In this document: positions 1 to 64,000 of the stretch, piece by piece
How the letters are laid out: each line of letters begins with the position of its first letter
How positions within the stretch are numbered: the stretch's first letter is position 1
Origin: Paludibacteraceae bacterium
GTDB taxonomy: Bacteria; Bacteroidota; Bacteroidia; Bacteroidales; Paludibacteraceae
Assembly: GCA_024399965.1 (NCBI GenBank)
Contig: JAKSNJ010000009.1
Location: 1 to 64,000, forward strand
Direction: 5' to 3'
Length of the DNA: 64,000 bases
Translations under genes and position numbers: made by a program
Notes under the pieces: generated by a model
What the model saw: only the letters and a program-made list of their open reading frames with translations
Told to the model about the DNA's origin: nothing
Database searches by the model: none

Positions 1-394
<394 letters not shown>

Positions 395-426
395 TTTGCG
401 TATATGCGCGCAAATGTGTATCTTTG
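395..426 (+). promoter_or_regulatory. Bacteroidota-type promoter
   Basis: TTTG at 395-398, a 20-base spacer and TATCTTTG at 419-426 match the Bacteroidota sigma consensus TTTG-N19/20-TAnnTTTG. Transcription would begin near 433 and give a leader of about 255 bases before the large surface protein gene. It is the only convincing promoter before that gene. Confidence 0.8.
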
Positions 427-489
427 CACCCGAATTTGTTCAATATGGTGCTAAATCATCTATATTATTCGTCTTCCTCCACCTCGCCA

Positions 490-618
490 ATGCGAATGGG
501 GGGGGGTGCTATTCGACTGATTTACAGTATTTTATGTTTATGTATAATTGCTTTAGTGGTGACTGAGGCAACTGCGCTTGTGCGTTACTATGATGTGGTA
601 GCGCATATTCCGTATTGA
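490..618 (+). CDS. Possible small membrane peptide with a G9 tract
   Basis: An ORF of 42 codons lies in the leader between the promoter at 395-426 and the surface protein gene. It would encode a basic N terminus, one hydrophobic segment of about 20 residues (IYSILCLCIIALVV) and a short polar tail. Codons 3-6 run through nine consecutive G (498-506), so gain or loss of one G would shift the frame. The annotated upstream ATG at 424 precedes the likely transcription start and is not usable. I know no family for it. It may be only leader RNA. Confidence 0.3.
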   Translation: MRMGGGAIRLIYSILCLCIIALVVTEATALVRYYDVVAHIPY

Positions 619-689
619 GCATTTGTTAAAACAAAAATAGAAAAAACACAATAAAAAACACAATTTTTACTAATTAAAATCTAATTATC

Positions 690-3600
690 ATGAAAAAACA
701 TTTTCTTTTATTAGCCCTCGCCGCGATATGTTCGCTTGGTGTTTTCGGGCAAACCGTAACCGCAGGATGGGATGGTTACTCTAAAAATAATCTACCATCG
801 AATGGTAATGCTGTGGATAATACTATTACCCTATCTACTAATTTGAGTACAGGAGGGTATTCTTTGGGAGGAAGAAGTACGAATGCGTATAATTATGAAT
901 ATGCTAATTCTGATAATTATATTGACATTACCACGCCGGATAATATGGAGATAACTTCGGTAACTGCCTATATTACTTATTTAGGAGATAATAATAGTAT
1001 TGCTATTCAGTTTTGTTCTGAATCACCATTCTCTAGTGCGGATTTAGGCTCAGAAACTTTAACTGGGTCAACTATACAGGACCAAGAATCTCCTTGTTCA
1101 CCAACCATTCCGTCTGGCACACGCTCAGCACGTATTCATCGTGCAAATACAGGATGGGGACCATATTTGTATGCCGTCTCTGTTACTGCTGAGCCAGCGG
1201 CTGCTCCTGTCGGCCCTGTTGACCCTATTACTAAATTCGATAATGGTACCTATTATATTGGTTCCACAGGTTTGGATTTGAGTTCGTTACTGACAACCAA
1301 AAATAAAGATGGTGCTGTAACCTATACCGTAAAGAATGCTAACGGCACAGGTGCTACAATCACCGGCTCTACCTTTACCGCTACTACTGCCGGCACCGCT
1401 ACTGTTACTGCTTATCAAGAGGCGGTTCCTGATAAATATAACGCTCAATCTGTAGATGCTACTATTACAGTTAAAAAGCGTGACTATGCCACTTCTGCTA
1501 ACTTCTATGATTTAGCAACTTCCTATGGCTCTGGAACAAATGGAGTTAAAGCAGAATTAGATGCACATCATTACACGGTATCTAATTTAAGTGATGGTGT
1601 AGAATGGGATGCTCATGCTACGGTTTTGGGAGACCATGGACTAAAATTTGGTGGTTATGGTTATAATGAATTCTCTTTCTGGGTACCTGCTAACCAAAGT
1701 GTTACAATTCAAATGGGTTACGTAAACAACAATGGGGGCACTGGTACAACCAAATTATATATCAATGATGTTGAGTCAACTTCTTTTGTTGTTGGCACTA
1801 ACGAATATCAGAGAGGTCCGGTGAATGATCCCTATATCACGACAGTGGAAACTCAGTTCAAGATTGTATTTACTAGTCCCTACTGGTCACTTATCCAAAA
1901 TATCACCATCTCCGACATGTCCCCCAAGACGGTCAGCTTCAACACGCAAGGCGGTACACCGGAAACAATCGACCCGATTGCTGAAACATCCTATGGCTTA
2001 GGTATTACCTTACCATCTGTTACCAAATCGGGCTATATCTTTGATGGTTGGTACACCGCTGCCACAGGTGGTACATTTGCCGGAAATGCCGGTGCAAACT
2101 ACAAACCTGCCGACAACTGCACCCTCCACGCTCATTGGGCAAAATATGCCAAATCTATTGACTTTATGCAAAAAGATACGCAAGACGTAGTCGTTGCAAC
2201 AGTCTTGTCACGCAACAACTACACAATGTCTCCTATGGGCAATACACAATGGGATAATGGTGGAGGAAATTATTCCGGAGAAGACTGTGGTCTAAAGAGC
2301 GAAGATGGCGACCGAGATTTCTCTTTCTGGGTAAAAGCATATAGCAATGTCACCATCACTTTAGGCACATGGAAAGGTAATGCCACTACTCATACAGCAG
2401 ATTTATATGCTAATGATGTTAAAATTGCTACCTTGCAACAGAAAACGGCTAATGGTCCGTACACTACCGATGGTGACACCAAATTTACAATTAAGATAGT
2501 CAATCCATATTGGTCTCTTATCCAAAAAATTGACATCGAAGCCATTAAATATACCATCACCTTTAATCCAGGTGAAAATGGCACATGGAAAACGACTGCT
2601 CCTACTGAGCCAAATCATGCCTATGGCGACAAATTTAACCTTCCTAAAGGGGATGTTGTTGTGCGCGATGGCTATCACTTCACCAATTGGAGCGATGGCA
2701 CGAATACCTATGCTGCCGAAGCACCCTATACTATGCCGGCTTCTGATGTAACCTTTACTGCTATATGGGAAGAGGATTCTGATGTAGAATATACCGTAGA
2801 ATACGCTAACGGCGGAGGTACTTGGACAGGTACTGCTCCCACAGAAGGCAATCACAAAGCAGGCGAAACCTTTGCACTTCCAGCAAGTTCGGAAGTTACT
2901 CGCGATGGTTATCAATTTGCAGGTTGGAACGATGGCACGACTACCTTTGCTGCCGAGGCAACCTACACCATGCCGGCTAAAGCTGTCACTCTTACTGCTA
3001 CATGGAATCAACTCTACAACGTAACTTACGTTAAAGGTGAAGTAGATTATACTGGTGATCTGCCTACGCAAAAACCACAAATCGCGGGTGCTTCCTTCAA
3101 AGTGGCTGCCGGTATCAAGTGTCAAGGTTATGCCTTCAAGGGCTGGAAAGCAGGAGTCACTACTTACCAACCTAACGACGATTTCACCATGCCTGCTGCT
3201 GCTGTAGAGTTTGTTGCTCAATGGGAAGCCGTAACTGTTCCGACTATTACCGACCTCGCCATTACCGAACCCGTGAACGAAATTGTTCCCCTCTCTTGGA
3301 ACATCCCCGGTCTTGTAGATATGAGCAAACATACCATCCCGAATCCACAGATAAATAATTCGGCAAGTAGTTTGTATGGTGAAGCAAGTGATACAAAATC
3401 CCATGAACTAACATCTGACGGAGTGGAAGTTAAATGTCAGGTCGCTCAATATGAAAATGACGGTGTGGCATTCCCAATACCTGCATCCAATGTTGAATGG
3501 GTTGATTTTGATTATTTCATTTCCTCCAGAAGCAGCAATGTTAGTTTGTTAGGTGGTGTTTGTACCGATAATGATTTTTATTGGGATCTTGAAAACAAAT

Positions 3601-5360
3601 TGACCCAAGACAATACTTGGACGAATCATCGCTCTCCTATTACGCACAAATGTTGGGATGCTAATAAAGATGCTTCTTCTTTCAACCAAGTTGCAATAAT
3701 GGCAAATGCTGGCTCTGGAGGAGGAAATGTCACTTTCTCTGTCCGCAATGTCCGCTACCACACAACGGGTATGTCTGATGTAGAGATTGCCAAAGTAACT
3801 TTGGTCCGCAAAGCAGGTGAGGCTTCTACAAGTCCTGCCGACGGTGATGTACTGATTAACCAACAGGTTGCCTTTGACTTCACCGATACACAAGCCAAAG
3901 AGCCGGGCAAATATTACTACACCGTCTTCGCTTACGATGCAGAAGGTAACTATTCTGCTGCCGTAACCGAAGAATATGAATTGGTTGTTAAACAAACCTA
4001 CACCGTTACTTATGCCGCAGGTGGCGAAGATGTGATTGGCGAAGTTCCTGTAGATGAAATGCCGAAAGTAGATGGCACTAAGTTCAACTTGCTTGCTCCG
4101 GGTTCGTTGCTGAAACCCTATTGCCAATTCAACGGCTGGAAATCAAGTGACGATGGCAAAGTTTACGCTGCCGGTCAAGAATACACCATGCCAGCTAAGA
4201 ATGTTACCTTCACCGCTCAATGGCAGGAACATAGTGCAATGGTTATTCCCTTGGATGCTGCCGTGTTGGACTGCAGCAATGCAACTAATTCGGTAAATAA
4301 AGAACAATGTGATTGGTTGGACAACTCAAGACAATCTATTAACTTATCTTCTGAACACGCGACAGCGCAGTGGGAGGCATATATTTATCCTGCTAAATAT
4401 GAAATCAATTGCCTGTGCGGCGTCACTATGTACGGTATAGGTCTTAAAATTTCGTTGATTGATCCCGCTTCTGGTCAGGAAATCATTACGAAGGAAGTAA
4501 AAATAGCTAGACCTGGTCAGAATACTCAGTACACAACGACCATAACAGATACATGGGATTTGTCTGCATTGCAGGAAGGTAAATACTATGTCATTCAGGT
4601 ACAGGAGTATTGGAATGATGGTACATGCCAACTCAAAGTTGCTTATGTTAATTTCCAAGTACAACCGACGGTCAATATTCTGCTCAAGGACAATGACGAG
4701 GACAACAATGTACAACGCTTAATCAATGCCTTTGAGAATGTTGAAGCCAACATCAGTTTACAACGCACCCTCTCTTCTGCTTCGCTCAATACTCTCTGCT
4801 TGCCGTTCAGTTTGTCGGCTGAAGATTTGATGGCAGAGGAACTATACGCTTTCACTGGTGCTGCCGTATCACAAAGCGGGGATGGCGAGACATTGCTGAC
4901 GCTCCAATTTGAAGACGCTGATGAGATTGAAGCAGGTGTGCCCTATCTGATTCGCCCCTCCGAGGATGTCGTTAATCCTACGTTTAACCATGTGACTATT
5001 ACGGCAACAGAACCGCAAGCCGTAGGTGACGAGAATGTCTTGTTCCGAGGAATCTATGTTCCTACTACATTGGTTGCCAATGACGAGAACAACCTCTTTG
5101 TAGGTGCCAATAGTACGCTGTTCTGGCCTGATGAAGACGCTACTATGCCGGGCTTGCGCGCATACTTCCAAATCTTGACTCCTGCTGCACAAGTAGCGAC
5201 AAGAGCGCAGATGAAATTTAACCAACATGTCATTACAGACTTGAACATTGTTCGTCCTGCGCGCGCGGAACATTATAAATATATTGACCGCAACGGCCGT
5301 CTCATTATCGTCCGTGATGGAAAAGCGTATGGCATATTGGGTTCGCATTTGGCTCGCTAA
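690..5360 (+). CDS. Large surface protein with five InlB-type repeats
   Basis: A 1556-residue exported protein without a recognisable enzyme domain; probably a cell-surface adhesin-like protein. Residues 1-20 form a Sec signal peptide (MKKHF then a hydrophobic core, ending FGQ). Residues about 188-265 look like a bacterial Ig-like fold. Two related beta-rich modules at about 265-411 and 486-620 share the motif FSFWV...YWSLIQ. Five Listeria-Bacteroides (InlB B, Flg_new) repeats lie at about 412-484, 621-693, 701-772, 776-846 and 1104-1176, each with a GW(Y/N/K) core and a final TAxW. The last 30 residues (YKYIDRNGRLIIVRDGKAYG) resemble the tail of other Bacteroidales InlB-repeat proteins rather than a classical type IX sorting domain. 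The gene is more AT-rich than its downstream neighbours. It is followed by a 51-codon ORF. Confidence 0.85.
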   Translation: MKKHFLLLALAAICSLGVFGQTVTAGWDGYSKNNLPSNGNAVDNTITLSTNLSTGGYSLGGRSTNAYNYEYANSDNYIDITTPDNMEITSVTAYITYLGDNNSIAIQFCSESPFSSADLGSETLTGSTIQDQESPCSPTIPSGTRSARIHRANTGWGPYLYAVSVTAEPAAAPVGPVDPITKFDNGTYYIGSTGLDLSSLLTTKNKDGAVTYTVKNANGTGATITGSTFTATTAGTATVTAYQEAVPDKYNAQSVDATITVKKRDYATSANFYDLATSYGSGTNGVKAELDAHHYTVSNLSDGVEWDAHATVLGDHGLKFGGYGYNEFSFWVPANQSVTIQMGYVNNNGGTGTTKLYINDVESTSFVVGTNEYQRGPVNDPYITTVETQFKIVFTSPYWSLIQNITISDMSPKTVSFNTQGGTPETIDPIAETSYGLGITLPSVTKSGYIFDGWYTAATGGTFAGNAGANYKPADNCTLHAHWAKYAKSIDFMQKDTQDVVVATVLSRNNYTMSPMGNTQWDNGGGNYSGEDCGLKSEDGDRDFSFWVKAYSNVTITLGTWKGNATTHTADLYANDVKIATLQQKTANGPYTTDGDTKFTIKIVNPYWSLIQKIDIEAIKYTITFNPGENGTWKTTAPTEPNHAYGDKFNLPKGDVVVRDGYHFTNWSDGTNTYAAEAPYTMPASDVTFTAIWEEDSDVEYTVEYANGGGTWTGTAPTEGNHKAGETFALPASSEVTRDGYQFAGWNDGTTTFAAEATYTMPAKAVTLTATWNQLYNVTYVKGEVDYTGDLPTQKPQIAGASFKVAAGIKCQGYAFKGWKAGVTTYQPNDDFTMPAAAVEFVAQWEAVTVPTITDLAITEPVNEIVPLSWNIPGLVDMSKHTIPNPQINNSASSLYGEASDTKSHELTSDGVEVKCQVAQYENDGVAFPIPASNVEWVDFDYFISSRSSNVSLLGGVCTDNDFYWDLENKLTQDNTWTNHRSPITHKCWDANKDASSFNQVAIMANAGSGGGNVTFSVRNVRYHTTGMSDVEIAKVTLVRKAGEASTSPADGDVLINQQVAFDFTDTQAKEPGKYYYTVFAYDAEGNYSAAVTEEYELVVKQTYTVTYAAGGEDVIGEVPVDEMPKVDGTKFNLLAPGSLLKPYCQFNGWKSSDDGKVYAAGQEYTMPAKNVTFTAQWQEHSAMVIPLDAAVLDCSNATNSVNKEQCDWLDNSRQSINLSSEHATAQWEAYIYPAKYEINCLCGVTMYGIGLKISLIDPASGQEIITKEVKIARPGQNTQYTTTITDTWDLSALQEGKYYVIQVQEYWNDGTCQLKVAYVNFQVQPTVNILLKDNDEDNNVQRLINAFENVEANISLQRTLSSASLNTLCLPFSLSAEDLMAEELYAFTGAAVSQSGDGETLLTLQFEDADEIEAGVPYLIRPSEDVVNPTFNHVTITATEPQAVGDENVLFRGIYVPTTLVANDENNLFVGANSTLFWPDEDATMPGLRAYFQILTPAAQVATRAQMKFNQHVITDLNIVRPARAEHYKYIDRNGRLIIVRDGKAYGILGSHLAR

Positions 5361-5411
5361 CCACTAATAGTGCAATATCTGTTTATTAATTAGAAATTAA
5401 CACAATACAAT

Positions 5412-5567
5412 ATGAAACACATAGTTTATTCAACCCCCAAAACGCAGGTCCTTACTCTTGAAACGCCTGCGGTATGTGCAACAAAGGTAGTCAGCGGTCC
5501 TGTCGGAGATGGTGATGCGGTTCTACACGGAGCCACTAAGGCGGGAAAAGCTATCTACGCGTTCTAA
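5412..5567 (+). CDS. 51-residue companion ORF
   Basis: A small ORF (MKHIVYSTPKTQVLTLETPA at its start) lies 51 bases after the surface protein gene and before a strong terminator, so it probably shares that transcript. Its layout (short basic start, a pattern of Y/P/V/L with a C near residue 22, then a Gly/Asp/Ala-rich tail) resembles small uncharacterised proteins found in many Bacteroidales genomes. There is no signal peptide and no known function. The good ATG, the position in the transcript and the stop just before the terminator support it as real. Confidence 0.6.
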   Translation: MKHIVYSTPKTQVLTLETPAVCATKVVSGPVGDGDAVLHGATKAGKAIYAF

Positions 5568-5595
5568 CCGCTGCTTTCGCCTTTTTAACAACAAG

Positions 5596-5634
5596 CAAAC
5601 CGGCAATCACTTGTCGGTTTGTTTGTGTTTTTTT
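5596..5634 (+). terminator. Rho-independent terminator
   Basis: Stem CAAACCGGCAA (5596-5606), loop TCAC, complementary arm TTGTCGGTTTG (5611-5621), then a T-rich tail to 5634. It closes the surface protein transcript just before the promoter of the HAD phosphatase. Confidence 0.9.
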
Positions 5635-5642
5635 ACAAAAAA

Positions 5643-5674
5643 CTTGCATATTTCAGTTTTTTTTTGTATCTTTG
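5643..5674 (+). promoter_or_regulatory. Promoter of the HAD phosphatase gene
   Basis: CTTG (5643-5646), a 20-base spacer and TATCTTTG (5667-5674) fit the Bacteroidota consensus. The expected transcription start (about 5681) coincides with the only plausible start codon of the gene, so the mRNA would have almost no leader. Confidence 0.7.
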
Positions 5675-5678
5675 CAGC

Positions 5679-6332
5679 GTGGTAAATTGCGTAAAATATA
5701 AAAACGTCCTTTTTGATTTGGGCGGGGTACTGATTGACTTGGATGTTAAGCGCTCCTTGGCGGCTTTTGCTGCGTTGGTGAATAGACCCTGCACGATGGA
5801 CAATGCGCCCACATCAGTTAGCGAACTGGTAACCGCTGACGGACTCTTGGGCGGACACACGTCTCAACTGATAGACCGGTACCAAATAGGCGCTGTCACT
5901 ACCGACCAATTCGTCTCTGCCATTCTTGCTCAATGCAAGCCGGGTACCACTCGCCAACAAATAATAGATGCGTGGTTCGCTATGCTACTGGGCATTAGAG
6001 ATGAGAAAAAAGCACTATTGCGCCAACTGATAGAGCAGGGCACGAACATCTACGTCCTGAGCAACATAAACGACTTGCACGTGGAGTGGACCATGACACA
6101 TTGCCCTGAACTAAAGCAGGCCAACCGCCTCTTCTTTTCCAACGAGATAGGCATCAGCAAACCTGACCCTCGTTGCTACGAATTGGTAATAAACGAAACC
6201 GGCATAAAGCCCGAAGAAACAATTTACATAGACGACTTGCTGCCCAACATAGAGGCAGGACGCCCGTTTGGCTTCCAATGCCTTCACGCAGTAGATGATA
6301 GCTGGATGGAGACAATTAAACAAAGGGCATAA
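5679..6332 (+). CDS. HAD-family phosphatase, YihX-like
   Basis: A cytosolic sugar-phosphatase-type HAD hydrolase (subfamily IA). Motif I is FDLGGVL with nucleophile Asp13. The usual second Asp is replaced by Gly, as in the YihX group, where it reads FDLGN. Motif II is VLSNIND, motif III is the Lys of SKPDP and motif IV is YIDDLLPNIEAG. Length is about 217 residues, normal for the group. No ATG exists between the promoter and motif I, so GTG 5679 is the best start. An upstream in-frame ATG at 5619 lies inside the terminator and cannot be used. The likely substrate is a small phosphorylated sugar, which the sequence does not settle. Confidence 0.85.
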   Translation: MVNCVKYKNVLFDLGGVLIDLDVKRSLAAFAALVNRPCTMDNAPTSVSELVTADGLLGGHTSQLIDRYQIGAVTTDQFVSAILAQCKPGTTRQQIIDAWFAMLLGIRDEKKALLRQLIEQGTNIYVLSNINDLHVEWTMTHCPELKQANRLFFSNEIGISKPDPRCYELVINETGIKPEETIYIDDLLPNIEAGRPFGFQCLHAVDDSWMETIKQRA

Positions 6333-6376
6333 AAGAATTGCCTTGTGAACTTCGTATCTTAGTGTTGGCTGCGTAA

Positions 6377-6432
6377 GTAGGGAGAGCCCTACCGACAAGG
6401 AGCGAAGCGGAGTGTCTATTAGGGCGAAACGC
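6377..6432. repeat. Mini-hairpin repeat before the fumarase gene
   Basis: GTAGGG-AGAG-CCCTAC forms a hairpin at 6377-6392. It is followed by GGAGCGAAGCGGAG and then TCTATTAG with GGGCGAAACGC. The words TCTATTAG, GCGAAGC and GGGC recur in the array at 61890-61974, so both belong to one dispersed family. No poly-T follows, so it is not an intrinsic terminator. Confidence 0.5.
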
Positions 6433-6481
6433 ACAAAAGCAGACAATTGTGATGAAAGATAATAATTAAACAACTATAACA

Positions 6482-8119
6482 ATGGAATTTAAGTACGAAC
6501 CAATGTTTCAACTCGGAAAAGACGAAACCGAGTATTATCTGCTAACCAAGGACCATGTGTCCGTTAGCGAGTTTGAGGGGCACGAAATCCTCAAAGTAGA
6601 TGCCGAAGGCCTCACTATGATGGCACAACAGGCATTTCATGATGTCAGTTTTATGCTGCGTCGCAGCCACAATGAACAAGTAGCCAAAATACTCCGCGAT
6701 CCCGAAGCCAGTGCCAACGATAAATATGTGGCACTCACCTTCCTCCGCAATGCCGAAGTGGCTGCCAAAGGTCAACTGCCCCTGTGTCAAGATACCGGCA
6801 CCGCCATCATTCACGGCGAAAAAGGACAACAGGTGTGGACAGGTTTTGCAGATGAAGAGGCGTTGAGTCAGGGCGTGTACAACACCTACACCCAATGCAA
6901 CCTGCGCTACTCGCAAAACGCTCCTCTCAGTATGTACGAGGAGGTGAACACCAAGTGCAACTTACCCGCACAAATTGACTTGGAGGCCACCGAGGGGGCT
7001 GAATATCGTTTCCTATGCGTGACCAAAGGTGGCGGTTCTGCCAACAAGACCTACCTCTATCAGGAGACCAAAGCCCGTATCCAAAACCCGGGTACACTCA
7101 TTCCTTTCTTGGTGGAGAAAATGAAATCGCTCGGCACGGCTGCTTGTCCGCCTTATCACATTGCTATCGTCATCGGTGGCACTTCGGCTGAGAAGAACCT
7201 GCTGACCGTCAAATTGGCTTCTACCCACTACTATGACAGTTTGCCCACCACAGGCAACGCTTCCGGTCGCGCTTTCCGCGATGTAGAATTGGAGAAACAA
7301 CTGCTGCAAGAGGCCTACAAAATAGGTCTTGGTGCCCAGTTCGGCGGTAAATACATGGCGCACGACGTACGTGTGGTTCGTCTGCCTCGTCACGGTGCCA
7401 GTTGCCCCATCGGCTTAGGCGTTAGTTGCTCTGCCGACCGTAATATCAAGTGCAAAATCAATAAAGAGGGTATTTGGATTGAACGCATGGATGCCAATCC
7501 GGGTTCACTCATTCCTACCGAGTTGCGTCAGGCCGGTGAAGGTGACGCTGTACAGGTCAACCTCAATCAGCCCATGGCAGAGGTGTGCAAGATATTGACC
7601 CAATATCCTATTGGCACACGTCTCAGTTTGAACGGCACCATCATCGTGGGGCGTGACATAGCGCACGCCAAGATAAAGGCACGTTTGGACGCAGGTGAGC
7701 AGATGCCGGAGTACCTTAAAAATCACCCAATCTACTATGCCGGTCCTGCCAAGACTCCTGCCGGAATGCCTTGTGGCTCTATGGGTCCCACCACTGCCGG
7801 CCGTATGGACCCCTACGTAGATGAATTCCAAGACCACGGTGGCTCGCTCATCATGTTGGCAAAGGGCAACCGCTCGATTGATGTAACCAATGCCTGCCAG
7901 AAACATGGCGGCTTCTACTTGGGTAGCATAGGCGGCCCGGCTGCTATCCTTGCACAAGAGAATATCAAGTCCATCGAGTGTGTCGAATATCCCGAACTCG
8001 GTATGGAAGCCATTTGGAAAATCGAGGTAGAGAACTTCCCTGCCTTCATTCTCGTGGACGATAAAGGTAACGATTTCTTTAAGCAGTTAAAACCTTGCAC
8101 GGGTTGCACGATTTTATAA
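6482..8119 (+). CDS. fumA/fumB-type: Fumarate hydratase, class I (iron-sulfur)
   Basis: Converts fumarate and malate reversibly in the cytosol, for the reductive succinate branch or the TCA cycle. The 545-residue protein has the fused N-terminal and C-terminal domains of one-chain class I fumarases, the size of E. coli FumA. Three Cys expected to hold the 4Fe-4S cluster are visible: Cys102 (LPLCQDTGT), Cys222 (ACPPYH) and Cys316 (SCSADRN). GGTSAEKNL and [10 protein letters not shown] motifs follow. I see no promoter consensus directly upstream. The preceding 150 bases hold only the mini-hairpin repeat. Confidence 0.95.
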
Positions 8120-8130
8120 TGCCAAAGAAT

Positions 8131-8163
8131 ATACGATGAGTATAGGATGAGTATAGGATGAGC
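8131..8163 (+). repeat. Three 11-base units over the LytM gene start
   Basis: Three direct units of 11 bases (ATACGATGAGT, then two of type ATAGGATGAG followed by T or C). Each contains ATGAG. The first two ATGs run into TGA after four codons; the third is the start of the downstream gene at 8158. The array therefore provides both the pre-start sequence and the start codon. Confidence 0.85.
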
Positions 8164-8982
8164 AAAGAATTTTGGGATAAACTGAAGACCCGCAGGCGCA
8201 TAGCCGTGATGGATGACCAGAGCTTGAATGAGTTATGGTCGTTCCGCTTGTCTGCGTTGGGTTTGACCACGACGCTGGTGCTGATGTTTATTCTTACCAT
8301 CATTGTGCTGTCCATCGCCATTGTCTATACTCCTGCGCGCAATATACTGCCCGGCTATAATCAAAATATGCGTGAGCAGTTATTGGACGCGTCTATGCGT
8401 TTGGACTCCTTGGAGAACATCACGACCCTGCAACGTCAGTACCTCTCCGTCGTTCGTGACATCACGGCAGGTGAAATCAGTACGGACACCCTGCCCGCAC
8501 CCGATTCGCTGCAACTGGTGTTCCAAACCGAATTGTTACAGGCCAAACGCGAGGTGTCTGAGGAATTTGTGGAGCAGTACGAGCAGAAAGGTAAAGATAA
8601 TCTGCAACTGTTTGATGCACAGACCACCTCGCCCGTCAACACGATGTTCAGTCCTGCTCACGGAGTCATTATTCGCCATTTCAATCTGCACCAAGGTCAG
8701 CGCGGTATTCTTATTCAAACGCCTGACAACGAGAACGTAACCGCCGTAATGGGTGGGGCAGTCGTGCTGGTGACGGCAGACACAGATGGCACATATACTG
8801 TAGTGATGCAGCACACCAACTATACAAGCGTGTACCGCCGTTTGGGCGTAGTCAGTCGTTCGGTAGGAGATGTGTTGCGGGCAGGAGAAACGTTAGGTTT
8901 GGTGCAGGATCAGGTGCCTCTGTTGTTTGAATTGTGGAAAGAGGGTTGCGCCATCAATCCCGAGGAAGTGATAGTATTTTGA
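8158..8982 (+). CDS. Membrane-anchored degenerate LytM (M23-like) protein
   Basis: A 274-residue protein with a short cytosolic N terminus, one membrane segment at about 32-57, a probable coiled coil at 60-150 and a LytM/M23 fold at about 160-274. The zinc and catalytic positions of M23 peptidases appear lost: the HxxxD region reads QRGIL, the YAHL position reads YRRL and the LHFE position reads LLFE. This is the pattern of non-catalytic LytM proteins such as EnvC and NlpD, which activate amidases, so a role as a cell-wall hydrolase regulator is likely but inferred. Its stop overlaps the start of dxr by one base (TGATG), indicating translational coupling. Confidence 0.8.
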   Translation: MSKEFWDKLKTRRRIAVMDDQSLNELWSFRLSALGLTTTLVLMFILTIIVLSIAIVYTPARNILPGYNQNMREQLLDASMRLDSLENITTLQRQYLSVVRDITAGEISTDTLPAPDSLQLVFQTELLQAKREVSEEFVEQYEQKGKDNLQLFDAQTTSPVNTMFSPAHGVIIRHFNLHQGQRGILIQTPDNENVTAVMGGAVVLVTADTDGTYTVVMQHTNYTSVYRRLGVVSRSVGDVLRAGETLGLVQDQVPLLFELWKEGCAINPEEVIVF

Positions 8983-10130
8983 TGAAACGAATTGCGATAT
9001 TAGGTAGTACGGGTTCTATTGGAACGCAAACCTTAGATGTGGTACGGAGCAATCCGGACCTGTTGGAGGTGTATGCCATAGTCGCCCATACCAGTGTAGA
9101 TAAACTCATCGAACAGGCACGCGAGTTCCGTCCGGAAATGGTGTGCATAGCCGACGAAAGCAAGTACGAAGAGCTAAAAACAGCCCTGCAGGATATGCCT
9201 TGCAAGGTGTGGGCAGGTGCTGATGCCATCGCGGAGATGGTCACGATGCCCAGCATAGACATTGTGGTGGCAGCCATGGTGGGTTATGCCGGCTTGCGTC
9301 CCACGATGGAGGCCATCAGGGCTGGTAAGACAATAGCCCTCGCCAACAAAGAAACGATGGTGGTTGCCGGAGAGATAATATGCGACTTGGCTGCGAAATA
9401 CCACGTGCCAATCTTGCCCGTAGATAGTGAACATAGTGCTATTTTCCAGAGTTTGGTTGGAGAAGATGCACGCCAGATAGAGAAAATCCTCCTTACAGCC
9501 AGTGGCGGACCGTTCCGCACCTTTACCACAGAGCAGTTACGTACCGTGACTGCCGCACAGGCACTCAAGCACCCCAATTGGGAAATGGGAGCCAAAATAA
9601 CCATCGACTCTGCCAGTATGATGAACAAGGGTTTTGAGGTGATTGAGGCCAAATGGTTGTTCGGGGTACAGTACGACCAAATCGAGGTGCTGGTTCATCC
9701 GCAGAGCATCGTGCATTCGGCTGTGCAGTTCCGCGATGGCGCTATCAAGGCACAGTTGGGCGCTCCCGATATGCGGTTGCCCATTCAGTATGCGCTGACC
9801 TTCCCCGAACGCCGGCAAAGCACTTTCCCGCGAGCAGACTTGTTTGCCCTAAAAGACCTTACCTTTGAGAAGCCCGATATGCAGCGCTTCCCCAATTTGG
9901 GCTTGGCATACGAGGCCATTCGCCGAGGCGGCAATATGCCTTGTGTACTCAATGCAGCCAACGAGGTCGTCAACTTGGCTTTTCGCGAAGGACGTTGTGG
10001 ATTCTTGGAAATGTCAGAACGCATAGCCACTACCATGGCTAAAGCCACCTATATACAAAAACCGACATACGAAGATTATGTAGCTTCCGATGCCGAAGCC
10101 AGACAGATAACTAATTTACAAATTGATTAA
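8982..10130 (+). CDS. dxr: 1-deoxy-D-xylulose 5-phosphate reductoisomerase
   Basis: Makes 2-C-methyl-D-erythritol 4-phosphate from DXP with NADPH, the committed step of the MEP isoprenoid pathway. The 382-residue protein starts MKRIAILGSTGSIG, the NADPH-binding loop. It also has ALANKETMVVAGE, the metal and substrate motif LPVDSEHSAIFQ, ASGGPFR and NKGFEVIEA. I chose ATG 8982 because it places the nucleotide-binding strand at the N terminus. The last codons lie in a 16-base tandem duplication shared with the start of rseP. Confidence 0.97.
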   Translation: MKRIAILGSTGSIGTQTLDVVRSNPDLLEVYAIVAHTSVDKLIEQAREFRPEMVCIADESKYEELKTALQDMPCKVWAGADAIAEMVTMPSIDIVVAAMVGYAGLRPTMEAIRAGKTIALANKETMVVAGEIICDLAAKYHVPILPVDSEHSAIFQSLVGEDARQIEKILLTASGGPFRTFTTEQLRTVTAAQALKHPNWEMGAKITIDSASMMNKGFEVIEAKWLFGVQYDQIEVLVHPQSIVHSAVQFRDGAIKAQLGAPDMRLPIQYALTFPERRQSTFPRADLFALKDLTFEKPDMQRFPNLGLAYEAIRRGGNMPCVLNAANEVVNLAFREGRCGFLEMSERIATTMAKATYIQKPTYEDYVASDAEARQITNLQID

Positions 10131-10143
10131 TTTACAAATTGAA
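10112..10143 (+). repeat. 16-base tandem duplication at the dxr/rseP junction
   Basis: TAATTTACAAATTGAT (10112-10127) is followed by the same 16 bases with one change (10128-10143). The first copy encodes the last codons of dxr and the second starts with its TAA stop and ends one base before the chosen rseP ATG. Confidence 0.85.
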
Positions 10144-11595
10144 ATGATACAAGCTCTTCAGTTAATATTAGCATTAAGCTTTTTAATACTCATTCATGAG
10201 TTAGGACATTTCACGTTTGCCCGCATCTTTGGTGTGCGAGTAGAGAAATTCTATTTGTTCTTTGATTGGAAATATGCACTACTCAAGGCCAAACGTTTCA
10301 ATGGTAAGTGGCATTTTAAGTTCTTTCAACCCACTACCGACGAAAAAGATGAAAACGACGAGTGGAATCAATACCCCGATAACACGGAGTGGGGAATAGG
10401 TTGGATTCCGTTTGGCGGCTATTGTGCCATCGCCGGTATGGTGGACGAGACACACGATGCCGAACAAATGGCTAAAAGTGAACCGCAACCGTGGGAGTTC
10501 CGCAGCAAAAACGTTTGGCAACGCTTCTGCATCATCATTGGCGGTATATTGGTAAACTTTATCGCTGCTTTGATTATCTTTGGTCAACTGCTCTATGTGT
10601 GGGGAACGGATGTGTTGCCCTTGCGCAACGTGACGACAGGTTTGTACTATTCCGAGATATTGGAGCAAGAGGGATTTCAACAGCAAGATAAGATTTTGTC
10701 GGTTGATGGTCAGGAACCTCTGGAAATAGGTGATTTCGTTCAGTCGATTATTATTGAGGGCAAGCGCAATGTTACCGTGCTGCGTGGCACCGATACTGTG
10801 GCTTTGACTATGTCGGAAGATTTGGGTACACGCTATTTGGCTCTGCAAAACGAGTTTGACCGAGTGGAGCGTGTCAAGCACCATCAAGATAAATCCTACC
10901 AAAAAATGCGTTATACATTGGTTAGCGAGTATATTCCTTTTGTGGTTGATACCGCTTTAGCCGGTAGCATAGCCGAAGAGGCAGGCATTCGCAAGGGCGA
11001 TACCATCGTGGCTGTAGCAGGTGTGCCCACACCTTGTTATGTGATGGTAAACCAAGAAATGCGCAAGCACCCGTGCGAGCAGATTGCCATAACGCTTGGG
11101 CGTGAGACAGGACGTGACACCATAGATGTGTTCGTGGGTGACCATTGTATGATAGGCGTGGCTCAACAGGATAGATACCACTATTTTGAGACGGAACATA
11201 CCGACTATACCTTCTTGCAGTCTATCCCTGCCGGCATTCGCTATGGCTGGGGAGTATTGGAGATGTATGTCAAGCAGTTCCGCTTGGTATTTACCAAAGA
11301 AGGGGCGCAATCCTTGGGTGGCTTTGGTGCTATTGGCTCGATGTTCCCCAATATGTGGAATTGGTACAGTTTCTGGTTTATGACGGCCTTCTTAAGCATC
11401 ATATTGGCGTTTATGAACTTCCTGCCTATCCCTGCCTTAGACGGCGGGTACATCTTGTTCCTAATCTTCGAGATGCTGACAGGTAAGAAACCGGGAGATA
11501 AATTCCTCGAAAAAGCCAACCAAATAGGCATGTGGCTACTATTGGCACTGCTGATTTTTGCAAACGGAAACGATATATTTAAATTATTCTTCTGA
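10144..11595 (+). CDS. rseP: Site-2 intramembrane metalloprotease RseP
   Basis: A 483-residue inner-membrane zinc protease that cleaves membrane-embedded anti-sigma factors or signal peptides. HELGH at residues 18-22 is the zinc site in the first membrane helix. PDZ-like regions fill the middle, and NFLPIPALDGG at about 424-435 carries the third ligand Asp. I chose ATG 10144, which gives a normal hydrophobic N terminus. An in-frame ATG at 10123 would overlap dxr. In Bacteroidota rseP commonly follows dxr, as here. The stop codon overlaps the first two bases of the DUF559 element. Confidence 0.95.
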   Translation: MIQALQLILALSFLILIHELGHFTFARIFGVRVEKFYLFFDWKYALLKAKRFNGKWHFKFFQPTTDEKDENDEWNQYPDNTEWGIGWIPFGGYCAIAGMVDETHDAEQMAKSEPQPWEFRSKNVWQRFCIIIGGILVNFIAALIIFGQLLYVWGTDVLPLRNVTTGLYYSEILEQEGFQQQDKILSVDGQEPLEIGDFVQSIIIEGKRNVTVLRGTDTVALTMSEDLGTRYLALQNEFDRVERVKHHQDKSYQKMRYTLVSEYIPFVVDTALAGSIAEEAGIRKGDTIVAVAGVPTPCYVMVNQEMRKHPCEQIAITLGRETGRDTIDVFVGDHCMIGVAQQDRYHYFETEHTDYTFLQSIPAGIRYGWGVLEMYVKQFRLVFTKEGAQSLGGFGAIGSMFPNMWNWYSFWFMTAFLSIILAFMNFLPIPALDGGYILFLIFEMLTGKKPGDKFLEKANQIGMWLLLALLIFANGNDIFKLFF

Positions 11596-11622
11596 CACCC
11601 CCAAGCCCCCTCAATAAGGGGG
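11594..11622 (-). repeat. Left 29-base terminal repeat
   Basis: GACACCCCC, three bases, then the palindrome CCCCCT-CAATA-AGGGGG (11606-11622). It is the inverted partner of 12068-12096 and related to the lpxB copies at 58900 and 59033. Confidence 0.85.
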
Positions 11623-11636
11623 ATGTGAATAAGAAT

Positions 11637-12017
11637 ATGATAAACAAAATTAACTACGCCGATCCGAGGATATATACTCTACTGAAAGAAGAAGCACGTA
11701 GAATGAGGCAATTTCCTACAGAGGCAGAAAAATGTATGTGGGAATTATTGAGAGGACACAGGTTAGGTGTATTATTTAGAAGGCAATACATAATTGAGCA
11801 ATATATAGTAGATTTTGTGTGTTTTTCTAAAAACTTAATTATTGAAGTAGATGGAGATTATCACTATACAGAGGTTCAAAAGATAGAAGATGCGCAGCGT
11901 ACACAACAATTGGAAAAATTGGGATTTAAAGTTATCCGCTTTGACAATAAGGAAGTTGTGGCTAATTCCTGTGAAGTAGAACGTGAAATTAAAACAATTT
12001 TGTGTAATATAAATTAA
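11637..12017 (+). CDS. DUF559 (Vsr-like) endonuclease-fold protein
   Basis: A 126-residue protein of the DUF559 family, related to very-short-patch-repair endonucleases of the PD-(D/E)XK fold. Family landmarks are visible in order: FPTEAEKCMWELLR, FRRQYIIEQYIVDF with the first acidic residue, LIIEVDGDYH with the second acidic group, and GFKVIRFDNKEV near the C terminus. GTG 11625 is an alternative start. The gene is clearly more AT-rich than rseP and the acyltransferase around it and is bracketed by the inverted repeats, which suggests acquisition. DNA cutting or nicking is predicted from the fold. Its target is unknown; the flanking palindromes are the obvious candidate. Confidence 0.85.
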   Translation: MINKINYADPRIYTLLKEEARRMRQFPTEAEKCMWELLRGHRLGVLFRRQYIIEQYIVDFVCFSKNLIIEVDGDYHYTEVQKIEDAQRTQQLEKLGFKVIRFDNKEVVANSCEVEREIKTILCNIN

Positions 12018-12026
12018 TGTAGGTAT

Positions 12027-12650
12027 ATGAATCAACAAAACAACAATGGAATGATTATGCACAATAACCCCCTTAATGAGGGGGTATGGGGGTGTCATGA
12101 ATCATCGTACGTCGATGACAACTGCCAGATTGGCAAAGGAACGAAAATATGGCATTTCTCACATGTGATGTCTAATTGTGTCATTGGTGAGGACTGCAAC
12201 ATCGGTCAAAACGTAGTCATATCACCGGATGTGGTGTTAGGCCGTAATTGCAAGATACAAAACAATGTGTCTGTCTATACCGGCGTGCGCTGTGAGGACA
12301 ATGTTTTTTTGGGACCGAGCATGGTGTTTACCAACGTCATTAATCCTCGTGCAGCCGTATCACGCAAATCGGAGTACAGGGAAACACTTATTCATGAGGG
12401 AGCTTCAGTAGGTGCCAACGCCACAATCGTATGTGGTCATCAGTTGGGTAAATACTGCTTGATAGGTGCTGGGTCGGTGGTGACGAAAGATGTGCCCGAT
12501 TTCGCCCTGATGGTGGGTAACCCTGCCCGTCGTATAGGGTGGGTGAGCCGAAACGGAGAGAAACTGACTTTCAATGCCGAAGGTATGGCTACTTGCCCTG
12601 CTACCGGAGAAAAATACCAATTAATCAACGATAAAGTTATTCTGCTATGA
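12027..12650 (+). CDS. Hexapeptide-repeat acyltransferase (WbbJ-like)
   Basis: A left-handed beta-helix acyltransferase, likely an acetyl- or acyl-CoA enzyme acting on a nucleotide sugar or surface polysaccharide. The core begins at HESSYVDDNCQIGKGTKIWH, the typical start of this subfamily, and repeated hexapeptides with I/V/L at turns run to NPARRIGWVS. The 207-residue reading from ATG 12027 has about 25 extra N-terminal residues; NNPLNEGVWGC among them is encoded by the right repeat of the DUF559 element. ATG 12051 is an alternative. The original start was probably replaced when the element arrived. The end overlaps DUF4293 by four bases (ATGA). Confidence 0.85.
   Translation: MNQQNNNGMIMHNNPLNEGVWGCHESSYVDDNCQIGKGTKIWHFSHVMSNCVIGEDCNIGQNVVISPDVVLGRNCKIQNNVSVYTGVRCEDNVFLGPSMVFTNVINPRAAVSRKSEYRETLIHEGASVGANATIVCGHQLGKYCLIGAGSVVTKDVPDFALMVGNPARRIGWVSRNGEKLTFNAEGMATCPATGEKYQLINDKVILL
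12068..12096 (+). repeat. Right 29-base terminal repeat
   Basis: Palindrome CCCCCTTAATGAGGGGG (12068-12084), TAT, then GGGGGTGTC. It is translated as part of the N terminus of the acyltransferase if ATG 12027 or 12051 is the start. Confidence 0.85.
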
Positions 12651-13159
12651 TTCAACGCCGTCAAACTTTGTACCTGCTGACGATAGTCATTTTGGGTATT
12701 GTTCTTTGTTTCTGTTCTGTACTGCAGTTCACTACACCGGAATATAGTTCCGTGCAGCGTATGTTCTATTTGAGTTCGCTTGGTATAGAAGAAGTTTCTC
12801 CTGAGATGTCATATATGGACCTGCCCGTACTGCATTTCCCAAGTCCGATGTGGCTGTTCATTACGAATATCTTGATATCGTTGTTCGCGTTGATTGATAT
12901 TTTCCTCTATAAGAAACGTATCATTCAGGCACGCCTTAATATCTTCTTGGCTGTGTTGTGCTTGGGGTATTATGGCATGTTGGCGGTCTATGTATGGTTT
13001 GCTCACCGTATGTTGGTATCGTTGGATCAAGTCGTGATTACGTGGGATATCTGCTTTGGAGCTTGTATTCCGTTGGTTTGCTTTGTGCTGACCTTGGGTG
13101 CCACCCGTTTGATACTGCAGGATGAGATGAAAGTACAAGCAGCGGATCGGCTACGCTAA
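12647..13159 (+). CDS. DUF4293 membrane protein
   Basis: A 170-residue inner-membrane protein of unknown function with four predicted membrane segments, at about 7-27, 65-88, 97-120 and 130-152. The N terminus MIQRRQTLYLLTI is characteristic of the Bacteroidota DUF4293 family. It overlaps the acyltransferase stop by four bases, and rlmN starts immediately after its stop, so the three are probably co-transcribed. Confidence 0.85.
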   Translation: MIQRRQTLYLLTIVILGIVLCFCSVLQFTTPEYSSVQRMFYLSSLGIEEVSPEMSYMDLPVLHFPSPMWLFITNILISLFALIDIFLYKKRIIQARLNIFLAVLCLGYYGMLAVYVWFAHRMLVSLDQVVITWDICFGACIPLVCFVLTLGATRLILQDEMKVQAADRLR

Positions 13160-14173
13160 ATGGACAAACTGTTAGGTAAAACATTGTCCGAATTGCAAAC
13201 CGTTGCCTTGGAGGCAGGTTTGCCTAAATATACCGGTCAGCAACTGGCCAAGTGGCTGTATGTGCAGCGTGTGAGCACATTTGAGGAGATGACCAATATA
13301 TCCCTGCACGGGCGCGCGTACCTGCAGGCGCATTATATAATAGGTCGCCAAGCACCTGTGGCACATGCTGAGTCGATAGACGGTACCAAAAAATATCTCT
13401 TTCAGGTAGGGGACCAATTTATTGAGACGGTGTATATTCCTGAGGAGGACCGTGCTACGCTGTGTGTCTCTACGCAAGCGGGCTGCAAGATGGGTTGTAA
13501 GTTCTGCATGACAGGTACGCTGGGTTTTCATGGTCACCTCACGGCGGCGGATATACTCAATCAGGTGCTCTCTGTGCCCGAAAGTGCCCAACTGACGAAT
13601 ATCGTGCTGATGGGAGAGGGCGAACCGATGGATAACATTGACCAAGTGCTACGTTTCTTAGACATCATGACAGCGGATTATGGGTTGGCATGGTCGCCTA
13701 AACGGTTGACGGTCAGTTCGGTTGGCTTGATACCCGGGCTGCGGCGTTTGTTAAATGAGAGTGATTGCCACGTGGCTATATCGTTGCACAACCCCTTCCA
13801 TGTCGAGCGTGCAGAGATGATGCCGGCTGAACGTGCGTACGCTATCCAACAGGTCATTGCCCTGCTCAAACAATACGATTTCTCCCACCAACGGCGGGTT
13901 AGCTTTGAATACATCTGCTTTGGTGGTGTGAATGATACACCTAAACATGCCAACGAATTGCTTCGGCTCTTACGTGGATTGGAGTGTCGTGTTAATCTGA
14001 TTCGCTACCACGATGGCGGTCAAGCCGACTTCCCTGCTTCGGTAGAAGCCAATATGGAATGGCTAAGAGATTACCTCACGCAGCATGGTCTGACTACCAC
14101 TATCCGCCGTTCACGGGGTGAAGATATACTTGCTGCTTGTGGCATGTTAGTCAATGCTTTACAAAAGAAATAA
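13160..14173 (+). CDS. rlmN: Dual-specificity rRNA/tRNA adenine C2-methyltransferase
   Basis: A radical-SAM enzyme that methylates C2 of A2503 in 23S rRNA and A37 in some tRNAs. The 337-residue protein carries the cluster motif CKMGCKFC with Cys109, Cys113 and Cys116, the SAM-binding segment MGEGEPMDN and a C-terminal region with RGEDILAACG, whose Cys is the expected methyl-carrier residue. The start directly abuts the DUF4293 stop. Function in ribosome fidelity is well established for the family. Confidence 0.95.
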   Translation: MDKLLGKTLSELQTVALEAGLPKYTGQQLAKWLYVQRVSTFEEMTNISLHGRAYLQAHYIIGRQAPVAHAESIDGTKKYLFQVGDQFIETVYIPEEDRATLCVSTQAGCKMGCKFCMTGTLGFHGHLTAADILNQVLSVPESAQLTNIVLMGEGEPMDNIDQVLRFLDIMTADYGLAWSPKRLTVSSVGLIPGLRRLLNESDCHVAISLHNPFHVERAEMMPAERAYAIQQVIALLKQYDFSHQRRVSFEYICFGGVNDTPKHANELLRLLRGLECRVNLIRYHDGGQADFPASVEANMEWLRDYLTQHGLTTTIRRSRGEDILAACGMLVNALQKK

Positions 14174-14193
14174 TAACTAATCATCATAGTGCT

Positions 14194-15315
14194 ATGAAAC
14201 TCTTTAATGTTTACAACTTGTACGATGTGACACCCGTATCTGCCAAGGGTTGCACCATCACGGATGTCAAAGGTCAGGAATACCTCGATATGTTCGGAGG
14301 ACACGCTGTCGTGAATATCGGTCATGCCAATCCTCATTATATCAAGGCAGTAACCGAACAATTGCAGCAATTGCCTTTCTACAACAATTCGGTTCAAAAT
14401 CCTTTGCAAGTCGAATACGCTAAGCGTTTGGGACAAATATCCGGCTATGAGGATTATTCGCTTTTCTTGTGCTCGACGGGTGCAGAGGCCGTGGAGAATG
14501 CACTGAAGATAGCGTCCTTTCAGAATGGTCGTCAGCGTGTGATTGCGCTCAAACGCGGCTACCATGGTCGTACATCGGGTGCGAGTGCCGTAACGGACAA
14601 TCCTGCTATTCAGTCGCTTTACAATAGGGTGCATAAGGTCATCTTTGTTGATGTGAATGATACGGCTACTATGTCGCGCGAATTGGAAACACAGAAAGTG
14701 GCTGCCGTGATAGCAGAACCCATACAGGGTACGGGTGGTGTGCATACACCTAATCCGGAATTTCTGAAAACGATTGAAGATATGTGCCATCAGACAGGTA
14801 CAGTGTTTATATTAGATGAGGTGCAGACCGGTTTTGGCAGAACGGGTAAATTCTTTGCACATCAATGGGTTGGCTTGCACCCTGATATTATTTGTATCGG
14901 TAAGCCGATGGCTAACGGACTGCCTTGTGCCGGTGTGATGATAGCTCCTCAGTTTGACGCTGTTAAGGGACGTTTAGGCACTACGTTTGGTGGTGGTCAT
15001 TTGGAGATGGCTGCGGCGTTGAGCGTATTAGATGTGTTGGTTGATGATAAGTTGATGGAAAATGCCAAAGCAATGGGCGATTTCCTAAAAGAACATATTC
15101 CTGCTTCGCCTCGTATTAAGGAAGTGCGTGGTAGGGGCTTGATGATTGGCATAGAGTTCCGTGAACCGATTGCGCCAATTCGTCAAAAACTATTGTATGA
15201 CAAGCATATCATTACGGGTGCCGCCGGTATGAATGTGATGCGCCTGTTACCTCCGTTGTGTATCACACAAGCGGAGTGCTACACCTTTATTAATGCTCTT
15301 AAATCGCTACTATAA
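14194..15315 (+). CDS. argD: Acetylornithine/succinylornithine aminotransferase
   Basis: A class III pyridoxal-phosphate aminotransferase of arginine synthesis. It is 373 residues with the PLP lysine at 237 (IICIGKPMANG), the ILDEVQTGFGRTG motif and GTTFGGGHLEMA. ATG 14194 gives the family start MKLFNVYNLYDVTPVSAKG. Bacteroidota may use N-succinyl rather than N-acetyl intermediates, so the exact acyl group is not settled. Its stop overlaps the start of the M20 peptidase gene (TAATG). Confidence 0.9.
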   Translation: MKLFNVYNLYDVTPVSAKGCTITDVKGQEYLDMFGGHAVVNIGHANPHYIKAVTEQLQQLPFYNNSVQNPLQVEYAKRLGQISGYEDYSLFLCSTGAEAVENALKIASFQNGRQRVIALKRGYHGRTSGASAVTDNPAIQSLYNRVHKVIFVDVNDTATMSRELETQKVAAVIAEPIQGTGGVHTPNPEFLKTIEDMCHQTGTVFILDEVQTGFGRTGKFFAHQWVGLHPDIICIGKPMANGLPCAGVMIAPQFDAVKGRLGTTFGGGHLEMAAALSVLDVLVDDKLMENAKAMGDFLKEHIPASPRIKEVRGRGLMIGIEFREPIAPIRQKLLYDKHIITGAAGMNVMRLLPPLCITQAECYTFINALKSLL

Positions 15316-16673
15316 TGACGGTACAGGATTATATTCAAAGCAACCGTTCTCGGTTTATAGATGAGTGGGCATCGTTGATACGTATTCCCTCGATTAGTTG
15401 TCAACCTGAGCATCAGCCCGATATGGTGCGTTGTGCAGAGCGTTGGGTAGAACTGCTATTGGCTGCCGGTTGCCAGCAGGCCCGTGTTATGCCAAGTGAT
15501 GGTAATCCCTTTGTATATGCCGAATATCGTTGCGCTAATCCTAATGCCAAAACGGTGCTGGTATATGCCCACTATGATGTGATGCCCGTGGAACCGTTGG
15601 AGTTGTGGCACAGCAATCCTTGGGAGCCCTCTATTCGAGATGGCCGTCTTTACGCACGTGGTGCCGATGACGACAAGGGACAAGCCATGATTCAGGTGAA
15701 GGCCTTTGAGTATATGGTGCAAAACGGATTGATGCAATGTAATGTCAAATTCATTTTTGAGGGCGAAGAAGAGATTGGTTCTCCGTCGTTGGAGAAATTC
15801 ATTACGGTGCATAAGGACCTCTTGCAATCGGATATTATCTTGGTGAGCGATACAACGATGGTGGACAAGGATATCCCATCTATCACTACCGGTTTACGTG
15901 GTTTGGCCTATTGGCAAATCGAAGTGACAGGCCCTAATCGTGATTTACATAGTGGTCACTTTGGCGGTGCAGTCAAGAATCCTGCTATTGCTCTCTGCGA
16001 GATGTTGGCTAAACTGATTGACGACAAGGGGCATGTTACTATCCCCGGTTTCTATGATAAGGTGTTGCCTATTCCGGCTGAGGAACGGCGTATGATAGCA
16101 GATATTCCTTTCTCGGAAGAGAACTATAGGCAGGCGATTGATGTAGATGCCCTGTGTGGTGAGGAAGGTTATTCCACCTTGGAGCGCAATTCGTGCCGTC
16201 CAAGTTTTGATATATGTGGTATGTGGAGCGGTTATACGGGCGAGGGTAGCAAGACCATCTTGCCCTCAAAAGCGTATGCTAAAGTCAGTTGCCGCTTAGT
16301 GCCTAATCAGGACAACGAGGAAATAGCGGCCTTGTTTGTTCAGTATATCAAAGAATTAGCTCCGGCCGGTGTGCGCGTAGAAGTTACGCCGTTACATGGT
16401 GGTCAGGGCTATGTATGCCCCATAGATATACCTGCCTATCGAGCAGCGGAAAAGGGTTTTGAAGTTGCATTTGGTAAACGCCCCTTGGCTGCACGCCGTG
16501 GCGGAAGCATACCCATCATATCCGATTTTGAACGGGTATTAGGGCAAAAGACTATCTTAATGGGTTTCGGCTTAGAGCAAAACGCCATTCATTCTCCGAA
16601 CGAGAGTATGGATTTGGATGTTTGGGAAAAAGGCATCGTGGCAGTGTCTGAATTCTACCGCCACTTTGCCTGA
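15315..16673 (+). CDS. M20 family dipeptidase
   Basis: A cytosolic zinc dipeptidase of 452 residues. VYAHYDVMPV supplies the first metal His and catalytic Asp, GRLYARGADDDKGQ the bridging Asp, EGEEEIGSP the catalytic base pair of Glu, and the late HSPNES the last His. There is no signal peptide. It is translationally coupled to argD and converges with the decarboxylase-like lipoprotein gene. The exact peptide substrate is unknown; CNDP-like dipeptidases are the nearest family I recognise. Confidence 0.9.
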   Translation: MTVQDYIQSNRSRFIDEWASLIRIPSISCQPEHQPDMVRCAERWVELLLAAGCQQARVMPSDGNPFVYAEYRCANPNAKTVLVYAHYDVMPVEPLELWHSNPWEPSIRDGRLYARGADDDKGQAMIQVKAFEYMVQNGLMQCNVKFIFEGEEEIGSPSLEKFITVHKDLLQSDIILVSDTTMVDKDIPSITTGLRGLAYWQIEVTGPNRDLHSGHFGGAVKNPAIALCEMLAKLIDDKGHVTIPGFYDKVLPIPAEERRMIADIPFSEENYRQAIDVDALCGEEGYSTLERNSCRPSFDICGMWSGYTGEGSKTILPSKAYAKVSCRLVPNQDNEEIAALFVQYIKELAPAGVRVEVTPLHGGQGYVCPIDIPAYRAAEKGFEVAFGKRPLAARRGGSIPIISDFERVLGQKTILMGFGLEQNAIHSPNESMDLDVWEKGIVAVSEFYRHFA

Positions 16674-16679
16674 ATATTT

Positions 16680-17912
16680 TTATTCCATTTCTGCTTTGAG
16701 GTCTGCTACAAAGCGGTCGATGGCTGCGTGATCAACGTGTTGCATAACAACAACGTGCGCCAAGTCGCCACCGAATAAGTCGTTGTGTCCGCAAGCCAAG
16801 CTATACTTGTTGATAATGGCTTGTGAGGGACGACGGAAGAAAATGGTGTTACTGTACTCATTGCACCAGCAGGGCCAACCTATTTTGTCCATTTCGGCTT
16901 TCATATATTGGGTGCATTCCAACATTGCTGTGGCTTGCTCCGACCATTTTTCGGTACCGATATGCTTGATGAGCCACCAGAACTTCAGGGCTTGTACCGC
17001 ATCGCGTGAGCAACTAATCATTTTCATATCTGCATTCAGATAGGGAATATCGTAACTGGATTGGTTGTTGTAAATCTCACGTGTCGTGATGAATAATCCT
17101 GTGGGACTATCTATGCCAAAGAACTTATGTCCGCTGACCGAGATGGATTGGAAACGCATCTTTTTGCAATTCACCATGTCCTTGTATTGCGTGAAAGGCA
17201 GGTAACCGCCAAATAAAGCAGCGTCAACGTGGCGATAAACAGCCATTTCAGGATATTTATCCAGTACGGCATTGAGGGCGTCCATATCGTCAATGGCACC
17301 TCTGAATGTAGAGCCCATCGCATAAACTATCAGGCAGGGGCGTTTGGGGTCTAATTGTTTCTCCAAGTCCTCAGGTAGCATACGTCCCATTGTGTCGGTT
17401 TTGATGAGGCGCAGGTCAAGGTTTTGCAAGTCACATAAACGGGCATTGGAGTAGTGTGCCTCATCGGATACATACACTATCGGCAGTTGACCTGTCTGCA
17501 TTTGCAATACATTGGTGCCAAAATAGATGCCGTGGTTATTGCCATCGGTACCGCTGTTGGTAATAATGCCCCAAAGGTTGTCCTTGTCAAATCCGTACAT
17601 AGGACCAAAGTATTCCATCACTTCCACTTCAAACGGATGGGTACTCAATAGGTACGAACTTTCAGCCCAAGGGTCACCCACATTGTTCATATTAATGGTG
17701 TCCATACCGGTGCTGACATACCACTTGTAAAACTCGTGCAAGGCACTACGCTGATTGACCGGATAGCCAAAAGCATTAGGATGCAGTTGGTGGCAGTCCG
17801 CCACTAATTGGTCTAATTCGGGACATGACTCTGCGCTTTCTGAGGTAGCTTGTTTACCACAACCGCACAGCATAACGGCTGTGGCGGTTAAAAGAAAAAA
17901 TACCTTTTTCAT
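16680..17912 (-). CDS. Lipoprotein of the PLP histidine decarboxylase family
   Basis: A 410-residue group II pyridoxal-phosphate decarboxylase resembling bacterial Hdc of the Morganella type. SGTDGNNHG (120-128), the cofactor-stacking His153 in DEAHYS, GSTFRGAIDD (200-209), HVDAAL with Asp230 and the PLP lysine 263 in SVSGHKFFG are all present, as is the C-terminal DLAHVVVMQHVD. The N terminus is unexpected: residues 1-18 form a lipoprotein signal peptide with lipobox LCGC (Cys18). The mature enzyme would be anchored outside the cytoplasm, possibly producing histamine from histidine there. Substrate is inferred from family similarity only. It has its own promoter, divergent from the next gene. 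Confidence 0.8.
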   Translation of the reverse strand: MKKVFFLLTATAVMLCGCGKQATSESAESCPELDQLVADCHQLHPNAFGYPVNQRSALHEFYKWYVSTGMDTINMNNVGDPWAESSYLLSTHPFEVEVMEYFGPMYGFDKDNLWGIITNSGTDGNNHGIYFGTNVLQMQTGQLPIVYVSDEAHYSNARLCDLQNLDLRLIKTDTMGRMLPEDLEKQLDPKRPCLIVYAMGSTFRGAIDDMDALNAVLDKYPEMAVYRHVDAALFGGYLPFTQYKDMVNCKKMRFQSISVSGHKFFGIDSPTGLFITTREIYNNQSSYDIPYLNADMKMISCSRDAVQALKFWWLIKHIGTEKWSEQATAMLECTQYMKAEMDKIGWPCWCNEYSNTIFFRRPSQAIINKYSLACGHNDLFGGDLAHVVVMQHVDHAAIDRFVADLKAEME

Positions 17913-17937
17913 TGCTTAAATTCTTATGAAAACATTG

Positions 17938-17969
17938 CAAAGTTACAATAAATAATTGAATTGTGCAAA
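17938..17969 (-). promoter_or_regulatory. Promoter of the decarboxylase-like lipoprotein gene
   Basis: On the minus strand TTTG (17966-17969), a 20-base spacer and TAACTTTG (17938-17945) match the Bacteroidota consensus, 25 bases before the ATG. Confidence 0.8.
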
Positions 17970-17974
17970 TTTTT

Positions 17975-18006
17975 CTTGCTTTTGTCAAAAAAAAGCAGTA
18001 CTTTTG
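17975..18006 (+). promoter_or_regulatory. Divergent promoter of the small exported protein
   Basis: CTTG (17975-17978), 20 bases, TACTTTTG (17999-18006). It sits back to back with the minus-strand promoter, with only five bases between the two -33 boxes, so the two genes may influence each other. Confidence 0.7.
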
Positions 18007-18028
18007 TACTCGTAAAAAAATTAACTAT

Positions 18029-18526
18029 ATGAAAAAAGCACTTGTTTGCAGTTTGGCAGCTATGATGCTGCTCTGCTCGTTTAGTTTGAAGAACCTGTTT
18101 GGTTCGAAGTCGACCACCACAACCACCACTGCCGCTGAGCCACAAACGACGGCTGTAGTTGCTACCAGCACCGATGGTGCAGCTGCAGGTAAAGCCCTGC
18201 GCGCGCTGTACACTAACTACAAGGCAGCCGGTAAATACGACGCATCGAATGTGTCGAATATCCTCAACACCATCAGCTTGATTAACAGCTGCAAGGAGTT
18301 GAAAACCAACGCAAAAGACAAAACCTATTGGTCTGATTTCGCCAAAGGTTTGGTATTGGGTTCTGAGAACTTGGTTACTGACCAAATATCCGGTGCTGTA
18401 ACGTCTAAGTTAAACGAGATTGCCTCCAGCATTGATACGGAGAAATTGGAATCAACTGCACAAAAGGCATCGGCCGTAAAGACTGTAGCCAGCGATGTAA
18501 CTACGCTGTTGCAGATGTTCAAATAA
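18029..18526 (+). CDS. Small exported protein of unknown function
   Basis: A 165-residue protein with a Sec-type signal peptide (MKKALVCSLAAMMLLCSFS), a low-complexity Ser/Thr/Ala stretch at about 25-50 and an alpha-helical remainder with two TLLQ/LNTIS-type helices. I chose ATG 18029 because it lies after the promoter and starts the signal peptide; an earlier in-frame ATG at 17963 precedes the promoter. I do not recognise the family. The last eight bases overlap the convergent DUF2520 gene. Confidence 0.75.
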   Translation: MKKALVCSLAAMMLLCSFSLKNLFGSKSTTTTTTAAEPQTTAVVATSTDGAAAGKALRALYTNYKAAGKYDASNVSNILNTISLINSCKELKTNAKDKTYWSDFAKGLVLGSENLVTDQISGAVTSKLNEIASSIDTEKLESTAQKASAVKTVASDVTTLLQMFK

Positions 18527-19217
18527 GCGAACTGAGCGTCTTATAGAGCGAACGCAATTCGTCGTTTGCCAATAAGGAAATATGATGCTGCATGACCTGT
18601 TCGTCCTTGCGACGGGCAGGTCCTGTTTGTGCCTCTGCCGGACTCATAGTGTGTACTTTGCGAGCAGTCTCGTCGATTAGTGGCAGTAGGGCAGAGAAGG
18701 GAATGTGGGTATCCTTGAGTTGCTCACCGGCAAGGCGGTACATTAGGTTGGTAAAGTTATTGCAGAACACACCGGCCACGTGTAGTCGTTCGCGGTCATG
18801 CTGTCCTGCCTCATATACATGTTTGGTCAGCTGAAGTGCCAGCGAGTAAATGGCACTGATGTCGTCTATGGCATTGGCCTCAAAGAAAACAGGTATCTCC
18901 GAAAAGTCCTCTATGGGTTTGGCTTTGCTAAAGGTCATAAAGGGATAGAATATACCGCAGTGGGGTTTGTCTTCGCCAAACACGCTGATGGGCATAGTGC
19001 CTGAGGTATGCAGGTGCAGGCAGCGACGCTCAACGTGTACTTGGTCTATCACTTGCTGCAAGGCCTCGTCCCGTACGGCATAGATATAGCAGTCGGCAGC
19101 AGGTAGTTGGTCTAACCCTTCGCGTGACGATACGGTTTGCGCATCAATATGTTTAACGGTAAACGCCGCCAGCAATGAGGTGGCGACGTTCCCTTGTCCG
19201 ATAATTACTATTTTCAT
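18519..19217 (-). CDS. DUF2520 Rossmann-fold protein
   Basis: A 232-residue cytosolic protein with an N-terminal NAD(P)-binding fold (MKIVIIGQGNVATSL) and a C-terminal helical domain, as in the DUF2520 group related to ketopantoate and pyrroline-carboxylate reductases. GIFYPFMTFSKAKP is the conserved family segment. Substrate is unknown. The start codon overlaps the yidC stop (TAATG), so the two are translated in sequence. Confidence 0.85.
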   Translation of the reverse strand: MKIVIIGQGNVATSLLAAFTVKHIDAQTVSSREGLDQLPAADCYIYAVRDEALQQVIDQVHVERRCLHLHTSGTMPISVFGEDKPHCGIFYPFMTFSKAKPIEDFSEIPVFFEANAIDDISAIYSLALQLTKHVYEAGQHDRERLHVAGVFCNNFTNLMYRLAGEQLKDTHIPFSALLPLIDETARKVHTMSPAEAQTGPARRKDEQVMQHHISLLANDELRSLYKTLSSLI

Positions 19218-21139
19218 TAGCGATATTTTTTAGCTTGTGCTTTGGCGTTTTCACGTGCCATACGCATTTGCTCTTGTTGCATCTTTTCCAAGCGTGCCAT
19301 AAAACCGGATTTGGGCTTGCCGGCTTTTTTCTTGGCGTTGGCTTCCATCTGTGCCAAGAGTTTGGCATCGTCGGTTGTCCAACGGAAAATCATAGTTTGC
19401 AGAATGGTGAAGCCCAACGAAATGGTATAGTAGAAACTCAAACCGGCTGCATAGTCGTTAAATATGAACAGGAACATAATCGGCATGAAGTACATCATGT
19501 ATTTCATAAACTTCATGTTCGGGTCGGTGGCTTGACTTTGCATTGTAATAATCGTGTAGCCGAGGTTGGCAACGGTCATAATCAAGCAGAAGAGGGACAA
19601 GTGGTCGCCCAATAGGGGTATATGGTGCCCCCACGTCAAGATGGCATCGTAAGCGGATAGGTCTTCTGCCCACCAAAGAGATTGTCCACGCAACTCAATA
19701 GCCGTTGGGAAGAACCAGAACATAGCCATCAAGATAGGCATTTGGAACAGCATAGGCAGGCAGCCGGACATAGGACTGACACCTGCTTTCTGATAGAGTG
19801 CCATAGTAGCTTGCTGGCGCTCCTGCATCTTCTCCATCGGGTATTTGGCATTGATTTCGTCAATTTGCGGTTTCAGTACACGCATCTTGGCACTCGATTT
19901 ATAGGAGGCAAAGACGAAGGGCAGAATAATGAGCTTGATAATCAATGTCATCAGCAAAATGACGAGTCCGATAGGCAACCCGAAGTTGAGCAACCAGTCA
20001 AATACGGGGAAGGAGAAGATTTGGTTAATCCAAATAATGACACGCCAACCTTGCAGCACCAATTCCTTCAAGTGTAGTTTTTGGGTCTCGTCCGGTGCAT
20101 CGTTGTCGTACGCTTTTAGGAGGTTGTAGTTATTCGGACCCATGAAATAGCGGAAGGAGGTAGCCGTTTGTCCGGTTATATCCAAACCGACATTGGTTTT
20201 GGTGCTGTAGTGCTTGATATAGTTGGAATATGCCTCACCCGGGGTGGATTCAAATTCCGAAGAGGTGAAAGCGTCTTTGGCAATCATGACGGTGGAGAAG
20301 AACTGGTCTTTATAGCCAATCCAACGCACTTTGGCACTTTCGCGTTTGCTGTCGTGCTTGGCTTCGGACATGCGTTCCTGCTCCAAACCGACAGTCATGT
20401 ATTGCAGGCGTGCGTAGCGTTCCTCAAATTTACGTCCGCGCTCCTGTTGAGGAATAGATTGACTCCACTGCATCTCCAAACTGTTCGCATTTTGTGCCAA
20501 TACCATTTGTGCATTGTGAGGAATGATTTGGAAATCAAACATATACTCGTCTTCCGGCAAGGTATAAACGAAGTCGATGTACGCATCTTCTACATCTGTT
20601 TTGAGGCGCATAATCACATTCTGCGGATTGGGTTGCAGTGCCTCAAAATAAAGATTGCGTGTAGAGAGAATACGGTTGTTGGCTGTGATAAGAGTGAAAC
20701 TCAAGTCGCTTTCGTCGCCTTGAAAGAGGGTAAGCGGATTAACGGTGTCGCCGTATGCCTTGTATTCTTTCAGTTCTGCTTTGGCAATACGACCGCCTTT
20801 GGAGGCGATATAGAGACGCAGTTTATTGTTCTCTAATACGGTTTCGTTATCAGCACCTTGTGCAGCAGGGGCAAAAGGACCATAGACGGCAGCCAACTGG
20901 GCTGCTACTTCTTCCTGCGAAGGAATAACCATTGTGGTCCCCTCAGGAGCTGTGTTGAGGGTAGCATTGATAGAATCGGATAGTTGTTGTGCTTCCAATT
21001 CCATTTCTTGTGCAACACGAATACTGTCATTGATACGTTGACGCTCTGCCAACTCCTCCTTGCTGGGGCGGTTGAGCATAGAGAATCCTACAATAATTGC
21101 GGCTATCAAAAGAAAGCCAATCCAAGTGTTTTTATCCAT
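19217..21139 (-). CDS. yidC: Membrane protein insertase YidC
   Basis: A 640-residue inner-membrane insertase and chaperone, with or without SecYEG. MDKNTWIGFLLIAAIIVGFSM is the first membrane segment, residues about 60-350 form the periplasmic beta-sandwich domain, and the 60KD_IMP core with five membrane segments and MSGCLPMLFQMPILMAMFWF follows. The C-terminal tail is very basic (KKKAGKPK...KAQAKKYR), which helps ribosome binding. Only 19 bases separate it from the PIN toxin gene upstream, and I see no clear promoter of its own there, so expression may come from the toxin-antitoxin promoter. Confidence 0.95.
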   Translation of the reverse strand: MDKNTWIGFLLIAAIIVGFSMLNRPSKEELAERQRINDSIRVAQEMELEAQQLSDSINATLNTAPEGTTMVIPSQEEVAAQLAAVYGPFAPAAQGADNETVLENNKLRLYIASKGGRIAKAELKEYKAYGDTVNPLTLFQGDESDLSFTLITANNRILSTRNLYFEALQPNPQNVIMRLKTDVEDAYIDFVYTLPEDEYMFDFQIIPHNAQMVLAQNANSLEMQWSQSIPQQERGRKFEERYARLQYMTVGLEQERMSEAKHDSKRESAKVRWIGYKDQFFSTVMIAKDAFTSSEFESTPGEAYSNYIKHYSTKTNVGLDITGQTATSFRYFMGPNNYNLLKAYDNDAPDETQKLHLKELVLQGWRVIIWINQIFSFPVFDWLLNFGLPIGLVILLMTLIIKLIILPFVFASYKSSAKMRVLKPQIDEINAKYPMEKMQERQQATMALYQKAGVSPMSGCLPMLFQMPILMAMFWFFPTAIELRGQSLWWAEDLSAYDAILTWGHHIPLLGDHLSLFCLIMTVANLGYTIITMQSQATDPNMKFMKYMMYFMPIMFLFIFNDYAAGLSFYYTISLGFTILQTMIFRWTTDDAKLLAQMEANAKKKAGKPKSGFMARLEKMQQEQMRMARENAKAQAKKYR

Positions 21140-21158
21140 TATTACTTAATTTTGCAAT

Positions 21159-21563
21159 TTATATAAGTTTGATGAAATCCACCAATTTAATCACTTCTAC
21201 TTTGGGCCAAGGAATTTGTTTTAGTGGATTAAAATGATGGTCATTAGATACAATATATTCTGCATTTGCGGCTACGGCACAATCTACAAATTTATTATCG
21301 TCTGAATCAGCGGGTAATAGTTCAAAGTGAAGGTAAGTATCTTGAAATGTAGTTGTAGATAGATTTGCAATAGCTTCAACTACATTATGAGCAATCTCAG
21401 AAGAAGATTTTTCTGCGATTTTCTCCTCATATTCATCTAAAATATCGGTATTGACACAAAGACTTATCTTACCAATCAATACATCTGCCCAAACTTGGTG
21501 GTATGGGCTTTTGGTTGGCAATGCTTGCAGCAGGCAATTGGTATCAAGAACGATGTACCGCAT
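21159..21563 (-). CDS. PIN-domain toxin
   Basis: A 134-residue PIN-fold ribonuclease, the toxin half of a toxin-antitoxin pair. Acidic residues of the active site are visible: DTN at the N terminus (MRYIVLDTNCLLQ), Glu in ILDEYEEKI, DSDDNKFVDCA and the late SND. The start at 21563 is the first ATG before the motif. Longer upstream reading in this frame overlaps the antitoxin and is not needed. It overlaps the end of the antitoxin gene by 20 bases, typical of coupled pairs. The cellular RNA target is unknown. Confidence 0.85.
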   Translation of the reverse strand: MRYIVLDTNCLLQALPTKSPYHQVWADVLIGKISLCVNTDILDEYEEKIAEKSSSEIAHNVVEAIANLSTTTFQDTYLHFELLPADSDDNKFVDCAVAANAEYIVSNDHHFNPLKQIPWPKVEVIKLVDFIKLI

Positions 21564-21774
21564 AGCGATAAGGGGTGCGCATACGTTCATTACCCCATTG
21601 TTCGACGACTTGCTCGTTGATTTTGCCATTGTCCCACATAGCATCAATAGCTGTTTGGGCTTTTTCTGCAAAATAGTGTGCTAACATATCACGAAAACTG
21701 ATGTAATCAGCTTCATTATTTATGCCTTTAACAAGGTGAAGTACATCTAATTGTGCCATCTGTGTGTAACTCAT
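21544..21774 (-). CDS. Antitoxin partner of the PIN toxin
   Basis: A 76-residue acidic protein (MSYTQMAQLDVLHLVKGINN at its start) directly upstream of the PIN gene and overlapping it by 20 bases. It has no clear DNA-binding motif that I can name. Order, size and coupling support an antitoxin. A canonical promoter with a palindrome next to it lies just upstream and is a plausible autoregulatory operator. Confidence 0.7.
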   Translation of the reverse strand: MSYTQMAQLDVLHLVKGINNEADYISFRDMLAHYFAEKAQTAIDAMWDNGKINEQVVEQWGNERMRTPYRYAVHRS

Positions 21775-21787
21775 ACTTGATGTGATT

Positions 21788-21833
21788 TGCGTTTCGCGAC
21801 GCAAAAGTACATTTTTTTTTTGATATACGCAAA
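21788..21833 (-). promoter_or_regulatory. Toxin-antitoxin promoter with palindromic operator candidate
   Basis: On the minus strand TTTG (21830-21833), 20 bases and TACTTTTG (21802-21809). The imperfect palindrome TGCGTTTCGCGACGCA (21788-21803; 12 of 16 positions symmetric) overlaps the -7 box and the expected start of transcription. Confidence 0.7.
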
Positions 21834-21888
21834 TAAAATAACAAAAATGCTCCCTGATGTTGCATTTTTAGTGATTTTTTTGAGTCGA

Positions 21889-21943
21889 CACTCATTCGAG
21901 GGTCATTCGACACTCATTCGACACTCATTCGACACTCATTCTA
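21889..21943 (+). repeat. Five 11-base units
   Basis: Consensus CACTCATTCGA, with one unit starting GGG and the last ending CTA. The array lies between the toxin-antitoxin promoter and the methyltransferase remnant, in non-coding DNA. Confidence 0.9.
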
Positions 21944-21965
21944 CCCTCCTGTCTCCTCCTCTAAT

Positions 21966-22001
21966 CTTTAAACTATAGGCGCTTTGCTCCGTCCTCTAAA
22001 C
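21966..22001 (-). repeat. Copy of the GTTTAGAG hairpin repeat
   Basis: Read on the minus strand: GTTTAGAGGACGG, a hairpin core GGAGC-AAA-GCGCC, then TATAGTTTAAAG. It matches the element at 28352-28390 in the flanks but has a different stem, keeping the three-base AAA loop. Confidence 0.6.
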
Positions 22002-22072
22002 AGTCCTCCTCTACTATTCTGATTACGAACTTTTTGGGCAAACATTACATCAATTTATGCTTTTTCTTCATT

Positions 22073-22147
22073 TTATGTCTTTCTTACTATCTCTTTTTCG
22101 GGGTCGGTTAAGCCGTAGAGGGCATAGACGAGGAAGTTGATTTGGTT
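22073..22147 (-). pseudogene. C-terminal remnant of a DNA methyltransferase/restriction enzyme
   Basis: On the minus strand 24 codons before a TAA read NQINFLVYALYGLTDPEKEI and four more residues. This resembles the conserved C terminus of Eco57I-like and related N6-adenine methyltransferase or type IIG enzymes, which often end with (L)VYxLYGLTxxExxxVE. A TAG directly precedes it in frame and nothing similar continues upstream, so only the tail remains. Bases 22002-22206 outside this hold no gene. Confidence 0.55.
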
Positions 22148-22206
22148 CTACAAGTGCAAAGATTAAATTTCGGTGGTATTTGTTTTGTTAAGGGAGTGGT
22201 ACTTGT

Positions 22207-23019
22207 TTATCTCTTGTGTAAAACGGTCATGGAAGTTGTCATAGGATAATGCCGTGTGAAAGTGGCAAACTCCTTTTCAGACAGATTGGGGTCGGTAGAG
22301 AGTATCTCGTATGTGCAATGCCCCAAGTCGGTTTCACAATCTTGATTGAGGTGCGTATCATAAAAGCCGTTTCTCAAATAAAATGCCTTGCGTCGTACAC
22401 GCATATTATGGTTGTCGCACTCCTCATCAAGACTTTCAATAAAGAGCACCAATTTCTTGTCGCGGTATATCTCTTTGAGCATGGCCAATATGTCAGAGCC
22501 ATATTGTTTGTTGCGCTGTTTCTCGTCCACAGCCAAATATAGGATATAGGCGATTTTGCGATACAGCACCACATACACCATACCGATAAAGGTTGTACCA
22601 TCAAGGACAGCGTACCAAAAACACCTGTTTTTTAAGGCACAACGGTGCAAGTCCTCAATAGGACGCTGCTCTATCTCAGGAAAGGCAGACGTATAAAGCG
22701 TTTCAGCCAAATCAGCGTCTTTATATCCTGCGTGGATAGTATGCAAAGAAATTTGGTGTTTCATAAATGTGGGCATTTTTATCCCTTTTGGGAAGATGTT
22801 TTGTGGCTTCAGGTATTTTTTTTCATTAATCTCTTGTGGTTTGGTTGCAGTTGTTTCAATCTCCTCAAGGTAAGGATGCCATCTCATAAAGTTATCGCTA
22901 TCAAAGTTGTGACCATTAAATTTCACAATCTGTACATCACCATCGTTAACATGGTAGACTATTTTCTTCTCCGTGTCAATAATATATTGATTTTCGGTTT
23001 CCTTACACCTAATATACAT
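22207..23019 (-). CDS. GNAT-family acetyltransferase with unknown N-terminal part
   Basis: A 270-residue cytosolic protein. Residues about 90-250 form a GNAT domain: YAVLDGTTFIGMVYVVLY, then YLAVDEKQRNKQYGSDILAML with the acetyl-CoA-binding Q/R-x-x-x-G turn, and AFYLRNGFYDT. The first about 85 residues (MYIRCKETENQYIIDTEKKI onward) are of a kind I do not recognise. Substrate is unknown. It lies in the AT-rich accessory island. I see no promoter consensus. Confidence 0.75.
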   Translation of the reverse strand: MYIRCKETENQYIIDTEKKIVYHVNDGDVQIVKFNGHNFDSDNFMRWHPYLEEIETTATKPQEINEKKYLKPQNIFPKGIKMPTFMKHQISLHTIHAGYKDADLAETLYTSAFPEIEQRPIEDLHRCALKNRCFWYAVLDGTTFIGMVYVVLYRKIAYILYLAVDEKQRNKQYGSDILAMLKEIYRDKKLVLFIESLDEECDNHNMRVRRKAFYLRNGFYDTHLNQDCETDLGHCTYEILSTDPNLSEKEFATFTRHYPMTTSMTVLHKR

Positions 23020-23102
23020 ATTTACTTTTTCCTCTGAAAATGATTAACCATATACACATCCCCTTCAATCTTAATTCAATTGTATTGGTCTTTTACGTTT
23101 CG

Positions 23103-23471
23103 TTAAAATAAGTCATCCAAGGATAAAAATCTACATTTATCCATAAAATTAATTCCACGAGTTATTTCCTCTATCACTTCTACAATAGACATTGTTTCTG
23201 TCATCTCTTCTCCAAACCAATAAATGAATATTTTGTGTTCGTAATCCGTATGTGCAGATAGATAATATTGGAAGTCTTTCAACTCCGTATTGGCTTCGTT
23301 TTTATATGATGGTAGCACAACCCAACCGTCAAACTTCTGTGCGTTATTTGTCAAATGTTCTAGAATATATTGAGAATTAGATTCATACGAACCCTCTAAT
23401 TGTCCATCGTAAGTTCCTTTGTACTTAAACTCACGAACCTCTGCGACAACATCTGCAAAATGTACTTTCAT
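23103..23471 (-). CDS. Uncharacterised 122-residue protein next to the DUF262 gene
   Basis: A soluble acidic protein with no signal peptide or membrane segment. The C-terminal half contains FIYWFGEEMTETMSIVEVIE. I do not recognise a family. It begins 34 bases after the DUF262 gene on the same strand, so the two are probably co-transcribed and this could be an accessory or regulatory subunit. Confidence 0.65.
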   Translation of the reverse strand: MKVHFADVVAEVREFKYKGTYDGQLEGSYESNSQYILEHLTNNAQKFDGWVVLPSYKNEANTELKDFQYYLSAHTDYEHKIFIYWFGEEMTETMSIVEVIEEITRGINFMDKCRFLSLDDLF

Positions 23472-23505
23472 AGTTGTTAGTTAACTTTCATCTTGTACTC
23501 ACATA

Positions 23506-25296
23506 TTATATATTAGATCCAAATTCCTTTATTATTTCTTCGCTGTCACGTCCATCAACGGCTTTCCCCATTGCTTTTTCTATGCGGTCAAGCAGTTGTG
23601 TCGCACGATTTTTAGTATATGCAAAGAAATCATCTGAACATAATAATTCTGGATTAATTTTATGCGAATGTAATATTTCTGCTATTTTCTCATCAGATAA
23701 TCCTTTATTTGCCATTACGCGTGTATATTGGCTTGGCAAACGTCCACCGATTGAACGATTAGAACTTGCATAAATGGGTGTTTTATTGATGACAGTATTC
23801 CATCTATTTATCGGATATTTAGCGGTAATACATTGTGATTCAGGATAGATATGATGAATATCTGTTGATTCATCCAAATAGGAAGCAATATTCATATCTT
23901 GACCCGTCATAAAGTCAAGCGGTTTATCCATTGTGATAAGTGCCATTACACCTTTATACGCAGCACTATTACGAGTATAGAGTGATAGTAAACGTGTAGC
24001 ATTGAAACTTGCTCGGACTACAGTATCTGGTTGTGCACCACCGCTGAACCAACGGAATATATTGGCCATATCATTTGCAAAACGCGTTTCGTTGGCACCA
24101 CCATAAAGTTCTCCAAACACCCCACACCAATACCATTGTGCCAATAATCCTTTGGAATTTGGCAAATTAAGCAATTTATCATGACTATTGTCGTATGCAA
24201 AAATAGAGGCAAGAGGTATCAATTGAGTTTCATATGGAATATTGCGAGTTGAATATATTCCTAAGTGAACGATAAAATTAGCAGCATCTTTGAAACCTTG
24301 CACTAAAATATCCCTATTCTGTTTATAATCTAAATACTCCATTTTTAAGATATCACGTTTTTTGCACGTAACTGTTACCCCCTTTTGATAAGACACCAAT
24401 AGGGACATCGCCATCAAGAAATAATGAGGTTCTAGATTTTTTAATAGATTCACTTTTAATTGTTTGAAATCTGCTTTAATGTCCTCCCAATCTTTGCGAA
24501 GATCATGTCCCTCTGAAGCATAAATGGCAGTAACTAATTCAAACACCGTCAATGGCACACCACCAGTATTTACATTCTCAAATATTTGGCAAACGGCCTC
24601 TTTTTTTGTGTCCTTACTTAATTGAATGACTGGCAGTTTATAATTTTGTAAAGGATTTAAGAACCGAAGCATAAAAGTGAAATACATCTGTTGCATAGTA
24701 GAATCAGAATAATATTTCATATATTCCATCTGCCACAAATTGGTTTCCATGGGGTCATAGATTAAATTAACAGGGAAATAGCAATTTTCTATTTCTAATG
24801 CTCTTGTACTTAAATCCAATTTAATATCTCGCCCTATATTTTCTTTGAGTTTCTTATCGGCTGGAATAGAAAGAATGCAATCGAGAACATCGGAGTCGTC
24901 TGCAACAATATCTCGCATGTTGATATAGTAATAACGCTCTATTTTACTATCACGATTAGTTGGTAGGCATGTTTGGACAGGAGATTGACAACATAATGCT
25001 TGATATAACGTAGTTAATCGTTGTTGCCCATCTAAAATTAGACCGTTAGGTACAACCGTTTCGTATTGTTTATTTACTCCCGTAAAAAGACGATACTTAA
25101 AATGGATGTCTTCTCCGCCATGTTCAAGATTGAGAACAGCTCCCATTGGAAAACTAGAAAGGAGACTTTCCAATAGTTTACAGATGCGTGTATCATCCCA
25201 CACCCAACTACGTTGAAACTCTGGAAGTTGTAATTTACCACATCCTACATCTTTAAGTAAATCTTTTAAATCTGTATCATTTGATTTGGCTGTCAT
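23506..25296 (-). CDS. DUF262/HNH protein (GmrSD-like defence nuclease)
   Basis: A 596-residue protein of the DUF262 group. LPEFQRSWVWD (24-34) and LILDGQQRLTTL (86-97) are the ParB/Srx-like nucleotide-hydrolysing motifs, FENVNTGGVPLTVFEL follows, and a C-terminal HNH-type nuclease motif DIHHIYPESQ lies near 479-488. The combination is that of GmrSD-type enzymes, which restrict phage DNA carrying modified bases; that role here is inferred. Two possible promoters lie upstream: one canonical at 25334-25366 and the shared repeat at 25375-25410. Confidence 0.85.
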   Translation of the reverse strand: MTAKSNDTDLKDLLKDVGCGKLQLPEFQRSWVWDDTRICKLLESLLSSFPMGAVLNLEHGGEDIHFKYRLFTGVNKQYETVVPNGLILDGQQRLTTLYQALCCQSPVQTCLPTNRDSKIERYYYINMRDIVADDSDVLDCILSIPADKKLKENIGRDIKLDLSTRALEIENCYFPVNLIYDPMETNLWQMEYMKYYSDSTMQQMYFTFMLRFLNPLQNYKLPVIQLSKDTKKEAVCQIFENVNTGGVPLTVFELVTAIYASEGHDLRKDWEDIKADFKQLKVNLLKNLEPHYFLMAMSLLVSYQKGVTVTCKKRDILKMEYLDYKQNRDILVQGFKDAANFIVHLGIYSTRNIPYETQLIPLASIFAYDNSHDKLLNLPNSKGLLAQWYWCGVFGELYGGANETRFANDMANIFRWFSGGAQPDTVVRASFNATRLLSLYTRNSAAYKGVMALITMDKPLDFMTGQDMNIASYLDESTDIHHIYPESQCITAKYPINRWNTVINKTPIYASSNRSIGGRLPSQYTRVMANKGLSDEKIAEILHSHKINPELLCSDDFFAYTKNRATQLLDRIEKAMGKAVDGRDSEEIIKEFGSNI

Positions 25297-25333
25297 ATTG
25301 GTTTTATATTAATTAGTTCTTCAATTTTACTTA

Positions 25334-25366
25334 CAAAAGTACAACTTTTTTTCGGATATTTGCAAA
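25334..25366 (-). promoter_or_regulatory. Near promoter of the DUF262 gene
   Basis: On the minus strand TTTG (25363-25366), 21-base spacer, TACTTTTG (25334-25341), 37 bases before the ATG. Confidence 0.65.
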
Positions 25367-25374
25367 TTCCGACT

Positions 25375-25410
25375 GCAAAGATACTACTTCAAAGTGTCAT
25401 TTTGGTGTCA
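25375..25410 (-). repeat. Promoter-bearing repeat, copy A
   Basis: A 36-base sequence identical in three places, each upstream of a nuclease gene; homology continues a little further on both sides here and in copy B. On the minus strand it holds TGACACCAAAATGACAC (25394-25410) and the -7 box TATCTTTG (25376-25383). The -33 position reads CACC instead of TTTG, so an activator may be needed. Confidence 0.85.
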
Positions 25411-25436
25411 CTTGATATGTTTTTTTCGTTTTTTAT

Positions 25437-26558
25437 TCACTTTTCTTCTATTTCGTCTATCCATTCTTTTAACTTTGCTTGGAGCAAATGCTTATCAGGA
25501 AGGCAAAGAGCATATTGTTGTGCATAAATATTGGCATCTTTTGGTAATGTCAATTCAACTAACGCATCACTTTTTTCTTTACAAAGCAGAATACCAATCG
25601 TCGGCTTTTCCCATTCTTGGCGTTCATAGCGGTCATAGTAATTTACATACATTTGCATTTGCCCCAAATCCTGATGAGTGAGTTTTTTCGTTTTTAAGTC
25701 AATTAACACGTAACACTGCAACAAACGATTATAAAATACCAAATCTACGTAAAAATTGTCCTCATCAAAACTAAAGCGTTTTTGTCTCGCTTCAAATAGA
25801 AAACCTTTGCCTAACTCTAACAAGAATTGCTGCATTTTATCAATAATGGCTTGTTCCAATTTGGTTTCACTATAAGCAGATTCTGTTTTAAGACCTAAAA
25901 ATTCCAGTGTTAAGGGGTTCTTGATTATATCAGATGATTTTTCCACTATTTGCCCTTCATTAGCCAAACGCATCACTTCGTTTTTATCTCTACTCAAAGC
26001 AAGACGTTCATATAAAGAACTCGCAACTTGTCGCTGGAGTTGACGAACACTCCAATTCTGCGCCACACTTTCTATTTCATAGAAATGTCGCTCGGCAGGA
26101 TTGTCAATACGCATAAGGATTTGTAAATGATTCCAACTGAGACGAGGCAACTGAATTTGGTCTACACTGTGGACCAAATTCGATTCGGTCTGCGTTGTAG
26201 ACCCAATTTCAACAGAATATGTATTAAAGAATGTACGACATTTCTTGAGAGTTTCTACACTCCAACCCTTACCAAATTGCTCTGTTAACCGAGAAGACAA
26301 TTCTTTTAGCACCTGTTTACCATATTGTGCACGCTGTTGACCTTGCTGTTCATCTTCAACGATATAGCGACCAATCTCGTAGTATGTTGTCACCATTGCC
26401 GTATTAACATTCTGTGCCACATACATACGCGCTTGTTCAATCAATGCTACGCAGCGTTGCAATAATACGTAATCCTTTGTGTCTCGCTCCTTAATTTCCA
26501 TATTTTTCTTTTCTTTGGGTTCTTCAAACTGAATTTCCAATGTTTGTAGTAGTTCCAT
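25437..26558 (-). CDS. DUF1016 PD-(D/E)XK nuclease (YhcG-like), first copy
   Basis: A 373-residue protein of the DUF1016/YhcG family. The N-terminal helical DUF1016 domain (about 30-205) includes YGKQVLKELSSRLTEQFGKG, and the C-terminal nuclease has GFLFEARQKR (252-261), YVDLVFYN with Asp272, and IDLKTKK with Asp287 and Lys289. Met20 is an alternative start. DNA cleavage and a role in defence or DNA repair are inferred from the fold. It is a diverged paralogue of the next gene upstream. Its own promoter-bearing repeat lies at 26595-26630. Confidence 0.85.
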   Translation of the reverse strand: MELLQTLEIQFEEPKEKKNMEIKERDTKDYVLLQRCVALIEQARMYVAQNVNTAMVTTYYEIGRYIVEDEQQGQQRAQYGKQVLKELSSRLTEQFGKGWSVETLKKCRTFFNTYSVEIGSTTQTESNLVHSVDQIQLPRLSWNHLQILMRIDNPAERHFYEIESVAQNWSVRQLQRQVASSLYERLALSRDKNEVMRLANEGQIVEKSSDIIKNPLTLEFLGLKTESAYSETKLEQAIIDKMQQFLLELGKGFLFEARQKRFSFDEDNFYVDLVFYNRLLQCYVLIDLKTKKLTHQDLGQMQMYVNYYDRYERQEWEKPTIGILLCKEKSDALVELTLPKDANIYAQQYALCLPDKHLLQAKLKEWIDEIEEK

Positions 26559-26594
26559 AATGCAGTAAATGGTGGTCGTTTTTCAATTCCGACA

Positions 26595-26630
26595 GCAAAG
26601 ATACTACTTCAAAGTGTCATTTTGGTGTCA
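26595..26630 (-). repeat. Promoter-bearing repeat, copy B
   Basis: Same 36 bases as copy A, with -7 box TATCTTTG at 26596-26603 on the minus strand and a similar T-rich flank. It lies between the two DUF1016 genes, 37 bases before the start of the first copy. Confidence 0.85.
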
Positions 26631-26663
26631 CTTGGTGTGTTTTTTTCGTTAACAACACGATTG

Positions 26664-27731
26664 TTATTGTGGTTTATTTTCTTGTTGCTTCTCGCGAGCA
26701 ATGGCAATGGCGCGTTGCAATTTATCAGCCAATAATTTTTGGTCAGGCAACTGCGTAAAGTATTGCGCCACACGGATATCGCTCTTTTCATCCATCATTA
26801 GATATTGGATATGCTCCGTATTGCCTTCACTACACAAAATCAAGCCGATTGGTTCTTCTTCCCATTCCTTGCGCTCATTGGCATTGAGGTAACGAAGATA
26901 TAGACGCATCTGCCCCTCGTATGCGGGTTTGAACTTGCCTAATTTGAGGTCAATGGCTACCAAACGGCGGAGACTACGATGGAAAAAAAGTAGGTCAATA
27001 TAGTAATCCTCAGAATCTACTGTAATCCGCTTCTGACGATCCACAAAAGTAAAATCCGAACCTAACTCATGAATGAACTCCACCAAACTATTCAAGATGG
27101 AATCTTCCAAATCTTTCTCTGTGTATATATCCGGTAGTCCCAACATATCAAGAATATATGTGCTGCGAAAAACTACGTCAGGATGCAACATGTTGGTTTG
27201 CTCTAAATTCGCCAATTCGCGACGAATAACCTCCTCTGGACGTTGGCTAATAGCGGTCCGCTGAAAGAGTTGACCATCTATTTTTTCTGCCAAGGTGCGC
27301 GTATCCCAATGTTCTACGCGACACATCTCCATATAAAACTTGCGTTCTAACTCATTGCTGATAGACATTATAGTTCGTAGATGTGTCCAAGTCAATTGGG
27401 TACGCGCTGCGTACCGAATCTCATCTTCTGAAAAAAGGTACGCACTGCGTACACATTGTTTTAGTTTTTCGTGTCCCCAACCCATACCAAACTGCTCTGT
27501 AAGACGTTTGGCAAGATTAATTAGCACTTGCTTACCATACTCTGCACGTTTATTGAGGAGAATTTCTTCCTTGATGCGCTTACCTACACGCCAATTCATT
27601 AGACATGCTTCTTCGTTGACATACGTAGCCACATGACGACGTGCCTCGCTAATGATGGCGCACACATCAGTATAGAGTTGCTGTTCCTCTTGAAAGGTTA
27701 TGAGTTTATTTGAGTCCATTTGTTTTTTCAA
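26664..27731 (-). CDS. DUF1016 PD-(D/E)XK nuclease (YhcG-like), second copy
   Basis: A 355-residue paralogue of the adjacent gene. RAEYGKQVLINLAKRLTEQF lies in the DUF1016 domain; the nuclease half shows DFTFVDRQKR (226-235), YIDLLFFH with Asp246, and IDLKLGK with Asp261 and Lys263. All three predicted catalytic residues are present, so both copies may be active. The last residues are rich in Lys and Gln. Its promoter-bearing repeat is copy C. Tandem divergent copies could have different DNA targets. Confidence 0.85.
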   Translation of the reverse strand: MKKQMDSNKLITFQEEQQLYTDVCAIISEARRHVATYVNEEACLMNWRVGKRIKEEILLNKRAEYGKQVLINLAKRLTEQFGMGWGHEKLKQCVRSAYLFSEDEIRYAARTQLTWTHLRTIMSISNELERKFYMEMCRVEHWDTRTLAEKIDGQLFQRTAISQRPEEVIRRELANLEQTNMLHPDVVFRSTYILDMLGLPDIYTEKDLEDSILNSLVEFIHELGSDFTFVDRQKRITVDSEDYYIDLLFFHRSLRRLVAIDLKLGKFKPAYEGQMRLYLRYLNANERKEWEEEPIGLILCSEGNTEHIQYLMMDEKSDIRVAQYFTQLPDQKLLADKLQRAIAIAREKQQENKPQ

Positions 27732-27791
27732 TTTTGCAACACAAGATTACTAAAAATTTTTGGAATAAGCAAATTTCTATGCGTTTCGACT

Positions 27792-27827
27792 GCAAAGATA
27801 CTACTTCAAAGTGTCATTTTGGTGTCA
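27792..27827 (-). repeat. Promoter-bearing repeat, copy C
   Basis: Identical to copies A and B over 36 bases, with TATCTTTG at 27793-27800 on the minus strand, about 60 bases before the second DUF1016 gene. It marks the outer edge of the accessory island, just before folA. Confidence 0.85.
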
Positions 27828-27847
27828 ATTGATAGCATGACCAACCT

Positions 27848-28348
27848 TTATCTTACATATTCTGTGAAGGTGTAGTCAAAGGGGTTATTTTCGTCTGCGA
27901 AGTGGTGTTCGGCAGACAAAACTTTCCATTCGTCGGATTTAATTTCAGGGAAGAAAGTGTCGGCATCAGGGAAAGTGTGGTGGATATGCGTGATATACAA
28001 CTTATCCGCCAAATGGAAAAACTGACGATAAACCATACCGCCACCGATGATAAAGACTTCGTCGGTGGACGATGGACAATGCGCAATGCACGCACGCTGG
28101 GCCTCCTCAATAGAGTGGACTACCTCAACGCCGTCGGCGTGGAAATCGGGATTGTCGGTCAGCACGATGTTAACGCGGTTGGGTAGGGGTCTCTTGGGTA
28201 ACGAATAGAACGTGCGTTCTCCCATTAAAACAGGGTGTCCTGTGGTGATGGCCTTAAAATGCTTGAGGTCAGCAGGCATGTGGCACAAGAGGTCGCCCTT
28301 TTGACCGATGGCATTGTTTTCTGATACGGCTACGATGATGCTTATCAT
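27848..28348 (-). CDS. folA: Dihydrofolate reductase
   Basis: Reduces dihydrofolate to tetrahydrofolate with NADPH, paired here with thyA, which generates dihydrofolate. The 166-residue protein starts MISIIVAVSENNAIGQKGDL and has the substrate-site residues of LLCHMPADLKHFK, the GHPVLMGERTF loop and the nucleotide motif FIIGGGMVYRQF. Residues about 84-94 (RACIAHCPSSTDE) form a slightly longer loop encoded by degenerate 7-base units (28067-28094). Confidence 0.95.
   Translation of the reverse strand: MISIIVAVSENNAIGQKGDLLCHMPADLKHFKAITTGHPVLMGERTFYSLPKRPLPNRVNIVLTDNPDFHADGVEVVHSIEEAQRACIAHCPSSTDEVFIIGGGMVYRQFFHLADKLYITHIHHTFPDADTFFPEIKSDEWKVLSAEHHFADENNPFDYTFTEYVR
28067..28094 (+). repeat. 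Four degenerate 7-base units inside folA
   Basis: Units read GGACGAT, then GGACAAT, GCGCAAT and GCACGCA-like. The block GACGATGGACAATGC aligns with GACGATTGACAATGC in the thyA leader, so this is a dispersed repeat inside a coding loop. Confidence 0.65.
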
Positions 28349-28351
28349 ATT

Positions 28352-28402
28352 AGTTTAGAGGACGGCGACAAAGTCGCCTACAGTTTAGAGTTTAGAGTTT
28401 AG
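28352..28402. repeat. Hairpin plus three AGTTTAG units between thyA and folA
   Basis: AGTTTAGAG at both ends of a hairpin GGCGAC-AAA-GTCGCC (28364-28378), then AGTTTAG three times at 28382-28402. It fills the whole thyA-folA gap: the thyA stop lies in the last unit and folA starts four bases from the other end. A related copy is at 21966-22001. Confidence 0.85.
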
Positions 28403-29193
28403 ACTGCGACGACACCGGCGATGTGGGGGTGGGGGTCGTAGTTGAGTAATTCAAAGTCCTCATATTGGAACGAGAAGAGGTCTTTTACATTGGGGTTAAT
28501 CTGCATAGTGGGCAGTGGACGAGGGTCGCGCGTGAGTTGCAAACGCACTTGGTCCAAGTGATTGAGGTAGATGTGCGCATCACCTAAAGTGTGTACAAAG
28601 TCGCCACATTGCAGACCTGTTACCTGTGCCATCATCTGCAAGAGCAGGGCATAACTGGCGATGTTGAAAGGTACGCCAAGGAAGATGTCGGCACTGCGTT
28701 GGTAGAGTTGCAAACTGAGTTTTCCATCTGCCACATAGAACTGGAACAGACAGTGGCAGGGGGGTAATGCCATCTGGTCCACCTCCGCCACATTCCACGC
28801 ACTGACCATCAGACGGCGACTGTCCGGATTGTGCTTGATTTGCTCCACCAGATTGGCTATCTGGTCAATGGTACCGCCCTGATAATCAGGCCAACTGCGC
28901 CATTGGTGCCCATAAACAGGACCTAATTCACCATTCTCGTCTGCCCACTCGTTCCAAATACGGACTCCGTGCTCTTGGAGATAATGCACATTGGTGTTGC
29001 CCTGCAAGAACCACAGCAGTTCATAGATGATAGACTTGAGGTGGAGTTTCTTCGTGGTTAGAAGAGGGAAACCATCCTCCATGTGAAAACGCATTTGGTG
29101 ACCAAAGACGGACTTGGTGCCTGTACCTGTACGGTCGTGTTTCTCGACACCCTCGTCCAAGACGCGCTGTATGAGGTCTAAGTATTGCTTCAT
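28399..29193 (-). CDS. thyA: Thymidylate synthase
   Basis: Methylates dUMP to dTMP using methylene-tetrahydrofolate. The protein from ATG 29193 is 264 residues, exactly the E. coli ThyA length, with catalytic Cys146 in [11 protein letters not shown], the phosphate-binding [11 protein letters not shown] and the folate motif near the C terminus. A longer in-frame reading to 29517 would run into porE and is not supported. The start lies one base from a heptamer array. folA is downstream on the same strand. Confidence 0.97.
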
Positions 29194-29194
29194 A

Positions 29195-29230
29195 GGTTGA
29201 CGATTGACAATGCACGATGCACGATTAATA
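29195..29230 (+). repeat. Heptamer block in the thyA leader
   Basis: Plus-strand units GTTGACG, ATTGACA and two ATGCACG occupy 29196-29223. The same block, with one extra base and one substitution, occurs inverted inside surE (57803-57836), and a related one in folA. Confidence 0.8.
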
Positions 29231-31294
29231 TAGTTTATATGTTGTTTTGAGTACTTTGAATTCAGTCCGGCGGTTAACTTGATTGCAGACATCACGCTGC
29301 TGTGGGGACTCCAACTTGGTGATAAACGCTTCGTCCAAAACCTGTTCGATAGGGATATACGGATACTGCTTGTGCAGGGCTTGGTCTGCCACGACAGGTT
29401 TATTTTCTCCGTAACCAACAGGCGTAAGACGCTCTTTCTCGATGCCTTTTTTGATGAGGTAATCCACACAAGACTGGGCACGTTTCTCGGAAAGCGTCTT
29501 GTTGGACAACGAGTCACCCACCATATCGGTATGAGCCGATAGTTCGATGGTGATATTGGGGTTATCGTTCAGGAGTTTGACCAAACTGTTGAGGGAGGTC
29601 TCGCTCTCAGGTGTGAGGTCCCATTTGCCCGTTTCGTAGAAGACATTGTCCATCTTGACAGGTTTGGAAAGGGGCGCCAAAGTGAAGTTCTGCGTATAAG
29701 TGTGTGAGTCCTTAAGTCCCTCAGTAGTAAGCGATTCCTTGCTGTTTAGATACCCACGTGAGGTGGCCAGCATAGCATACTTGACGTCCTTGTTGAGTTT
29801 GAGATGGTAGGTACCGTCCTTGCGAACTTGCAGTTTTTGGTTGGTACCGTCGTTGCCGACCAAACGAAGTACGCCGTTGACGATGGGGTCGCCGTTCGGG
29901 TCGGTTATTTTGCCCTCAACGGAGTAAACCAGTTCAGGCAAGACGAAACTGTAAATCTGGTCATAACCCTTTTTCTGACCACGGTTGGAGGAAAGTAAAC
30001 CATTTTCAGACTCGCCGTCAAAGGTGATACCAAAATCGTCGCCGGACGAGTTGAAGGGTGTTGCCATATTGGCTATGTCCCAAAGGCGAATATCGTTGCT
30101 GTCTTTTTCCCCTGTGGGAATGGCACGGAAGATGTCCAATCCACCATAACCCGGGTGTCCGTTGGAGGAAAAATAGAGTTGTCCATCGTAGCGAATACAG
30201 GGAAACATCTCGTCAGCGGATGTGTTGATTTGCGGACCAAGGTTCTGCACGTTAATCCATGTATCTCCCTCTAATTCAGCCATGTATAGGTCTTTGCCAC
30301 CATATCCGTCCGGAGCATCGGAGGCAAAGTAGATGGTGTCGCCGGCAGGATTGACAGAGGGGTGCCCCACCGTGATGGAACTATCCAAGAAAAACTTGAT
30401 TTCCTCGGGTTCGCTCCACTCTCCGCCCGTGCGATTAGAACGGTAGATTTTCGTACCAAGGTCTTGCCCGTTAATGGGTTGTGAGAAGGTGAAGTACATC
30501 GTTTTGCCGTCTCCCGTGAAGGTACATGCTCCTAATTCTTGGGAACCCGTCTTTTGGGCAGTGGAGTCGTTTTCTGCTTCGGTCTCTGCCTCGTCGCCAC
30601 CATACAGCCCTTCGGGCAACTCAATCTCCCCCCATTTCATATTGACATCTCGCCGTGAGGTGTAGAGGTTGAAAGTCAAGGCGCCCGTTACAGGCGAGAC
30701 ACGTTTGCTTTTCTTGTTGCCACTGCTCTTTTCCTGCCGATTGGAGGTGAACATGACGGCTCCTGCATCTGTTCCAATGAAAGCCGGACAGAAGTTGGAG
30801 GTACGTTTGGCATTAAACTCCTTGACCAAGGTCAGTTTATGCCGAGACGGCTCTTTCTTCCACGTGTTGGCCTGTTGGCACGCATACAGACCTGCTTGCG
30901 CTACATAATCCTCCGGATGGCGGTCAATGAATTGCCGATACGCTTTCTCTGCTTGGGAGTATTTGCCTTGATAATGAAGCGATTGCGCGTGGCGCAGGAA
31001 AACTGTATCGTTGGTCTGTTGGTACTTCTGACTGATGGCATGTTGGTACGACGAGACGGCCTTGCTGCTGTTGAGAATACGGTAGCATTCGCCTTGGTTG
31101 AAAGCAATGCGCCCTTTGAGGGCTTTGTCGTTTTTGGAAACCCGCGGATAAATCTGCCGATACAATTCAGCAGCATCGTAATACTCTCCGATGGCAAATT
31201 TGCGGTCAGCGCGTTTGATTTTGGTTTTGATGCCACATGAGGGCAACCAAAGCAGAACAATCAGTCCTAAAAATATGTATGAAAGGTGTTTCAC
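29225..31294 (-). CDS. porE: PorE-like type IX secretion lipoprotein
   Basis: A 689-residue outer-membrane-associated lipoprotein (signal peptide ending WLPSCG). Domain order is TPR repeats (about 25-150), a WD40/PD40 beta-propeller (about 165-450), a carboxypeptidase-regulatory-like domain ([16 protein letters not shown], near 456-545) and an OmpA peptidoglycan-binding domain ([20 protein letters not shown]). This architecture defines PorE of the type IX secretion system, which anchors the machine to peptidoglycan. No other type IX genes are in the window. The upstream gap holds an 11-base periodic repeat. Confidence 0.85.
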
Positions 31295-31316
31295 CCTATT
31301 GTTGTGTTTATTTTTT

Positions 31317-31393
31317 GTCTCAATAACGTCTCTATTATCTCAAGTTCGACCGTCGGTCGACCGTCGGCAAAACCCCGGTCTAACCCGGGACGA
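31317..31393 (+). repeat. Seven 11-base periods of changing sequence
   Basis: Consecutive 11-base words fall into three pairs or sets: GTCTCAATAAC-like (two), CCGTCGGTCGA-like (two to three) and ACCCCGGTCTA-like (two). Period stays 11 while sequence changes. The CCGTCGG words also occur in the folC array at 42801-42888, and both end with CGTCGGCAAAA. Confidence 0.8.
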
Positions 31394-31401
31394 AAAAGTG
31401 A

Positions 31402-32649
31402 CTAATTTGTGAGCGAATGAATGACTAATCCGGAACGGAGTTTGGGCTCAAACCAAGTTGTCTTGGGCGGCATGATGTTACCGCTGTCGGCAATGTCAAT
31501 AATCTGCTGCATAGTGACAGGGTAGAGCGCCAATGCCATACGCATTTCTCCTGAATCGACACGGCGTTTGAGTTCGCCCAAGCCACGAATACCGCCAACA
31601 AAGTCAATGCGCTTGTCCGAACGCAAGTCCTTGATACCCAGTATTTTGTCCAAAATGAGATTGGAGGAAATGGTAACATCCAATACGCCAATGGGGTCTG
31701 CGTCGTTGTAACGACCGGGCTTGGCGCTAAGCGAGTACCATTGACCGGAGAGGTAAAGTGAGAAATTGTGCAGTTGGTCGGGCTTGTAGATGTCCGTGCC
31801 TTTGCACTCAACCGTGAAATTCTCAGCGAGGGCAGCCAGAAAATCTGCGTCGGACAGTCCGTTAAGGTCACGCACCACGCGGTTGTAGTCAATGATATTG
31901 AGTTGATTATCAGGGAAGCAGACGGCAAGGAAATAGTTGTATTCCTCGTTGCCAGTGTGGTGGGGATTGGCTTGTTTTCGCTCATTGCCAACAAGGGCTG
32001 CGGCTGCCGAACGGTGGTGACCATCGGCGATATACATAGCCGGAATGGCAGAGACAAGTTCGGTGATGCGGGCAATGTCGTCATCGTTGTCGATGAGCCA
32101 CAGTTTATGCCCGAAACCGTCAATGGCAGCCACGAAATCGTATTCGGGTGTGGTGGCTGTATAGCGTGCGATGATGGCATCTAACTCAGGCACGTGCTTG
32201 TATGCAAAAAAGACGGGTTCGATGTTGGCATCGTTGACACGGACGTGCTTCATACGGTCCTCTTCTTTGTCGCGACGGGTCAGTTCGTGCTTTTTGATTT
32301 TACCGGACATGTAGTCCTCAAAGTTGGCAGCCAAGACGAGTCCGTACTGGGTACGTGTGCCCATGGTTTGGGCGTATATGTAGTACATCGGCTTGTCGTC
32401 CTGTACCAGCCAGCCGTTTTGGCGGAAGAGGTCAAACTGCTGACGTGCAGAGGCATAGACCTTGGGGTCGTGCTCATCAGTACCGGGCTCGAAATTGATT
32501 TCGGGCTTGATGATGTGATAAAGCGACTTGTCGTTGCCGGCTGCTTCGGCACGCGCTTCATCGGAATTGAGGACATCGTACGGACGCGAGTTGACGTCGA
32601 GTAAATATTGCTTGGGCGGACGAATACCGCGGAAAGGACGAACGTTCAT
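31402..32649 (-). CDS. DUF1015 family protein
   Basis: A 415-residue cytosolic protein of the DUF1015 family, of unknown biochemical role. MNVRPFRGIRP, DVNSRPYDVLN and the strongly conserved IADGHHRSAAA are present, with FVGGIRGLGELKRRV near the end. It starts six bases after the bactofilin stop and so belongs to the bactofilin transcript. Confidence 0.88.
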   Translation of the reverse strand: MNVRPFRGIRPPKQYLLDVNSRPYDVLNSDEARAEAAGNDKSLYHIIKPEINFEPGTDEHDPKVYASARQQFDLFRQNGWLVQDDKPMYYIYAQTMGTRTQYGLVLAANFEDYMSGKIKKHELTRRDKEEDRMKHVRVNDANIEPVFFAYKHVPELDAIIARYTATTPEYDFVAAIDGFGHKLWLIDNDDDIARITELVSAIPAMYIADGHHRSAAAALVGNERKQANPHHTGNEEYNYFLAVCFPDNQLNIIDYNRVVRDLNGLSDADFLAALAENFTVECKGTDIYKPDQLHNFSLYLSGQWYSLSAKPGRYNDADPIGVLDVTISSNLILDKILGIKDLRSDKRIDFVGGIRGLGELKRRVDSGEMRMALALYPVTMQQIIDIADSGNIMPPKTTWFEPKLRSGLVIHSLTN

Positions 32650-32655
32650 AACGAA

Positions 32656-33027
32656 TTACTTTTTGGAGGGTTGAGCGGGGGCAGGTTGCTGGGCCATGGC
32701 GCAGGTGCCATTGAAGGTGGCGTTGGCCTCGATGATGATGGTTTGCGTCTTGATGTCGCCCAACATGATGCCTGTGGCACGGAGAGCAAACGTGTTTTCT
32801 ACCGTGGCCTTGCCCTCTAATTTACCCATTATTTCTGCATTTTGGCAAGTGATAGAGCCCTTGATGACACCCTTTTCTCCAATAACGACTTTGCCTTTAC
32901 ATTGCAAATCGCCTTCTAAAGTGCCGTCAATACGAATGTCAGAATCGGCAATGACTGTACCGATAATTTTACTCCCCATGGTCAAACTGTTGAAGAGCGT
33001 GCCGGATTGTTGTTGTGTTTGTGCCAT
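32656..33027 (-). CDS. Bactofilin
   Basis: A 123-residue polymer-forming cytoskeletal protein. The central beta-helical repeat region is clear (GTVIADSDIRIDGTLEGDLQ, VVIGEKGVIKGSI, ITCQNAEIMGKLEG), with short polar ends, as expected for bactofilins that form filaments at the membrane. The promoter lies at 33088-33119 and a heptamer array occupies the leader up to three bases from the ATG. Confidence 0.9.
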   Translation of the reverse strand: MAQTQQQSGTLFNSLTMGSKIIGTVIADSDIRIDGTLEGDLQCKGKVVIGEKGVIKGSITCQNAEIMGKLEGKATVENTFALRATGIMLGDIKTQTIIIEANATFNGTCAMAQQPAPAQPSKK

Positions 33028-33030
33028 AAT

Positions 33031-33072
33031 ATAGTTGATAATTGATAGTTGATAATTGATAGTTGACAGTTG
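33031..33072 (+). repeat. Six heptamer units before bactofilin
   Basis: Units of type ATAGTTG alternate with ATAATTG; the last is ACAGTTG. The array fills most of the leader between the promoter and the bactofilin start. Confidence 0.9.
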
Positions 33073-33087
33073 ATATTAAAAAGCGTA

Positions 33088-33119
33088 CAAAGATACAAAA
33101 TTTCTCGCGCTCACGCAAG
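33088..33119 (-). promoter_or_regulatory. Bactofilin promoter
   Basis: Minus strand CTTG (33116-33119), 20 bases, TATCTTTG (33088-33095). A short palindrome CACGCAAGCGTG (33112-33123) overlaps the -33 box. Confidence 0.75.
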
Positions 33120-33155
33120 CGTGCGAACATTTATTTATAATAAAAGCAGATTTTT

Positions 33156-33187
33156 TTTGCATAAATCATTTTTTTTTACTATCTTTG
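33156..33187 (+). promoter_or_regulatory. Promoter of the plus-strand operon at 33.2 kb
   Basis: TTTG (33156-33159), 20 bases, TATCTTTG (33180-33187), a perfect consensus ten bases before ATG 33197. Confidence 0.85.
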
Positions 33188-33196
33188 CACGTTAAA

Positions 33197-33397
33197 ATGC
33201 TTATATTGCTCTCCATATTGCTCGTTGGACTGGCCATGATAGGTCTGTGTATTCGCGTGATTGTGAAAAAGAACGGTCGTTTCGGCAGTCAGCATATCGG
33301 GGGCAGTAAACCAATGCGCGAGCGAGGCATACATTGCGTAAATACGCAAGATTATGAGATGCGCCACGTGAAGAAAATAAATGTTAAACAATTATAA
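33197..33397 (+). CDS. Conserved small membrane protein
   Basis: A 66-residue protein with one N-terminal membrane segment (MLILLSILLVGLAMIGLCIR) followed by a basic segment VKKNGRFGSQHIGGSKPMRE and a Cys. Small proteins of this pattern (RxxxKKxGxFxxxHIGxNKxM) occur widely in Bacteroidota, without known function. ATG 33197 lies just after the promoter, so the leader is very short. It precedes the OmpH-like gene by 11 bases. Confidence 0.75.
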   Translation: MLILLSILLVGLAMIGLCIRVIVKKNGRFGSQHIGGSKPMRERGIHCVNTQDYEMRHVKKINVKQL

Positions 33398-33408
33398 ATT
33401 AAAGTATT

Positions 33409-34014
33409 ATGAAAAAGATTCAAATTATTGTTGATGGAGTTTTGGCAGCTGCTGTGGTTGCTTTGTTCGTGTTATTTTTTACGGTTAAACCCGGTTGCTG
33501 CAAGAAACAGGGCGGCGAAGGTGTGCCCGTAGCAGAAGTGCAAGAAGGTAATTTGCCGGTTGCGTATCTGAATGTGGACAGTTTGTTGCAAGGATATGTG
33601 TTTGCCCAAGAAGCCCAAGAAAAACTGATGTCGAAGCAAGAAGACGCTCGTTTGAAACTGAATACGAAAGGTCGTACGCTGCAACAGGAAATGGCTGATT
33701 TTCAACGCAAATATGAGAATAATGCCTTCTTGAGTCAGGAGCGTGCCCAAAGCGAGTACCAACGTTTGCAACGCAAACAACAGGAGTTGGAAGAACTGGA
33801 ACAGAAACTGACCAACGATATTTTGATGGAAAACCAAACGCTGAATATGCAGTTGGCTGACAGTTTGACCGCTTTCTTGGCAGAGTATAATGCAGACGGC
33901 CGTTTCCAAATGATTCTGAGCAATCAGGGCAAAGATAACGTGCTGATGGCAGCCGACGGCATGGATATTACGGCTGATGTAATTGCAGGAATGAATGCGC
34001 GCTACGAGAAGTAA
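33409..34014 (+). CDS. OmpH/Skp-family periplasmic chaperone-like protein
   Basis: A 201-residue protein with an N-terminal membrane anchor or signal (IIVDGVLAAAVVALFVLFF), a Gly/Cys linker and a long coiled coil at about 65-150 (KQEDARLKLNTKGRTLQQEM onward), as in Skp, which holds unfolded outer-membrane proteins in the periplasm. The start VAYLNVDSLLQGY is the usual OmpH domain beginning. Uncleaved anchoring is possible because no clear signal-peptidase site is visible. Confidence 0.8.
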   Translation: MKKIQIIVDGVLAAAVVALFVLFFTVKPGCCKKQGGEGVPVAEVQEGNLPVAYLNVDSLLQGYVFAQEAQEKLMSKQEDARLKLNTKGRTLQQEMADFQRKYENNAFLSQERAQSEYQRLQRKQQELEELEQKLTNDILMENQTLNMQLADSLTAFLAEYNADGRFQMILSNQGKDNVLMAADGMDITADVIAGMNARYEK

Positions 34015-34062
34015 GTTGACAGTTGATAGTTGATAGTTGACAGGTGATAGTTGACAGGTGAA
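34014..34062 (+). repeat. Seven heptamer units spanning a gene junction
   Basis: Units of type AGTTGAT or AGTTGAC, with the fifth and seventh changed to AGGTGAT and AGGTGAA. The array begins at the last base of the OmpH-like stop codon and ends inside the next gene, whose GTG start is in the seventh unit. Confidence 0.9.
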
Positions 34063-35851
34063 AAGGTTTAGAGGTATAGTATTTTTGCTCCTTTTTGGTG
34101 CGTTGACCTCGGTAGCACAGAATATCCCCGTGAGTATGGAATATACACGGGTGTATGACTATTTGGACGAATTGGCCACCGATGGCATTATTCACTCTAT
34201 GACGGAGGCAGTCCGCCCGTTCACTCGTGTGCAGATTGCTCACCTGTTAATGGAGGCGCAAGCGGCTGATTCGCTGATGAATAAACGGCAAAAAGATGAT
34301 TTGGCGTTTTATCTGAACGAGTTCAGTTTGGAGCGTGATACGATGCGCAACGGGTATGTGCAATACACAGACCATCAGACATTTAACCTGAGTCTGGCAG
34401 ACCCGCAATTCTCGTATATGACCAAGAATAAGCAATTCAAGATGCAGATTAAACCCATCTTGGGTGCTGAGGTGATTGGCGGCAAGAAGGGGGCTGTGGT
34501 CAAACGCTGGTATGGTGCTGAATTGCAAATGGATATCGCTCACCATGTGAGTATTTGGGGGTCGTTGCGGGACATCAGTTACAACGGAGAATGGTTCTTA
34601 AGGGACAAGTATTTCCCCAACCAATCTGCCAAAATAGATGGCGCCAAATTGACCAAGCCGATGTATCTGAATAACCGACAAGGTGTGCAGTACAAGGAGG
34701 CCAATTATGGCGGCGACTTCTCCGATAGCAAGGGAGGAATTAACCTCTATGCGTGGTGGGGTAGTATAGGACTAAGTCGTGAGAATATCCGTTGGGGCGA
34801 TGCCTATCACAGTTCGAATATCTTGAGCGGACGCACTCCTGCCGTGCCTCAATTGACCTTGCAACTGACCCCTGTTTGGTGGTTCCAATTCGACTATTTC
34901 CACGCGTGGCTGGTGAGCAACGTAAAGGACTCGACGGATTATTATATCGAAAATACCACCAAAGGTGTGGACCGCGAATATCGTCCTCACAGCAAGTACA
35001 TGGCTGCCAATATGTTTACTTTTAAGCCGTGTAAGTGGGTACATTTCAGTGTGGGAAATTCGATTGTTTATGCCGAACGTAATCCCCAAGCGGCCTATTT
35101 TATTCCGATAGCATTTTATAAGTCGCTGGACCACTTGCTGACGAAGGGAATCAGTTCGGAGAACCAAAATTCGCAAGTGTTTGCTACTCTGACCGTTCGG
35201 CCGGTAGATCACTTGAAATTGTACGGCTCGTTTTATGTAGATGAGTTTAAGTTCGACCGCCTAAAAAAGAGCAATAAGCAGAAAAATCCCGTGTCGTATT
35301 TGGTGGGCTTTGACTGGACAGGTTGGCCGGTTAAGGGGCTGAGTTTGAAAGGTGAATTTATGCGGTCGTATATTGCGTGCTACACCCATTCGATTGATGT
35401 TCTGGAGTTTACGAGCAACAGTTACAACTTGGGTCACTATATGGGCGACAATGCGCAGAGTGTGTTTGTGGAACTGAGTTACCGTCCGTATAAGGGTATG
35501 TGGCTGGCATTGAGTTATACCAATGATACCAAGTATAACCAATATTACTACGTGCGAGACGTGGTAGGTACCACCATATCGCAAAAGCCGTTTGGCAAGA
35601 AGATTTACCAAAATGACCAAGTGGACTTGAAATTTACGTATGAGGTGCACCCCAATATGTATTTGGTGGCAGGCGTAAGTTATAACTATGCACGGGCATA
35701 CGACAATACCGGCGGTAAAGATAAACCTTATGTAGATGGCACAACGGCAGAACAAATGGGCGATGCAGCATATTATATGCAAAAGTTCTGCCCCTCGCTG
35801 TATCAAGGAAAAAACATTACCGCTAATGTGGGCTTCTCATTTGGCTTCTAA
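34058..35851 (+). CDS. Wzi-family capsule assembly outer-membrane protein
   Basis: A 597-residue predicted outer-membrane beta-barrel with a signal peptide (MKRFRGIVFLLLFGALTSVA, cleaved near AQ). An N-terminal helical segment is followed by alternating amphipathic strands rich in aromatic residues and a final GFSFGF. Features such as WYGAELQMDIAHHVSIWGSL, GLSRENIRWGDAYHSSNIL and ERNPQAAYFIPIAFY are those of the Bacteroidota Wzi-like family involved in surface polysaccharide attachment. The start is GTG, contributed by the upstream heptamer array. Confidence 0.75.
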   Translation: MKRFRGIVFLLLFGALTSVAQNIPVSMEYTRVYDYLDELATDGIIHSMTEAVRPFTRVQIAHLLMEAQAADSLMNKRQKDDLAFYLNEFSLERDTMRNGYVQYTDHQTFNLSLADPQFSYMTKNKQFKMQIKPILGAEVIGGKKGAVVKRWYGAELQMDIAHHVSIWGSLRDISYNGEWFLRDKYFPNQSAKIDGAKLTKPMYLNNRQGVQYKEANYGGDFSDSKGGINLYAWWGSIGLSRENIRWGDAYHSSNILSGRTPAVPQLTLQLTPVWWFQFDYFHAWLVSNVKDSTDYYIENTTKGVDREYRPHSKYMAANMFTFKPCKWVHFSVGNSIVYAERNPQAAYFIPIAFYKSLDHLLTKGISSENQNSQVFATLTVRPVDHLKLYGSFYVDEFKFDRLKKSNKQKNPVSYLVGFDWTGWPVKGLSLKGEFMRSYIACYTHSIDVLEFTSNSYNLGHYMGDNAQSVFVELSYRPYKGMWLALSYTNDTKYNQYYYVRDVVGTTISQKPFGKKIYQNDQVDLKFTYEVHPNMYLVAGVSYNYARAYDNTGGKDKPYVDGTTAEQMGDAAYYMQKFCPSLYQGKNITANVGFSFGF

Positions 35852-35868
35852 ATCTAATAATACCATAC

Positions 35869-37446
35869 ATGAAACAAATCTACTACTATTTACTTTTATT
35901 CACATTTGCCCTAACGGCTTGTCAAGCGCCAGATGGGGATATTTATATTCTGTACGACAACGACGTGCATTGTGCAATAGACGGATACGAGAAAATGGCT
36001 GCCTTGAAAGCAGACTATTTACACCAATCTATCTATGTCAATGTGGTGAGTTGTGGTGACTTTGTACAAGGCAATAAAGTGGGAAGTATTTCTAAGGGCC
36101 GGTATCCAGTTGCCATTATGAATGCGGTGCCGTATGACTATGTGACGTTGGGTAATCACGAGTTTGATTACGGTATTCCGCAGATGAAAAAACTGATGTG
36201 GTGGTTGCGTGCCAAGTGCGTGTGCTGTAATGTGGATTACGAGCCAACGGGCAAACCGCTGTATCCGGCGTATGACATTCGGACCTACGGAACGACCGAT
36301 GTGGCTTTTGTGGGTGTGGCTACGCCAACAACTCTCACTACCTCTGTGCCTACTAATTTTCAGAACGAGAAAGGGGAGATACTCTATAATTTTCACCGAG
36401 ACGATTTAATGGAAGTTGTGCAAAAGGCGGTGAATGCTGCCCGTGCCGACGGTGCTGATTATGTGGTGGTGTTGTCCCATTTGGGTGATAATACGCCAGA
36501 AGTTTCGTCCATGGATTTGATTGCCAACACGACAGGAATAGATGTTGTGTTAGATGGTCATGCTCATCACCTATTTAACATGAAAGTGACGAATGCAGTA
36601 GGTGATTCGGTTATTGTGGCCAGTACGGGACATGATTTCAGTTCGATAGGGCGACTACTGATTACCAAAGAAGGGCAATTGTCAAACGAGTTGATTGATA
36701 TGGCGTCGTATGAAGGAACCCACTCACGGTTGCATACTCGCATCGCATCGGTGATGAAACGCGTCAATGCCAAAACAGACCGTTATGTGGGCTTTGCCCA
36801 AATGCCGTTGGTAGATAGCGATGCAGATGGTAATCGTTTAGTTCGTTTGGGGGAAACTAATTTAGGTGATTTTGTGGCCGATGCAATGCGCGTAGTAAGT
36901 AAGTCGGATATCGGTATTGCCAATGCCGGCGGATTGCGTGCCAGTTTGAAAGCAGGGAATATTACATACGGCGATGTGCTGCAAGTGCTGCCATTCAATA
37001 ACACTCTATACAAGATTGAAGTGAGCGGTCAGCGCTTGATAGACGCTTTGGAAATAGGTGTTGCCGCCTATCCAAAGGAGAATGGTGATTTGCTGCATGT
37101 AAGTGGCATACGTTATTCATTCGACCCAAGCATTCCCAGTTCGATACATTTAGATGTCGAGGGCTTTTGTGACAGTATAGGTGACAGTCGCCGTGTGCAA
37201 ACCGTAGAAATAGAGCGCAACGGGGAGTGGCTGCCGATACACCCGGACTCGATGTACACCGTCGGTGGACAGAGTTATAATTTGGTGTTTGACGGTTCGT
37301 CGGGCATGTTTAGGAACACTCAATTAGTGGACGACATTGAGCATATCAGCGATGTTGATGTGGTGATACGGTATATGGGCCTTTTGGGCGACACCATTCG
37401 CGTCTCCCAATATGGTAAAAGCCAAGAACGTATAAGAATACTCTAA
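35869..37446 (+). CDS. 5'-nucleotidase/UshA-like lipoprotein
   Basis: A 525-residue metallophosphatase with a lipoprotein signal (FTFALTACQ). The catalytic domain shows YDNDVHCAIDG, CGDFVQGN, LGNHEFDYG, and later VVLSHLGDN and DGHAHH, the dinuclear metal ligands. The C-terminal 5'-nucleotidase domain includes GETNLGDFVADAMR and NAGGLRASLKAG. It probably removes phosphate from nucleotides at the cell surface or in the periplasm; the exact substrate is not determined. Confidence 0.88.
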   Translation: MKQIYYYLLLFTFALTACQAPDGDIYILYDNDVHCAIDGYEKMAALKADYLHQSIYVNVVSCGDFVQGNKVGSISKGRYPVAIMNAVPYDYVTLGNHEFDYGIPQMKKLMWWLRAKCVCCNVDYEPTGKPLYPAYDIRTYGTTDVAFVGVATPTTLTTSVPTNFQNEKGEILYNFHRDDLMEVVQKAVNAARADGADYVVVLSHLGDNTPEVSSMDLIANTTGIDVVLDGHAHHLFNMKVTNAVGDSVIVASTGHDFSSIGRLLITKEGQLSNELIDMASYEGTHSRLHTRIASVMKRVNAKTDRYVGFAQMPLVDSDADGNRLVRLGETNLGDFVADAMRVVSKSDIGIANAGGLRASLKAGNITYGDVLQVLPFNNTLYKIEVSGQRLIDALEIGVAAYPKENGDLLHVSGIRYSFDPSIPSSIHLDVEGFCDSIGDSRRVQTVEIERNGEWLPIHPDSMYTVGGQSYNLVFDGSSGMFRNTQLVDDIEHISDVDVVIRYMGLLGDTIRVSQYGKSQERIRIL

Positions 37447-37459
37447 AACCAAATAAGTG

Positions 37460-38560
37460 ATGAAGAAAATAGTACTGATAATGAGTGTGTTGGCATTGGT
37501 GGCTTGCGGTAAGCAATCCACAGATAACACTCAAGAAATTACAGAACGAAAGGTGCTTGTGACCAAGACACAAGTGTGTGAGTTACCCTTCCGTATTCCG
37601 GCTCAACTGCGTGGTAAACAGGATATTGCTATTTTACCACAGGTCAGTGGTGCATTGGTAGAGGTGCTGGTGGAAGAAGGTCAGCGCGTGAAGAAAGGAC
37701 AACCCCTGTTCCGAATAGACGCGACGGCATATCAAGCAGCGTACGACAATGCACGTGGAGCAGTATTGCGTGCCGAAGTAGCGGTGAATACAGAGCAATT
37801 AGAAGTAGAGGCAAAGAAAGTGCTGCTGGACAAGAACATCATTTCCGAGCATGAATATAAAGTGCAAGAGAATAATCTCCGTATTGCTCAAGCCACGTTG
37901 GAAGAAGCCAAGGGGGCACTTAGTCATGCCCAAAATGACCTTAATCATACTACGGTGGTAGCACCTAATACCGGTGTGGTAGGTACGATAACGTATAAAC
38001 AAGGTAGTTTGGTTAGTCCTGATATGGCGCAACCACTCACAATCGTATCAGATAACAGTATGATTTACGCCTATGCTTCGTTGGCAGAACAATCCTATAT
38101 GGTTCTGCTCAAGGAGTATGGCAGTAAGGACAGCATTATTGCGCAACTGCCTGATATGCACTTGATATTGGCAGAAGGTTCTACGTTCCCTCATTCGGGG
38201 CGCTTAGAGACTATTTCGGGCGTAATAGACAAGACGACGGGCGCGATTTCTATTCGTATCGCTTTCCCCAATCCGGAAGGAAAGTTATCTGCAGGCGGCA
38301 GTGCTCAAGTGGAGTTTGTGTATTCGTTTGACGGTATCGTTATTCCTCGTAAGGCGACTTTTGACATTCAGGACAAAACCTATTGCTACGTAGCAACACA
38401 GCAGGATTCGGTTTATACTGTTTCTTCCAAGATGATAGATGTGATGCGCCTTAATGAGACGGAATTTGCTGTTGATGGTCTGAACGACGGTGAAGTGGTA
38501 GTCATAGAAGGCGTGAAGAAACTGGTTAACGGTCAACAAATAGAGCCAATATGGAACTAA
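37460..38560 (+). CDS. RND efflux periplasmic adaptor (lipoprotein)
   Basis: A 366-residue membrane fusion protein linking an RND pump to an outer-membrane channel. Lipobox LVAC gives Cys16. The lipoyl-like halves VSGALVEVLVEEGQRVKKGQ and NTGVVGTITYKQGSLVSP flank an alpha-hairpin rich in Ala and Glu. ATG 37460 is preferred to the GTG three bases upstream. The end overlaps the pump gene by ten bases. No TolC-type gene is present in the window. Confidence 0.9.
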   Translation: MKKIVLIMSVLALVACGKQSTDNTQEITERKVLVTKTQVCELPFRIPAQLRGKQDIAILPQVSGALVEVLVEEGQRVKKGQPLFRIDATAYQAAYDNARGAVLRAEVAVNTEQLEVEAKKVLLDKNIISEHEYKVQENNLRIAQATLEEAKGALSHAQNDLNHTTVVAPNTGVVGTITYKQGSLVSPDMAQPLTIVSDNSMIYAYASLAEQSYMVLLKEYGSKDSIIAQLPDMHLILAEGSTFPHSGRLETISGVIDKTTGAISIRIAFPNPEGKLSAGGSAQVEFVYSFDGIVIPRKATFDIQDKTYCYVATQQDSVYTVSSKMIDVMRLNETEFAVDGLNDGEVVVIEGVKKLVNGQQIEPIWN

Positions 38561-41500
38561 AAACATTCATTAAGAGGCCGGTACTGAGTTCGGTAGTCAG
38601 TATTCTGATTGTTTTGTTGGGTTTATTCGGCTTGTTGTCGTTGCCTGTAGAACAATATCCCGATATCGCTCCGCCAACGGTTTATGTGACCACCTATTTC
38701 ACAGGAGCATCGGCATCTACGATACAGAAATCTGTGATTGTACCCTTGGAGGAGGCCATCAATGGTGTGGAAGATATGATGTATATGTCCTCTACAGCCA
38801 GTAATTCCGGTGAGGCGGAGATTGTGATTTATTTCAAGCAGGGTACAGACCCCGATATGGCGACGGTAAATGTGCAGAACCGCGTCAATCAGGCGCAGTC
38901 GCAGTTGCCTGCAGAGGTAAAACAATACGGTGTAGAGGTTACTAAAAAACAGAACTCTATCTTGCAGTTTATTGCGATTTCATCTCCCGACGACACCTAC
39001 GATGAGAAATTTCTGAATAACTATCTGGCTATCAACCTCAAACCGAAGATTCTGCGTATCAATGGTGTGGGCAAGATGGATATGTTCGGTTCGAATTACT
39101 CTATGCGTGTGTGGTTGCACCCTGCCGTGATGGAGGCCCACCATATTACTCCTACCGATGTATTAGCCGCCCTTTCGGAACAGAATATAGAGGCAGCAAC
39201 GGGTTCCATCGGTGATAACAGTGAAGAACAGACACAGTTTGCAATGGTTTACTCGGGTCGCTTGACCAGTATAGAGGAGTTTGAAGATATTATCATTAAG
39301 ACGACTGATAACGGTGAAACACTTTATTTAAGAGATATAGCCGATATCGAGTTGGGTAGTGAGTTCTACTCCTTTATTTCAGAGATTAACGAGCACCCCG
39401 GTGCCATTTGTGCCATTTATCAGACGGCAGGAAGTAATGCGAGTCAGGTAAATAACCAAATAACGCAACTGCTGGAGGAAGAGGCCAAATTGATGCCACA
39501 AGGCATGAAGTTTGATGTGCTGATGAACACAAATGACTTCCTGAATGCCTCTATGCACGAGGTAATAAAGACGTTGATAGAGGCATTGATATTGGTGGTG
39601 CTGATTGTGCTGTTGTTCTTGCATGACTGGCAATCTACCGTTATCCCGTTTGTGGGCATTATGGTCAGTTTGGTCGGCACGTTTGCCTTTATGCAGGCGG
39701 TGGGCTTTTCTATTAACCTGATTTCGCTGTTTGCCCTTGTGTTAGTGATAGGAACGGTGGTAGATGACAGTATTGTGGTGGTGGAGGCGGTGCATGAGAA
39801 ATTAGATGCCGGTTACACGTCTTCGATGAAGGCATCTATCGATGCCATGTCCGAGATAACAATGGCGGTCATCACGTCCTCGTTGGTCTTTATGGCGGTG
39901 TTCATTCCTGTCAGTATGATGTCCGGTACCAGTGGTACTTTCTTCCGCCAATTCGGTTTGACGATGGCGGTGGCCGTAGGTATATCGGCATTGAATGCCC
40001 TGACTCTCTCACCTGCCTTGTGTGCGATTATGCTCAAGCCCAAACAAGGAGCGAAGAAACAGAATTTCTATCATCGTTTCTCGACTGCCTTTGATGAGGC
40101 GTTTAACAAGTGGAGTGAGAAATACAAGAACGGTTTGAAGCCGATTATTAAACGTCCGTGGATAGCATTTGTGGTGGTGGCTGCTTCTGCCTTGATTATG
40201 GCGTGGTCCATGTGGGTTACTCCCAGTGGCTTTGTACCTCAAGAGGATAGGGGTATGTTCATGTGTGAGGTGATGATGCCTGCCGGAACGAGTTTGCACG
40301 TTACATCCGATGTGATGCGTGAGATAGAGGCGGATATTATGCAAATGCCTGATGTAGAGACGGTTGGTAAGATTGCGGGTTATGGTTTTATGTCAGGTCG
40401 TTGCACCAATGCCGGTTTTATTGTGGTCGATCTTAAACCGTGGGAAGAACGTGGATTCTACTCCATAGCCAGTGTGATGGAAAAAGTTTATGCGCTGGGT
40501 GATAAATATAAAGATGCCGTTATTATACCATTCCAAATGCCAATGATTCCCGGATATGGCTCAAGTGCCGATGCCGAGATTTATCTGCAAGATAAAGTAG
40601 GAGGCGATATAGAGGAAATGGTGGCCCAATGTGAAGAGTTTTTGGCAGCCCTTAATCAGCACCCAGATATTCAAGCTGCGTACACCAGTTTTAATATTGA
40701 CAATCCGCAGTATTTGGTGCAAGTCGATGTGCCCCGTTGCCATCAGGCAGGATTGAAATCCACCGATGTGCTCAATTCGTTGGCAGTCTTTATGGGTGGC
40801 GCCTACAGCGGCGATATCAATTTGTATGGTAAGGTATATAAGGTGATGGTACAAGGTACGCCGAACAGTCACAATAAACTGACGGACCTCAATACCAATT
40901 ATATTCGTACCAAATCCGGAGAAATGGCACCTCTGTCCAACTTCCTGAAACTGCGTCCAATAAAAGGTTCGGCTTCGCTGACACGCTTTAACCTGTTGAA
41001 TTCCATTCAGTTTAATGCCTCTCCTGCAGCAGGTAAGTCCACCGGTGAGTTAATTGCTGCAGTAAAAGAGACAGCAGACAAAGTGCTGAGTCGTGACTAC
41101 ACGTACGAATACGGCGGTATGACCCGTGAGCAGAGCAACAGCGGTTCTATCGGTGTGATGTTTGCCATTTCTGCTATCCTGATTTACCTGATTTTAGCTT
41201 GTTTGTATGAGAGTTATGTGATTCCGCTGTCTATTATTTTGGCCGTTCCGATGGGTTTGATGGGGGCATTCCTCTTTACCAAGTTGTTCGGAATGGACAA
41301 TAATATCTATTTGCAGACAGGTGTTGTGATGTTGATAGGTCTGCTCAGTAAGACCGGTATTTTGATTGTGGAATTTGCCTTGCAAAAACGCAAAGAAGAG
41401 GGGCTGAGTATCAAAGATGCTGCTTTGGAGGCCGCCAAAGCCCGTTTGCGTCCGATTATGATGACCGCAGGAACGATGGTAATCGGTTTGTTGCCGTTGC

Positions 41501-41679
41501 TGACCTCCCGTGGAGTAGGTGCGATGGGCAATATTAGTTTGGGTATTGGAACGGTGTTCGGTATGCTGATAGGTTGCATAGGACTGCTGTTCTTGATACC
41601 GGCACTGTTTGTGGTGTTCCAAACTCTGCAAGAGAAAATTAAGCCCTTGGAAAAAGAGAAAGAAGAGGAAATGTACTAA
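38551..41679 (+). CDS. RND efflux pump, hydrophobe/amphiphile family
   Basis: A 1042-residue inner-membrane proton antiporter like AcrB/MexB. MELKTFIKRPVLSSVVSILI is the first helix; two large periplasmic loops and twelve membrane segments follow. The proton-relay Asp pair is in VVDDSIVVVEAVHE of helix 4. RPIMMTAGTMVIGLLPLL lies in the second half. Substrates are probably drugs, bile acids or detergents, which is inferred from the family. It converges with folC after 17 bases, and no terminator is visible. Confidence 0.95.
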   Translation: MELKTFIKRPVLSSVVSILIVLLGLFGLLSLPVEQYPDIAPPTVYVTTYFTGASASTIQKSVIVPLEEAINGVEDMMYMSSTASNSGEAEIVIYFKQGTDPDMATVNVQNRVNQAQSQLPAEVKQYGVEVTKKQNSILQFIAISSPDDTYDEKFLNNYLAINLKPKILRINGVGKMDMFGSNYSMRVWLHPAVMEAHHITPTDVLAALSEQNIEAATGSIGDNSEEQTQFAMVYSGRLTSIEEFEDIIIKTTDNGETLYLRDIADIELGSEFYSFISEINEHPGAICAIYQTAGSNASQVNNQITQLLEEEAKLMPQGMKFDVLMNTNDFLNASMHEVIKTLIEALILVVLIVLLFLHDWQSTVIPFVGIMVSLVGTFAFMQAVGFSINLISLFALVLVIGTVVDDSIVVVEAVHEKLDAGYTSSMKASIDAMSEITMAVITSSLVFMAVFIPVSMMSGTSGTFFRQFGLTMAVAVGISALNALTLSPALCAIMLKPKQGAKKQNFYHRFSTAFDEAFNKWSEKYKNGLKPIIKRPWIAFVVVAASALIMAWSMWVTPSGFVPQEDRGMFMCEVMMPAGTSLHVTSDVMREIEADIMQMPDVETVGKIAGYGFMSGRCTNAGFIVVDLKPWEERGFYSIASVMEKVYALGDKYKDAVIIPFQMPMIPGYGSSADAEIYLQDKVGGDIEEMVAQCEEFLAALNQHPDIQAAYTSFNIDNPQYLVQVDVPRCHQAGLKSTDVLNSLAVFMGGAYSGDINLYGKVYKVMVQGTPNSHNKLTDLNTNYIRTKSGEMAPLSNFLKLRPIKGSASLTRFNLLNSIQFNASPAAGKSTGELIAAVKETADKVLSRDYTYEYGGMTREQSNSGSIGVMFAISAILIYLILACLYESYVIPLSIILAVPMGLMGAFLFTKLFGMDNNIYLQTGVVMLIGLLSKTGILIVEFALQKRKEEGLSIKDAALEAAKARLRPIMMTAGTMVIGLLPLLTSRGVGAMGNISLGIGTVFGMLIGCIGLLFLIPALFVVFQTLQEKIKPLEKEKEEEMY

Positions 41680-41696
41680 GTATGTGTGTCTCTTCC

Positions 41697-43166
41697 TTAA
41701 AACAGCGGTAGGGTCTCGCCTACCACATAGTTGCTGCCGCCGATGAAGATGATGTCTTGGTCGGTGGCTGCTTTTTGTGCAGCATGTATAGCAGCAGTGA
41801 CCGTGGAATAGATGTTGCCTTGCAGACCATGTGCAGCACCTAATGCCTGCATCTTGGTAGCAGGTATAGCACGATGTGTTTGTGCTTGAGTCCAGTAGTA
41901 AATGGCGTTAGCAGGCAGTAGGGACATAACAACATCTACGTCTTTGTCATCCACCATGCCGAATACCATGTGGATATTCGATTGTGGATTTTGAATTTTC
42001 ACTAGTTGCTGTGCGACATATTTAATTCCGTGTGAGTTGTGCCCTGTGTCGCAGATAGTGAGGGGGGTAGAGGACAGAGTTTCCCAGCGGCCACGTAAGC
42101 CGGTGAGGGTGCAAACTTGGGCAAAGCCCTGTTGATAGGCGGTAGGTGGTAGGTGGTAGGTAGTAGGTGATAGGTGGTAGGTAGTAGGTGGTAGGTGGTG
42201 GGTGAGGACACGGAGGGCGACGTAGGCGGTTTGCATGTTGTGCTCCTGATAGATGCCATGTAATTGACAATCAGGTATATCGCGTGTGCGGCAACGGCGC
42301 AAGTATTCGCATTGGTCGGCAAAGTAAAGACGGCAATCAGTCGTTTCCAATCCGTGACCGAGTATGCCGCATTCGGCTGCTTTTGCCATGAAAACGGGTG
42401 CTGTCTCAGTGTCTGTTTCTCCGATGACGCAAGGGACGTTGTTTTTCATAATTCCTGCCTTTTCACCGGCAATTTGTGCCAAAGTGTTGCCCAAAAATTC
42501 GGTGTGGTCAAGTCCTATGTTGGTGATGACGGACAGCAGAACGCCCGTTTGTGTGGCAGGGTTGAAGGGTGGCAGGATATTGGTGGAATCGAGACGACCT
42601 CCTAATCCCACTTCAATGACGGCTATATCCACCTGTTGCTCGACAAAGTACCAAAATGCCATCGCCATGGCTGTCTCAAAGAACGAAGGGTGGAGTTGGT
42701 CGAGGAAAGTTTTGTTCTCTTCCACGAACCGGACAACCGCCTCTTGGGGTATCATTGTGTCTTGTGCATGGTAGCATAAAGTGTCGGTCACGTATGCTTC
42801 GACTGTCGGTCGACCGTCGGTCGACTGTCGGTCGACTGTCGGCTCGCTGTCGGTTCGCCGTCGGTTCGCCGTCGGTTCGCCGTCGGCAAAAACCCGTATT
42901 CGTTCGCGAAAATCCACGAGGTGTGGAGATGTGTATAAACCGACCTTGAGTCCGGCACATCGCAGCGAGGCAGCAATGAGGTGCGAGGTGGAGCCCTTGC
43001 CATTGGTTCCAGCTATGTGTACGGCACGCAATTGAGTGTGCGGATTGCCCAAATGACGCATGAGGGCGAGGGTGTTGTCCAAGCCCGGCTTATAGGCAGA
43101 AGCACCGACCAAATGGAATGCCGGCGTCGAAGCATAGAGGTATGTGATGGCGTCTTGGTAAGTCAT
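41697..43166 (-). CDS. folC: Dihydrofolate/folylpolyglutamate synthase with two repeat insertions
   Basis: Adds glutamate to dihydropteroate and folates using ATP. The 489-residue protein is longer than the usual 420-450. The core is intact: HIAGTNGKGSTSHL, SPHLVDFRERIRV, EVGLGGRLDSTN, NIGLDHTEFLGNT, GEKAGIMK and DTGHN. Two loops are enlarged by short tandem repeats. One of about 40 residues follows RIRV (11-base units, 42801-42888). The other follows RVLTHH and reads TTYHLSP/TTYHLPP (7-base units, 42134-42203). Both stay in frame, so the enzyme is predicted to be functional, but change by one unit would shift the frame. Confidence 0.9.
   Translation of the reverse strand: MTYQDAITYLYASTPAFHLVGASAYKPGLDNTLALMRHLGNPHTQLRAVHIAGTNGKGSTSHLIAASLRCAGLKVGLYTSPHLVDFRERIRVFADGEPTANRRRTDSEPTVDRQSTDGRPTVEAYVTDTLCYHAQDTMIPQEAVVRFVEENKTFLDQLHPSFFETAMAMAFWYFVEQQVDIAVIEVGLGGRLDSTNILPPFNPATQTGVLLSVITNIGLDHTEFLGNTLAQIAGEKAGIMKNNVPCVIGETDTETAPVFMAKAAECGILGHGLETTDCRLYFADQCEYLRRCRTRDIPDCQLHGIYQEHNMQTAYVALRVLTHHLPPTTYHLSPTTYHLPPTAYQQGFAQVCTLTGLRGRWETLSSTPLTICDTGHNSHGIKYVAQQLVKIQNPQSNIHMVFGMVDDKDVDVVMSLLPANAIYYWTQAQTHRAIPATKMQALGAAHGLQGNIYSTVTAAIHAAQKAATDQDIIFIGGSNYVVGETLPLF
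42134..42203 (+). repeat. Ten heptamer units inside folC
   Basis: Plus-strand consensus GGTAGGT with G/A changes at the first two positions; ten contiguous units, 70 bases. Three units make seven codons, so the protein repeats TTYHLPP-like segments. Confidence 0.95.
42801..42888 (+). repeat. Eight 11-base units inside folC
   Basis: Units go from GACTGTCGGTC to CGCCGTCGGTT and end with CGCCGTCGGCA; 88 bases. The first half matches words at 31350-31371 upstream of porE. Confidence 0.95.
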
Positions 43167-43174
43167 ATTGTAGA

Positions 43175-43202
43175 AAAAAGAGTGACCGAAGCCACTCTTT
43201 TT
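43175..43202 (-). terminator. Terminator of the beta-barrel protein gene
   Basis: Minus-strand RNA folds as AAAAAGAGUGGC, a UUCG tetraloop, GUCACUCUUUUU, with a T run. It lies 21 bases after the stop codon and just before folC. Confidence 0.9.
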
Positions 43203-43222
43203 GTAGATGAGATTCTAAAAGA

Positions 43223-44146
43223 TTAGAAACGATAACCAACGGTAACAGCCAAAGCGTCAGAGTTCATATACAACTTTTTGTCAAGCTCTTTGGCTCTTTT
43301 CTGAGCATTGGTAGTAGCAAGATTCAGCATACCGAGGTCATAGCTGATGTTGAGAGAGAGGTTCTTCCAAGCGCAACCTACGCCGAAGCCCCAACTCATG
43401 TCAAACCATTGCATGAGGTTATCTTTGCCGTCTTTGTCAATGTCCATTTCATTGGTCTCTTTTTCGCCGTCTATAATGGTGATGACTTTGGCAGTACCTT
43501 TGCTGAAGTTAGGAATATATTCTTCACTAGCTTGTTTGCCATCTGCCCATTCAACCATTTTCTCTCTGCCGCTGATGTAATCAGCCATTTCTTTCGCACC
43601 GGTTTTTTTACCATCGTATTTCATGCTTTCTTCACGGCTTTGAGTCATAGCAATATGGAAACGGAGTTGAGGACCGGTGTAAGCAAACACACGCCAATCA
43701 CTATTGATTTGGTAAGCGTATTGTGCGCGGATAGGCATTTGGATTGTGTGCATCGTGAGGTCTGCTTTCAATACAAGATCAGACAACTTACCATCTGCTT
43801 CCTCTTGCAACTTCTCAAATGCTGCTACGGCTTCTTCTTTTGCCTTTTTCATGTCATCATTGGTGTTGTAGAGGTTGTTGTTCAAGAACTGGTAGTTCAA
43901 ACCAATAATCAAACTGGGAATGTGAGGACCGTCCATGAAGTCCAATTGAACATTGCCACCAACATGGAAACCATCCATCTTGTACATGTCAATTTCTTCT
44001 TGCAAGAGTTCTGCCGGAACATCCTCTTCAACGGCACGAATACTTCCGTGGTCGTAACCAAACTCCAAACCAAAGTTAGGAGTAACACCTGCAGACATAC
44101 CCATTGCAAGAGCAGCTGCAAACACTGTCATAAATACTTTTTTCAT
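43223..44146 (-). CDS. Outer-membrane beta-barrel protein
   Basis: A 307-residue protein with a signal peptide (MKKVFMTVFAAALAMGMSAG) and a PorT-like or opacity-type eight-strand barrel: FGLEFGYDHGSI, VGGNVQLDFMD, SLIIGLNYQF, PIRAQYAYQI, WRVFAYTGPQLRF, SWGFGVGCAWK, LSLNISYDLGM and a final ALAVTVGYRF ending in Phe. A charged insertion of about 60 residues (DDMKKAKEEAVAAFEKLQEE) and another Lys-rich loop at residues 185-235 are unusual. The function is unknown; it may be structural. Confidence 0.8.
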   Translation of the reverse strand: MKKVFMTVFAAALAMGMSAGVTPNFGLEFGYDHGSIRAVEEDVPAELLQEEIDMYKMDGFHVGGNVQLDFMDGPHIPSLIIGLNYQFLNNNLYNTNDDMKKAKEEAVAAFEKLQEEADGKLSDLVLKADLTMHTIQMPIRAQYAYQINSDWRVFAYTGPQLRFHIAMTQSREESMKYDGKKTGAKEMADYISGREKMVEWADGKQASEEYIPNFSKGTAKVITIIDGEKETNEMDIDKDGKDNLMQWFDMSWGFGVGCAWKNLSLNISYDLGMLNLATTNAQKRAKELDKKLYMNSDALAVTVGYRF

Positions 44147-44201
44147 AATGTTTAATAATTTTAGTTAATAATGTTTATGTGATAGTCTTTTGACTATGTT
44201 C

Positions 44202-45752
44202 TTATTTTTCCATCAATTTGCGATAGAGATTCTTGGGGTCAACGGCCTTTTGAATCAGGGCGTGCAGGTCCTCAATCTTGACGCGGTCCTGCTCCATCGT
44301 GTCGCGGTAACGCACGGTAACACAGCCATCGTTGAGCGTGTCATGGTCCACCGTTACGCAGAAAGGCGTACCGATGGCGTCCTGACGGCGATAACGCTTG
44401 CCGATAGAGTCTTTTTCATCGTATTGGGTTTTGAAATCAAACTTGAGCATATCCATGATTTCGCGTGCTTTCTCGGGCAGCCCGTCCTTCTTAACAAGAG
44501 GCATCACGCACACCTTGACAGGCGCGAGTACGGGAGGCAAGTTGAGCACGACGCGCGTGTCACCGCCGTCAAGGGCTTCCTCCTTGTAAGCAGCGCACAT
44601 GATAGACAAGAACATACGGTCCACACCAATAGACGTCTCAATGACATAGGGAGTATAGGACTCGTTGGTCTCAGGATCAAAGTACTCGATTTTCTTGCCG
44701 GAGAACTTAGCATGTTGCGACAAGTCGAAGTTGGTACGGCTGTGAATACCCTCCACCTCCTTGAAGCCGAAAGGCATAAGGAACTCGATGTCGGTAGCGG
44801 CATTGGCGTAGTGGGCAAGTTTCTCGTGGTCGTGGAAACGGTATTTTTCATCGCCCAAGCCGAGGGCTTTGTGCCACTTAAGACGGAACTCCTTCCAATG
44901 TTTGAACCAGTCCATCTCGGTGCCGGGCTTGATGAAGAACTGCATCTCCATCTGCTCGAACTCACGCATACGGAAGACGAATTGGCGGGCTACTATCTCG
45001 TTACGGAACGCCTTACCTATTTGGGCGATACCGAAAGGAAACTTCATACGGCCTGTTTTCTGCACGTTCAGGTAATTGACAAATATACCTTGTGCCGTCT
45101 CGGGACGGAGGTAAATACGCATATTGCTGTCGGCAGTCGAACCCATTTCGGTTTGGAACATAAGGTTGAACTGACGGACGTCGGTCCAGTTGCGTGTGCC
45201 GGAGATGGGACAAACTATTTCTTCGTCGAGAATGATCTGCTTGAGTTCAGCCAAGTCGTTGTCGTTCATGGCTTTAGCAAAACGCTCGTGGAGGGCGTTC
45301 CACTTGGCTTGGTGCTCCAAAACGCGCGGATTGGTCTGACGGAACATCGCTTCATCAAACGAATCACCGAACCGCTTGGCCGCTTTCTCGACCTCCTTGT
45401 TCATCTTATCCTCTATCTTGGCGAGCTGCTCCTCAATGAGCACGTCAGCACGATAGCGCTTCTTGGAATCCTTATTATCAATTAACGGGTCATTGAACGC
45501 ATCTACGTGTCCGGACGCTTTCCAGACGGTGGGGTGCATAAAAATGGAGGCGTCAATACCAACGATATTCTCGTGCAAAAGGGTCATTGAATCCCACCAA
45601 TACCGCTTAATGTTGTTCTTGAGCTCTACGCCATTTTGCCCATAGTCGTAAACCGCTCCAAGACCATCGTAAATCTCGCTGGAAGGGAAAACAAAACCAT
45701 ATTCCTTGCAGTGAGCAACAAGTTTTTTGAATGTTTCTTCTTGAGTTGCCAT
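44202..45752 (-). CDS. glyS: Glycyl-tRNA synthetase, single-chain class II
   Basis: Charges tRNA-Gly. The 516-residue alpha-type (eukaryote-like, dimeric) enzyme has FVFPSSEIYDG near the start, the motif 2 region LRPETAQGIFVNYLNV with FGIAQIGKAFRNE, ANAATDIEFLMPFGF in the middle, and motif 3 ETSIGVDRMFLSIM. The anticodon-binding domain occupies the last about 130 residues. It has a canonical promoter divergent from murC. Confidence 0.96.
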   Translation of the reverse strand: MATQEETFKKLVAHCKEYGFVFPSSEIYDGLGAVYDYGQNGVELKNNIKRYWWDSMTLLHENIVGIDASIFMHPTVWKASGHVDAFNDPLIDNKDSKKRYRADVLIEEQLAKIEDKMNKEVEKAAKRFGDSFDEAMFRQTNPRVLEHQAKWNALHERFAKAMNDNDLAELKQIILDEEIVCPISGTRNWTDVRQFNLMFQTEMGSTADSNMRIYLRPETAQGIFVNYLNVQKTGRMKFPFGIAQIGKAFRNEIVARQFVFRMREFEQMEMQFFIKPGTEMDWFKHWKEFRLKWHKALGLGDEKYRFHDHEKLAHYANAATDIEFLMPFGFKEVEGIHSRTNFDLSQHAKFSGKKIEYFDPETNESYTPYVIETSIGVDRMFLSIMCAAYKEEALDGGDTRVVLNLPPVLAPVKVCVMPLVKKDGLPEKAREIMDMLKFDFKTQYDEKDSIGKRYRRQDAIGTPFCVTVDHDTLNDGCVTVRYRDTMEQDRVKIEDLHALIQKAVDPKNLYRKLMEK

Positions 45753-45796
45753 ATCAATTATTTTAAGTCAAAAGTCGAAAATTTTCTTTTCGGCTG

Positions 45797-45828
45797 CAAA
45801 GTTACAACTTTTTTCGCAAATATGCAAA
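45797..45828 (-). promoter_or_regulatory. glyS promoter
   Basis: Minus strand TTTG (45825-45828), 20 bases, TAACTTTG (45797-45804). Confidence 0.8.
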
Positions 45829-45833
45829 TAAAA

Positions 45834-45865
45834 TTTGCAGATGTAGATTTTTTTTTGTATTTTTG
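45834..45865 (+). promoter_or_regulatory. murC promoter
   Basis: TTTG (45834-45837), 20 bases, TATTTTTG (45858-45865). It is arranged back to back with the glyS promoter, with five bases between the two -33 boxes. Confidence 0.8.
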
Positions 45866-45893
45866 CACAAAATTTATAATGCGGTATTGCACC

Positions 45894-47306
45894 ATGTTGG
45901 AAACAAAAGATATTCAATCGTTTTACTTTTTGGGAATAGGGGGCATTGGTATGTCCGCTTTGGCGCGGTATTTCAAGCATTTGGGCTATGACGTTCGCGG
46001 TTACGACCGTACACCATCGCCCTTGACACGCGAATTGGAAGCAGAGCAGATTTCCATTATATATGATGTACAATGCACAATTCACAATGCGCAATGGAAT
46101 TTGGAAAAGATGAGTCCCGAGAATACACTCGTGGTACGGACACCTGCCGTTCCTGAGGACCAAGACATATATACATATCTGCGCGAACAAGGGTACACCA
46201 TTCTTAAACGTTCCGAAATGTTGGGTATGGTGACTCGTCAGAAAAAGGCACTTTGTGTGGCAGGAACTCACGGCAAAACGACTACCAGCACGATGTTGGC
46301 GTATATCTTAAGCGAAAGCCATTTGGGGACGAATGCCTTTTTAGGCGGTATCAGCAATAATTTCCAAAGCAACCTTTTAATCGATGAAAACAGCGATTTT
46401 GTGGTGGTAGAGGCCGATGAATATGACCGCAGTTTCCATCATTTGCAGCCGTATATGTCCGTGATTACGAGTATAGACCCCGACCATTTGGATATCTACG
46501 GTACTGCCGAAGAGTACCAAAAAGGTTTTGATGTCTATGCCGGATTGGTAGAGCATACGGTTTTGCTGAAGGCAGGGTATCATGTGCAAACAACAGCCAA
46601 CCTAATGACCTACTGTGGCGCAAAGTCCGATGAACAAGCAGATTTTTATGCAGATAATGTGGAGGTGAACGATGGGGACATCTACTTTGACTTTGTGGGA
46701 CCGAACGTGCGTATCAAGCATGTGCGTTTAGGTGTGCCTGTGTGGGTGAACATCGAAAATAGTGTAGCAGCGATGGCGATGGCATGGCTGAATGGGGCTA
46801 CGGAAGAGGAAATAAGACGGGGAGTAGAGCGTTTTGCAGGTGTTTATCGGCGGTTTAATATTCATGTCAAGACTGACAAGGTGGTGTATGTAGATGATTA
46901 CGCCCATCACCCAACCGAGCTAAATGCCTCGATTCAATCCATTCGCAAATTGTATAAAAATCGTCATTTCATCGTGATTTTCCAGCCACACCTCTATACC
47001 CGTACTCGAGACTTTGCTGCAGATTTCAAGCGCGTTCTGTCGCAAGCCGATGAATTGGTGCTGCTACCTATCTATCCTGCACGTGAACTGCCGATAGAGG
47101 GAGTGACGAGTGAGATGCTTTTGACGGTGGGTGCGTCCGCGCACTCCGATATAGGCACGATGCGCGGTGTAGTTGTGGAGAAGAAAGACCTTATTACATA
47201 TATACGCGAGCGCGTGCGAGTGACAGAGGGTCCGGTAGTCGTATTAAGTTTGGGTGCCGGTGATATAGACCGATTGGTACCTGCCTTGACGGAAGCATTG
47301 CAATGA
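45894..47306 (+). CDS. murC: UDP-N-acetylmuramate-L-alanine ligase
   Basis: Adds L-Ala to UDP-MurNAc in peptidoglycan synthesis. The 470-residue protein has FLGIGGIGMSALARYF at the start, the ATP loop AGTHGKTTTSTMLA, VVEADEYDRSFHHL and VDDYAHHPTELNAS. ATG 45894 fits the family start; ATG 45879 adds five residues. The loop IYDVQCTIHNAQWNLEKM is encoded partly by 7-base units (46068-46095). The promoter lies 29 bases upstream, and the ftsQ start overlaps the stop. Confidence 0.95.
   Translation: MLETKDIQSFYFLGIGGIGMSALARYFKHLGYDVRGYDRTPSPLTRELEAEQISIIYDVQCTIHNAQWNLEKMSPENTLVVRTPAVPEDQDIYTYLREQGYTILKRSEMLGMVTRQKKALCVAGTHGKTTTSTMLAYILSESHLGTNAFLGGISNNFQSNLLIDENSDFVVVEADEYDRSFHHLQPYMSVITSIDPDHLDIYGTAEEYQKGFDVYAGLVEHTVLLKAGYHVQTTANLMTYCGAKSDEQADFYADNVEVNDGDIYFDFVGPNVRIKHVRLGVPVWVNIENSVAAMAMAWLNGATEEEIRRGVERFAGVYRRFNIHVKTDKVVYVDDYAHHPTELNASIQSIRKLYKNRHFIVIFQPHLYTRTRDFAADFKRVLSQADELVLLPIYPARELPIEGVTSEMLLTVGASAHSDIGTMRGVVVEKKDLITYIRERVRVTEGPVVVLSLGAGDIDRLVPALTEALQ
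46068..46095 (+). repeat. Four heptamer units inside murC
   Basis: Units of type NNRCAAT or TCACAAT (for example GTACAAT, GCACAAT), in the same word family as folA and thyA. They encode a surface loop. Confidence 0.75.
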
Positions 47307-48055
47307 AAGAAATTATACGATATAGTTTGATAAGCGTGTGTGCCGTGTTGGTGGCAGCATATTTGGTAGCAGGAGTGGTGCTAAGTCGCCAACAAATGCC
47401 ATCGCCGGACTGTTCACGAGTGGTGGTGTGCATCCGCGACAGCGCACAAAGGTCCTATCTGCAGCCAGAGGAAGTACACCGTGTATTGCGCCAAAATATG
47501 TTGTACCCGGTAGGCAAATCTATGAACGATGTGGAGACGCAACGCATTGAAGAACAGATGTTAAAACATGATTTGGTGCGCACATGCGAGTGTTATACCA
47601 TACAAAACGGGCGTCTGTGCGTCGAACTGACGCAACGTGTACCGTTGCTGCGTGTGGTAACAGGTGGAGAGACGTATTTTATAGATACCGACCGTAAGAT
47701 GATGCCCGTTCGTGCAGATGTGCGTGTAAGCGTGCTGCTGGCTACGGGTGATGTGAGTCGTCGAATGGCCGCGGAACAACTGAGCGATTTCGCCGAGTGG
47801 TTGCGACAAGATGCTTTCTGGCGTGCGCGAATAGCTCGTGTGCATGTGTCAGGTCCACATTCGATCATACTCAAACAAGCCAACAATAATGCCGAAATCC
47901 TTTTGGGAGATTGGAATGATTATGCTCAAAAACTGAATAAATTACGTTTGTGGTACGAGCGAAGTGAGGCAATGGAAATGCCGACGTATCAACAGTTAGA
48001 TGTGCGGTTTAAGGGGCAGGTAATAGGTGTTCAACAAGCATTAAGCAGTAGATAA
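47303..48055 (+). CDS. ftsQ: Cell division protein FtsQ
   Basis: A 250-residue bitopic membrane protein of the divisome. One membrane segment (RYSLISVCAVLVAAYLVAGVV) is followed by a periplasmic POTRA/FtsQ-like region with SYLQPEEVHRVLRQN and LVRTCECYTIQNGRL. It overlaps the murC stop by four bases and lies three bases before ftsA. FtsQ sequences are poorly conserved; gene order between murC and ftsA supports the call. Confidence 0.88.
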   Translation: MKEIIRYSLISVCAVLVAAYLVAGVVLSRQQMPSPDCSRVVVCIRDSAQRSYLQPEEVHRVLRQNMLYPVGKSMNDVETQRIEEQMLKHDLVRTCECYTIQNGRLCVELTQRVPLLRVVTGGETYFIDTDRKMMPVRADVRVSVLLATGDVSRRMAAEQLSDFAEWLRQDAFWRARIARVHVSGPHSIILKQANNNAEILLGDWNDYAQKLNKLRLWYERSEAMEMPTYQQLDVRFKGQVIGVQQALSSR

Positions 48056-48058
48056 GAT

Positions 48059-49342
48059 ATGCCGAGAAAAGTACGAAAATTATTGGCGGAAGTATTGCCG
48101 TTAGTTGCCATTGAATTGGGTAGTCATTCCGTCCGTGCCATGGCGGCTAAAAAATTAGGCCCCAATCGTTTGCAGGTATTGGGATACGAACAAAGCCAAA
48201 AGCACCCCTGTGTGGAAAAGGGAGTGGTGGTGCAAACAACCAACGCAGGATATATGATAGCGAGCGTGCTCAAGTTGCTGGCTAATCGTATTCAGCAGCC
48301 GGAGTTACCAGCCGCTTTTGTGGTGTTAGGTGGCGCTTCGATGCAGGTAGTGCCGGTGCATAGCAAACGCGATTTGGCTCGCAGACATGCTATTTCCGAA
48401 GATTTATTGGCGGATATGGAAGAGGAGTGTAAGATGAAGATTGAACGTCGTAATCAAGGTGTGGCAGTACTGGACTTGGTGCCGTCCTATTTCGTGTTGG
48501 ACGGAACAACGCAGGAAGATATACCTACCGAAGAGCAGCGTGCGCGTGAGATAGAAGCACATTATATCGCGTTTGTGGGCAAGCAGGATTTGGAGGAAAA
48601 AGTGGTGGCAAGTTTTGACCGTGCAGCCAAGTCGATAGAGAAAACATTTACTCGTCCTGAGGCCTTGTTCTCGGCTTTCTCGTTTGAAGACCAAGAGGTG
48701 CTGAATGAAGGTTGTGCTATCTTGGACATGGGTGCGCAAACAACCACGTTGTCAATCTATAAAGGCAATAAATACCTAAAAAACAAGGTTGTTCCGAAGG
48801 GTGGATATCACATTACGCGCCTACTGGAGCAACAGGGGATTTCTTTCCCTGTGGCAGAGCAACTCAAAATACAGTATGGAATGGCTTCGCCCGATTTGGT
48901 TCAGAAAAATATCAGCATGAAAATGCCCGGTTCGGCAGAAATAGGTGGCGTCTGGCAGACCGATGCCAAGGAGGTGGCCACTCTGATACGACAGGAATTG
49001 GACGAGATGATTGACCCCTTGATGGAGACGCTGAATGAGTGTGACTCAACTATCAGTCGCCTCTATTTGACCGGTGGTGCCAGTATGCTGCACGGCATAG
49101 AGGATTATATCAGCAGCAAAACGAATATAGAGGTGATGTATGGTAGTCACGCCGGTTTGCTTGAAATACAAAATGACGAGCAAGAAGAGTTTTGCAAACC
49201 TCAATATGCCAGTTTGGTGGGCACACTCATTTTGGGTAGTGACTACCGTGATGCCAATCCCGGCAAGTTGTTGCCGACACCGAAGATACAGCGCAGTGAT
49301 AATCTGGGCAATCGTCTCTTTGAATTATTTACCGAACAATAA
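48059..49342 (+). CDS. ftsA: Cell division protein FtsA
   Basis: An actin-fold protein that tethers FtsZ to the membrane. The 427-residue protein has the phosphate-1 motif IELGSHSVRA, LDMGAQTTTLSIY and YLTGGASMLHGIEDY for nucleotide binding, the SHS2/1C region between them, and a C-terminal amphipathic segment (LGNRLFELFTEQ) expected to bind membrane. It is followed by ftsZ after 12 bases. Confidence 0.96.
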   Translation: MPRKVRKLLAEVLPLVAIELGSHSVRAMAAKKLGPNRLQVLGYEQSQKHPCVEKGVVVQTTNAGYMIASVLKLLANRIQQPELPAAFVVLGGASMQVVPVHSKRDLARRHAISEDLLADMEEECKMKIERRNQGVAVLDLVPSYFVLDGTTQEDIPTEEQRAREIEAHYIAFVGKQDLEEKVVASFDRAAKSIEKTFTRPEALFSAFSFEDQEVLNEGCAILDMGAQTTTLSIYKGNKYLKNKVVPKGGYHITRLLEQQGISFPVAEQLKIQYGMASPDLVQKNISMKMPGSAEIGGVWQTDAKEVATLIRQELDEMIDPLMETLNECDSTISRLYLTGGASMLHGIEDYISSKTNIEVMYGSHAGLLEIQNDEQEEFCKPQYASLVGTLILGSDYRDANPGKLLPTPKIQRSDNLGNRLFELFTEQ

Positions 49343-49354
49343 GAAAACAATAAT

Positions 49355-50674
49355 ATGAATGACGATTTACTCCCCTTGGAGGTTCCTATTCAAGAAGATT
49401 CTATTATTAAAGTGATGGGCGTTGGTGGCGGTGGCTGCAATGCTGTCAATCACATGTACCAACAAGGTATAAAGGGCGTTTCGTTCCTTGTATGTAATAC
49501 AGACAGACAGGCCTTGAGTGGCGGTTCTGTTCCTGCCAAGTTGCAATTAGGGCCCGGTTTGGGCGCAGGTGGCGACCCCAATAAAGCGCGCAAATATGCA
49601 GAAGAAAACAGAGACCGTATTCATGAGGCGTTAGATGACGGAACACAAATGCTTTTCTTGGCAGCCGGAATGGGTGGAGGTACCGGAACGGGTGCTTCGT
49701 CTATCGTGGCAGAAGTGGCGCAGGAAATGAATATTCTGACGGTGGGCATTGTTACTATTCCGTTTGCGTTTGAGGGGAAACCTAAGATTCGCAAGGCGCT
49801 GACAGGTGTGGCTACTTTGGCTGAACATGTGGACGCTATCTTGGTGATTAACAACGAGAAACTGAAACAGATATACCCCGATTTGAATATATTGAATGCC
49901 TTTAGTAAGTCCAATGACGTGATGGGAAATGCTGCCAAATCAATAGCAGAGATTATTACCATTCCGGGACTTATCAATACCGACTTTGCCGATGTGTATA
50001 ACACGCTAAAGGACGGTAAAGTGGCCATTATGAATGTGGGTCAGGCAGGAGGTGAACGTCGTGTAACCGATGCCATCAATAATGCGCTTCATTCTCCCCT
50101 TGTGAACACCAGCGATGTGCATGGTGCTAAGCGTGTGCTACTGCAATTCTACTGCTCTACTGAGTATGCCCTTCAAACGCAAGAGACCGACCAAATACAC
50201 GAGTTCGTGCAAGAGGTGGGTGATGAGGTGGAGGTTCAGTGGGGTGTTTCTATCGATGAATCCTTGGAAAAAGAGGTGCGCGTGACGTTAATTGCTACCG
50301 GTTATGAGGTAAGCGATATACCGTCCTTGAAAGATGAGTTTGGTCAGCCAACGATAGAAGATGCCATCAAGGCCAATTATGACGATATTGCCGTGTCCAA
50401 TCAAAAGAAGGATGATGAGGTGGCGCAAGTGATTGACTTGCAAATTGATCAACCGTTAGTAGAAGATACGCCGGCTGAGGATACGACTCCTGAAGTACCT
50501 GAAGAGACACCGGTGCCCGTACCCGAACAGCCCGTCCAACCGAAAGATGTGTCTGCTGATGACATTATCATTACCTTTGACGAGGAGCAGGAGAAAGATG
50601 TGCCTGCTCAACCTGTTCAACAGCAGGAGCAACCTCGACGCGGTTTGGCCGGTTGGATGCGCACACGCAGATAA
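49355..50674 (+). CDS. ftsZ: Cell division protein FtsZ
   Basis: The tubulin-like GTPase that forms the division ring. The 439-residue protein has IKVMGVGGGGCNAVNHMY, the G box GMGGGTGTGAS near 104-114 and the synergy loop region NTDFADVYNTLKDGK. Residues about 345-425 are an acidic Pro/Glu/Val/Gln-rich linker. The C terminus GLAGWMRTRR is basic and should be the partner-binding peptide. Confidence 0.98.
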   Translation: MNDDLLPLEVPIQEDSIIKVMGVGGGGCNAVNHMYQQGIKGVSFLVCNTDRQALSGGSVPAKLQLGPGLGAGGDPNKARKYAEENRDRIHEALDDGTQMLFLAAGMGGGTGTGASSIVAEVAQEMNILTVGIVTIPFAFEGKPKIRKALTGVATLAEHVDAILVINNEKLKQIYPDLNILNAFSKSNDVMGNAAKSIAEIITIPGLINTDFADVYNTLKDGKVAIMNVGQAGGERRVTDAINNALHSPLVNTSDVHGAKRVLLQFYCSTEYALQTQETDQIHEFVQEVGDEVEVQWGVSIDESLEKEVRVTLIATGYEVSDIPSLKDEFGQPTIEDAIKANYDDIAVSNQKKDDEVAQVIDLQIDQPLVEDTPAEDTTPEVPEETPVPVPEQPVQPKDVSADDIIITFDEEQEKDVPAQPVQQQEQPRRGLAGWMRTRR

Positions 50675-50707
50675 AAACAATACGTACAACATTAAAATGA
50701 AAATACT

Positions 50708-51577
50708 ATGAAAGGAATTATTCTTGCCGGAGGATCGGCAACGCGGTTGTATCCGTTGAGTAAGGCAATCTCTAAACAGATAATGCCGGTATATGACAAA
50801 CCGATGATTTACTACCCCTTGTCCAGTTTGATGCTGGCAGGTATTCGCGAAGTGCTGATTATCTCCACGCCTCGTGATTTGCCGATGTTTGAGGAATTAT
50901 TGGGCGATGGTAGCCGTATTGGTATGCGTCTGAGTTACAAGGTGCAACTCGTTCCCAATGGTTTGGCACAGGCCTTCGTATTAGGTGCAGAGTTCTTGAA
51001 TGGCGAACCGGGTTGCCTCATCTTGGGCGATAATATGTTCTATGGTCAGGGTTTCCGTCAGATGTTGCAAGATGCTGTGGCTCAGACAGAACAGGGAAAA
51101 GGTGCTTGCATCTTTGGTTACGAAGTAGCCGACCCGCGTGCGTATGGTGTGGTAGAGTTTGACAAGGATGGCAAGGTGCTATCACTGGAGGAAAAGCCGG
51201 CACAGCCGAAGAGTAATTATGCCGTTCCGGGTTTGTATTTCTACGATAAGACCGTTTGCGAAAAGGCAGCAGCTTTGCAACCATCTGCTCGTGGCGAATA
51301 TGAGATAACTGACCTGAATAAACTCTATCTGGCCGAAGGAACGCTGAAAGTTAAACTCTTTGGTCGTGGCTTTGCATGGCTGGATACGGGTAATTGCGAC
51401 AGTTTGTTAGAGGCAGGCAATTTCATTGCTACTATTCAAAACCGTCAGGGATTTTATGTGGCATGCATTGAGGAGATTGCTTGGCGGAACGGTTGGATTA
51501 ACTCCGACCAATTGCGTGCTCTTGGTAAGGAGATGAAAACAGCATACGGCCGTTATTTAGAGCACTTGGCAAAGTAA
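50708..51577 (+). CDS. rfbA: Glucose-1-phosphate thymidylyltransferase
   Basis: Makes dTDP-glucose, the first step toward dTDP-rhamnose for surface polysaccharides. The 289-residue protein, the family length, has the nucleotide-binding loop [36 protein letters not shown] and ILGDNMFYG. No rfbB, rfbC or rfbD is in the window. It sits between ftsZ and the regulator gene, whose GTG start directly follows its stop. Confidence 0.95.
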
Positions 51578-54500
51578 GTGAAAGGTAGAACGTCATATTG
51601 GTTGATGTTGCTTGTCCTACTGGTGGACTCGCTGCCTGTGGTGGCATCTGTTCCGCACTATATGGTGCAGCACTATTCGGTGGAGGACGGACTGAGTCAG
51701 AACACGGTGAGTTGTATCCTGCAGGATGCAGAGGGTTATATGTGGTTCGGCACGTGGGACGGACTCAACCGTTTTGACGGTTACAAGTTTGTGGTGTCTC
51801 GTCCGGATTCGGTAGATGGCGGTATATCGTATAGCAACCGTATTGATGCCCTCCGGTTGGAGGACGGCAAGGTCTATCCGATGGCAGCTACCAAGGGCGA
51901 TTCTATCTATGTGGACCGACACGGAATCATTTGGCAAGTAGATGATAAACAGGGAATTTCACGTTATCGGGACGGAGCGTGGAAGCGTTTCTGTCCTCCT
52001 TTGGATCCGCGTTATGCCGGTCAGTTGAGGCGCAATTTCTTTGTGGTGGAGGACCAGAGTGGGGCACTATGGGTGAACCCGACCGGAGGCGGTTTTTCGC
52101 GTTATAATTACGAAGAAGATGTTTTGGAATGGCCCTTCCACGGTCTGACTAATATGGTGCATACTGCCTATGTTGACCGGCAGGGTTTGTTGTGGCTCTC
52201 TACCTATGATGGCGGTTTGGATTGTGTCAACTTATCTATGCAGCCATTTAACCTGCAAGACCTTCGTACCGGCCGTGACCCTGTGGGAGAGGTGCGTGCT
52301 ATGATGTTGGAAGGCAACGACTTGCATATTTACCAACGTGATTACCGCATGGTGTATTGCGCAGCGCAAACCAGTTATGGACTGCTGTTGGGTACCAAGG
52401 GTTATGGGGTAATCGGCTTGCCCTTTACGTGTGATTATGCCGATGTATATAGCATATTGGAGGTTGGGGAAACGCTCTATGTCGGCACGTACGGTAATGG
52501 CATAGTGACTTATACCAACGGTCAGCGCAAGGACTACGGTGCAGGGCTAAAAGTGCGTGATTTATTGTGGGCTGACTCCACGCTGTGGGCTGCCACGACT
52601 TCCGGACTATTGGTTGGGGACAGTTTGATTGATTTTTATGATGTGCGGTGCTTACTGCAAGACCGAAAAGGTCGTATCTGGTGTGGTACGTTTGGTGGCG
52701 GTTTGTACCAAGTGGTGAAAGATGTTGAAGGTGTCCATCTTTTGCACCAAAATACGTATTCTACGATTGTTTTAGCGATAGTAGAAGATTTTGAGGGCAA
52801 TATATGGTACACCGGCGAAACGGATATTACCTGCTACCAAGCAGACCAAGGCACCTTCCAACGGTATAAAGTGTTTAACGGTGAAACGGGTGCTTGTTTC
52901 AACGAAGCCAAAGCGTTGTCTATGGGTGAGGAGGTTGTGTTTGGCTATAACCACGGTTATTGCCGTTTCCGTCCGTCCGATATCCATCAGTCGTCGTTTG
53001 TCCCTCCTTTGATGATAACGGACATCGAGTATCGCAATCGCAGTTCGGTTTCAGTGGCTTTTGCTGCGTTGGACTATGCTGCCCCCAGCAAGATATTGTA
53101 TAGTTGGCAGTTGAGCGGTGTAGATGACGATTGGGTGGAACCAACATCGGAGCGCAAAGCGTATTATACTAATCTCAAGCCGGGTAAGTATATTTTCCAA
53201 CTCCGTTCCACCAATAGCGAAGGTGTTTGGGTGGACAATGTGCGCCAAGTGACCATTACGGTTGAGCGTGCTTTTTGGCAGACCGGCTGGATGGTGCTGC
53301 TCATATTGATTTTGTTGGGCATCATCGGTTGGGTCGTGTTGCGTTTCTTGCGCGCCAATAATGCCCTGAAACAGGAGGTGGAGGTGGAGCAAAAAGTGAC
53401 GGACATTAAGTTGCGCTTCTTCACCAATATCAGCCATGAATTGCGTACGCCCCTGACGCTCATATTGGGTCCTGTAGATAACCTGTTGACGAAGGAAAAC
53501 TTGTCGCCGTCTGTGCGTGAGCAGTTGGAAATAGTGTCCGGCAACGCGCGGCGTATGTTACGTATGATTAATATGCTGTTGGACTTCCGCAAGTTGCAGC
53601 AAAATCAGTTGAAGATGAAGGTGAGCCCGATTCATTTCTGGAACTTGGTGGAAGATACCTGCAATAACTTCAACAAGGAGGCGCAGAAGAAATCTATCAC
53701 TTTCCAAAAGCAACTGCTGACGGGCGATGACCTTGTTTGGGTGGACCACGAAAAGATGGAAACGGTGCTGTTTAACCTGTTGAGCAATGCCTTTAAGTAC
53801 ACGCCCGATGGCGGTACGATTACCGTCCAACTGACGGACAAGGACGATTTCCTTATCTTGGCGGTTAAGGACACGGGTTGCGGTATTCCCAAGGAGAAGC
53901 GCAGTGTGCTATTTGAGCGCTTCCGTAGCAATAACGAGTTGAAAGGTACGGGTACGGGTATCGGACTGAACTTGACCAAAGAGTTGGTCGATATGCACCA
54001 CGCTTATATTGAGGTAACCAGTGAGGTGGGTAAGGGTTCTGTCTTTACGGTACTGATTCGTAAGGGTAATGAACACTTTGGCACGGATGTGGAGATAGTG
54101 GTCGGAGATGCCGTGCCTGCTACAGCCAAAGTCAAAGCCGGTGCTCACCGTTGGGTGGTGCCCGAGCATAAACCTGTTATGCTAATCGTAGATGATAACG
54201 AAGATATGCGTTCTTTCATTGAGTCTATTTTCTCTGACTTATTCACGATACACACGGCGGCGGACGGCATAGAGGCATTGGATTTGATTCAGCAGACGAT
54301 GCCACAAATCGTGTTGTCAGACTTAATGATGCCTAATATGGACGGTATAGAATTGCTGAAGCGTTTGCGCCAAAACGACGCTACTGCGTCCTTACCGATT
54401 GTCTTATTGACTGCCAAAACGGCTATTGAAAGTCAGTTGGAGGGCTTGGAACACGGGGCAGACGATTATATCACCAAACCTTTCTCGCCGGCTTATATCA

Positions 54501-54934
54501 AGGCGCGTGTGCTGAATCTCTTGCAGCAACGAGAGAAACTGAAGCATACCTACCACCAGCAACTCATTTCGATGGATACGCACAAGCAGGAAAAGACACC
54601 CGATGACCTGTTCTTAGCGCGCTTGATGGCGTTTATGGATCAGCAGATGGATAATAATAACTTGTCTGTGGACGAGATGGTGGAGTATATGAACATGGGT
54701 CGCACCGTCTTCTTTAACCGCCTCAAACAATTGACGGGCTTAAGTCCGGTTGAGTTCATTCGTGAGGTGCGTATCAAGCGTGCCGTGCAACTGTTGGAGA
54801 TGAAGAGTTACAACATCACAGAGATAACCTATATGGTGGGCATGAGCGATAGCCGCTATTTCAGTAAATGCTTCAAGCAGGTGATGGGACTGACGCCCTC
54901 GGAGTATAAACGTAGTTTACAAGGAGCAAAATGA
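51578..54934 (+). CDS. Hybrid two-component system regulator (HTCS)
   Basis: A one-protein sensor and transcription regulator of 1118 residues. A signal peptide is followed by a periplasmic two-component propeller with reg_prop repeats (GLSQNTVSCILQDAEGYMWF, GLLWLSTYDGGL), a Y_Y_Y domain, a membrane segment near 568-590, a HisKA domain with His620 (NISHELRTPL), a HATPase, a receiver domain with Asp915 (VLSDLMMPNMDG) and an AraC-type HTH at the C terminus. The propeller is shorter than in most HTCS. The ligand is probably a glycan fragment, but no polysaccharide-use genes adjoin. The start is GTG directly after rfbA. Confidence 0.92.
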   Translation: MKGRTSYWLMLLVLLVDSLPVVASVPHYMVQHYSVEDGLSQNTVSCILQDAEGYMWFGTWDGLNRFDGYKFVVSRPDSVDGGISYSNRIDALRLEDGKVYPMAATKGDSIYVDRHGIIWQVDDKQGISRYRDGAWKRFCPPLDPRYAGQLRRNFFVVEDQSGALWVNPTGGGFSRYNYEEDVLEWPFHGLTNMVHTAYVDRQGLLWLSTYDGGLDCVNLSMQPFNLQDLRTGRDPVGEVRAMMLEGNDLHIYQRDYRMVYCAAQTSYGLLLGTKGYGVIGLPFTCDYADVYSILEVGETLYVGTYGNGIVTYTNGQRKDYGAGLKVRDLLWADSTLWAATTSGLLVGDSLIDFYDVRCLLQDRKGRIWCGTFGGGLYQVVKDVEGVHLLHQNTYSTIVLAIVEDFEGNIWYTGETDITCYQADQGTFQRYKVFNGETGACFNEAKALSMGEEVVFGYNHGYCRFRPSDIHQSSFVPPLMITDIEYRNRSSVSVAFAALDYAAPSKILYSWQLSGVDDDWVEPTSERKAYYTNLKPGKYIFQLRSTNSEGVWVDNVRQVTITVERAFWQTGWMVLLILILLGIIGWVVLRFLRANNALKQEVEVEQKVTDIKLRFFTNISHELRTPLTLILGPVDNLLTKENLSPSVREQLEIVSGNARRMLRMINMLLDFRKLQQNQLKMKVSPIHFWNLVEDTCNNFNKEAQKKSITFQKQLLTGDDLVWVDHEKMETVLFNLLSNAFKYTPDGGTITVQLTDKDDFLILAVKDTGCGIPKEKRSVLFERFRSNNELKGTGTGIGLNLTKELVDMHHAYIEVTSEVGKGSVFTVLIRKGNEHFGTDVEIVVGDAVPATAKVKAGAHRWVVPEHKPVMLIVDDNEDMRSFIESIFSDLFTIHTAADGIEALDLIQQTMPQIVLSDLMMPNMDGIELLKRLRQNDATASLPIVLLTAKTAIESQLEGLEHGADDYITKPFSPAYIKARVLNLLQQREKLKHTYHQQLISMDTHKQEKTPDDLFLARLMAFMDQQMDNNNLSVDEMVEYMNMGRTVFFNRLKQLTGLSPVEFIREVRIKRAVQLLEMKSYNITEITYMVGMSDSRYFSKCFKQVMGLTPSEYKRSLQGAK

Positions 54935-55431
54935 GTATGCAAAAACTGTTGATAGGTATATGTGTCGGTATGCTGGTAGCCGGTTGTGGCCGTACGCAAC
55001 CGCAACGGCCTACTTTCCTGCACGAGGAGCCGGCTACGGACACGACGGTGCTACAAACCATTACGATGAACCAGCGTATGGCAGAGGAGGCCGACCGCCA
55101 ACTGATACGCTATGCAGAGGGATATGTATTGTTGGAGGAGAATGTGTGGGTAAAAGGATTGGACGAAGCAACTCAACCTTTGACGGAAAACGAGTTGGTG
55201 TCGCTACATGCGCGCTTTTATTCGTTGGATAGCGTGCTATTAGAGGACCACCAGCACGAGGTCACTGTTGGTCGCATTGAGGATATACAGGGGATTGTAT
55301 CGGTGGTGAATAAGATGGAACGAGGCGACTCGGTGTCCCTTCTCGTGCCGTGGTACGAGGCATTTGGCAGTGCCGGTAACGGGCAAGTGCCGCCTTATGA
55401 AAACCTGCGTGTTGAATTAACAATACAATAA
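54931..55431 (+). CDS. FKBP-like lipoprotein (GldI-like)
   Basis: A 166-residue lipoprotein (GMLVAGCG) with an FKBP-type domain in its C-terminal half: IEDIQGIVSVVNKMERGDSV, VPWYEAFGSAGNGQVPPYEN and LRVELTI follow the peptidyl-prolyl isomerase fold. Some active-site aromatics are replaced, so catalysis is doubtful. It overlaps the regulator stop by four bases. Its partner is the DUF4827 lipoprotein next to it. Confidence 0.75.
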   Translation: MSMQKLLIGICVGMLVAGCGRTQPQRPTFLHEEPATDTTVLQTITMNQRMAEEADRQLIRYAEGYVLLEENVWVKGLDEATQPLTENELVSLHARFYSLDSVLLEDHQHEVTVGRIEDIQGIVSVVNKMERGDSVSLLVPWYEAFGSAGNGQVPPYENLRVELTIQ

Positions 55432-55434
55432 GAT

Positions 55435-55965
55435 ATGAAGAACTATTTATCCGTAATGGTAGTGCTGGCGTTGTTGCTGACCGGCTGTCAAGCCACAAAC
55501 ACCTATTCCAAACTGCTGAAGAAAGAGAAAGCGCTCATCGAGGAATATATCGCTCGTGAGGGCATCAACGTGGTAGATGAGAAACCGACGGTGTGGGGCG
55601 AAAAGGATTACTATGCCGTGCCCGGATATGACAACTTGTATATTCACATTATCGAGGAAGATACGACTGCCCGCAAGGCGGAGGCAGGGCAAACGATACT
55701 GATGCGCTACAAGAAATACGGTCTCACTGCCTATTCTGACACCACGCGCTATTGGACCACCGATGATGGTGGCTATCCTATTTCGTTTACTTTGGGTGAT
55801 GTGTCCGACAATTACTATTGCGCCGGCTGGACGGTCGCTATCGGAGTGCTGCCCTATAGTGGGGGGCACTGCCGTATCATTTGCCCAAGCAAAATGGGCT
55901 TTACGGAGGACAATAATAGTGTCACTCCCTACGGATATGAATTAACATATAAAATCAAACCATAA
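55435..55965 (+). CDS. DUF4827 lipoprotein
   Basis: A 176-residue outer-envelope lipoprotein (ALLLTGCQ) of the DUF4827 family, thought to be FKBP-like. It shows a helical first part and then GQTILMRYKKYGL, SFTLGDVSDNYYCAGWTVAIG and a final YGYELTYKIKP. DUF4827, an FKBP gene and glmM are commonly adjacent in Bacteroidales, which supports both this call and the order here. The function is probably chaperone-like folding in the periplasm, by inference. Confidence 0.8.
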   Translation: MKNYLSVMVVLALLLTGCQATNTYSKLLKKEKALIEEYIAREGINVVDEKPTVWGEKDYYAVPGYDNLYIHIIEEDTTARKAEAGQTILMRYKKYGLTAYSDTTRYWTTDDGGYPISFTLGDVSDNYYCAGWTVAIGVLPYSGGHCRIICPSKMGFTEDNNSVTPYGYELTYKIKP

Positions 55966-55977
55966 AGAATAAGAACC

Positions 55978-57357
55978 ATGAGTTTAGTTAAAAGTATTTC
56001 CGGTATTCGCGGTACGATAGGTGGCCGTGTTGGAGAGGGTTTAAGCCCCGTTGATGTAGTTCGTTTTACGGCAGCGTATGCCACGCAAAGACGGCGTATG
56101 ATGCCCGATAATAATACCATTGTAGTCGGGCGCGATGCGCGTATCTCCGGCAGTATGGTCAATCTGCTGGTCAGTGGTACTCTGATGGGAATGGGGTATA
56201 ATGTGGTCAACATTGGCTTGGCTTCTACTCCGACCACCGAAGTGGCTGTTACGGGCGAACACGCCGCCGGAGGTATCATCCTCACCGCCAGCCACAATCC
56301 CAAGCAGTGGAATGCCCTCAAACTGCTCAACGAAAAGGGCGAGTTCCTCAACGATGCCGAGGGTAAGGATGTGCTTGCTATTGCAGAGCGTGAGGACTTT
56401 ACTTTTGCGGAAGTTGATGCTTTGGGCACGATGGTTGAGAAGGATTATCTGCCCTACCACGTGCAGAAAGTGCTGGGCCTGCAGCTGGTCAATCAGGCTG
56501 CTATTGAGAAAAAGAACTTCACCGTGGCAATTGATTGCGTCAATTCGGTGGGTGGTCTGGCTATTCCAGCCATCTTGAAGGCATTAGGTGTCAAGAACAT
56601 CATTGAGTTGAACTGCGAACCGACAGGCCATTTTGCACACAATCCGGAACCGCTACCGCAGCACCTGACCGAGATAAGCGAACTGCTTAAGTCCGGCAAA
56701 GCCGATGTTGGTTTTGTGGTGGACCCTGATGTTGACCGCTTGGCTATTATTTGCGAGAATGGGGATATGTTCGGTGAGGAATATACTTTGGTCAGTGTGG
56801 CTGACTATATCTTAGGGCATACGTCCGGCAATACGTGTTCGAATATGTCATCCACACGTGCTTTGAGCGATGTAACGCGTCTGCACGGTGGGCAATACAC
56901 GGCTTCGGCGGTGGGCGAAGTCAATGTCGTGACCGAGATGAAGCGCGTCAATGCCGTGATAGGTGGTGAGGGCAATGGTGGCGTTATTTATCCTGCTGCT
57001 CATTATGGCCGTGATGCCCTCGTGGGTATTGCATTGTTCCTCAGCTCGTTGTGCGAGAAGAATATGAAGGTGAGCGAATTGCGCAAGACCTTCCCCAATT
57101 ACTGCATTTCCAAGAACCGTATCGACTTGACTCCAACCACCGATGTAGATGCTATCTTGGCAGCCGTTAAAGAGGCATACAAGAACGAGCGTATCAACGA
57201 TAAAGACGGTGTCAAAATAGACTTTGCGGAGGGTTGGGTACATTTGCGCAAGAGTAACACGGAACCCATCATTCGTGTCTATAGCGAGGCGGAGACGATG
57301 ACCAAGGCCAACGAACTCGCCCAACGTATTATAGATAAGGTTAACGCTATCCTCTAA
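55978..57357 (+). CDS. glmM: Phosphoglucosamine mutase
   Basis: Converts glucosamine-6-phosphate to glucosamine-1-phosphate for UDP-GlcNAc. The 459-residue alpha-D-phosphohexomutase has Ser105 in TASHNPKQWNALK as the phosphoserine, the metal loop DPDVDRLA, the sugar loop GEGNGG and the phosphate site RKSNTEPIIRVYSEA. Phosphomannomutase activity is an alternative, but this short bacterial form next to cell-wall genes favours GlmM. Confidence 0.9.
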   Translation: MSLVKSISGIRGTIGGRVGEGLSPVDVVRFTAAYATQRRRMMPDNNTIVVGRDARISGSMVNLLVSGTLMGMGYNVVNIGLASTPTTEVAVTGEHAAGGIILTASHNPKQWNALKLLNEKGEFLNDAEGKDVLAIAEREDFTFAEVDALGTMVEKDYLPYHVQKVLGLQLVNQAAIEKKNFTVAIDCVNSVGGLAIPAILKALGVKNIIELNCEPTGHFAHNPEPLPQHLTEISELLKSGKADVGFVVDPDVDRLAIICENGDMFGEEYTLVSVADYILGHTSGNTCSNMSSTRALSDVTRLHGGQYTASAVGEVNVVTEMKRVNAVIGGEGNGGVIYPAAHYGRDALVGIALFLSSLCEKNMKVSELRKTFPNYCISKNRIDLTPTTDVDAILAAVKEAYKNERINDKDGVKIDFAEGWVHLRKSNTEPIIRVYSEAETMTKANELAQRIIDKVNAIL

Positions 57358-57362
57358 CCTCT

Positions 57363-58082
57363 ATGAACATCCTCCTCGTAAACGACGATGGTTGGGGAGC
57401 CAAAGGGTTAATGACTATTTTGCCCCACTTGCGCCGAATGGGCAACGTCACGGTGCTGGTGCCTGATGGCCCGCGTAGCGGTATGAGCAATGCCGTTACT
57501 GCCACGCGCCCTGTGTCGCTACGTCAAATAGAAGACCATGTGTATGTTACTGACGGTACGCCCAGCGACTGCGTCAAACTGGCTATCAACGTGCTATTCA
57601 AGGGCGATGTCGGTCAAATCGACTTAGTGATTAGTGGTATCAACCACGGCTCCAATGCATCGGTCAATCTGATTTATTCCGGTACGATGGGGGCGTGCTT
57701 TGTCGCTGCCGAACATCATATACCGGCTATTGGCTTTTCCATAGATGATATGTCCGAGAACCCTGATTTCTCCTACATGGAACCCTATTTAGACCAATTA
57801 CTCAATCGTGCATCGTGCATTGTACAACCGTCAACCCTATTAAATATCAACGCCCCCAAGGGAGTGATTAAGGGCGTTAAGTGGACGCGGCAAAGTCGCT
57901 CACATTGGACCGATGAGATGGCACCTCTTACGATGCCTGACGGACGGGTAGGGTATCGCTTGGCGGGATATATGGTCAACGATGAACCCGAAGCCACGGA
58001 CACCGACCTGTGGGCGTTGGAACACGGCTATGTGTCTGTGCAACCGTGTACGATAGATATGACGAACTATGCAGCGCTTTGA
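57363..58082 (+). CDS. surE: 5'/3'-nucleotidase SurE
   Basis: A 239-residue metal-dependent nucleotidase. LLVNDDGW (Asp pair), SGMSNAVTATRP, DGTPSDCVKLAI and SGINHGSNASVNLIYSGTMG are the metal and substrate motifs. The loop LLNRASCIVQPSTLLN is encoded by a dispersed heptamer repeat (57803-57836). Its end overlaps the next small gene by 14 bases, in a different frame. Confidence 0.95.
   Translation: MNILLVNDDGWGAKGLMTILPHLRRMGNVTVLVPDGPRSGMSNAVTATRPVSLRQIEDHVYVTDGTPSDCVKLAINVLFKGDVGQIDLVISGINHGSNASVNLIYSGTMGACFVAAEHHIPAIGFSIDDMSENPDFSYMEPYLDQLLNRASCIVQPSTLLNINAPKGVIKGVKWTRQSRSHWTDEMAPLTMPDGRVGYRLAGYMVNDEPEATDTDLWALEHGYVSVQPCTIDMTNYAAL
57803..57836 (-). repeat. Heptamer block inside surE
   Basis: Plus-strand ATCGTGC occurs twice at 57805-57818, followed by related seven-base words. 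Reverse-complemented, the block matches the thyA leader (29195-29227) with one insertion and one substitution. Confidence 0.8.
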
Positions 58083-58344
58083 TAAATATTGGATAGGCAT
58101 TGTGCTGGGACTCTTACTGCCACTGGCGTTTATTCTTATCTATTTGGACCACTTTAATCTGTGGTTCTTGTTGGACGTAGGCAAGGCGGCTTTCCCAACT
58201 TTCTCTAAGTTGTGTATGCTGGGTGTCTTCCCCAACTTGGCGCTTATCTTTGTCTTTTATACCACGGATACTTGGAACTTGAGTAAAGGGGTGCTTATTG
58301 GTGCCTTCCCCTATATGATTGCTGCTATTGGTCTAACTATATGA
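58069..58344 (+). CDS. Small inner-membrane protein
   Basis: A 91-residue hydrophobic protein with three predicted membrane segments (IGIVLGLLLPLAFILIYL, LCMLGVFPNLALIFVFY and VLIGAFPYMIAAIGLTI). Coupling to both neighbours (14-base overlap with surE, ATGA overlap with lpxB) suggests it is translated. Function is unknown; related small proteins are found between surE and lpxB in other Bacteroidales as far as I recall. Confidence 0.75.
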   Translation: MQRFDKYWIGIVLGLLLPLAFILIYLDHFNLWFLLDVGKAAFPTFSKLCMLGVFPNLALIFVFYTTDTWNLSKGVLIGAFPYMIAAIGLTI

Positions 58345-59516
58345 AATATTTCCTCCTTGCCGGTGAGGCGTCCGGCGACTTACATGCTTCCAATCTAATG
58401 CGTGCTCTCAAAAACGAGGACGCTGACGCTGTCTTTGTCGGTTTGGGTGGAGATAAAATGCGTGAGGCAGGGTGTCGCTTGCTGCAGGATTATCGCAAAA
58501 TGGCATATATGGGCGTGATTGCTGTACTGGCTAATTTGCGTAAGATACGGCAGAATTTCCAGATTGCCGAGCAGGGACTCTTATGCGAGCAACCCGATGT
58601 GGTGGTACTCATTGACTATCCCTCGTTTAATCTCAAGATAGCCAAGTTCTGTAAGAAGAACTTGCCAGCCACCAAGGTGGTATATTATATTCCGCCTAAG
58701 GTGTGGGCGTGGAAGGCGTTCCGTGTACATCAGATTGCGCGTTTGTCGGATCTTATTTTGGGTATTTTCCCCTTTGAACCGGCTTTTTATGCCAAGTACG
58801 GCTATAAATGCGAGTACGTCGGCAATCCGACGATGGACTCCATCCGCGAATATCAATCCTCTCATCTACAACCTACAACTTACAACCTACAACCTACCAC
58901 CCCCTTATTGAGGGGGTCGAGGGGTGTCCCCATTATTGCCCTATTGCCGGGTAGCAGAAAGGGCGAGATAAAAAACTGTTTGCCCAAGATGCTAAAAGCG
59001 GCACGCCAAGTTCGTCAATTCATCTCCTCTCACCCCCTTACTGAGGGGGGCGAGGGGTGTCAGATTGTCGTCGCCGCCTCCCCTGGCATAGACGATTCGT
59101 TCTATGCCCCGTATTTGCAAGGAGAGGAACTGACGCGTGACACGTATGATTTGGTGACGAAGGCGAGTGCAGCGGTAGTTAATTCGGGTACGGCGACCTT
59201 GGAGACGGCTTTACTTGGTTGTCCGCAGACGGCGGTGTATCATATTGCTTGTTCGCGTTGGTTGGGATGGATTAAACCGTTTATTTTTAGGATACCTTTC
59301 TTTACGTTGGTTAATATCATTCCGGCGCGTGAGGTGATTAAGGAATTGATTGCGTTTTATTTTACGGAGGACCGTATTGTGCAGGAACTGACGCGTTTGC
59401 TCACGGACGAACCCTATCGGCAACGGATTTTGGCGGATTATGATGATATTCGTTCTATCTTAGGCAACCACCCCGCTGCCACCACCGCCGCAAAGCAAAT
59501 CGTATCGTTGCAATAG
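58341..59516 (+). CDS. lpxB: Lipid A disaccharide synthase with three repeat insertions
   Basis: Joins UDP-2,3-diacylglucosamine and lipid X to form the lipid A disaccharide at the inner membrane. The 391-residue protein starts MKYFLLAGEASGDLHASNL and has GLGGDKMREAG, VYYIPPKVWAWK, YVGNPTMDS, IALLPGSRKGEIK and NSGTATLETAL. Between NPTMDSIREY and IALLPGS there are about 30 residues encoded by a heptamer array and a 29-base palindromic repeat. A second copy of the palindromic repeat encodes SSHPLTEGGEGC before IVVAASPG. Both sit in expected linker or loop positions, so function is probably kept. Confidence 0.93.
   Translation: MKYFLLAGEASGDLHASNLMRALKNEDADAVFVGLGGDKMREAGCRLLQDYRKMAYMGVIAVLANLRKIRQNFQIAEQGLLCEQPDVVVLIDYPSFNLKIAKFCKKNLPATKVVYYIPPKVWAWKAFRVHQIARLSDLILGIFPFEPAFYAKYGYKCEYVGNPTMDSIREYQSSHLQPTTYNLQPTTPLLRGSRGVPIIALLPGSRKGEIKNCLPKMLKAARQVRQFISSHPLTEGGEGCQIVVAASPGIDDSFYAPYLQGEELTRDTYDLVTKASAAVVNSGTATLETALLGCPQTAVYHIACSRWLGWIKPFIFRIPFFTLVNIIPAREVIKELIAFYFTEDRIVQELTRLLTDEPYRQRILADYDDIRSILGNHPAATTAAKQIVSLQ
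58866..58900 (+). repeat. Five heptamer units inside lpxB
   Basis: CTACAAC units with one TTACAAC and a last CTACCAC; the array ends on the first base of the palindromic repeat. Confidence 0.9.
58900..58928 (+). repeat. 29-base palindromic repeat, lpxB copy 1
   Basis: CCCCCTTATTGAGGGGG (58900-58916), TCGA, then GGGGTGTC. Same architecture as the right end of the DUF559 element. It is translated in one frame as PLLRGSRGV. Confidence 0.9.
59033..59061 (+). repeat. 29-base palindromic repeat, lpxB copy 2
   Basis: CCCCCTTACTGAGGGGG then GCGA and GGGGTGTC, in the same orientation, 133 bases after copy 1 but in another reading frame (HPLTEGGEGC). Confidence 0.9.
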
Positions 59517-59851
59517 CAATATCCAGTTTGGTCATTCTGGTCAAAAAATGGCAGACATAGCGATTTGAAAGATAATCGCGCAAAAAGCGTTTATTGACGC
59601 TTGTTTTGGCAAATAGAAAATCTGGTAAATTTTGTACCCAAAACAAGGTGACGATAAATGTCTGTTGTTGGTATGTATTACGCCCAAAATTAGGTGTATA
59701 TGTATGCCAGCGTGGAGACATTATAGTCTATTCTTGTACAAGGGTTTACCAGAGCCTCTATTTGGAGAATAGGCAAATATGGTTCCACGCTTTTTTGTTG
59801 TAATATTATTCGGGTTGGTCGGAACCACCGCCCACAAACAACAAAAAGACA
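59517..59851. other. Gene-free stretch after lpxB
   Basis: About 335 bases with no convincing ORF. The word ATGGTTCCACGC near 59779 and GTCGGAACCACC near 59818 can pair (GGTTCC with GGAACC). A short ORF at 59594 has no family signature. I see no clear promoter of TAnnTTTG type before the next gene. Confidence 0.5.
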
Positions 59852-61513
59852 ATGAGTTTATCATCTATTCGTTCTTGGTTTAGTTCAAGTAAAACAAAGT
59901 TGTTTTATGCATGTAGCCTATTTATGTTACTTCTGATTCTTGTTTATCCGTGTTGTATATACATGTGTAAACAGAATACAGGATTGAGTTATCTGTTAAC
60001 TAGCGTTATTTTTGCACTACCTATTGTTGGTTTGTCATCTTTGATTCATCGTAAATGGATATATTGGGTTGTAATCGCTGTACTTACTATATTTTCAATT
60101 GCAGAATTAACGATGGTTGATTTGTATGGTGAATACCTTTTGCCAGGTTCTATATATTCTTTTATTCGAACCAATTCACAAGAAGCATCAGAATTTTATA
60201 AAACAAATTTGGGAGAAGTAATAAATTGGATACCTGTAGTGATGCTATGTGTGATTAGTGGATTGCTATATTCGATTCCAAAATACCTGAAGTGGTTGGA
60301 AGGGGTAATGTTGTTATTAACCATACTACTTCCAACAGGTTTTGTATTCTATAAAATGGTGGGGTTTTATAATAACCAACTGACATTGCGTTACTATGTA
60401 GATAAACGGATTTTGAATAGACCTCCGTATAATATTGTATATCAAAGTTTACAAACATATAATGAAATAAAAAAGCGAAAGGCGGTAGAACATGCTAAAG
60501 ATATAAACTTTGGAGCAAAACAAGTAACCAAAATCGACAAAAAACAAGTTTATGTTTTAGCAATAGGAGAATCTCTTAGGTATGACAATATTTCTCTTAA
60601 TGGGAAATATCCACGCTCTACAACACCACGGCTAGAAGCATTAGATAATCTTGTGCTATTTGATGATTATTATTCCCAAGCGTGTCTCACAATGTATTCT
60701 ATTCCCCAATTAGTTACAAGAGCTACTCCTGATAATTATCAATTAAATTTTGCTGAACGGTCTATCATAGAGCCATTTCGTGAGGCAGGTTTTCATACAT
60801 ATACTATAGTTAATAACAATTTGTTGTCGTATGAAAAATATCTTAGTGATGGAGTGGATTCTTTAATTATTATTCATAATGTTGTGAAAGATGGTGAAAT
60901 ACTATCTGGTGATAAAACGATTGTACATATTATTGATTCATTAGTTCAAGAACATGATAAATTGTTTATTCTTATCCAATTCTATGGTAATCATAGTTTT
61001 TTTACAAATTATGAAAAAGAGTTTGATGTGTATCAACCAAATTCTAATGACGAAGAAGCAATGCGCGACAGTATTTTATTAATTAATGCCTATGACAATA
61101 GCATATTATATACCGATTACATTTTGTCTTCAATTATAAATGTTATAGACCAACCAAATACTGTGTCAGGTTTTATGTTTATGTCCGACCATGGTGAGTT
61201 TATTGGGAATGGCGGTGCGGGTCATGGAGGAAATTGCACACCACTCAGAACCGAATATCATGTGCCGTATATATTTTGGTGGTCGAAAGGTTATGAGGAT
61301 ATATTCCCTGAAAAAGTTGCAATGGCAAAGAAAAACAAACAAGCAAAGATTAATGGTGATTGCGTTTTCTACTCGGTTTGTGATATGGCGGATATTCAAT
61401 TAGATTCTGCATACAATCAACCAACATGGAGTGTCGTGTCTCCAAAATTTAAGGAGCATCAACGATTGATTTTAGTACCAGACGGAGTGACGACAATTAA
61501 TCCTGACATATAA
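59852..61513 (+). CDS. Phosphoethanolamine transferase-like (EptA family)
   Basis: A 553-residue inner-membrane enzyme of the sulfatase/alkaline-phosphatase fold that transfers phosphoethanolamine, probably to lipid A or another glycan. About five membrane segments fill the first 185 residues. The periplasmic catalytic part starts VYVLAIGESLRYDNISLNGK (metal Glu) and has SQACLTMYSIPQLVTRATP, with the likely Thr nucleophile, MFMSDHGEF and HVPYIFWWS. It is much more AT-rich than lpxB and uses different codons, a sign of transfer. Such enzymes can change sensitivity to cationic peptides; this is inferred. Confidence 0.85.
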   Translation: MSLSSIRSWFSSSKTKLFYACSLFMLLLILVYPCCIYMCKQNTGLSYLLTSVIFALPIVGLSSLIHRKWIYWVVIAVLTIFSIAELTMVDLYGEYLLPGSIYSFIRTNSQEASEFYKTNLGEVINWIPVVMLCVISGLLYSIPKYLKWLEGVMLLLTILLPTGFVFYKMVGFYNNQLTLRYYVDKRILNRPPYNIVYQSLQTYNEIKKRKAVEHAKDINFGAKQVTKIDKKQVYVLAIGESLRYDNISLNGKYPRSTTPRLEALDNLVLFDDYYSQACLTMYSIPQLVTRATPDNYQLNFAERSIIEPFREAGFHTYTIVNNNLLSYEKYLSDGVDSLIIIHNVVKDGEILSGDKTIVHIIDSLVQEHDKLFILIQFYGNHSFFTNYEKEFDVYQPNSNDEEAMRDSILLINAYDNSILYTDYILSSIINVIDQPNTVSGFMFMSDHGEFIGNGGAGHGGNCTPLRTEYHVPYIFWWSKGYEDIFPEKVAMAKKNKQAKINGDCVFYSVCDMADIQLDSAYNQPTWSVVSPKFKEHQRLILVPDGVTTINPDI

Positions 61514-61557
61514 TCCAATATAATTCTGATATCAGTTTTCGTTATTATTGTTACGAT

Positions 61558-61590
61558 ACGTGGACGAAACGTTGACGAAGGGTGAAGCAA
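61558..61590 (+). repeat. Three 11-base units after the EptA-like gene
   Basis: ACGTGGACGAA and ACGTTGACGAA, then a degenerate third unit. Confidence 0.65.
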
Positions 61591-61593
61591 CCG

Positions 61594-61631
61594 TCAAGGA
61601 GCCGATTTGCAACTGCATTTCGGCTCCTTGA
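61594..61631. repeat. 38-base inverted repeat
   Basis: TCAAGGAGCCGA (61594-61605) pairs perfectly with TCGGCTCCTTGA (61620-61631), with a 14-base loop that can itself pair TGCA with TGCA. A poly-T tail is absent, so a simple intrinsic terminator is unlikely. Confidence 0.8.
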
Positions 61632-61717
61632 TAAAAAGAGGTACATACAAGACAAATCCTCCGAGGGCTACGGTGGTGCTACGGAAAAGAACAGGGAGGG
61701 GAGTGAGGCAGGGGTGT

Positions 61718-61761
61718 ATCCTATGTATATCATACGTATATCCAATGTATAACCCATTTGT
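61718..61761 (+). repeat. Four 11-base units before the M16 terminator
   Basis: ATCCTATGTAT-like units three times, then a degenerate fourth, in non-coding DNA. Confidence 0.8.
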
Positions 61762-61834
61762 GTCCTGTCAAATTGCACACGGATAGGCGCCAAGAGGGGG
61801 CAGGTGGCGCATGAGAGAGGGGAGACTGTCGAGA

Positions 61835-61852
61835 GAGTGTCGGCCGACACTC
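61835..61852. repeat. 18-base perfect palindrome
   Basis: GAGTGTCGGCCGACACTC, perfectly symmetric, 16 bases from the base of the M16 terminator. It could be an operator or part of the repeat family. Confidence 0.8.
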
Positions 61853-61858
61853 AACAAA

Positions 61859-61890
61859 AAAAACTGCCTGACGATTGCCAAGCAGTTTTT
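61859..61890 (-). terminator. Terminator of the M16 protease gene
   Basis: AAAAACTGC (61859-61867) pairs with GCAGTTTTT (61882-61890) around a 14-base loop; on the minus strand eight T follow. It lies about 80 bases after the M16 stop. Confidence 0.85.
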
Positions 61891-61974
61891 CTATTAGCAA
61901 GCTTTGCTGCCGTTCTATTAGGGCTCTGCCCGTTCTATTAGCGAAGCGTTCTATTAGGCGCTCCGCGCCGTTCA
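61890..61974. repeat. Array of TTCTATTAG words separated by mini-hairpins
   Basis: An 11-base word CGTTCTATTAG occurs at 61911, 61931 and 61947, with partial copies at both ends. Between them are different hairpins with three-base loops: AGCAA-GCT-TTGCT, GGGC-TCT-GCCC, GC-GAA-GC and GGCGC-TCC-GCGCC. It lies in the 3' untranslated region of the M16 gene and touches its stop codon. Related pieces are at 6401-6432. Confidence 0.9.
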
Positions 61975-64000
61975 ATTCTCCGGGGTCATAACCACCTCAA
62001 AGACATTACCGGATTCTACCAGCTGTTTAAGCATATTCTGCACCTTATCTGCCGTGATGCCGTTGACAACCGACTCGTAGTCGCTGATGAGGTTGATGCC
62101 ATACTTGTCGTAAGTCTCCAAGGCCTCCAACCACCAGTCGTTTTGTTCTAAGTTCTCTTTATGACTCTTGAGCAGTATCTCCTTGTCTTTTTGCAGGTCT
62201 TCTGCCAAAGGACCATTCTGAACGATTGTCTTCACTTCTTCGTGAATAATCTCCATCAGGCGTGCCTGCTTGGCAGGGTCGGTATCAAACTGCATCAGCA
62301 GGAACGCTTTGCTGACCGGCAACGCCTGCACGCGGGCATACGTGCCTACACCGTACGAACCACCTTCACGCTCACGAATACTCTCCATATAACGACGGTC
62401 GAGAATCATACCAATCAGTTCCATCGTAAGGGCATTCTCCAGTGTATAAGGAATGTCATACGACGTGTATTGAATGCGGTTGCTGGCGGTCGTTGTTTGC
62501 ATTGCACGGGAGAAATAATTCTTAACCTGTCCCTGCGGTACACGCACACCATCGTCCGTCAGTGTTTCTGTTTTCTTGCTCGTCTTCAGTCCGCCCAAGT
62601 AGGTGCAAATCAACTCTTGCGTGATTTGGTCATCCGGGTCGATATTGCCCACAAAGAAGAAGGTAAAGTCAGCTGCGTTCTTAAAGCGATTCTTGTAAAT
62701 AGCCAAGCACTGCTTCATATTCAGTTGGTTGAGCGTCTGCTCGTTCCAAAGAACAGTGCGCGGACTATGATTGGTAGCCATCAAACGTACCGAATCCGAG
62801 AAGATGGCTTTGGGATTGCTCTCCTTGTGCTTGAGTTGATTGGCCATGATGGTCTTCAACGAGGCAAACGCTTCGGCATCTTCACGAGGTGCGGTAAAGC
62901 CCAAGTAAACCAACTGTAACATCGTCTCCAAGTCCTTGATGCTGGAGTTACCCTCAATGACCTCGGTATAGTTGGCAATGTCGCATGCTACATTGACGGT
63001 CTTGCCCACCAATGCCTTTTGCAAGTCATTCATCGAGAAACTGCCCAAGCCCATAAATTGAATCACATTGCCTGTCAATTCGGCATTGACCAACTCTGTT
63101 TGCTTGAGTACGCTCTTGCCGCCCCACGAGTAGGCAGAAAGCAATATCTCGTCTTGCTTGAACTGTGTCGGACGAATGACTACCTTCACACCGTTGCTCA
63201 GTATCCACTCAATCGTGCCCAATTCGAGGTTGGTCTTATAGGACTTAATCGTACCTTTCTTTGGCATCTTCTTCACAAGGTCTTTATCTACTTGTGTAGC
63301 TTTGGGGGCCTCGATGGTGAGTTCTGTACGATGTGCGAGCGCATTCTTGATTTCTTCTTCGGTAGGTAAACTATCGGCTACTTTGTCCGGAGCAGTAACC
63401 ACCACAATGGTGTTGTTGTCGGTCACATATTCCGCAGCCAACATATTGAGTTGGGCTGTTTGGATATTCGGCAAGATGGCTTTGACCATTTCCAATTCGG
63501 CAGCGATGCCGGGAATGGGCTCGTTGTCTAAGAAATGACCGATGTATTCCTGCACAAAATCGTTGCTTTCAGTGGCATTGCGCTCATTGTACATTTGCTC
63601 GTAGTCGTTGAGCATTTGTGACTTGGCACGCTCTAATTCGTCGTCGGTAAAGCCATAACGGCGCATTTTCTCTACTTCGTTCAGCAGCAAGGCAAAGGTC
63701 TCTTTGGCTTTGCCGTCTTTGGCAATGAAACGGCAGTAAAAACCATCGCAAGTAGGCACAAGGTCCGTGTATGCCATTAGACCGTTTACAAAAGGTGCGT
63801 TGGGCTTGACAACCTGTTCCTGCAAACGCTCGGACAAGATGGAATAAACCAGTTCGTCGCAGATGTTCTTCGTATAGCCGAATATGCTGCCTTTGGCTTC
63901 TGCAGGCATCGGCTCATGTTTGCAAATCAGGGTGATGGTCGTTTGCTGTGCCTCGGGGTCGGTAAGTATGCCTACGTGGGGCTCTTGGTTGTCAGGAATG
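61972..64000 (-). CDS. M16 family metalloprotease, 5' part outside the window
   Basis: The reading frame is open to the window edge, so the N terminus is missing; 675 codons are visible. It has the two-lobed M16 (pitrilysin/insulinase) layout: a middle peptidase-M16 inactive domain (FMGLGSFSMNDLQ, GNSSIKDLETMLQLVYLGFT), RTVLWNEQTLNQLN, then FFFVGNIDPDD and a C-terminal region REGGSYGVGTYARVQ. The zinc motif HxxEH would lie upstream of the window and cannot be judged. It is probably a periplasmic protease. A terminator and the mini-hairpin array lie directly downstream. Confidence 0.9.
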   Translation of the reverse strand, partial: IPDNQEPHVGILTDPEAQQTTITLICKHEPMPAEAKGSIFGYTKNICDELVYSILSERLQEQVVKPNAPFVNGLMAYTDLVPTCDGFYCRFIAKDGKAKETFALLLNEVEKMRRYGFTDDELERAKSQMLNDYEQMYNERNATESNDFVQEYIGHFLDNEPIPGIAAELEMVKAILPNIQTAQLNMLAAEYVTDNNTIVVVTAPDKVADSLPTEEEIKNALAHRTELTIEAPKATQVDKDLVKKMPKKGTIKSYKTNLELGTIEWILSNGVKVVIRPTQFKQDEILLSAYSWGGKSVLKQTELVNAELTGNVIQFMGLGSFSMNDLQKALVGKTVNVACDIANYTEVIEGNSSIKDLETMLQLVYLGFTAPREDAEAFASLKTIMANQLKHKESNPKAIFSDSVRLMATNHSPRTVLWNEQTLNQLNMKQCLAIYKNRFKNAADFTFFFVGNIDPDDQITQELICTYLGGLKTSKKTETLTDDGVRVPQGQVKNYFSRAMQTTTASNRIQYTSYDIPYTLENALTMELIGMILDRRYMESIREREGGSYGVGTYARVQALPVSKAFLLMQFDTDPAKQARLMEIIHEEVKTIVQNGPLAEDLQKDKEILLKSHKENLEQNDWWLEALETYDKYGINLISDYESVVNGITADKVQNMLKQLVESGNVFEVVMTPEN

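Follow-up and report, generated by a model that had tools for sequence, protein, structure and literature searches.

A nuclease gene lying between inverted copies of a palindromic repeat, further copies of which are found alone elsewhere, raises the question of whether gene and repeat form one mobile system. RAYT genes are bracketed by inverted copies of the REP sequence, and the initial annotation of the 64,000-nucleotide stretch of DNA analysed here (the window) proposed a parallel arrangement, in which an unrelated nuclease with a DUF559 domain would recognise its palindromes and drive their spread. The features concerned are:

10123-11595, + strand, rseP (RIP metalloprotease), upstream neighbour; TIGR00054, E 8.5e-57
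11594-11622, + strand, left repeat: head GACACCCCC, spacer AAG, hairpin CCCCCTCAATAAGGGGG
11625-12017, + strand, DUF559 gene (Pfam), 130 aa; GTG start at 11625, ATG at 11637 possible
12027-12650, + strand, hexapeptide acyltransferase gene, its N-terminus coming from the element
12068-12096, - strand, right repeat: inverted copy of the left repeat, 26/29 identical, within the acyltransferase reading frame
58341-59516, + strand, lpxB, host of two solo repeats; TIGR00215
58900-58928, - strand, solo repeat 1: open frame within lpxB; hairpin matched by 15/200 shuffles, less distinct
59033-59061, - strand, solo repeat 2: open frame within lpxB; hairpin matched by 16/200 shuffles

The 29-base inverted ends reported around the DUF559 gene, and around that gene only, are indeed present, with three mismatches and with GACAC/GTGTC at their outer ends, and were matched in none of 100 shuffles; the gene was assigned by profile search (PF04480, E 4.7e-33, 113.8 bits, the curated cut-off being 20.6). 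The repeat is bipartite, a C-rich head plus a C/G hairpin, and with single-stranded DNA parameters the left and right hairpins reach -6.2 and -6.4 kcal/mol, each equalled in 2 of 200 shuffles. The unit is closely fitted between its neighbours: the last two bases of the rseP TGA stop are the first two of the left repeat, and the element provides the acyltransferase with its start codon and with roughly 22 codons of its N-terminus, many homologues of that enzyme being alignable only from residue 21-23 onward. Four copies of the palindrome core CCCCTNANTNAGGGG are present in the window, against a shuffle mean of 0.10, two of them (58901 and 59034) marking the solo copies already noticed in lpxB, and the shuffles rule out a chance origin of the window copies. 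We consider it probable, at roughly 0.6, that the 503-bp unit at 11594-12096 is a mobile element in which a nuclease gene of Vsr/EDxHD type, related to homing endonucleases, lies between inverted 29-bp bipartite repeats.

The repeat is not confined to the window, as a search of the whole genome with CCCCTNANNNAGGGG gave 23+22 strand matches, corresponding to 26 places, against 0+1 for a reversed-pattern control. The same genome, which is 83% complete, contains one PF04480 gene. Among the solo copies examined (21 of 24, three places on contig C40 being left out), 17 lie in open frame inside longer ORFs, including polA, dapB, ispE, ilvE, lysC and, twice, lpxB; this intragenic, open-frame placing of most examined solos goes beyond what the initial annotation noted. 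Empty-site alignments with close relatives show clean inserts of 8-9 residues in dapB and ilvE, a clean insert relative to congeners being found in only two of the five solo-bearing genes compared; in ispE and lpxB the loop is variable in all relatives compared, and the lysC comparison had one usable relative. In genome G167 only 5 of 21 repeats were scored as lying in frame within an ORF, so that intragenic insertion is not constant.

Syntenic rseP-acyltransferase junctions without the element, which the proposal called for, do exist: 21 congeneric junctions were read and all lacked it, the 30 acyltransferase loci read being the best-scoring among 178 genomes and no random sample. Outside those 30, five more genomes (G042, G007, G117, G093 and G167) carry the element at this junction, and both empty and occupied alleles were found for DUF559 sites. 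Wherever empty alleles were compared, the repeat is the boundary of the insertion. About 20 bases were lost at the rseP site, and no target-site duplication of the kind associated with MITEs and insertion sequences was evident at rseP, dapB or ilvE, the few sites compared.

Inverted copies surround DUF559 genes more often than chance allows. With 250 bases taken on each side, flanking inverted repeats were found at 38 of 64 scored loci of the congeneric and order set against 2 of 240 control windows, and at 56 of 79 scored loci of the named genomes, which are drawn from the best 80 of 560 confirmed places, against 3 of 458. When these were pooled, the named-genome part still being the best 80 of 560, 92 of 141 DUF559 loci had such flanks against 5 of 698 controls, which rules out a chance origin in the genus, order and named-genome sets; counted by insertion site on the same basis, 47 of 66 sites had inverted repeats of one design. 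L179 and L222, which share their contigs with L028 and L103, are excluded from the pooled counts, which may be two too high since L155 and L157, resembling second copies of L101 and L081, were retained; L049 and L121 were left out, and L110 and L219 were too truncated for scoring. Low-score DUF559-like matches, mostly in long ORFs that are helicase-like by eye, stand outside the flank and tree sets, and for L044-L048 among them the flanking match never exceeded its own shuffles. The flanking repeat fell below the detection threshold at 49 of the 141 pooled loci, and the pair went undetected at 17 of 34 loci where DUF559 lies in frame within another protein. A plasmid-collection set, taken with 300 bases each side, gave a weaker contrast, with a score of at least 13 in 8 of 14 loci against 4 of 56 controls and with both gammaproteobacterial loci at control level.

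The window protein is a nuclease of the Vsr/EDxHD type, in which D63, E74, D76, H80 and D89 are invariant across 33 aligned rows. A D-F...E-x-D-G-x-x-H-like pattern, which we take to be the motif of the EDxHD, or Vsr-like, homing endonuclease family, is present in 135 of 137 domains of at least 95 aa, L043 and L085 being without it. The homing endonuclease I-Bth0305I (PDB 3r3p) was matched by profile (E 9.4e-8) and, through the predicted structure (mean pLDDT 86), by Foldseek at ranks 2-3 (E 7.1e-5 and 1.2e-4); 3hrl matched both by sequence and by predicted fold, and the Vsr structures 1cw0/1vsr gave weaker fold matches (E 0.014 and 0.020). The matches to 3r3p place DUF559 away from the nuclease of RAYTs, as had been supposed. 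A defence role was rejected: PADLOC matches are weak, among them those to a homing-endonuclease model (E 1.2e-5 to 7.6e-3), and PHROGs likewise gave weak matches only, some to endonucleases.

In a tree of 142 of 143 rows (one domain of <70 residues left out), DUF559 domains group by host site: the tree has 18 changes, where shuffling gives a mean of 61.6 and none of 200 shuffles goes as low. Occupation of a given site recurs in several genomes. Mean DUF559 identity is lower than that of the host gene at most sites, a pattern more in keeping with long residence than with frequent transfer, and one that leaves recent horizontal spread unsupported there as the main mode; the exceptions are 30 of 45 degT pairs, where the hosts have diverged, and 4 of 28 rseP pairs, some perhaps a duplicate record.

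DUF559 can also be part of a larger reading frame. It lies in frame within another protein at 34 of the 80 named-genome loci (the best 80 of 560). Pfam distinguishes 14 host genes, among which three encode related synthetases; LeuRS, IleRS, ValRS, RecG, RecJ and MetH are among the hosts. In LeuRS about 140 residues (293-432) take the place of 3 in the Thermus enzyme, and a scan of 15 fused proteins at E 1e-5 found no intein domain. The element and its loose repeat copies appear to be mobile and able to occupy genes, even essential ones, with the reading frame intact. That surviving insertions preserve the host frame would follow from the repeat being open in 4 of 6 frames and from the unit's ability to give its neighbours stop or start codons or to be translated straight through.

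Repeat type often, although not always, matches the resident DUF559 lineage. The repeat CTCCCCNCAAGGGAG is present in 4-44 copies in all nine genomes of the mraY-murD type (two or fewer being the element's own ends), in 25-41 copies in all three of the ftsW-murG type, and in 16 and 69 copies in two genomes of one further site, whereas only 3 of the 27 other DUF559 genomes reach 4 copies. Furthermore, most solos of G042, G167 and G000 agree in loop type with the DUF559 ends of the same genome. In G117, G092 and G082 the types disagree, and a strict one-to-one pairing therefore fails. Among 137 congeners in which no DUF559 match reached 67 bits, many of them incomplete assemblies, 12 have at least 5 C5-type repeats and 22 at least 4 of the other type; these presence correlations are raw and ignore kinship.

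The best reading of these data, in our analysis, is that a REP-like repeat and a homing-type nuclease would constitute one mobile system, like REP/RAYT with an unrelated enzyme. The layout originally proposed is common among the pooled loci and well above chance; the repeat-bearing congeners, the mismatched types and the loci with no detectable flanks speak against a tight link between DUF559 and the palindromes. We infer that the repeats are moved by the DUF559 enzyme, which may cut or nick the target, the extruded hairpin or both, repair of the break then copying either the repeat or the whole unit into it. Solo repeats would be the non-autonomous form, the bare repeat and the repeat-nuclease-repeat unit having common ends and both occurring in coding or tightly spaced operon DNA.

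An unlikely alternative is that DUF559 is a site-specific homing endonuclease and nothing more, with the palindromes as passengers or preferred landing pads and the solos spread by another activity. The homology to I-Bth0305I, the repeated occupation of identical conserved-gene sites, the clades that track them and the repeats in genomes where DUF559 was not found all agree with it, and the available part of PMC9403480 places a DUF559 protein in the EDxHD homing family. DUF559 here differs from that family in being read through or intergenic and often bracketed by palindromes that also occur alone. The single design of the inverted repeats at most sites, the coincidence of repeat and insertion boundary and the repeat subtypes that accompany DUF559 lineages in several genomes speak against it. 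That DUF559 is instead a resident Vsr-like repair or restriction-like nuclease, beside palindromes that are terminators or mRNA stabilisers and only incidentally mobile, we consider quite improbable, since neither in-frame insertion in so many host genes nor dispersed in-frame solos would be expected of a regulatory hairpin. Its support comes from the weaker Vsr fold matches and from Caulobacter VsrA (CCNA_02930), a DUF559-domain protein tied to DNA damage in vivo: in the accessible portion of PMC12907096 this predicted mismatch-repair endonuclease is required for the SOS response in cells without the methyltransferase ScmA, and repeats are not mentioned in that portion.

A still more remote prospect is that a Y1/RAYT or IS200-type transposase moves these repeats, which would then be ordinary REPs with a secondary association to DUF559. 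The short head-plus-hairpin repeat, the nuclease gene between inverted copies and the scattered solos, some intragenic, all resemble REP/RAYT; in-frame intragenic REPs are known from the available text of PMC3733652, and weak partial Y1_Tnp matches occur in 7 of 13 genomes tested, 6 of them above the curated cut-off. Against this, Y1_Tnp was not found in the incomplete assemblies G000, G042, G021, G041, G082 and G163 (for the present genome, G000, 83% complete, PF01797 gave no match), and the gene between the repeats is a DUF559 gene of Vsr/EDxHD type, while a RAYT is a Y1 HUH transposase. REPs are GTAG/CGTC-tagged, whereas the aligned repeats have neither tag and a C-rich head, GACACCCCC or close to it; most examined solos of this genome are intragenic and in open frame, and DUF559 can itself lie in frame within a host protein, which also sets the system apart from REP/RAYT.

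Returning to the reading of repeat and nuclease as one system, cyanobacteria, Deinococcus and alphaproteobacteria also have DUF559 genes with ends of like design. In E. coli, the DUF559 gene ycjD adjoins a multi-copy C-rich head-plus-hairpin repeat, presumably BoxC, for which BLAST gives a median of 19 places per genome; this case differs in that no intact inverted pair was seen around ycjD in K-12, and the E. coli locus H240 scores at control level. We tentatively propose, at somewhat less than even odds, that DUF559 nucleases may stand behind a bacteria-wide superfamily of untagged C-rich head-plus-hairpin repeats, spreading both the bare repeat and the repeat-nuclease-repeat unit, unspliced and translated in frame within essential genes. 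This superfamily would cover Bacteroidota, cyanobacteria, Deinococcus and proteobacteria, and the repeat next to ycjD in E. coli would belong to it. By description only, the open-frame solos also recall the Rickettsia palindromic elements, palindromic DNA lying in frame in ORFs of likely functional proteins (PMC3733652, available part), with the difference that the ends here also bracket a nuclease gene. The same source also names untagged REP-like families and asks about possible ties to specific proteins; no report linking DUF559 to palindromic repeats was found in the literature searched, bioRxiv and most subscription journals being outside its scope.

E. coli K-12, a standard laboratory strain in which ycjD adjoins a dispersed repeat, makes the question accessible to study. 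If the proposed system is real, an enzyme would be assigned to bacterial palindromic repeats that have so far had none, a second, independent arrangement of the REP/RAYT kind would be recognised, and a nuclease gene would prove able to live within essential proteins, aminoacyl-tRNA synthetases included, without a splicing device.

The DUF559 nuclease and its repeats form a precise unit that has empty sites and is tolerated in frame, the nuclease has a homing-type fold, and repeats lie at most DUF559 sites. In the window the unit (11594-12096) is arranged as follows:

10123-11595, rseP, followed by the left 29-mer
11625-12017, DUF559 gene, between the two 29-mers
downstream of the DUF559 gene, the inverted 29-mer and then a hexapeptide acyltransferase gene

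The agreement of these ends at 26 of 29 positions, claimed in the initial annotation, was reproduced, and no match was obtained in 100 shuffles. Most copies of the repeat, aligned by eye, have a head GACACCCCC or close to it, a 3-base spacer and then CCCCCTNANTNAGGGGG; four of the six frames are open (three sequences tested). The genome of the window is 1.66 Mb in 44 contigs (83% complete) and contains a single DUF559 gene; the genome-wide search that the annotation had proposed found the palindrome core at 26 places, against one match of the reversed pattern.

The insertion boundaries were defined by comparing the acyltransferase loci that scored best, 30 in all (29 from congeners, one from the window's genome). 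In 21 of them the rseP end was recognisable 67-144 bases upstream of a fixed anchor with neither palindrome nor DUF559 between, so that syntenic junctions without the element, for which the annotation had asked, do exist; in seven the upstream rseP was not recognised and the element is absent, and two of the 30, the window and genome G132, carry it. Compared with empty junctions, the insertion starts with GACAC, two bases of which finish the rseP stop codon, and ends with GTGTC, followed by ATGAATC as in the empty alleles. About 20 bases of the empty junction are gone at the occupied site, including the original acyltransferase start codon, and consequently the gene now starts inside the element, which encodes its first ~22 residues. 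Many acyltransferase homologues align only from residue 21-23 onward.

Flanking by inverted copies was scored as the best ungapped inverted match in the 250 bases each side of the DUF559 domain, with pseudo-gene windows within the same loci as controls. Scores of at least 13 were found at 38 of 64 loci from the genus and order (2/240 controls) and at 56 of 79 loci from the best 80 of 560 places in a scan of named bacterial genomes (3/458 controls). In the pooled sets, less two duplicates, this score is reached at 92 of 141 loci or, counted by insertion site, at 47 of 66; this is far above chance, the comparison that the annotation had asked for. By eye, the ends mostly follow a common design in which a short spacer separates a C-rich head from a C/G hairpin.

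Among 14 DUF559 loci from a plasmid collection (cyanobacteria, Deinococcus, alpha- and gammaproteobacteria), eight scored at least 13 (4/56 controls) and seven at least 16 (1/56 controls). The eight, three cyanobacterial, two from Deinococcus and three alphaproteobacterial, also show the head-plus-hairpin design by eye, as in the Sphingomonas sufB/sufC and Deinococcus paaD/paaZ intervals; neither of the two gammaproteobacterial loci scored at least 13. On cyanobacterial plasmids (loci L234, L235, L238, L245) DUF559 genes lie close to genes annotated DUF499, DUF1156 or BREX PglX. In E. coli K-12 (L246, 1205-1761) the DUF559 gene ycjD has sapF on one side and fabI on the other, and a hairpin repeat with a C-rich sequence lies downstream of it. 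Of 5426 E. coli genomes, 5375 contain this repeat (E up to 0.1), the median being 19 places per genome. This repeat is possibly BoxC. PMC2267715 lists BoxC at 56 bp and 32 copies.

Repeat and nuclease were counted together in 178 congeners, many of them incomplete assemblies, without correction for phylogeny. C5-type repeats (one copy or more) were present in 26/41 of the genomes that have a DUF559 match of at least 67 bits, and in 30/137 of those without. A second type, CTCCCCNCAAGGGAG, forms the ends in a large part of the DUF559 lineage at mraY-murD. It has 4-44 copies in 9/9 genomes of that lineage (element ends counted) and 25-41 in 3/3 of the ftsW-murG lineage, and two genomes of a further site have 16 and 69; at least four copies occur in 3/27 genomes with other DUF559 lineages and 22/137 without a match, again uncorrected for phylogeny. 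The loop type of DUF559 ends is that of most solo copies in G000 (the window's genome), G042 and G167 and differs in G117, G092 and G082, and the only C5-type copies in G007 are its own two element ends. Weak partial Y1_Tnp matches were seen in 330-416-codon ORFs of G092, G150, G167, G095, G176, G035 and G190.

Clustered by their flanks, 143 loci fall into 66 sites, an underestimate since the LeuRS and ValRS sites were merged. Recurrent sites include the mraY-murD, ftsW-murG (these four genes named by eye) and rseP-acyltransferase junctions, and the inside of a DegT-type aminotransferase. In 34 of the best 80 of 560 named-genome loci the DUF559 frame extends 90 codons or more in each direction; among these, 17 reach a flank score of 13 and the other 17 fall below. 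Pfam analysis of 15 representatives gave as hosts ValRS, IleRS, LeuRS, RecG, UvrD, MazG, CinA, DegT, UDP-GlcNAc 2-epimerase, Eco57I-type methylase, methylmalonyl-CoA mutase, GH31, RecJ and MetH, where synthetase kinds, RecJ and MetH are our reading of domain sets. A LeuRS with DUF559 aligns with Thermus LeuRS up to 292/236 and resumes at 433/240, ~140 residues standing in place of three. In L043 (G078) a LeuRS-embedded DUF559 is degenerate, its catalytic signature lost and its frame still open; palindromes sought in its flanks were not found. On a contig titled Candidatus Aminicenantes (L187) the domain and inverted ends lie in frame within an Eco57I-type methylase gene, and a MAG contig titled Limnohabitans (L192) carries a RecG-DUF559 fusion of the type found in Flavobacteriaceae, through either mis-binning or transfer.

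Solo repeats also lie inside genes. Of 24 places in the window's genome 21 were inspected, and 17 of the 21 (one, with a 156-codon frame, may be spurious) lie in an open frame of at least 150 codons that could start upstream of the repeat and runs on for 20 codons or more beyond it. Hosts by PDB matches include dapB, ispE, ilvE, lysC and lpxB, the last with the two copies originally described; polA and mutS2 were identified by eye only. Among five genes compared with congeners, dapB has an insert of 8 residues that three close relatives lack, and ilvE one of 9 residues that a 93%-identical gene lacks; the loops of ispE and lpxB are too variable for placing an insert, and for lysC a single relative was usable. 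In G167 only 5/21 repeats satisfied a similar criterion, the remainder being mostly intergenic or at gene edges. The lpxB loop (58840-58900) also holds in-frame tandem repeats of ~7 bases (e.g. CTACAAC, AATGCAC series), as do loops of the same genes in L012, L125 and L131, and congeners differ; it is as if repeat DNA that can be tolerated commonly filled such loops. Three solos within ~5 kb (L004, L005, L006) each lie just upstream of a C-terminal tail of similar sequence (KIIKxNRLYILRxGKMYNALGI-like) that may be a secretion signal and with which they may have spread.

A 33-row DUF559 profile retrieved 3hrl at E 1.9e-29 and, at E 9.4e-8, 3r3p, which is the homing endonuclease I-Bth0305I; with an AlphaFold2 model of the window protein (mean pLDDT 86), Foldseek also placed these two at the top and Vsr lower. 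D63, E74, D76, G77, H80 and D89 are invariant across the 33 rows. PMC9403480 states that DUF559 is an EDxHD homing nuclease, PMC12907096 ties the Caulobacter DUF559-domain protein VsrA to DNA damage, and PMC3733652 describes in-frame intragenic REPs and RPEs; the literature searched yielded no report of DUF559 with palindromic repeats or of in-frame DUF559 insertions.

The DUF559 tree (115 columns, many unresolved forks, near-copies included) groups by host site, needing 18 changes where shuffling gives a mean of 61.6, and DUF559 pairs at the same site are usually less similar than their host genes. Together, these sequence comparisons suggest long residence at a site, with new sites founded occasionally. 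The few sites compared showed no target-site duplication, which favours a break-and-repair route over classical transposition. The nuclease would act on the repeat or on the empty site, repair of the break would copy the bare repeat or the entire unit, and in-frame placement would be what selection leaves. The element's proposed way of working is like that of REP/RAYT, the parallel first proposed, but it does not have the enzyme and tag that define that family, and it is therefore placed apart from REP/RAYT proper.
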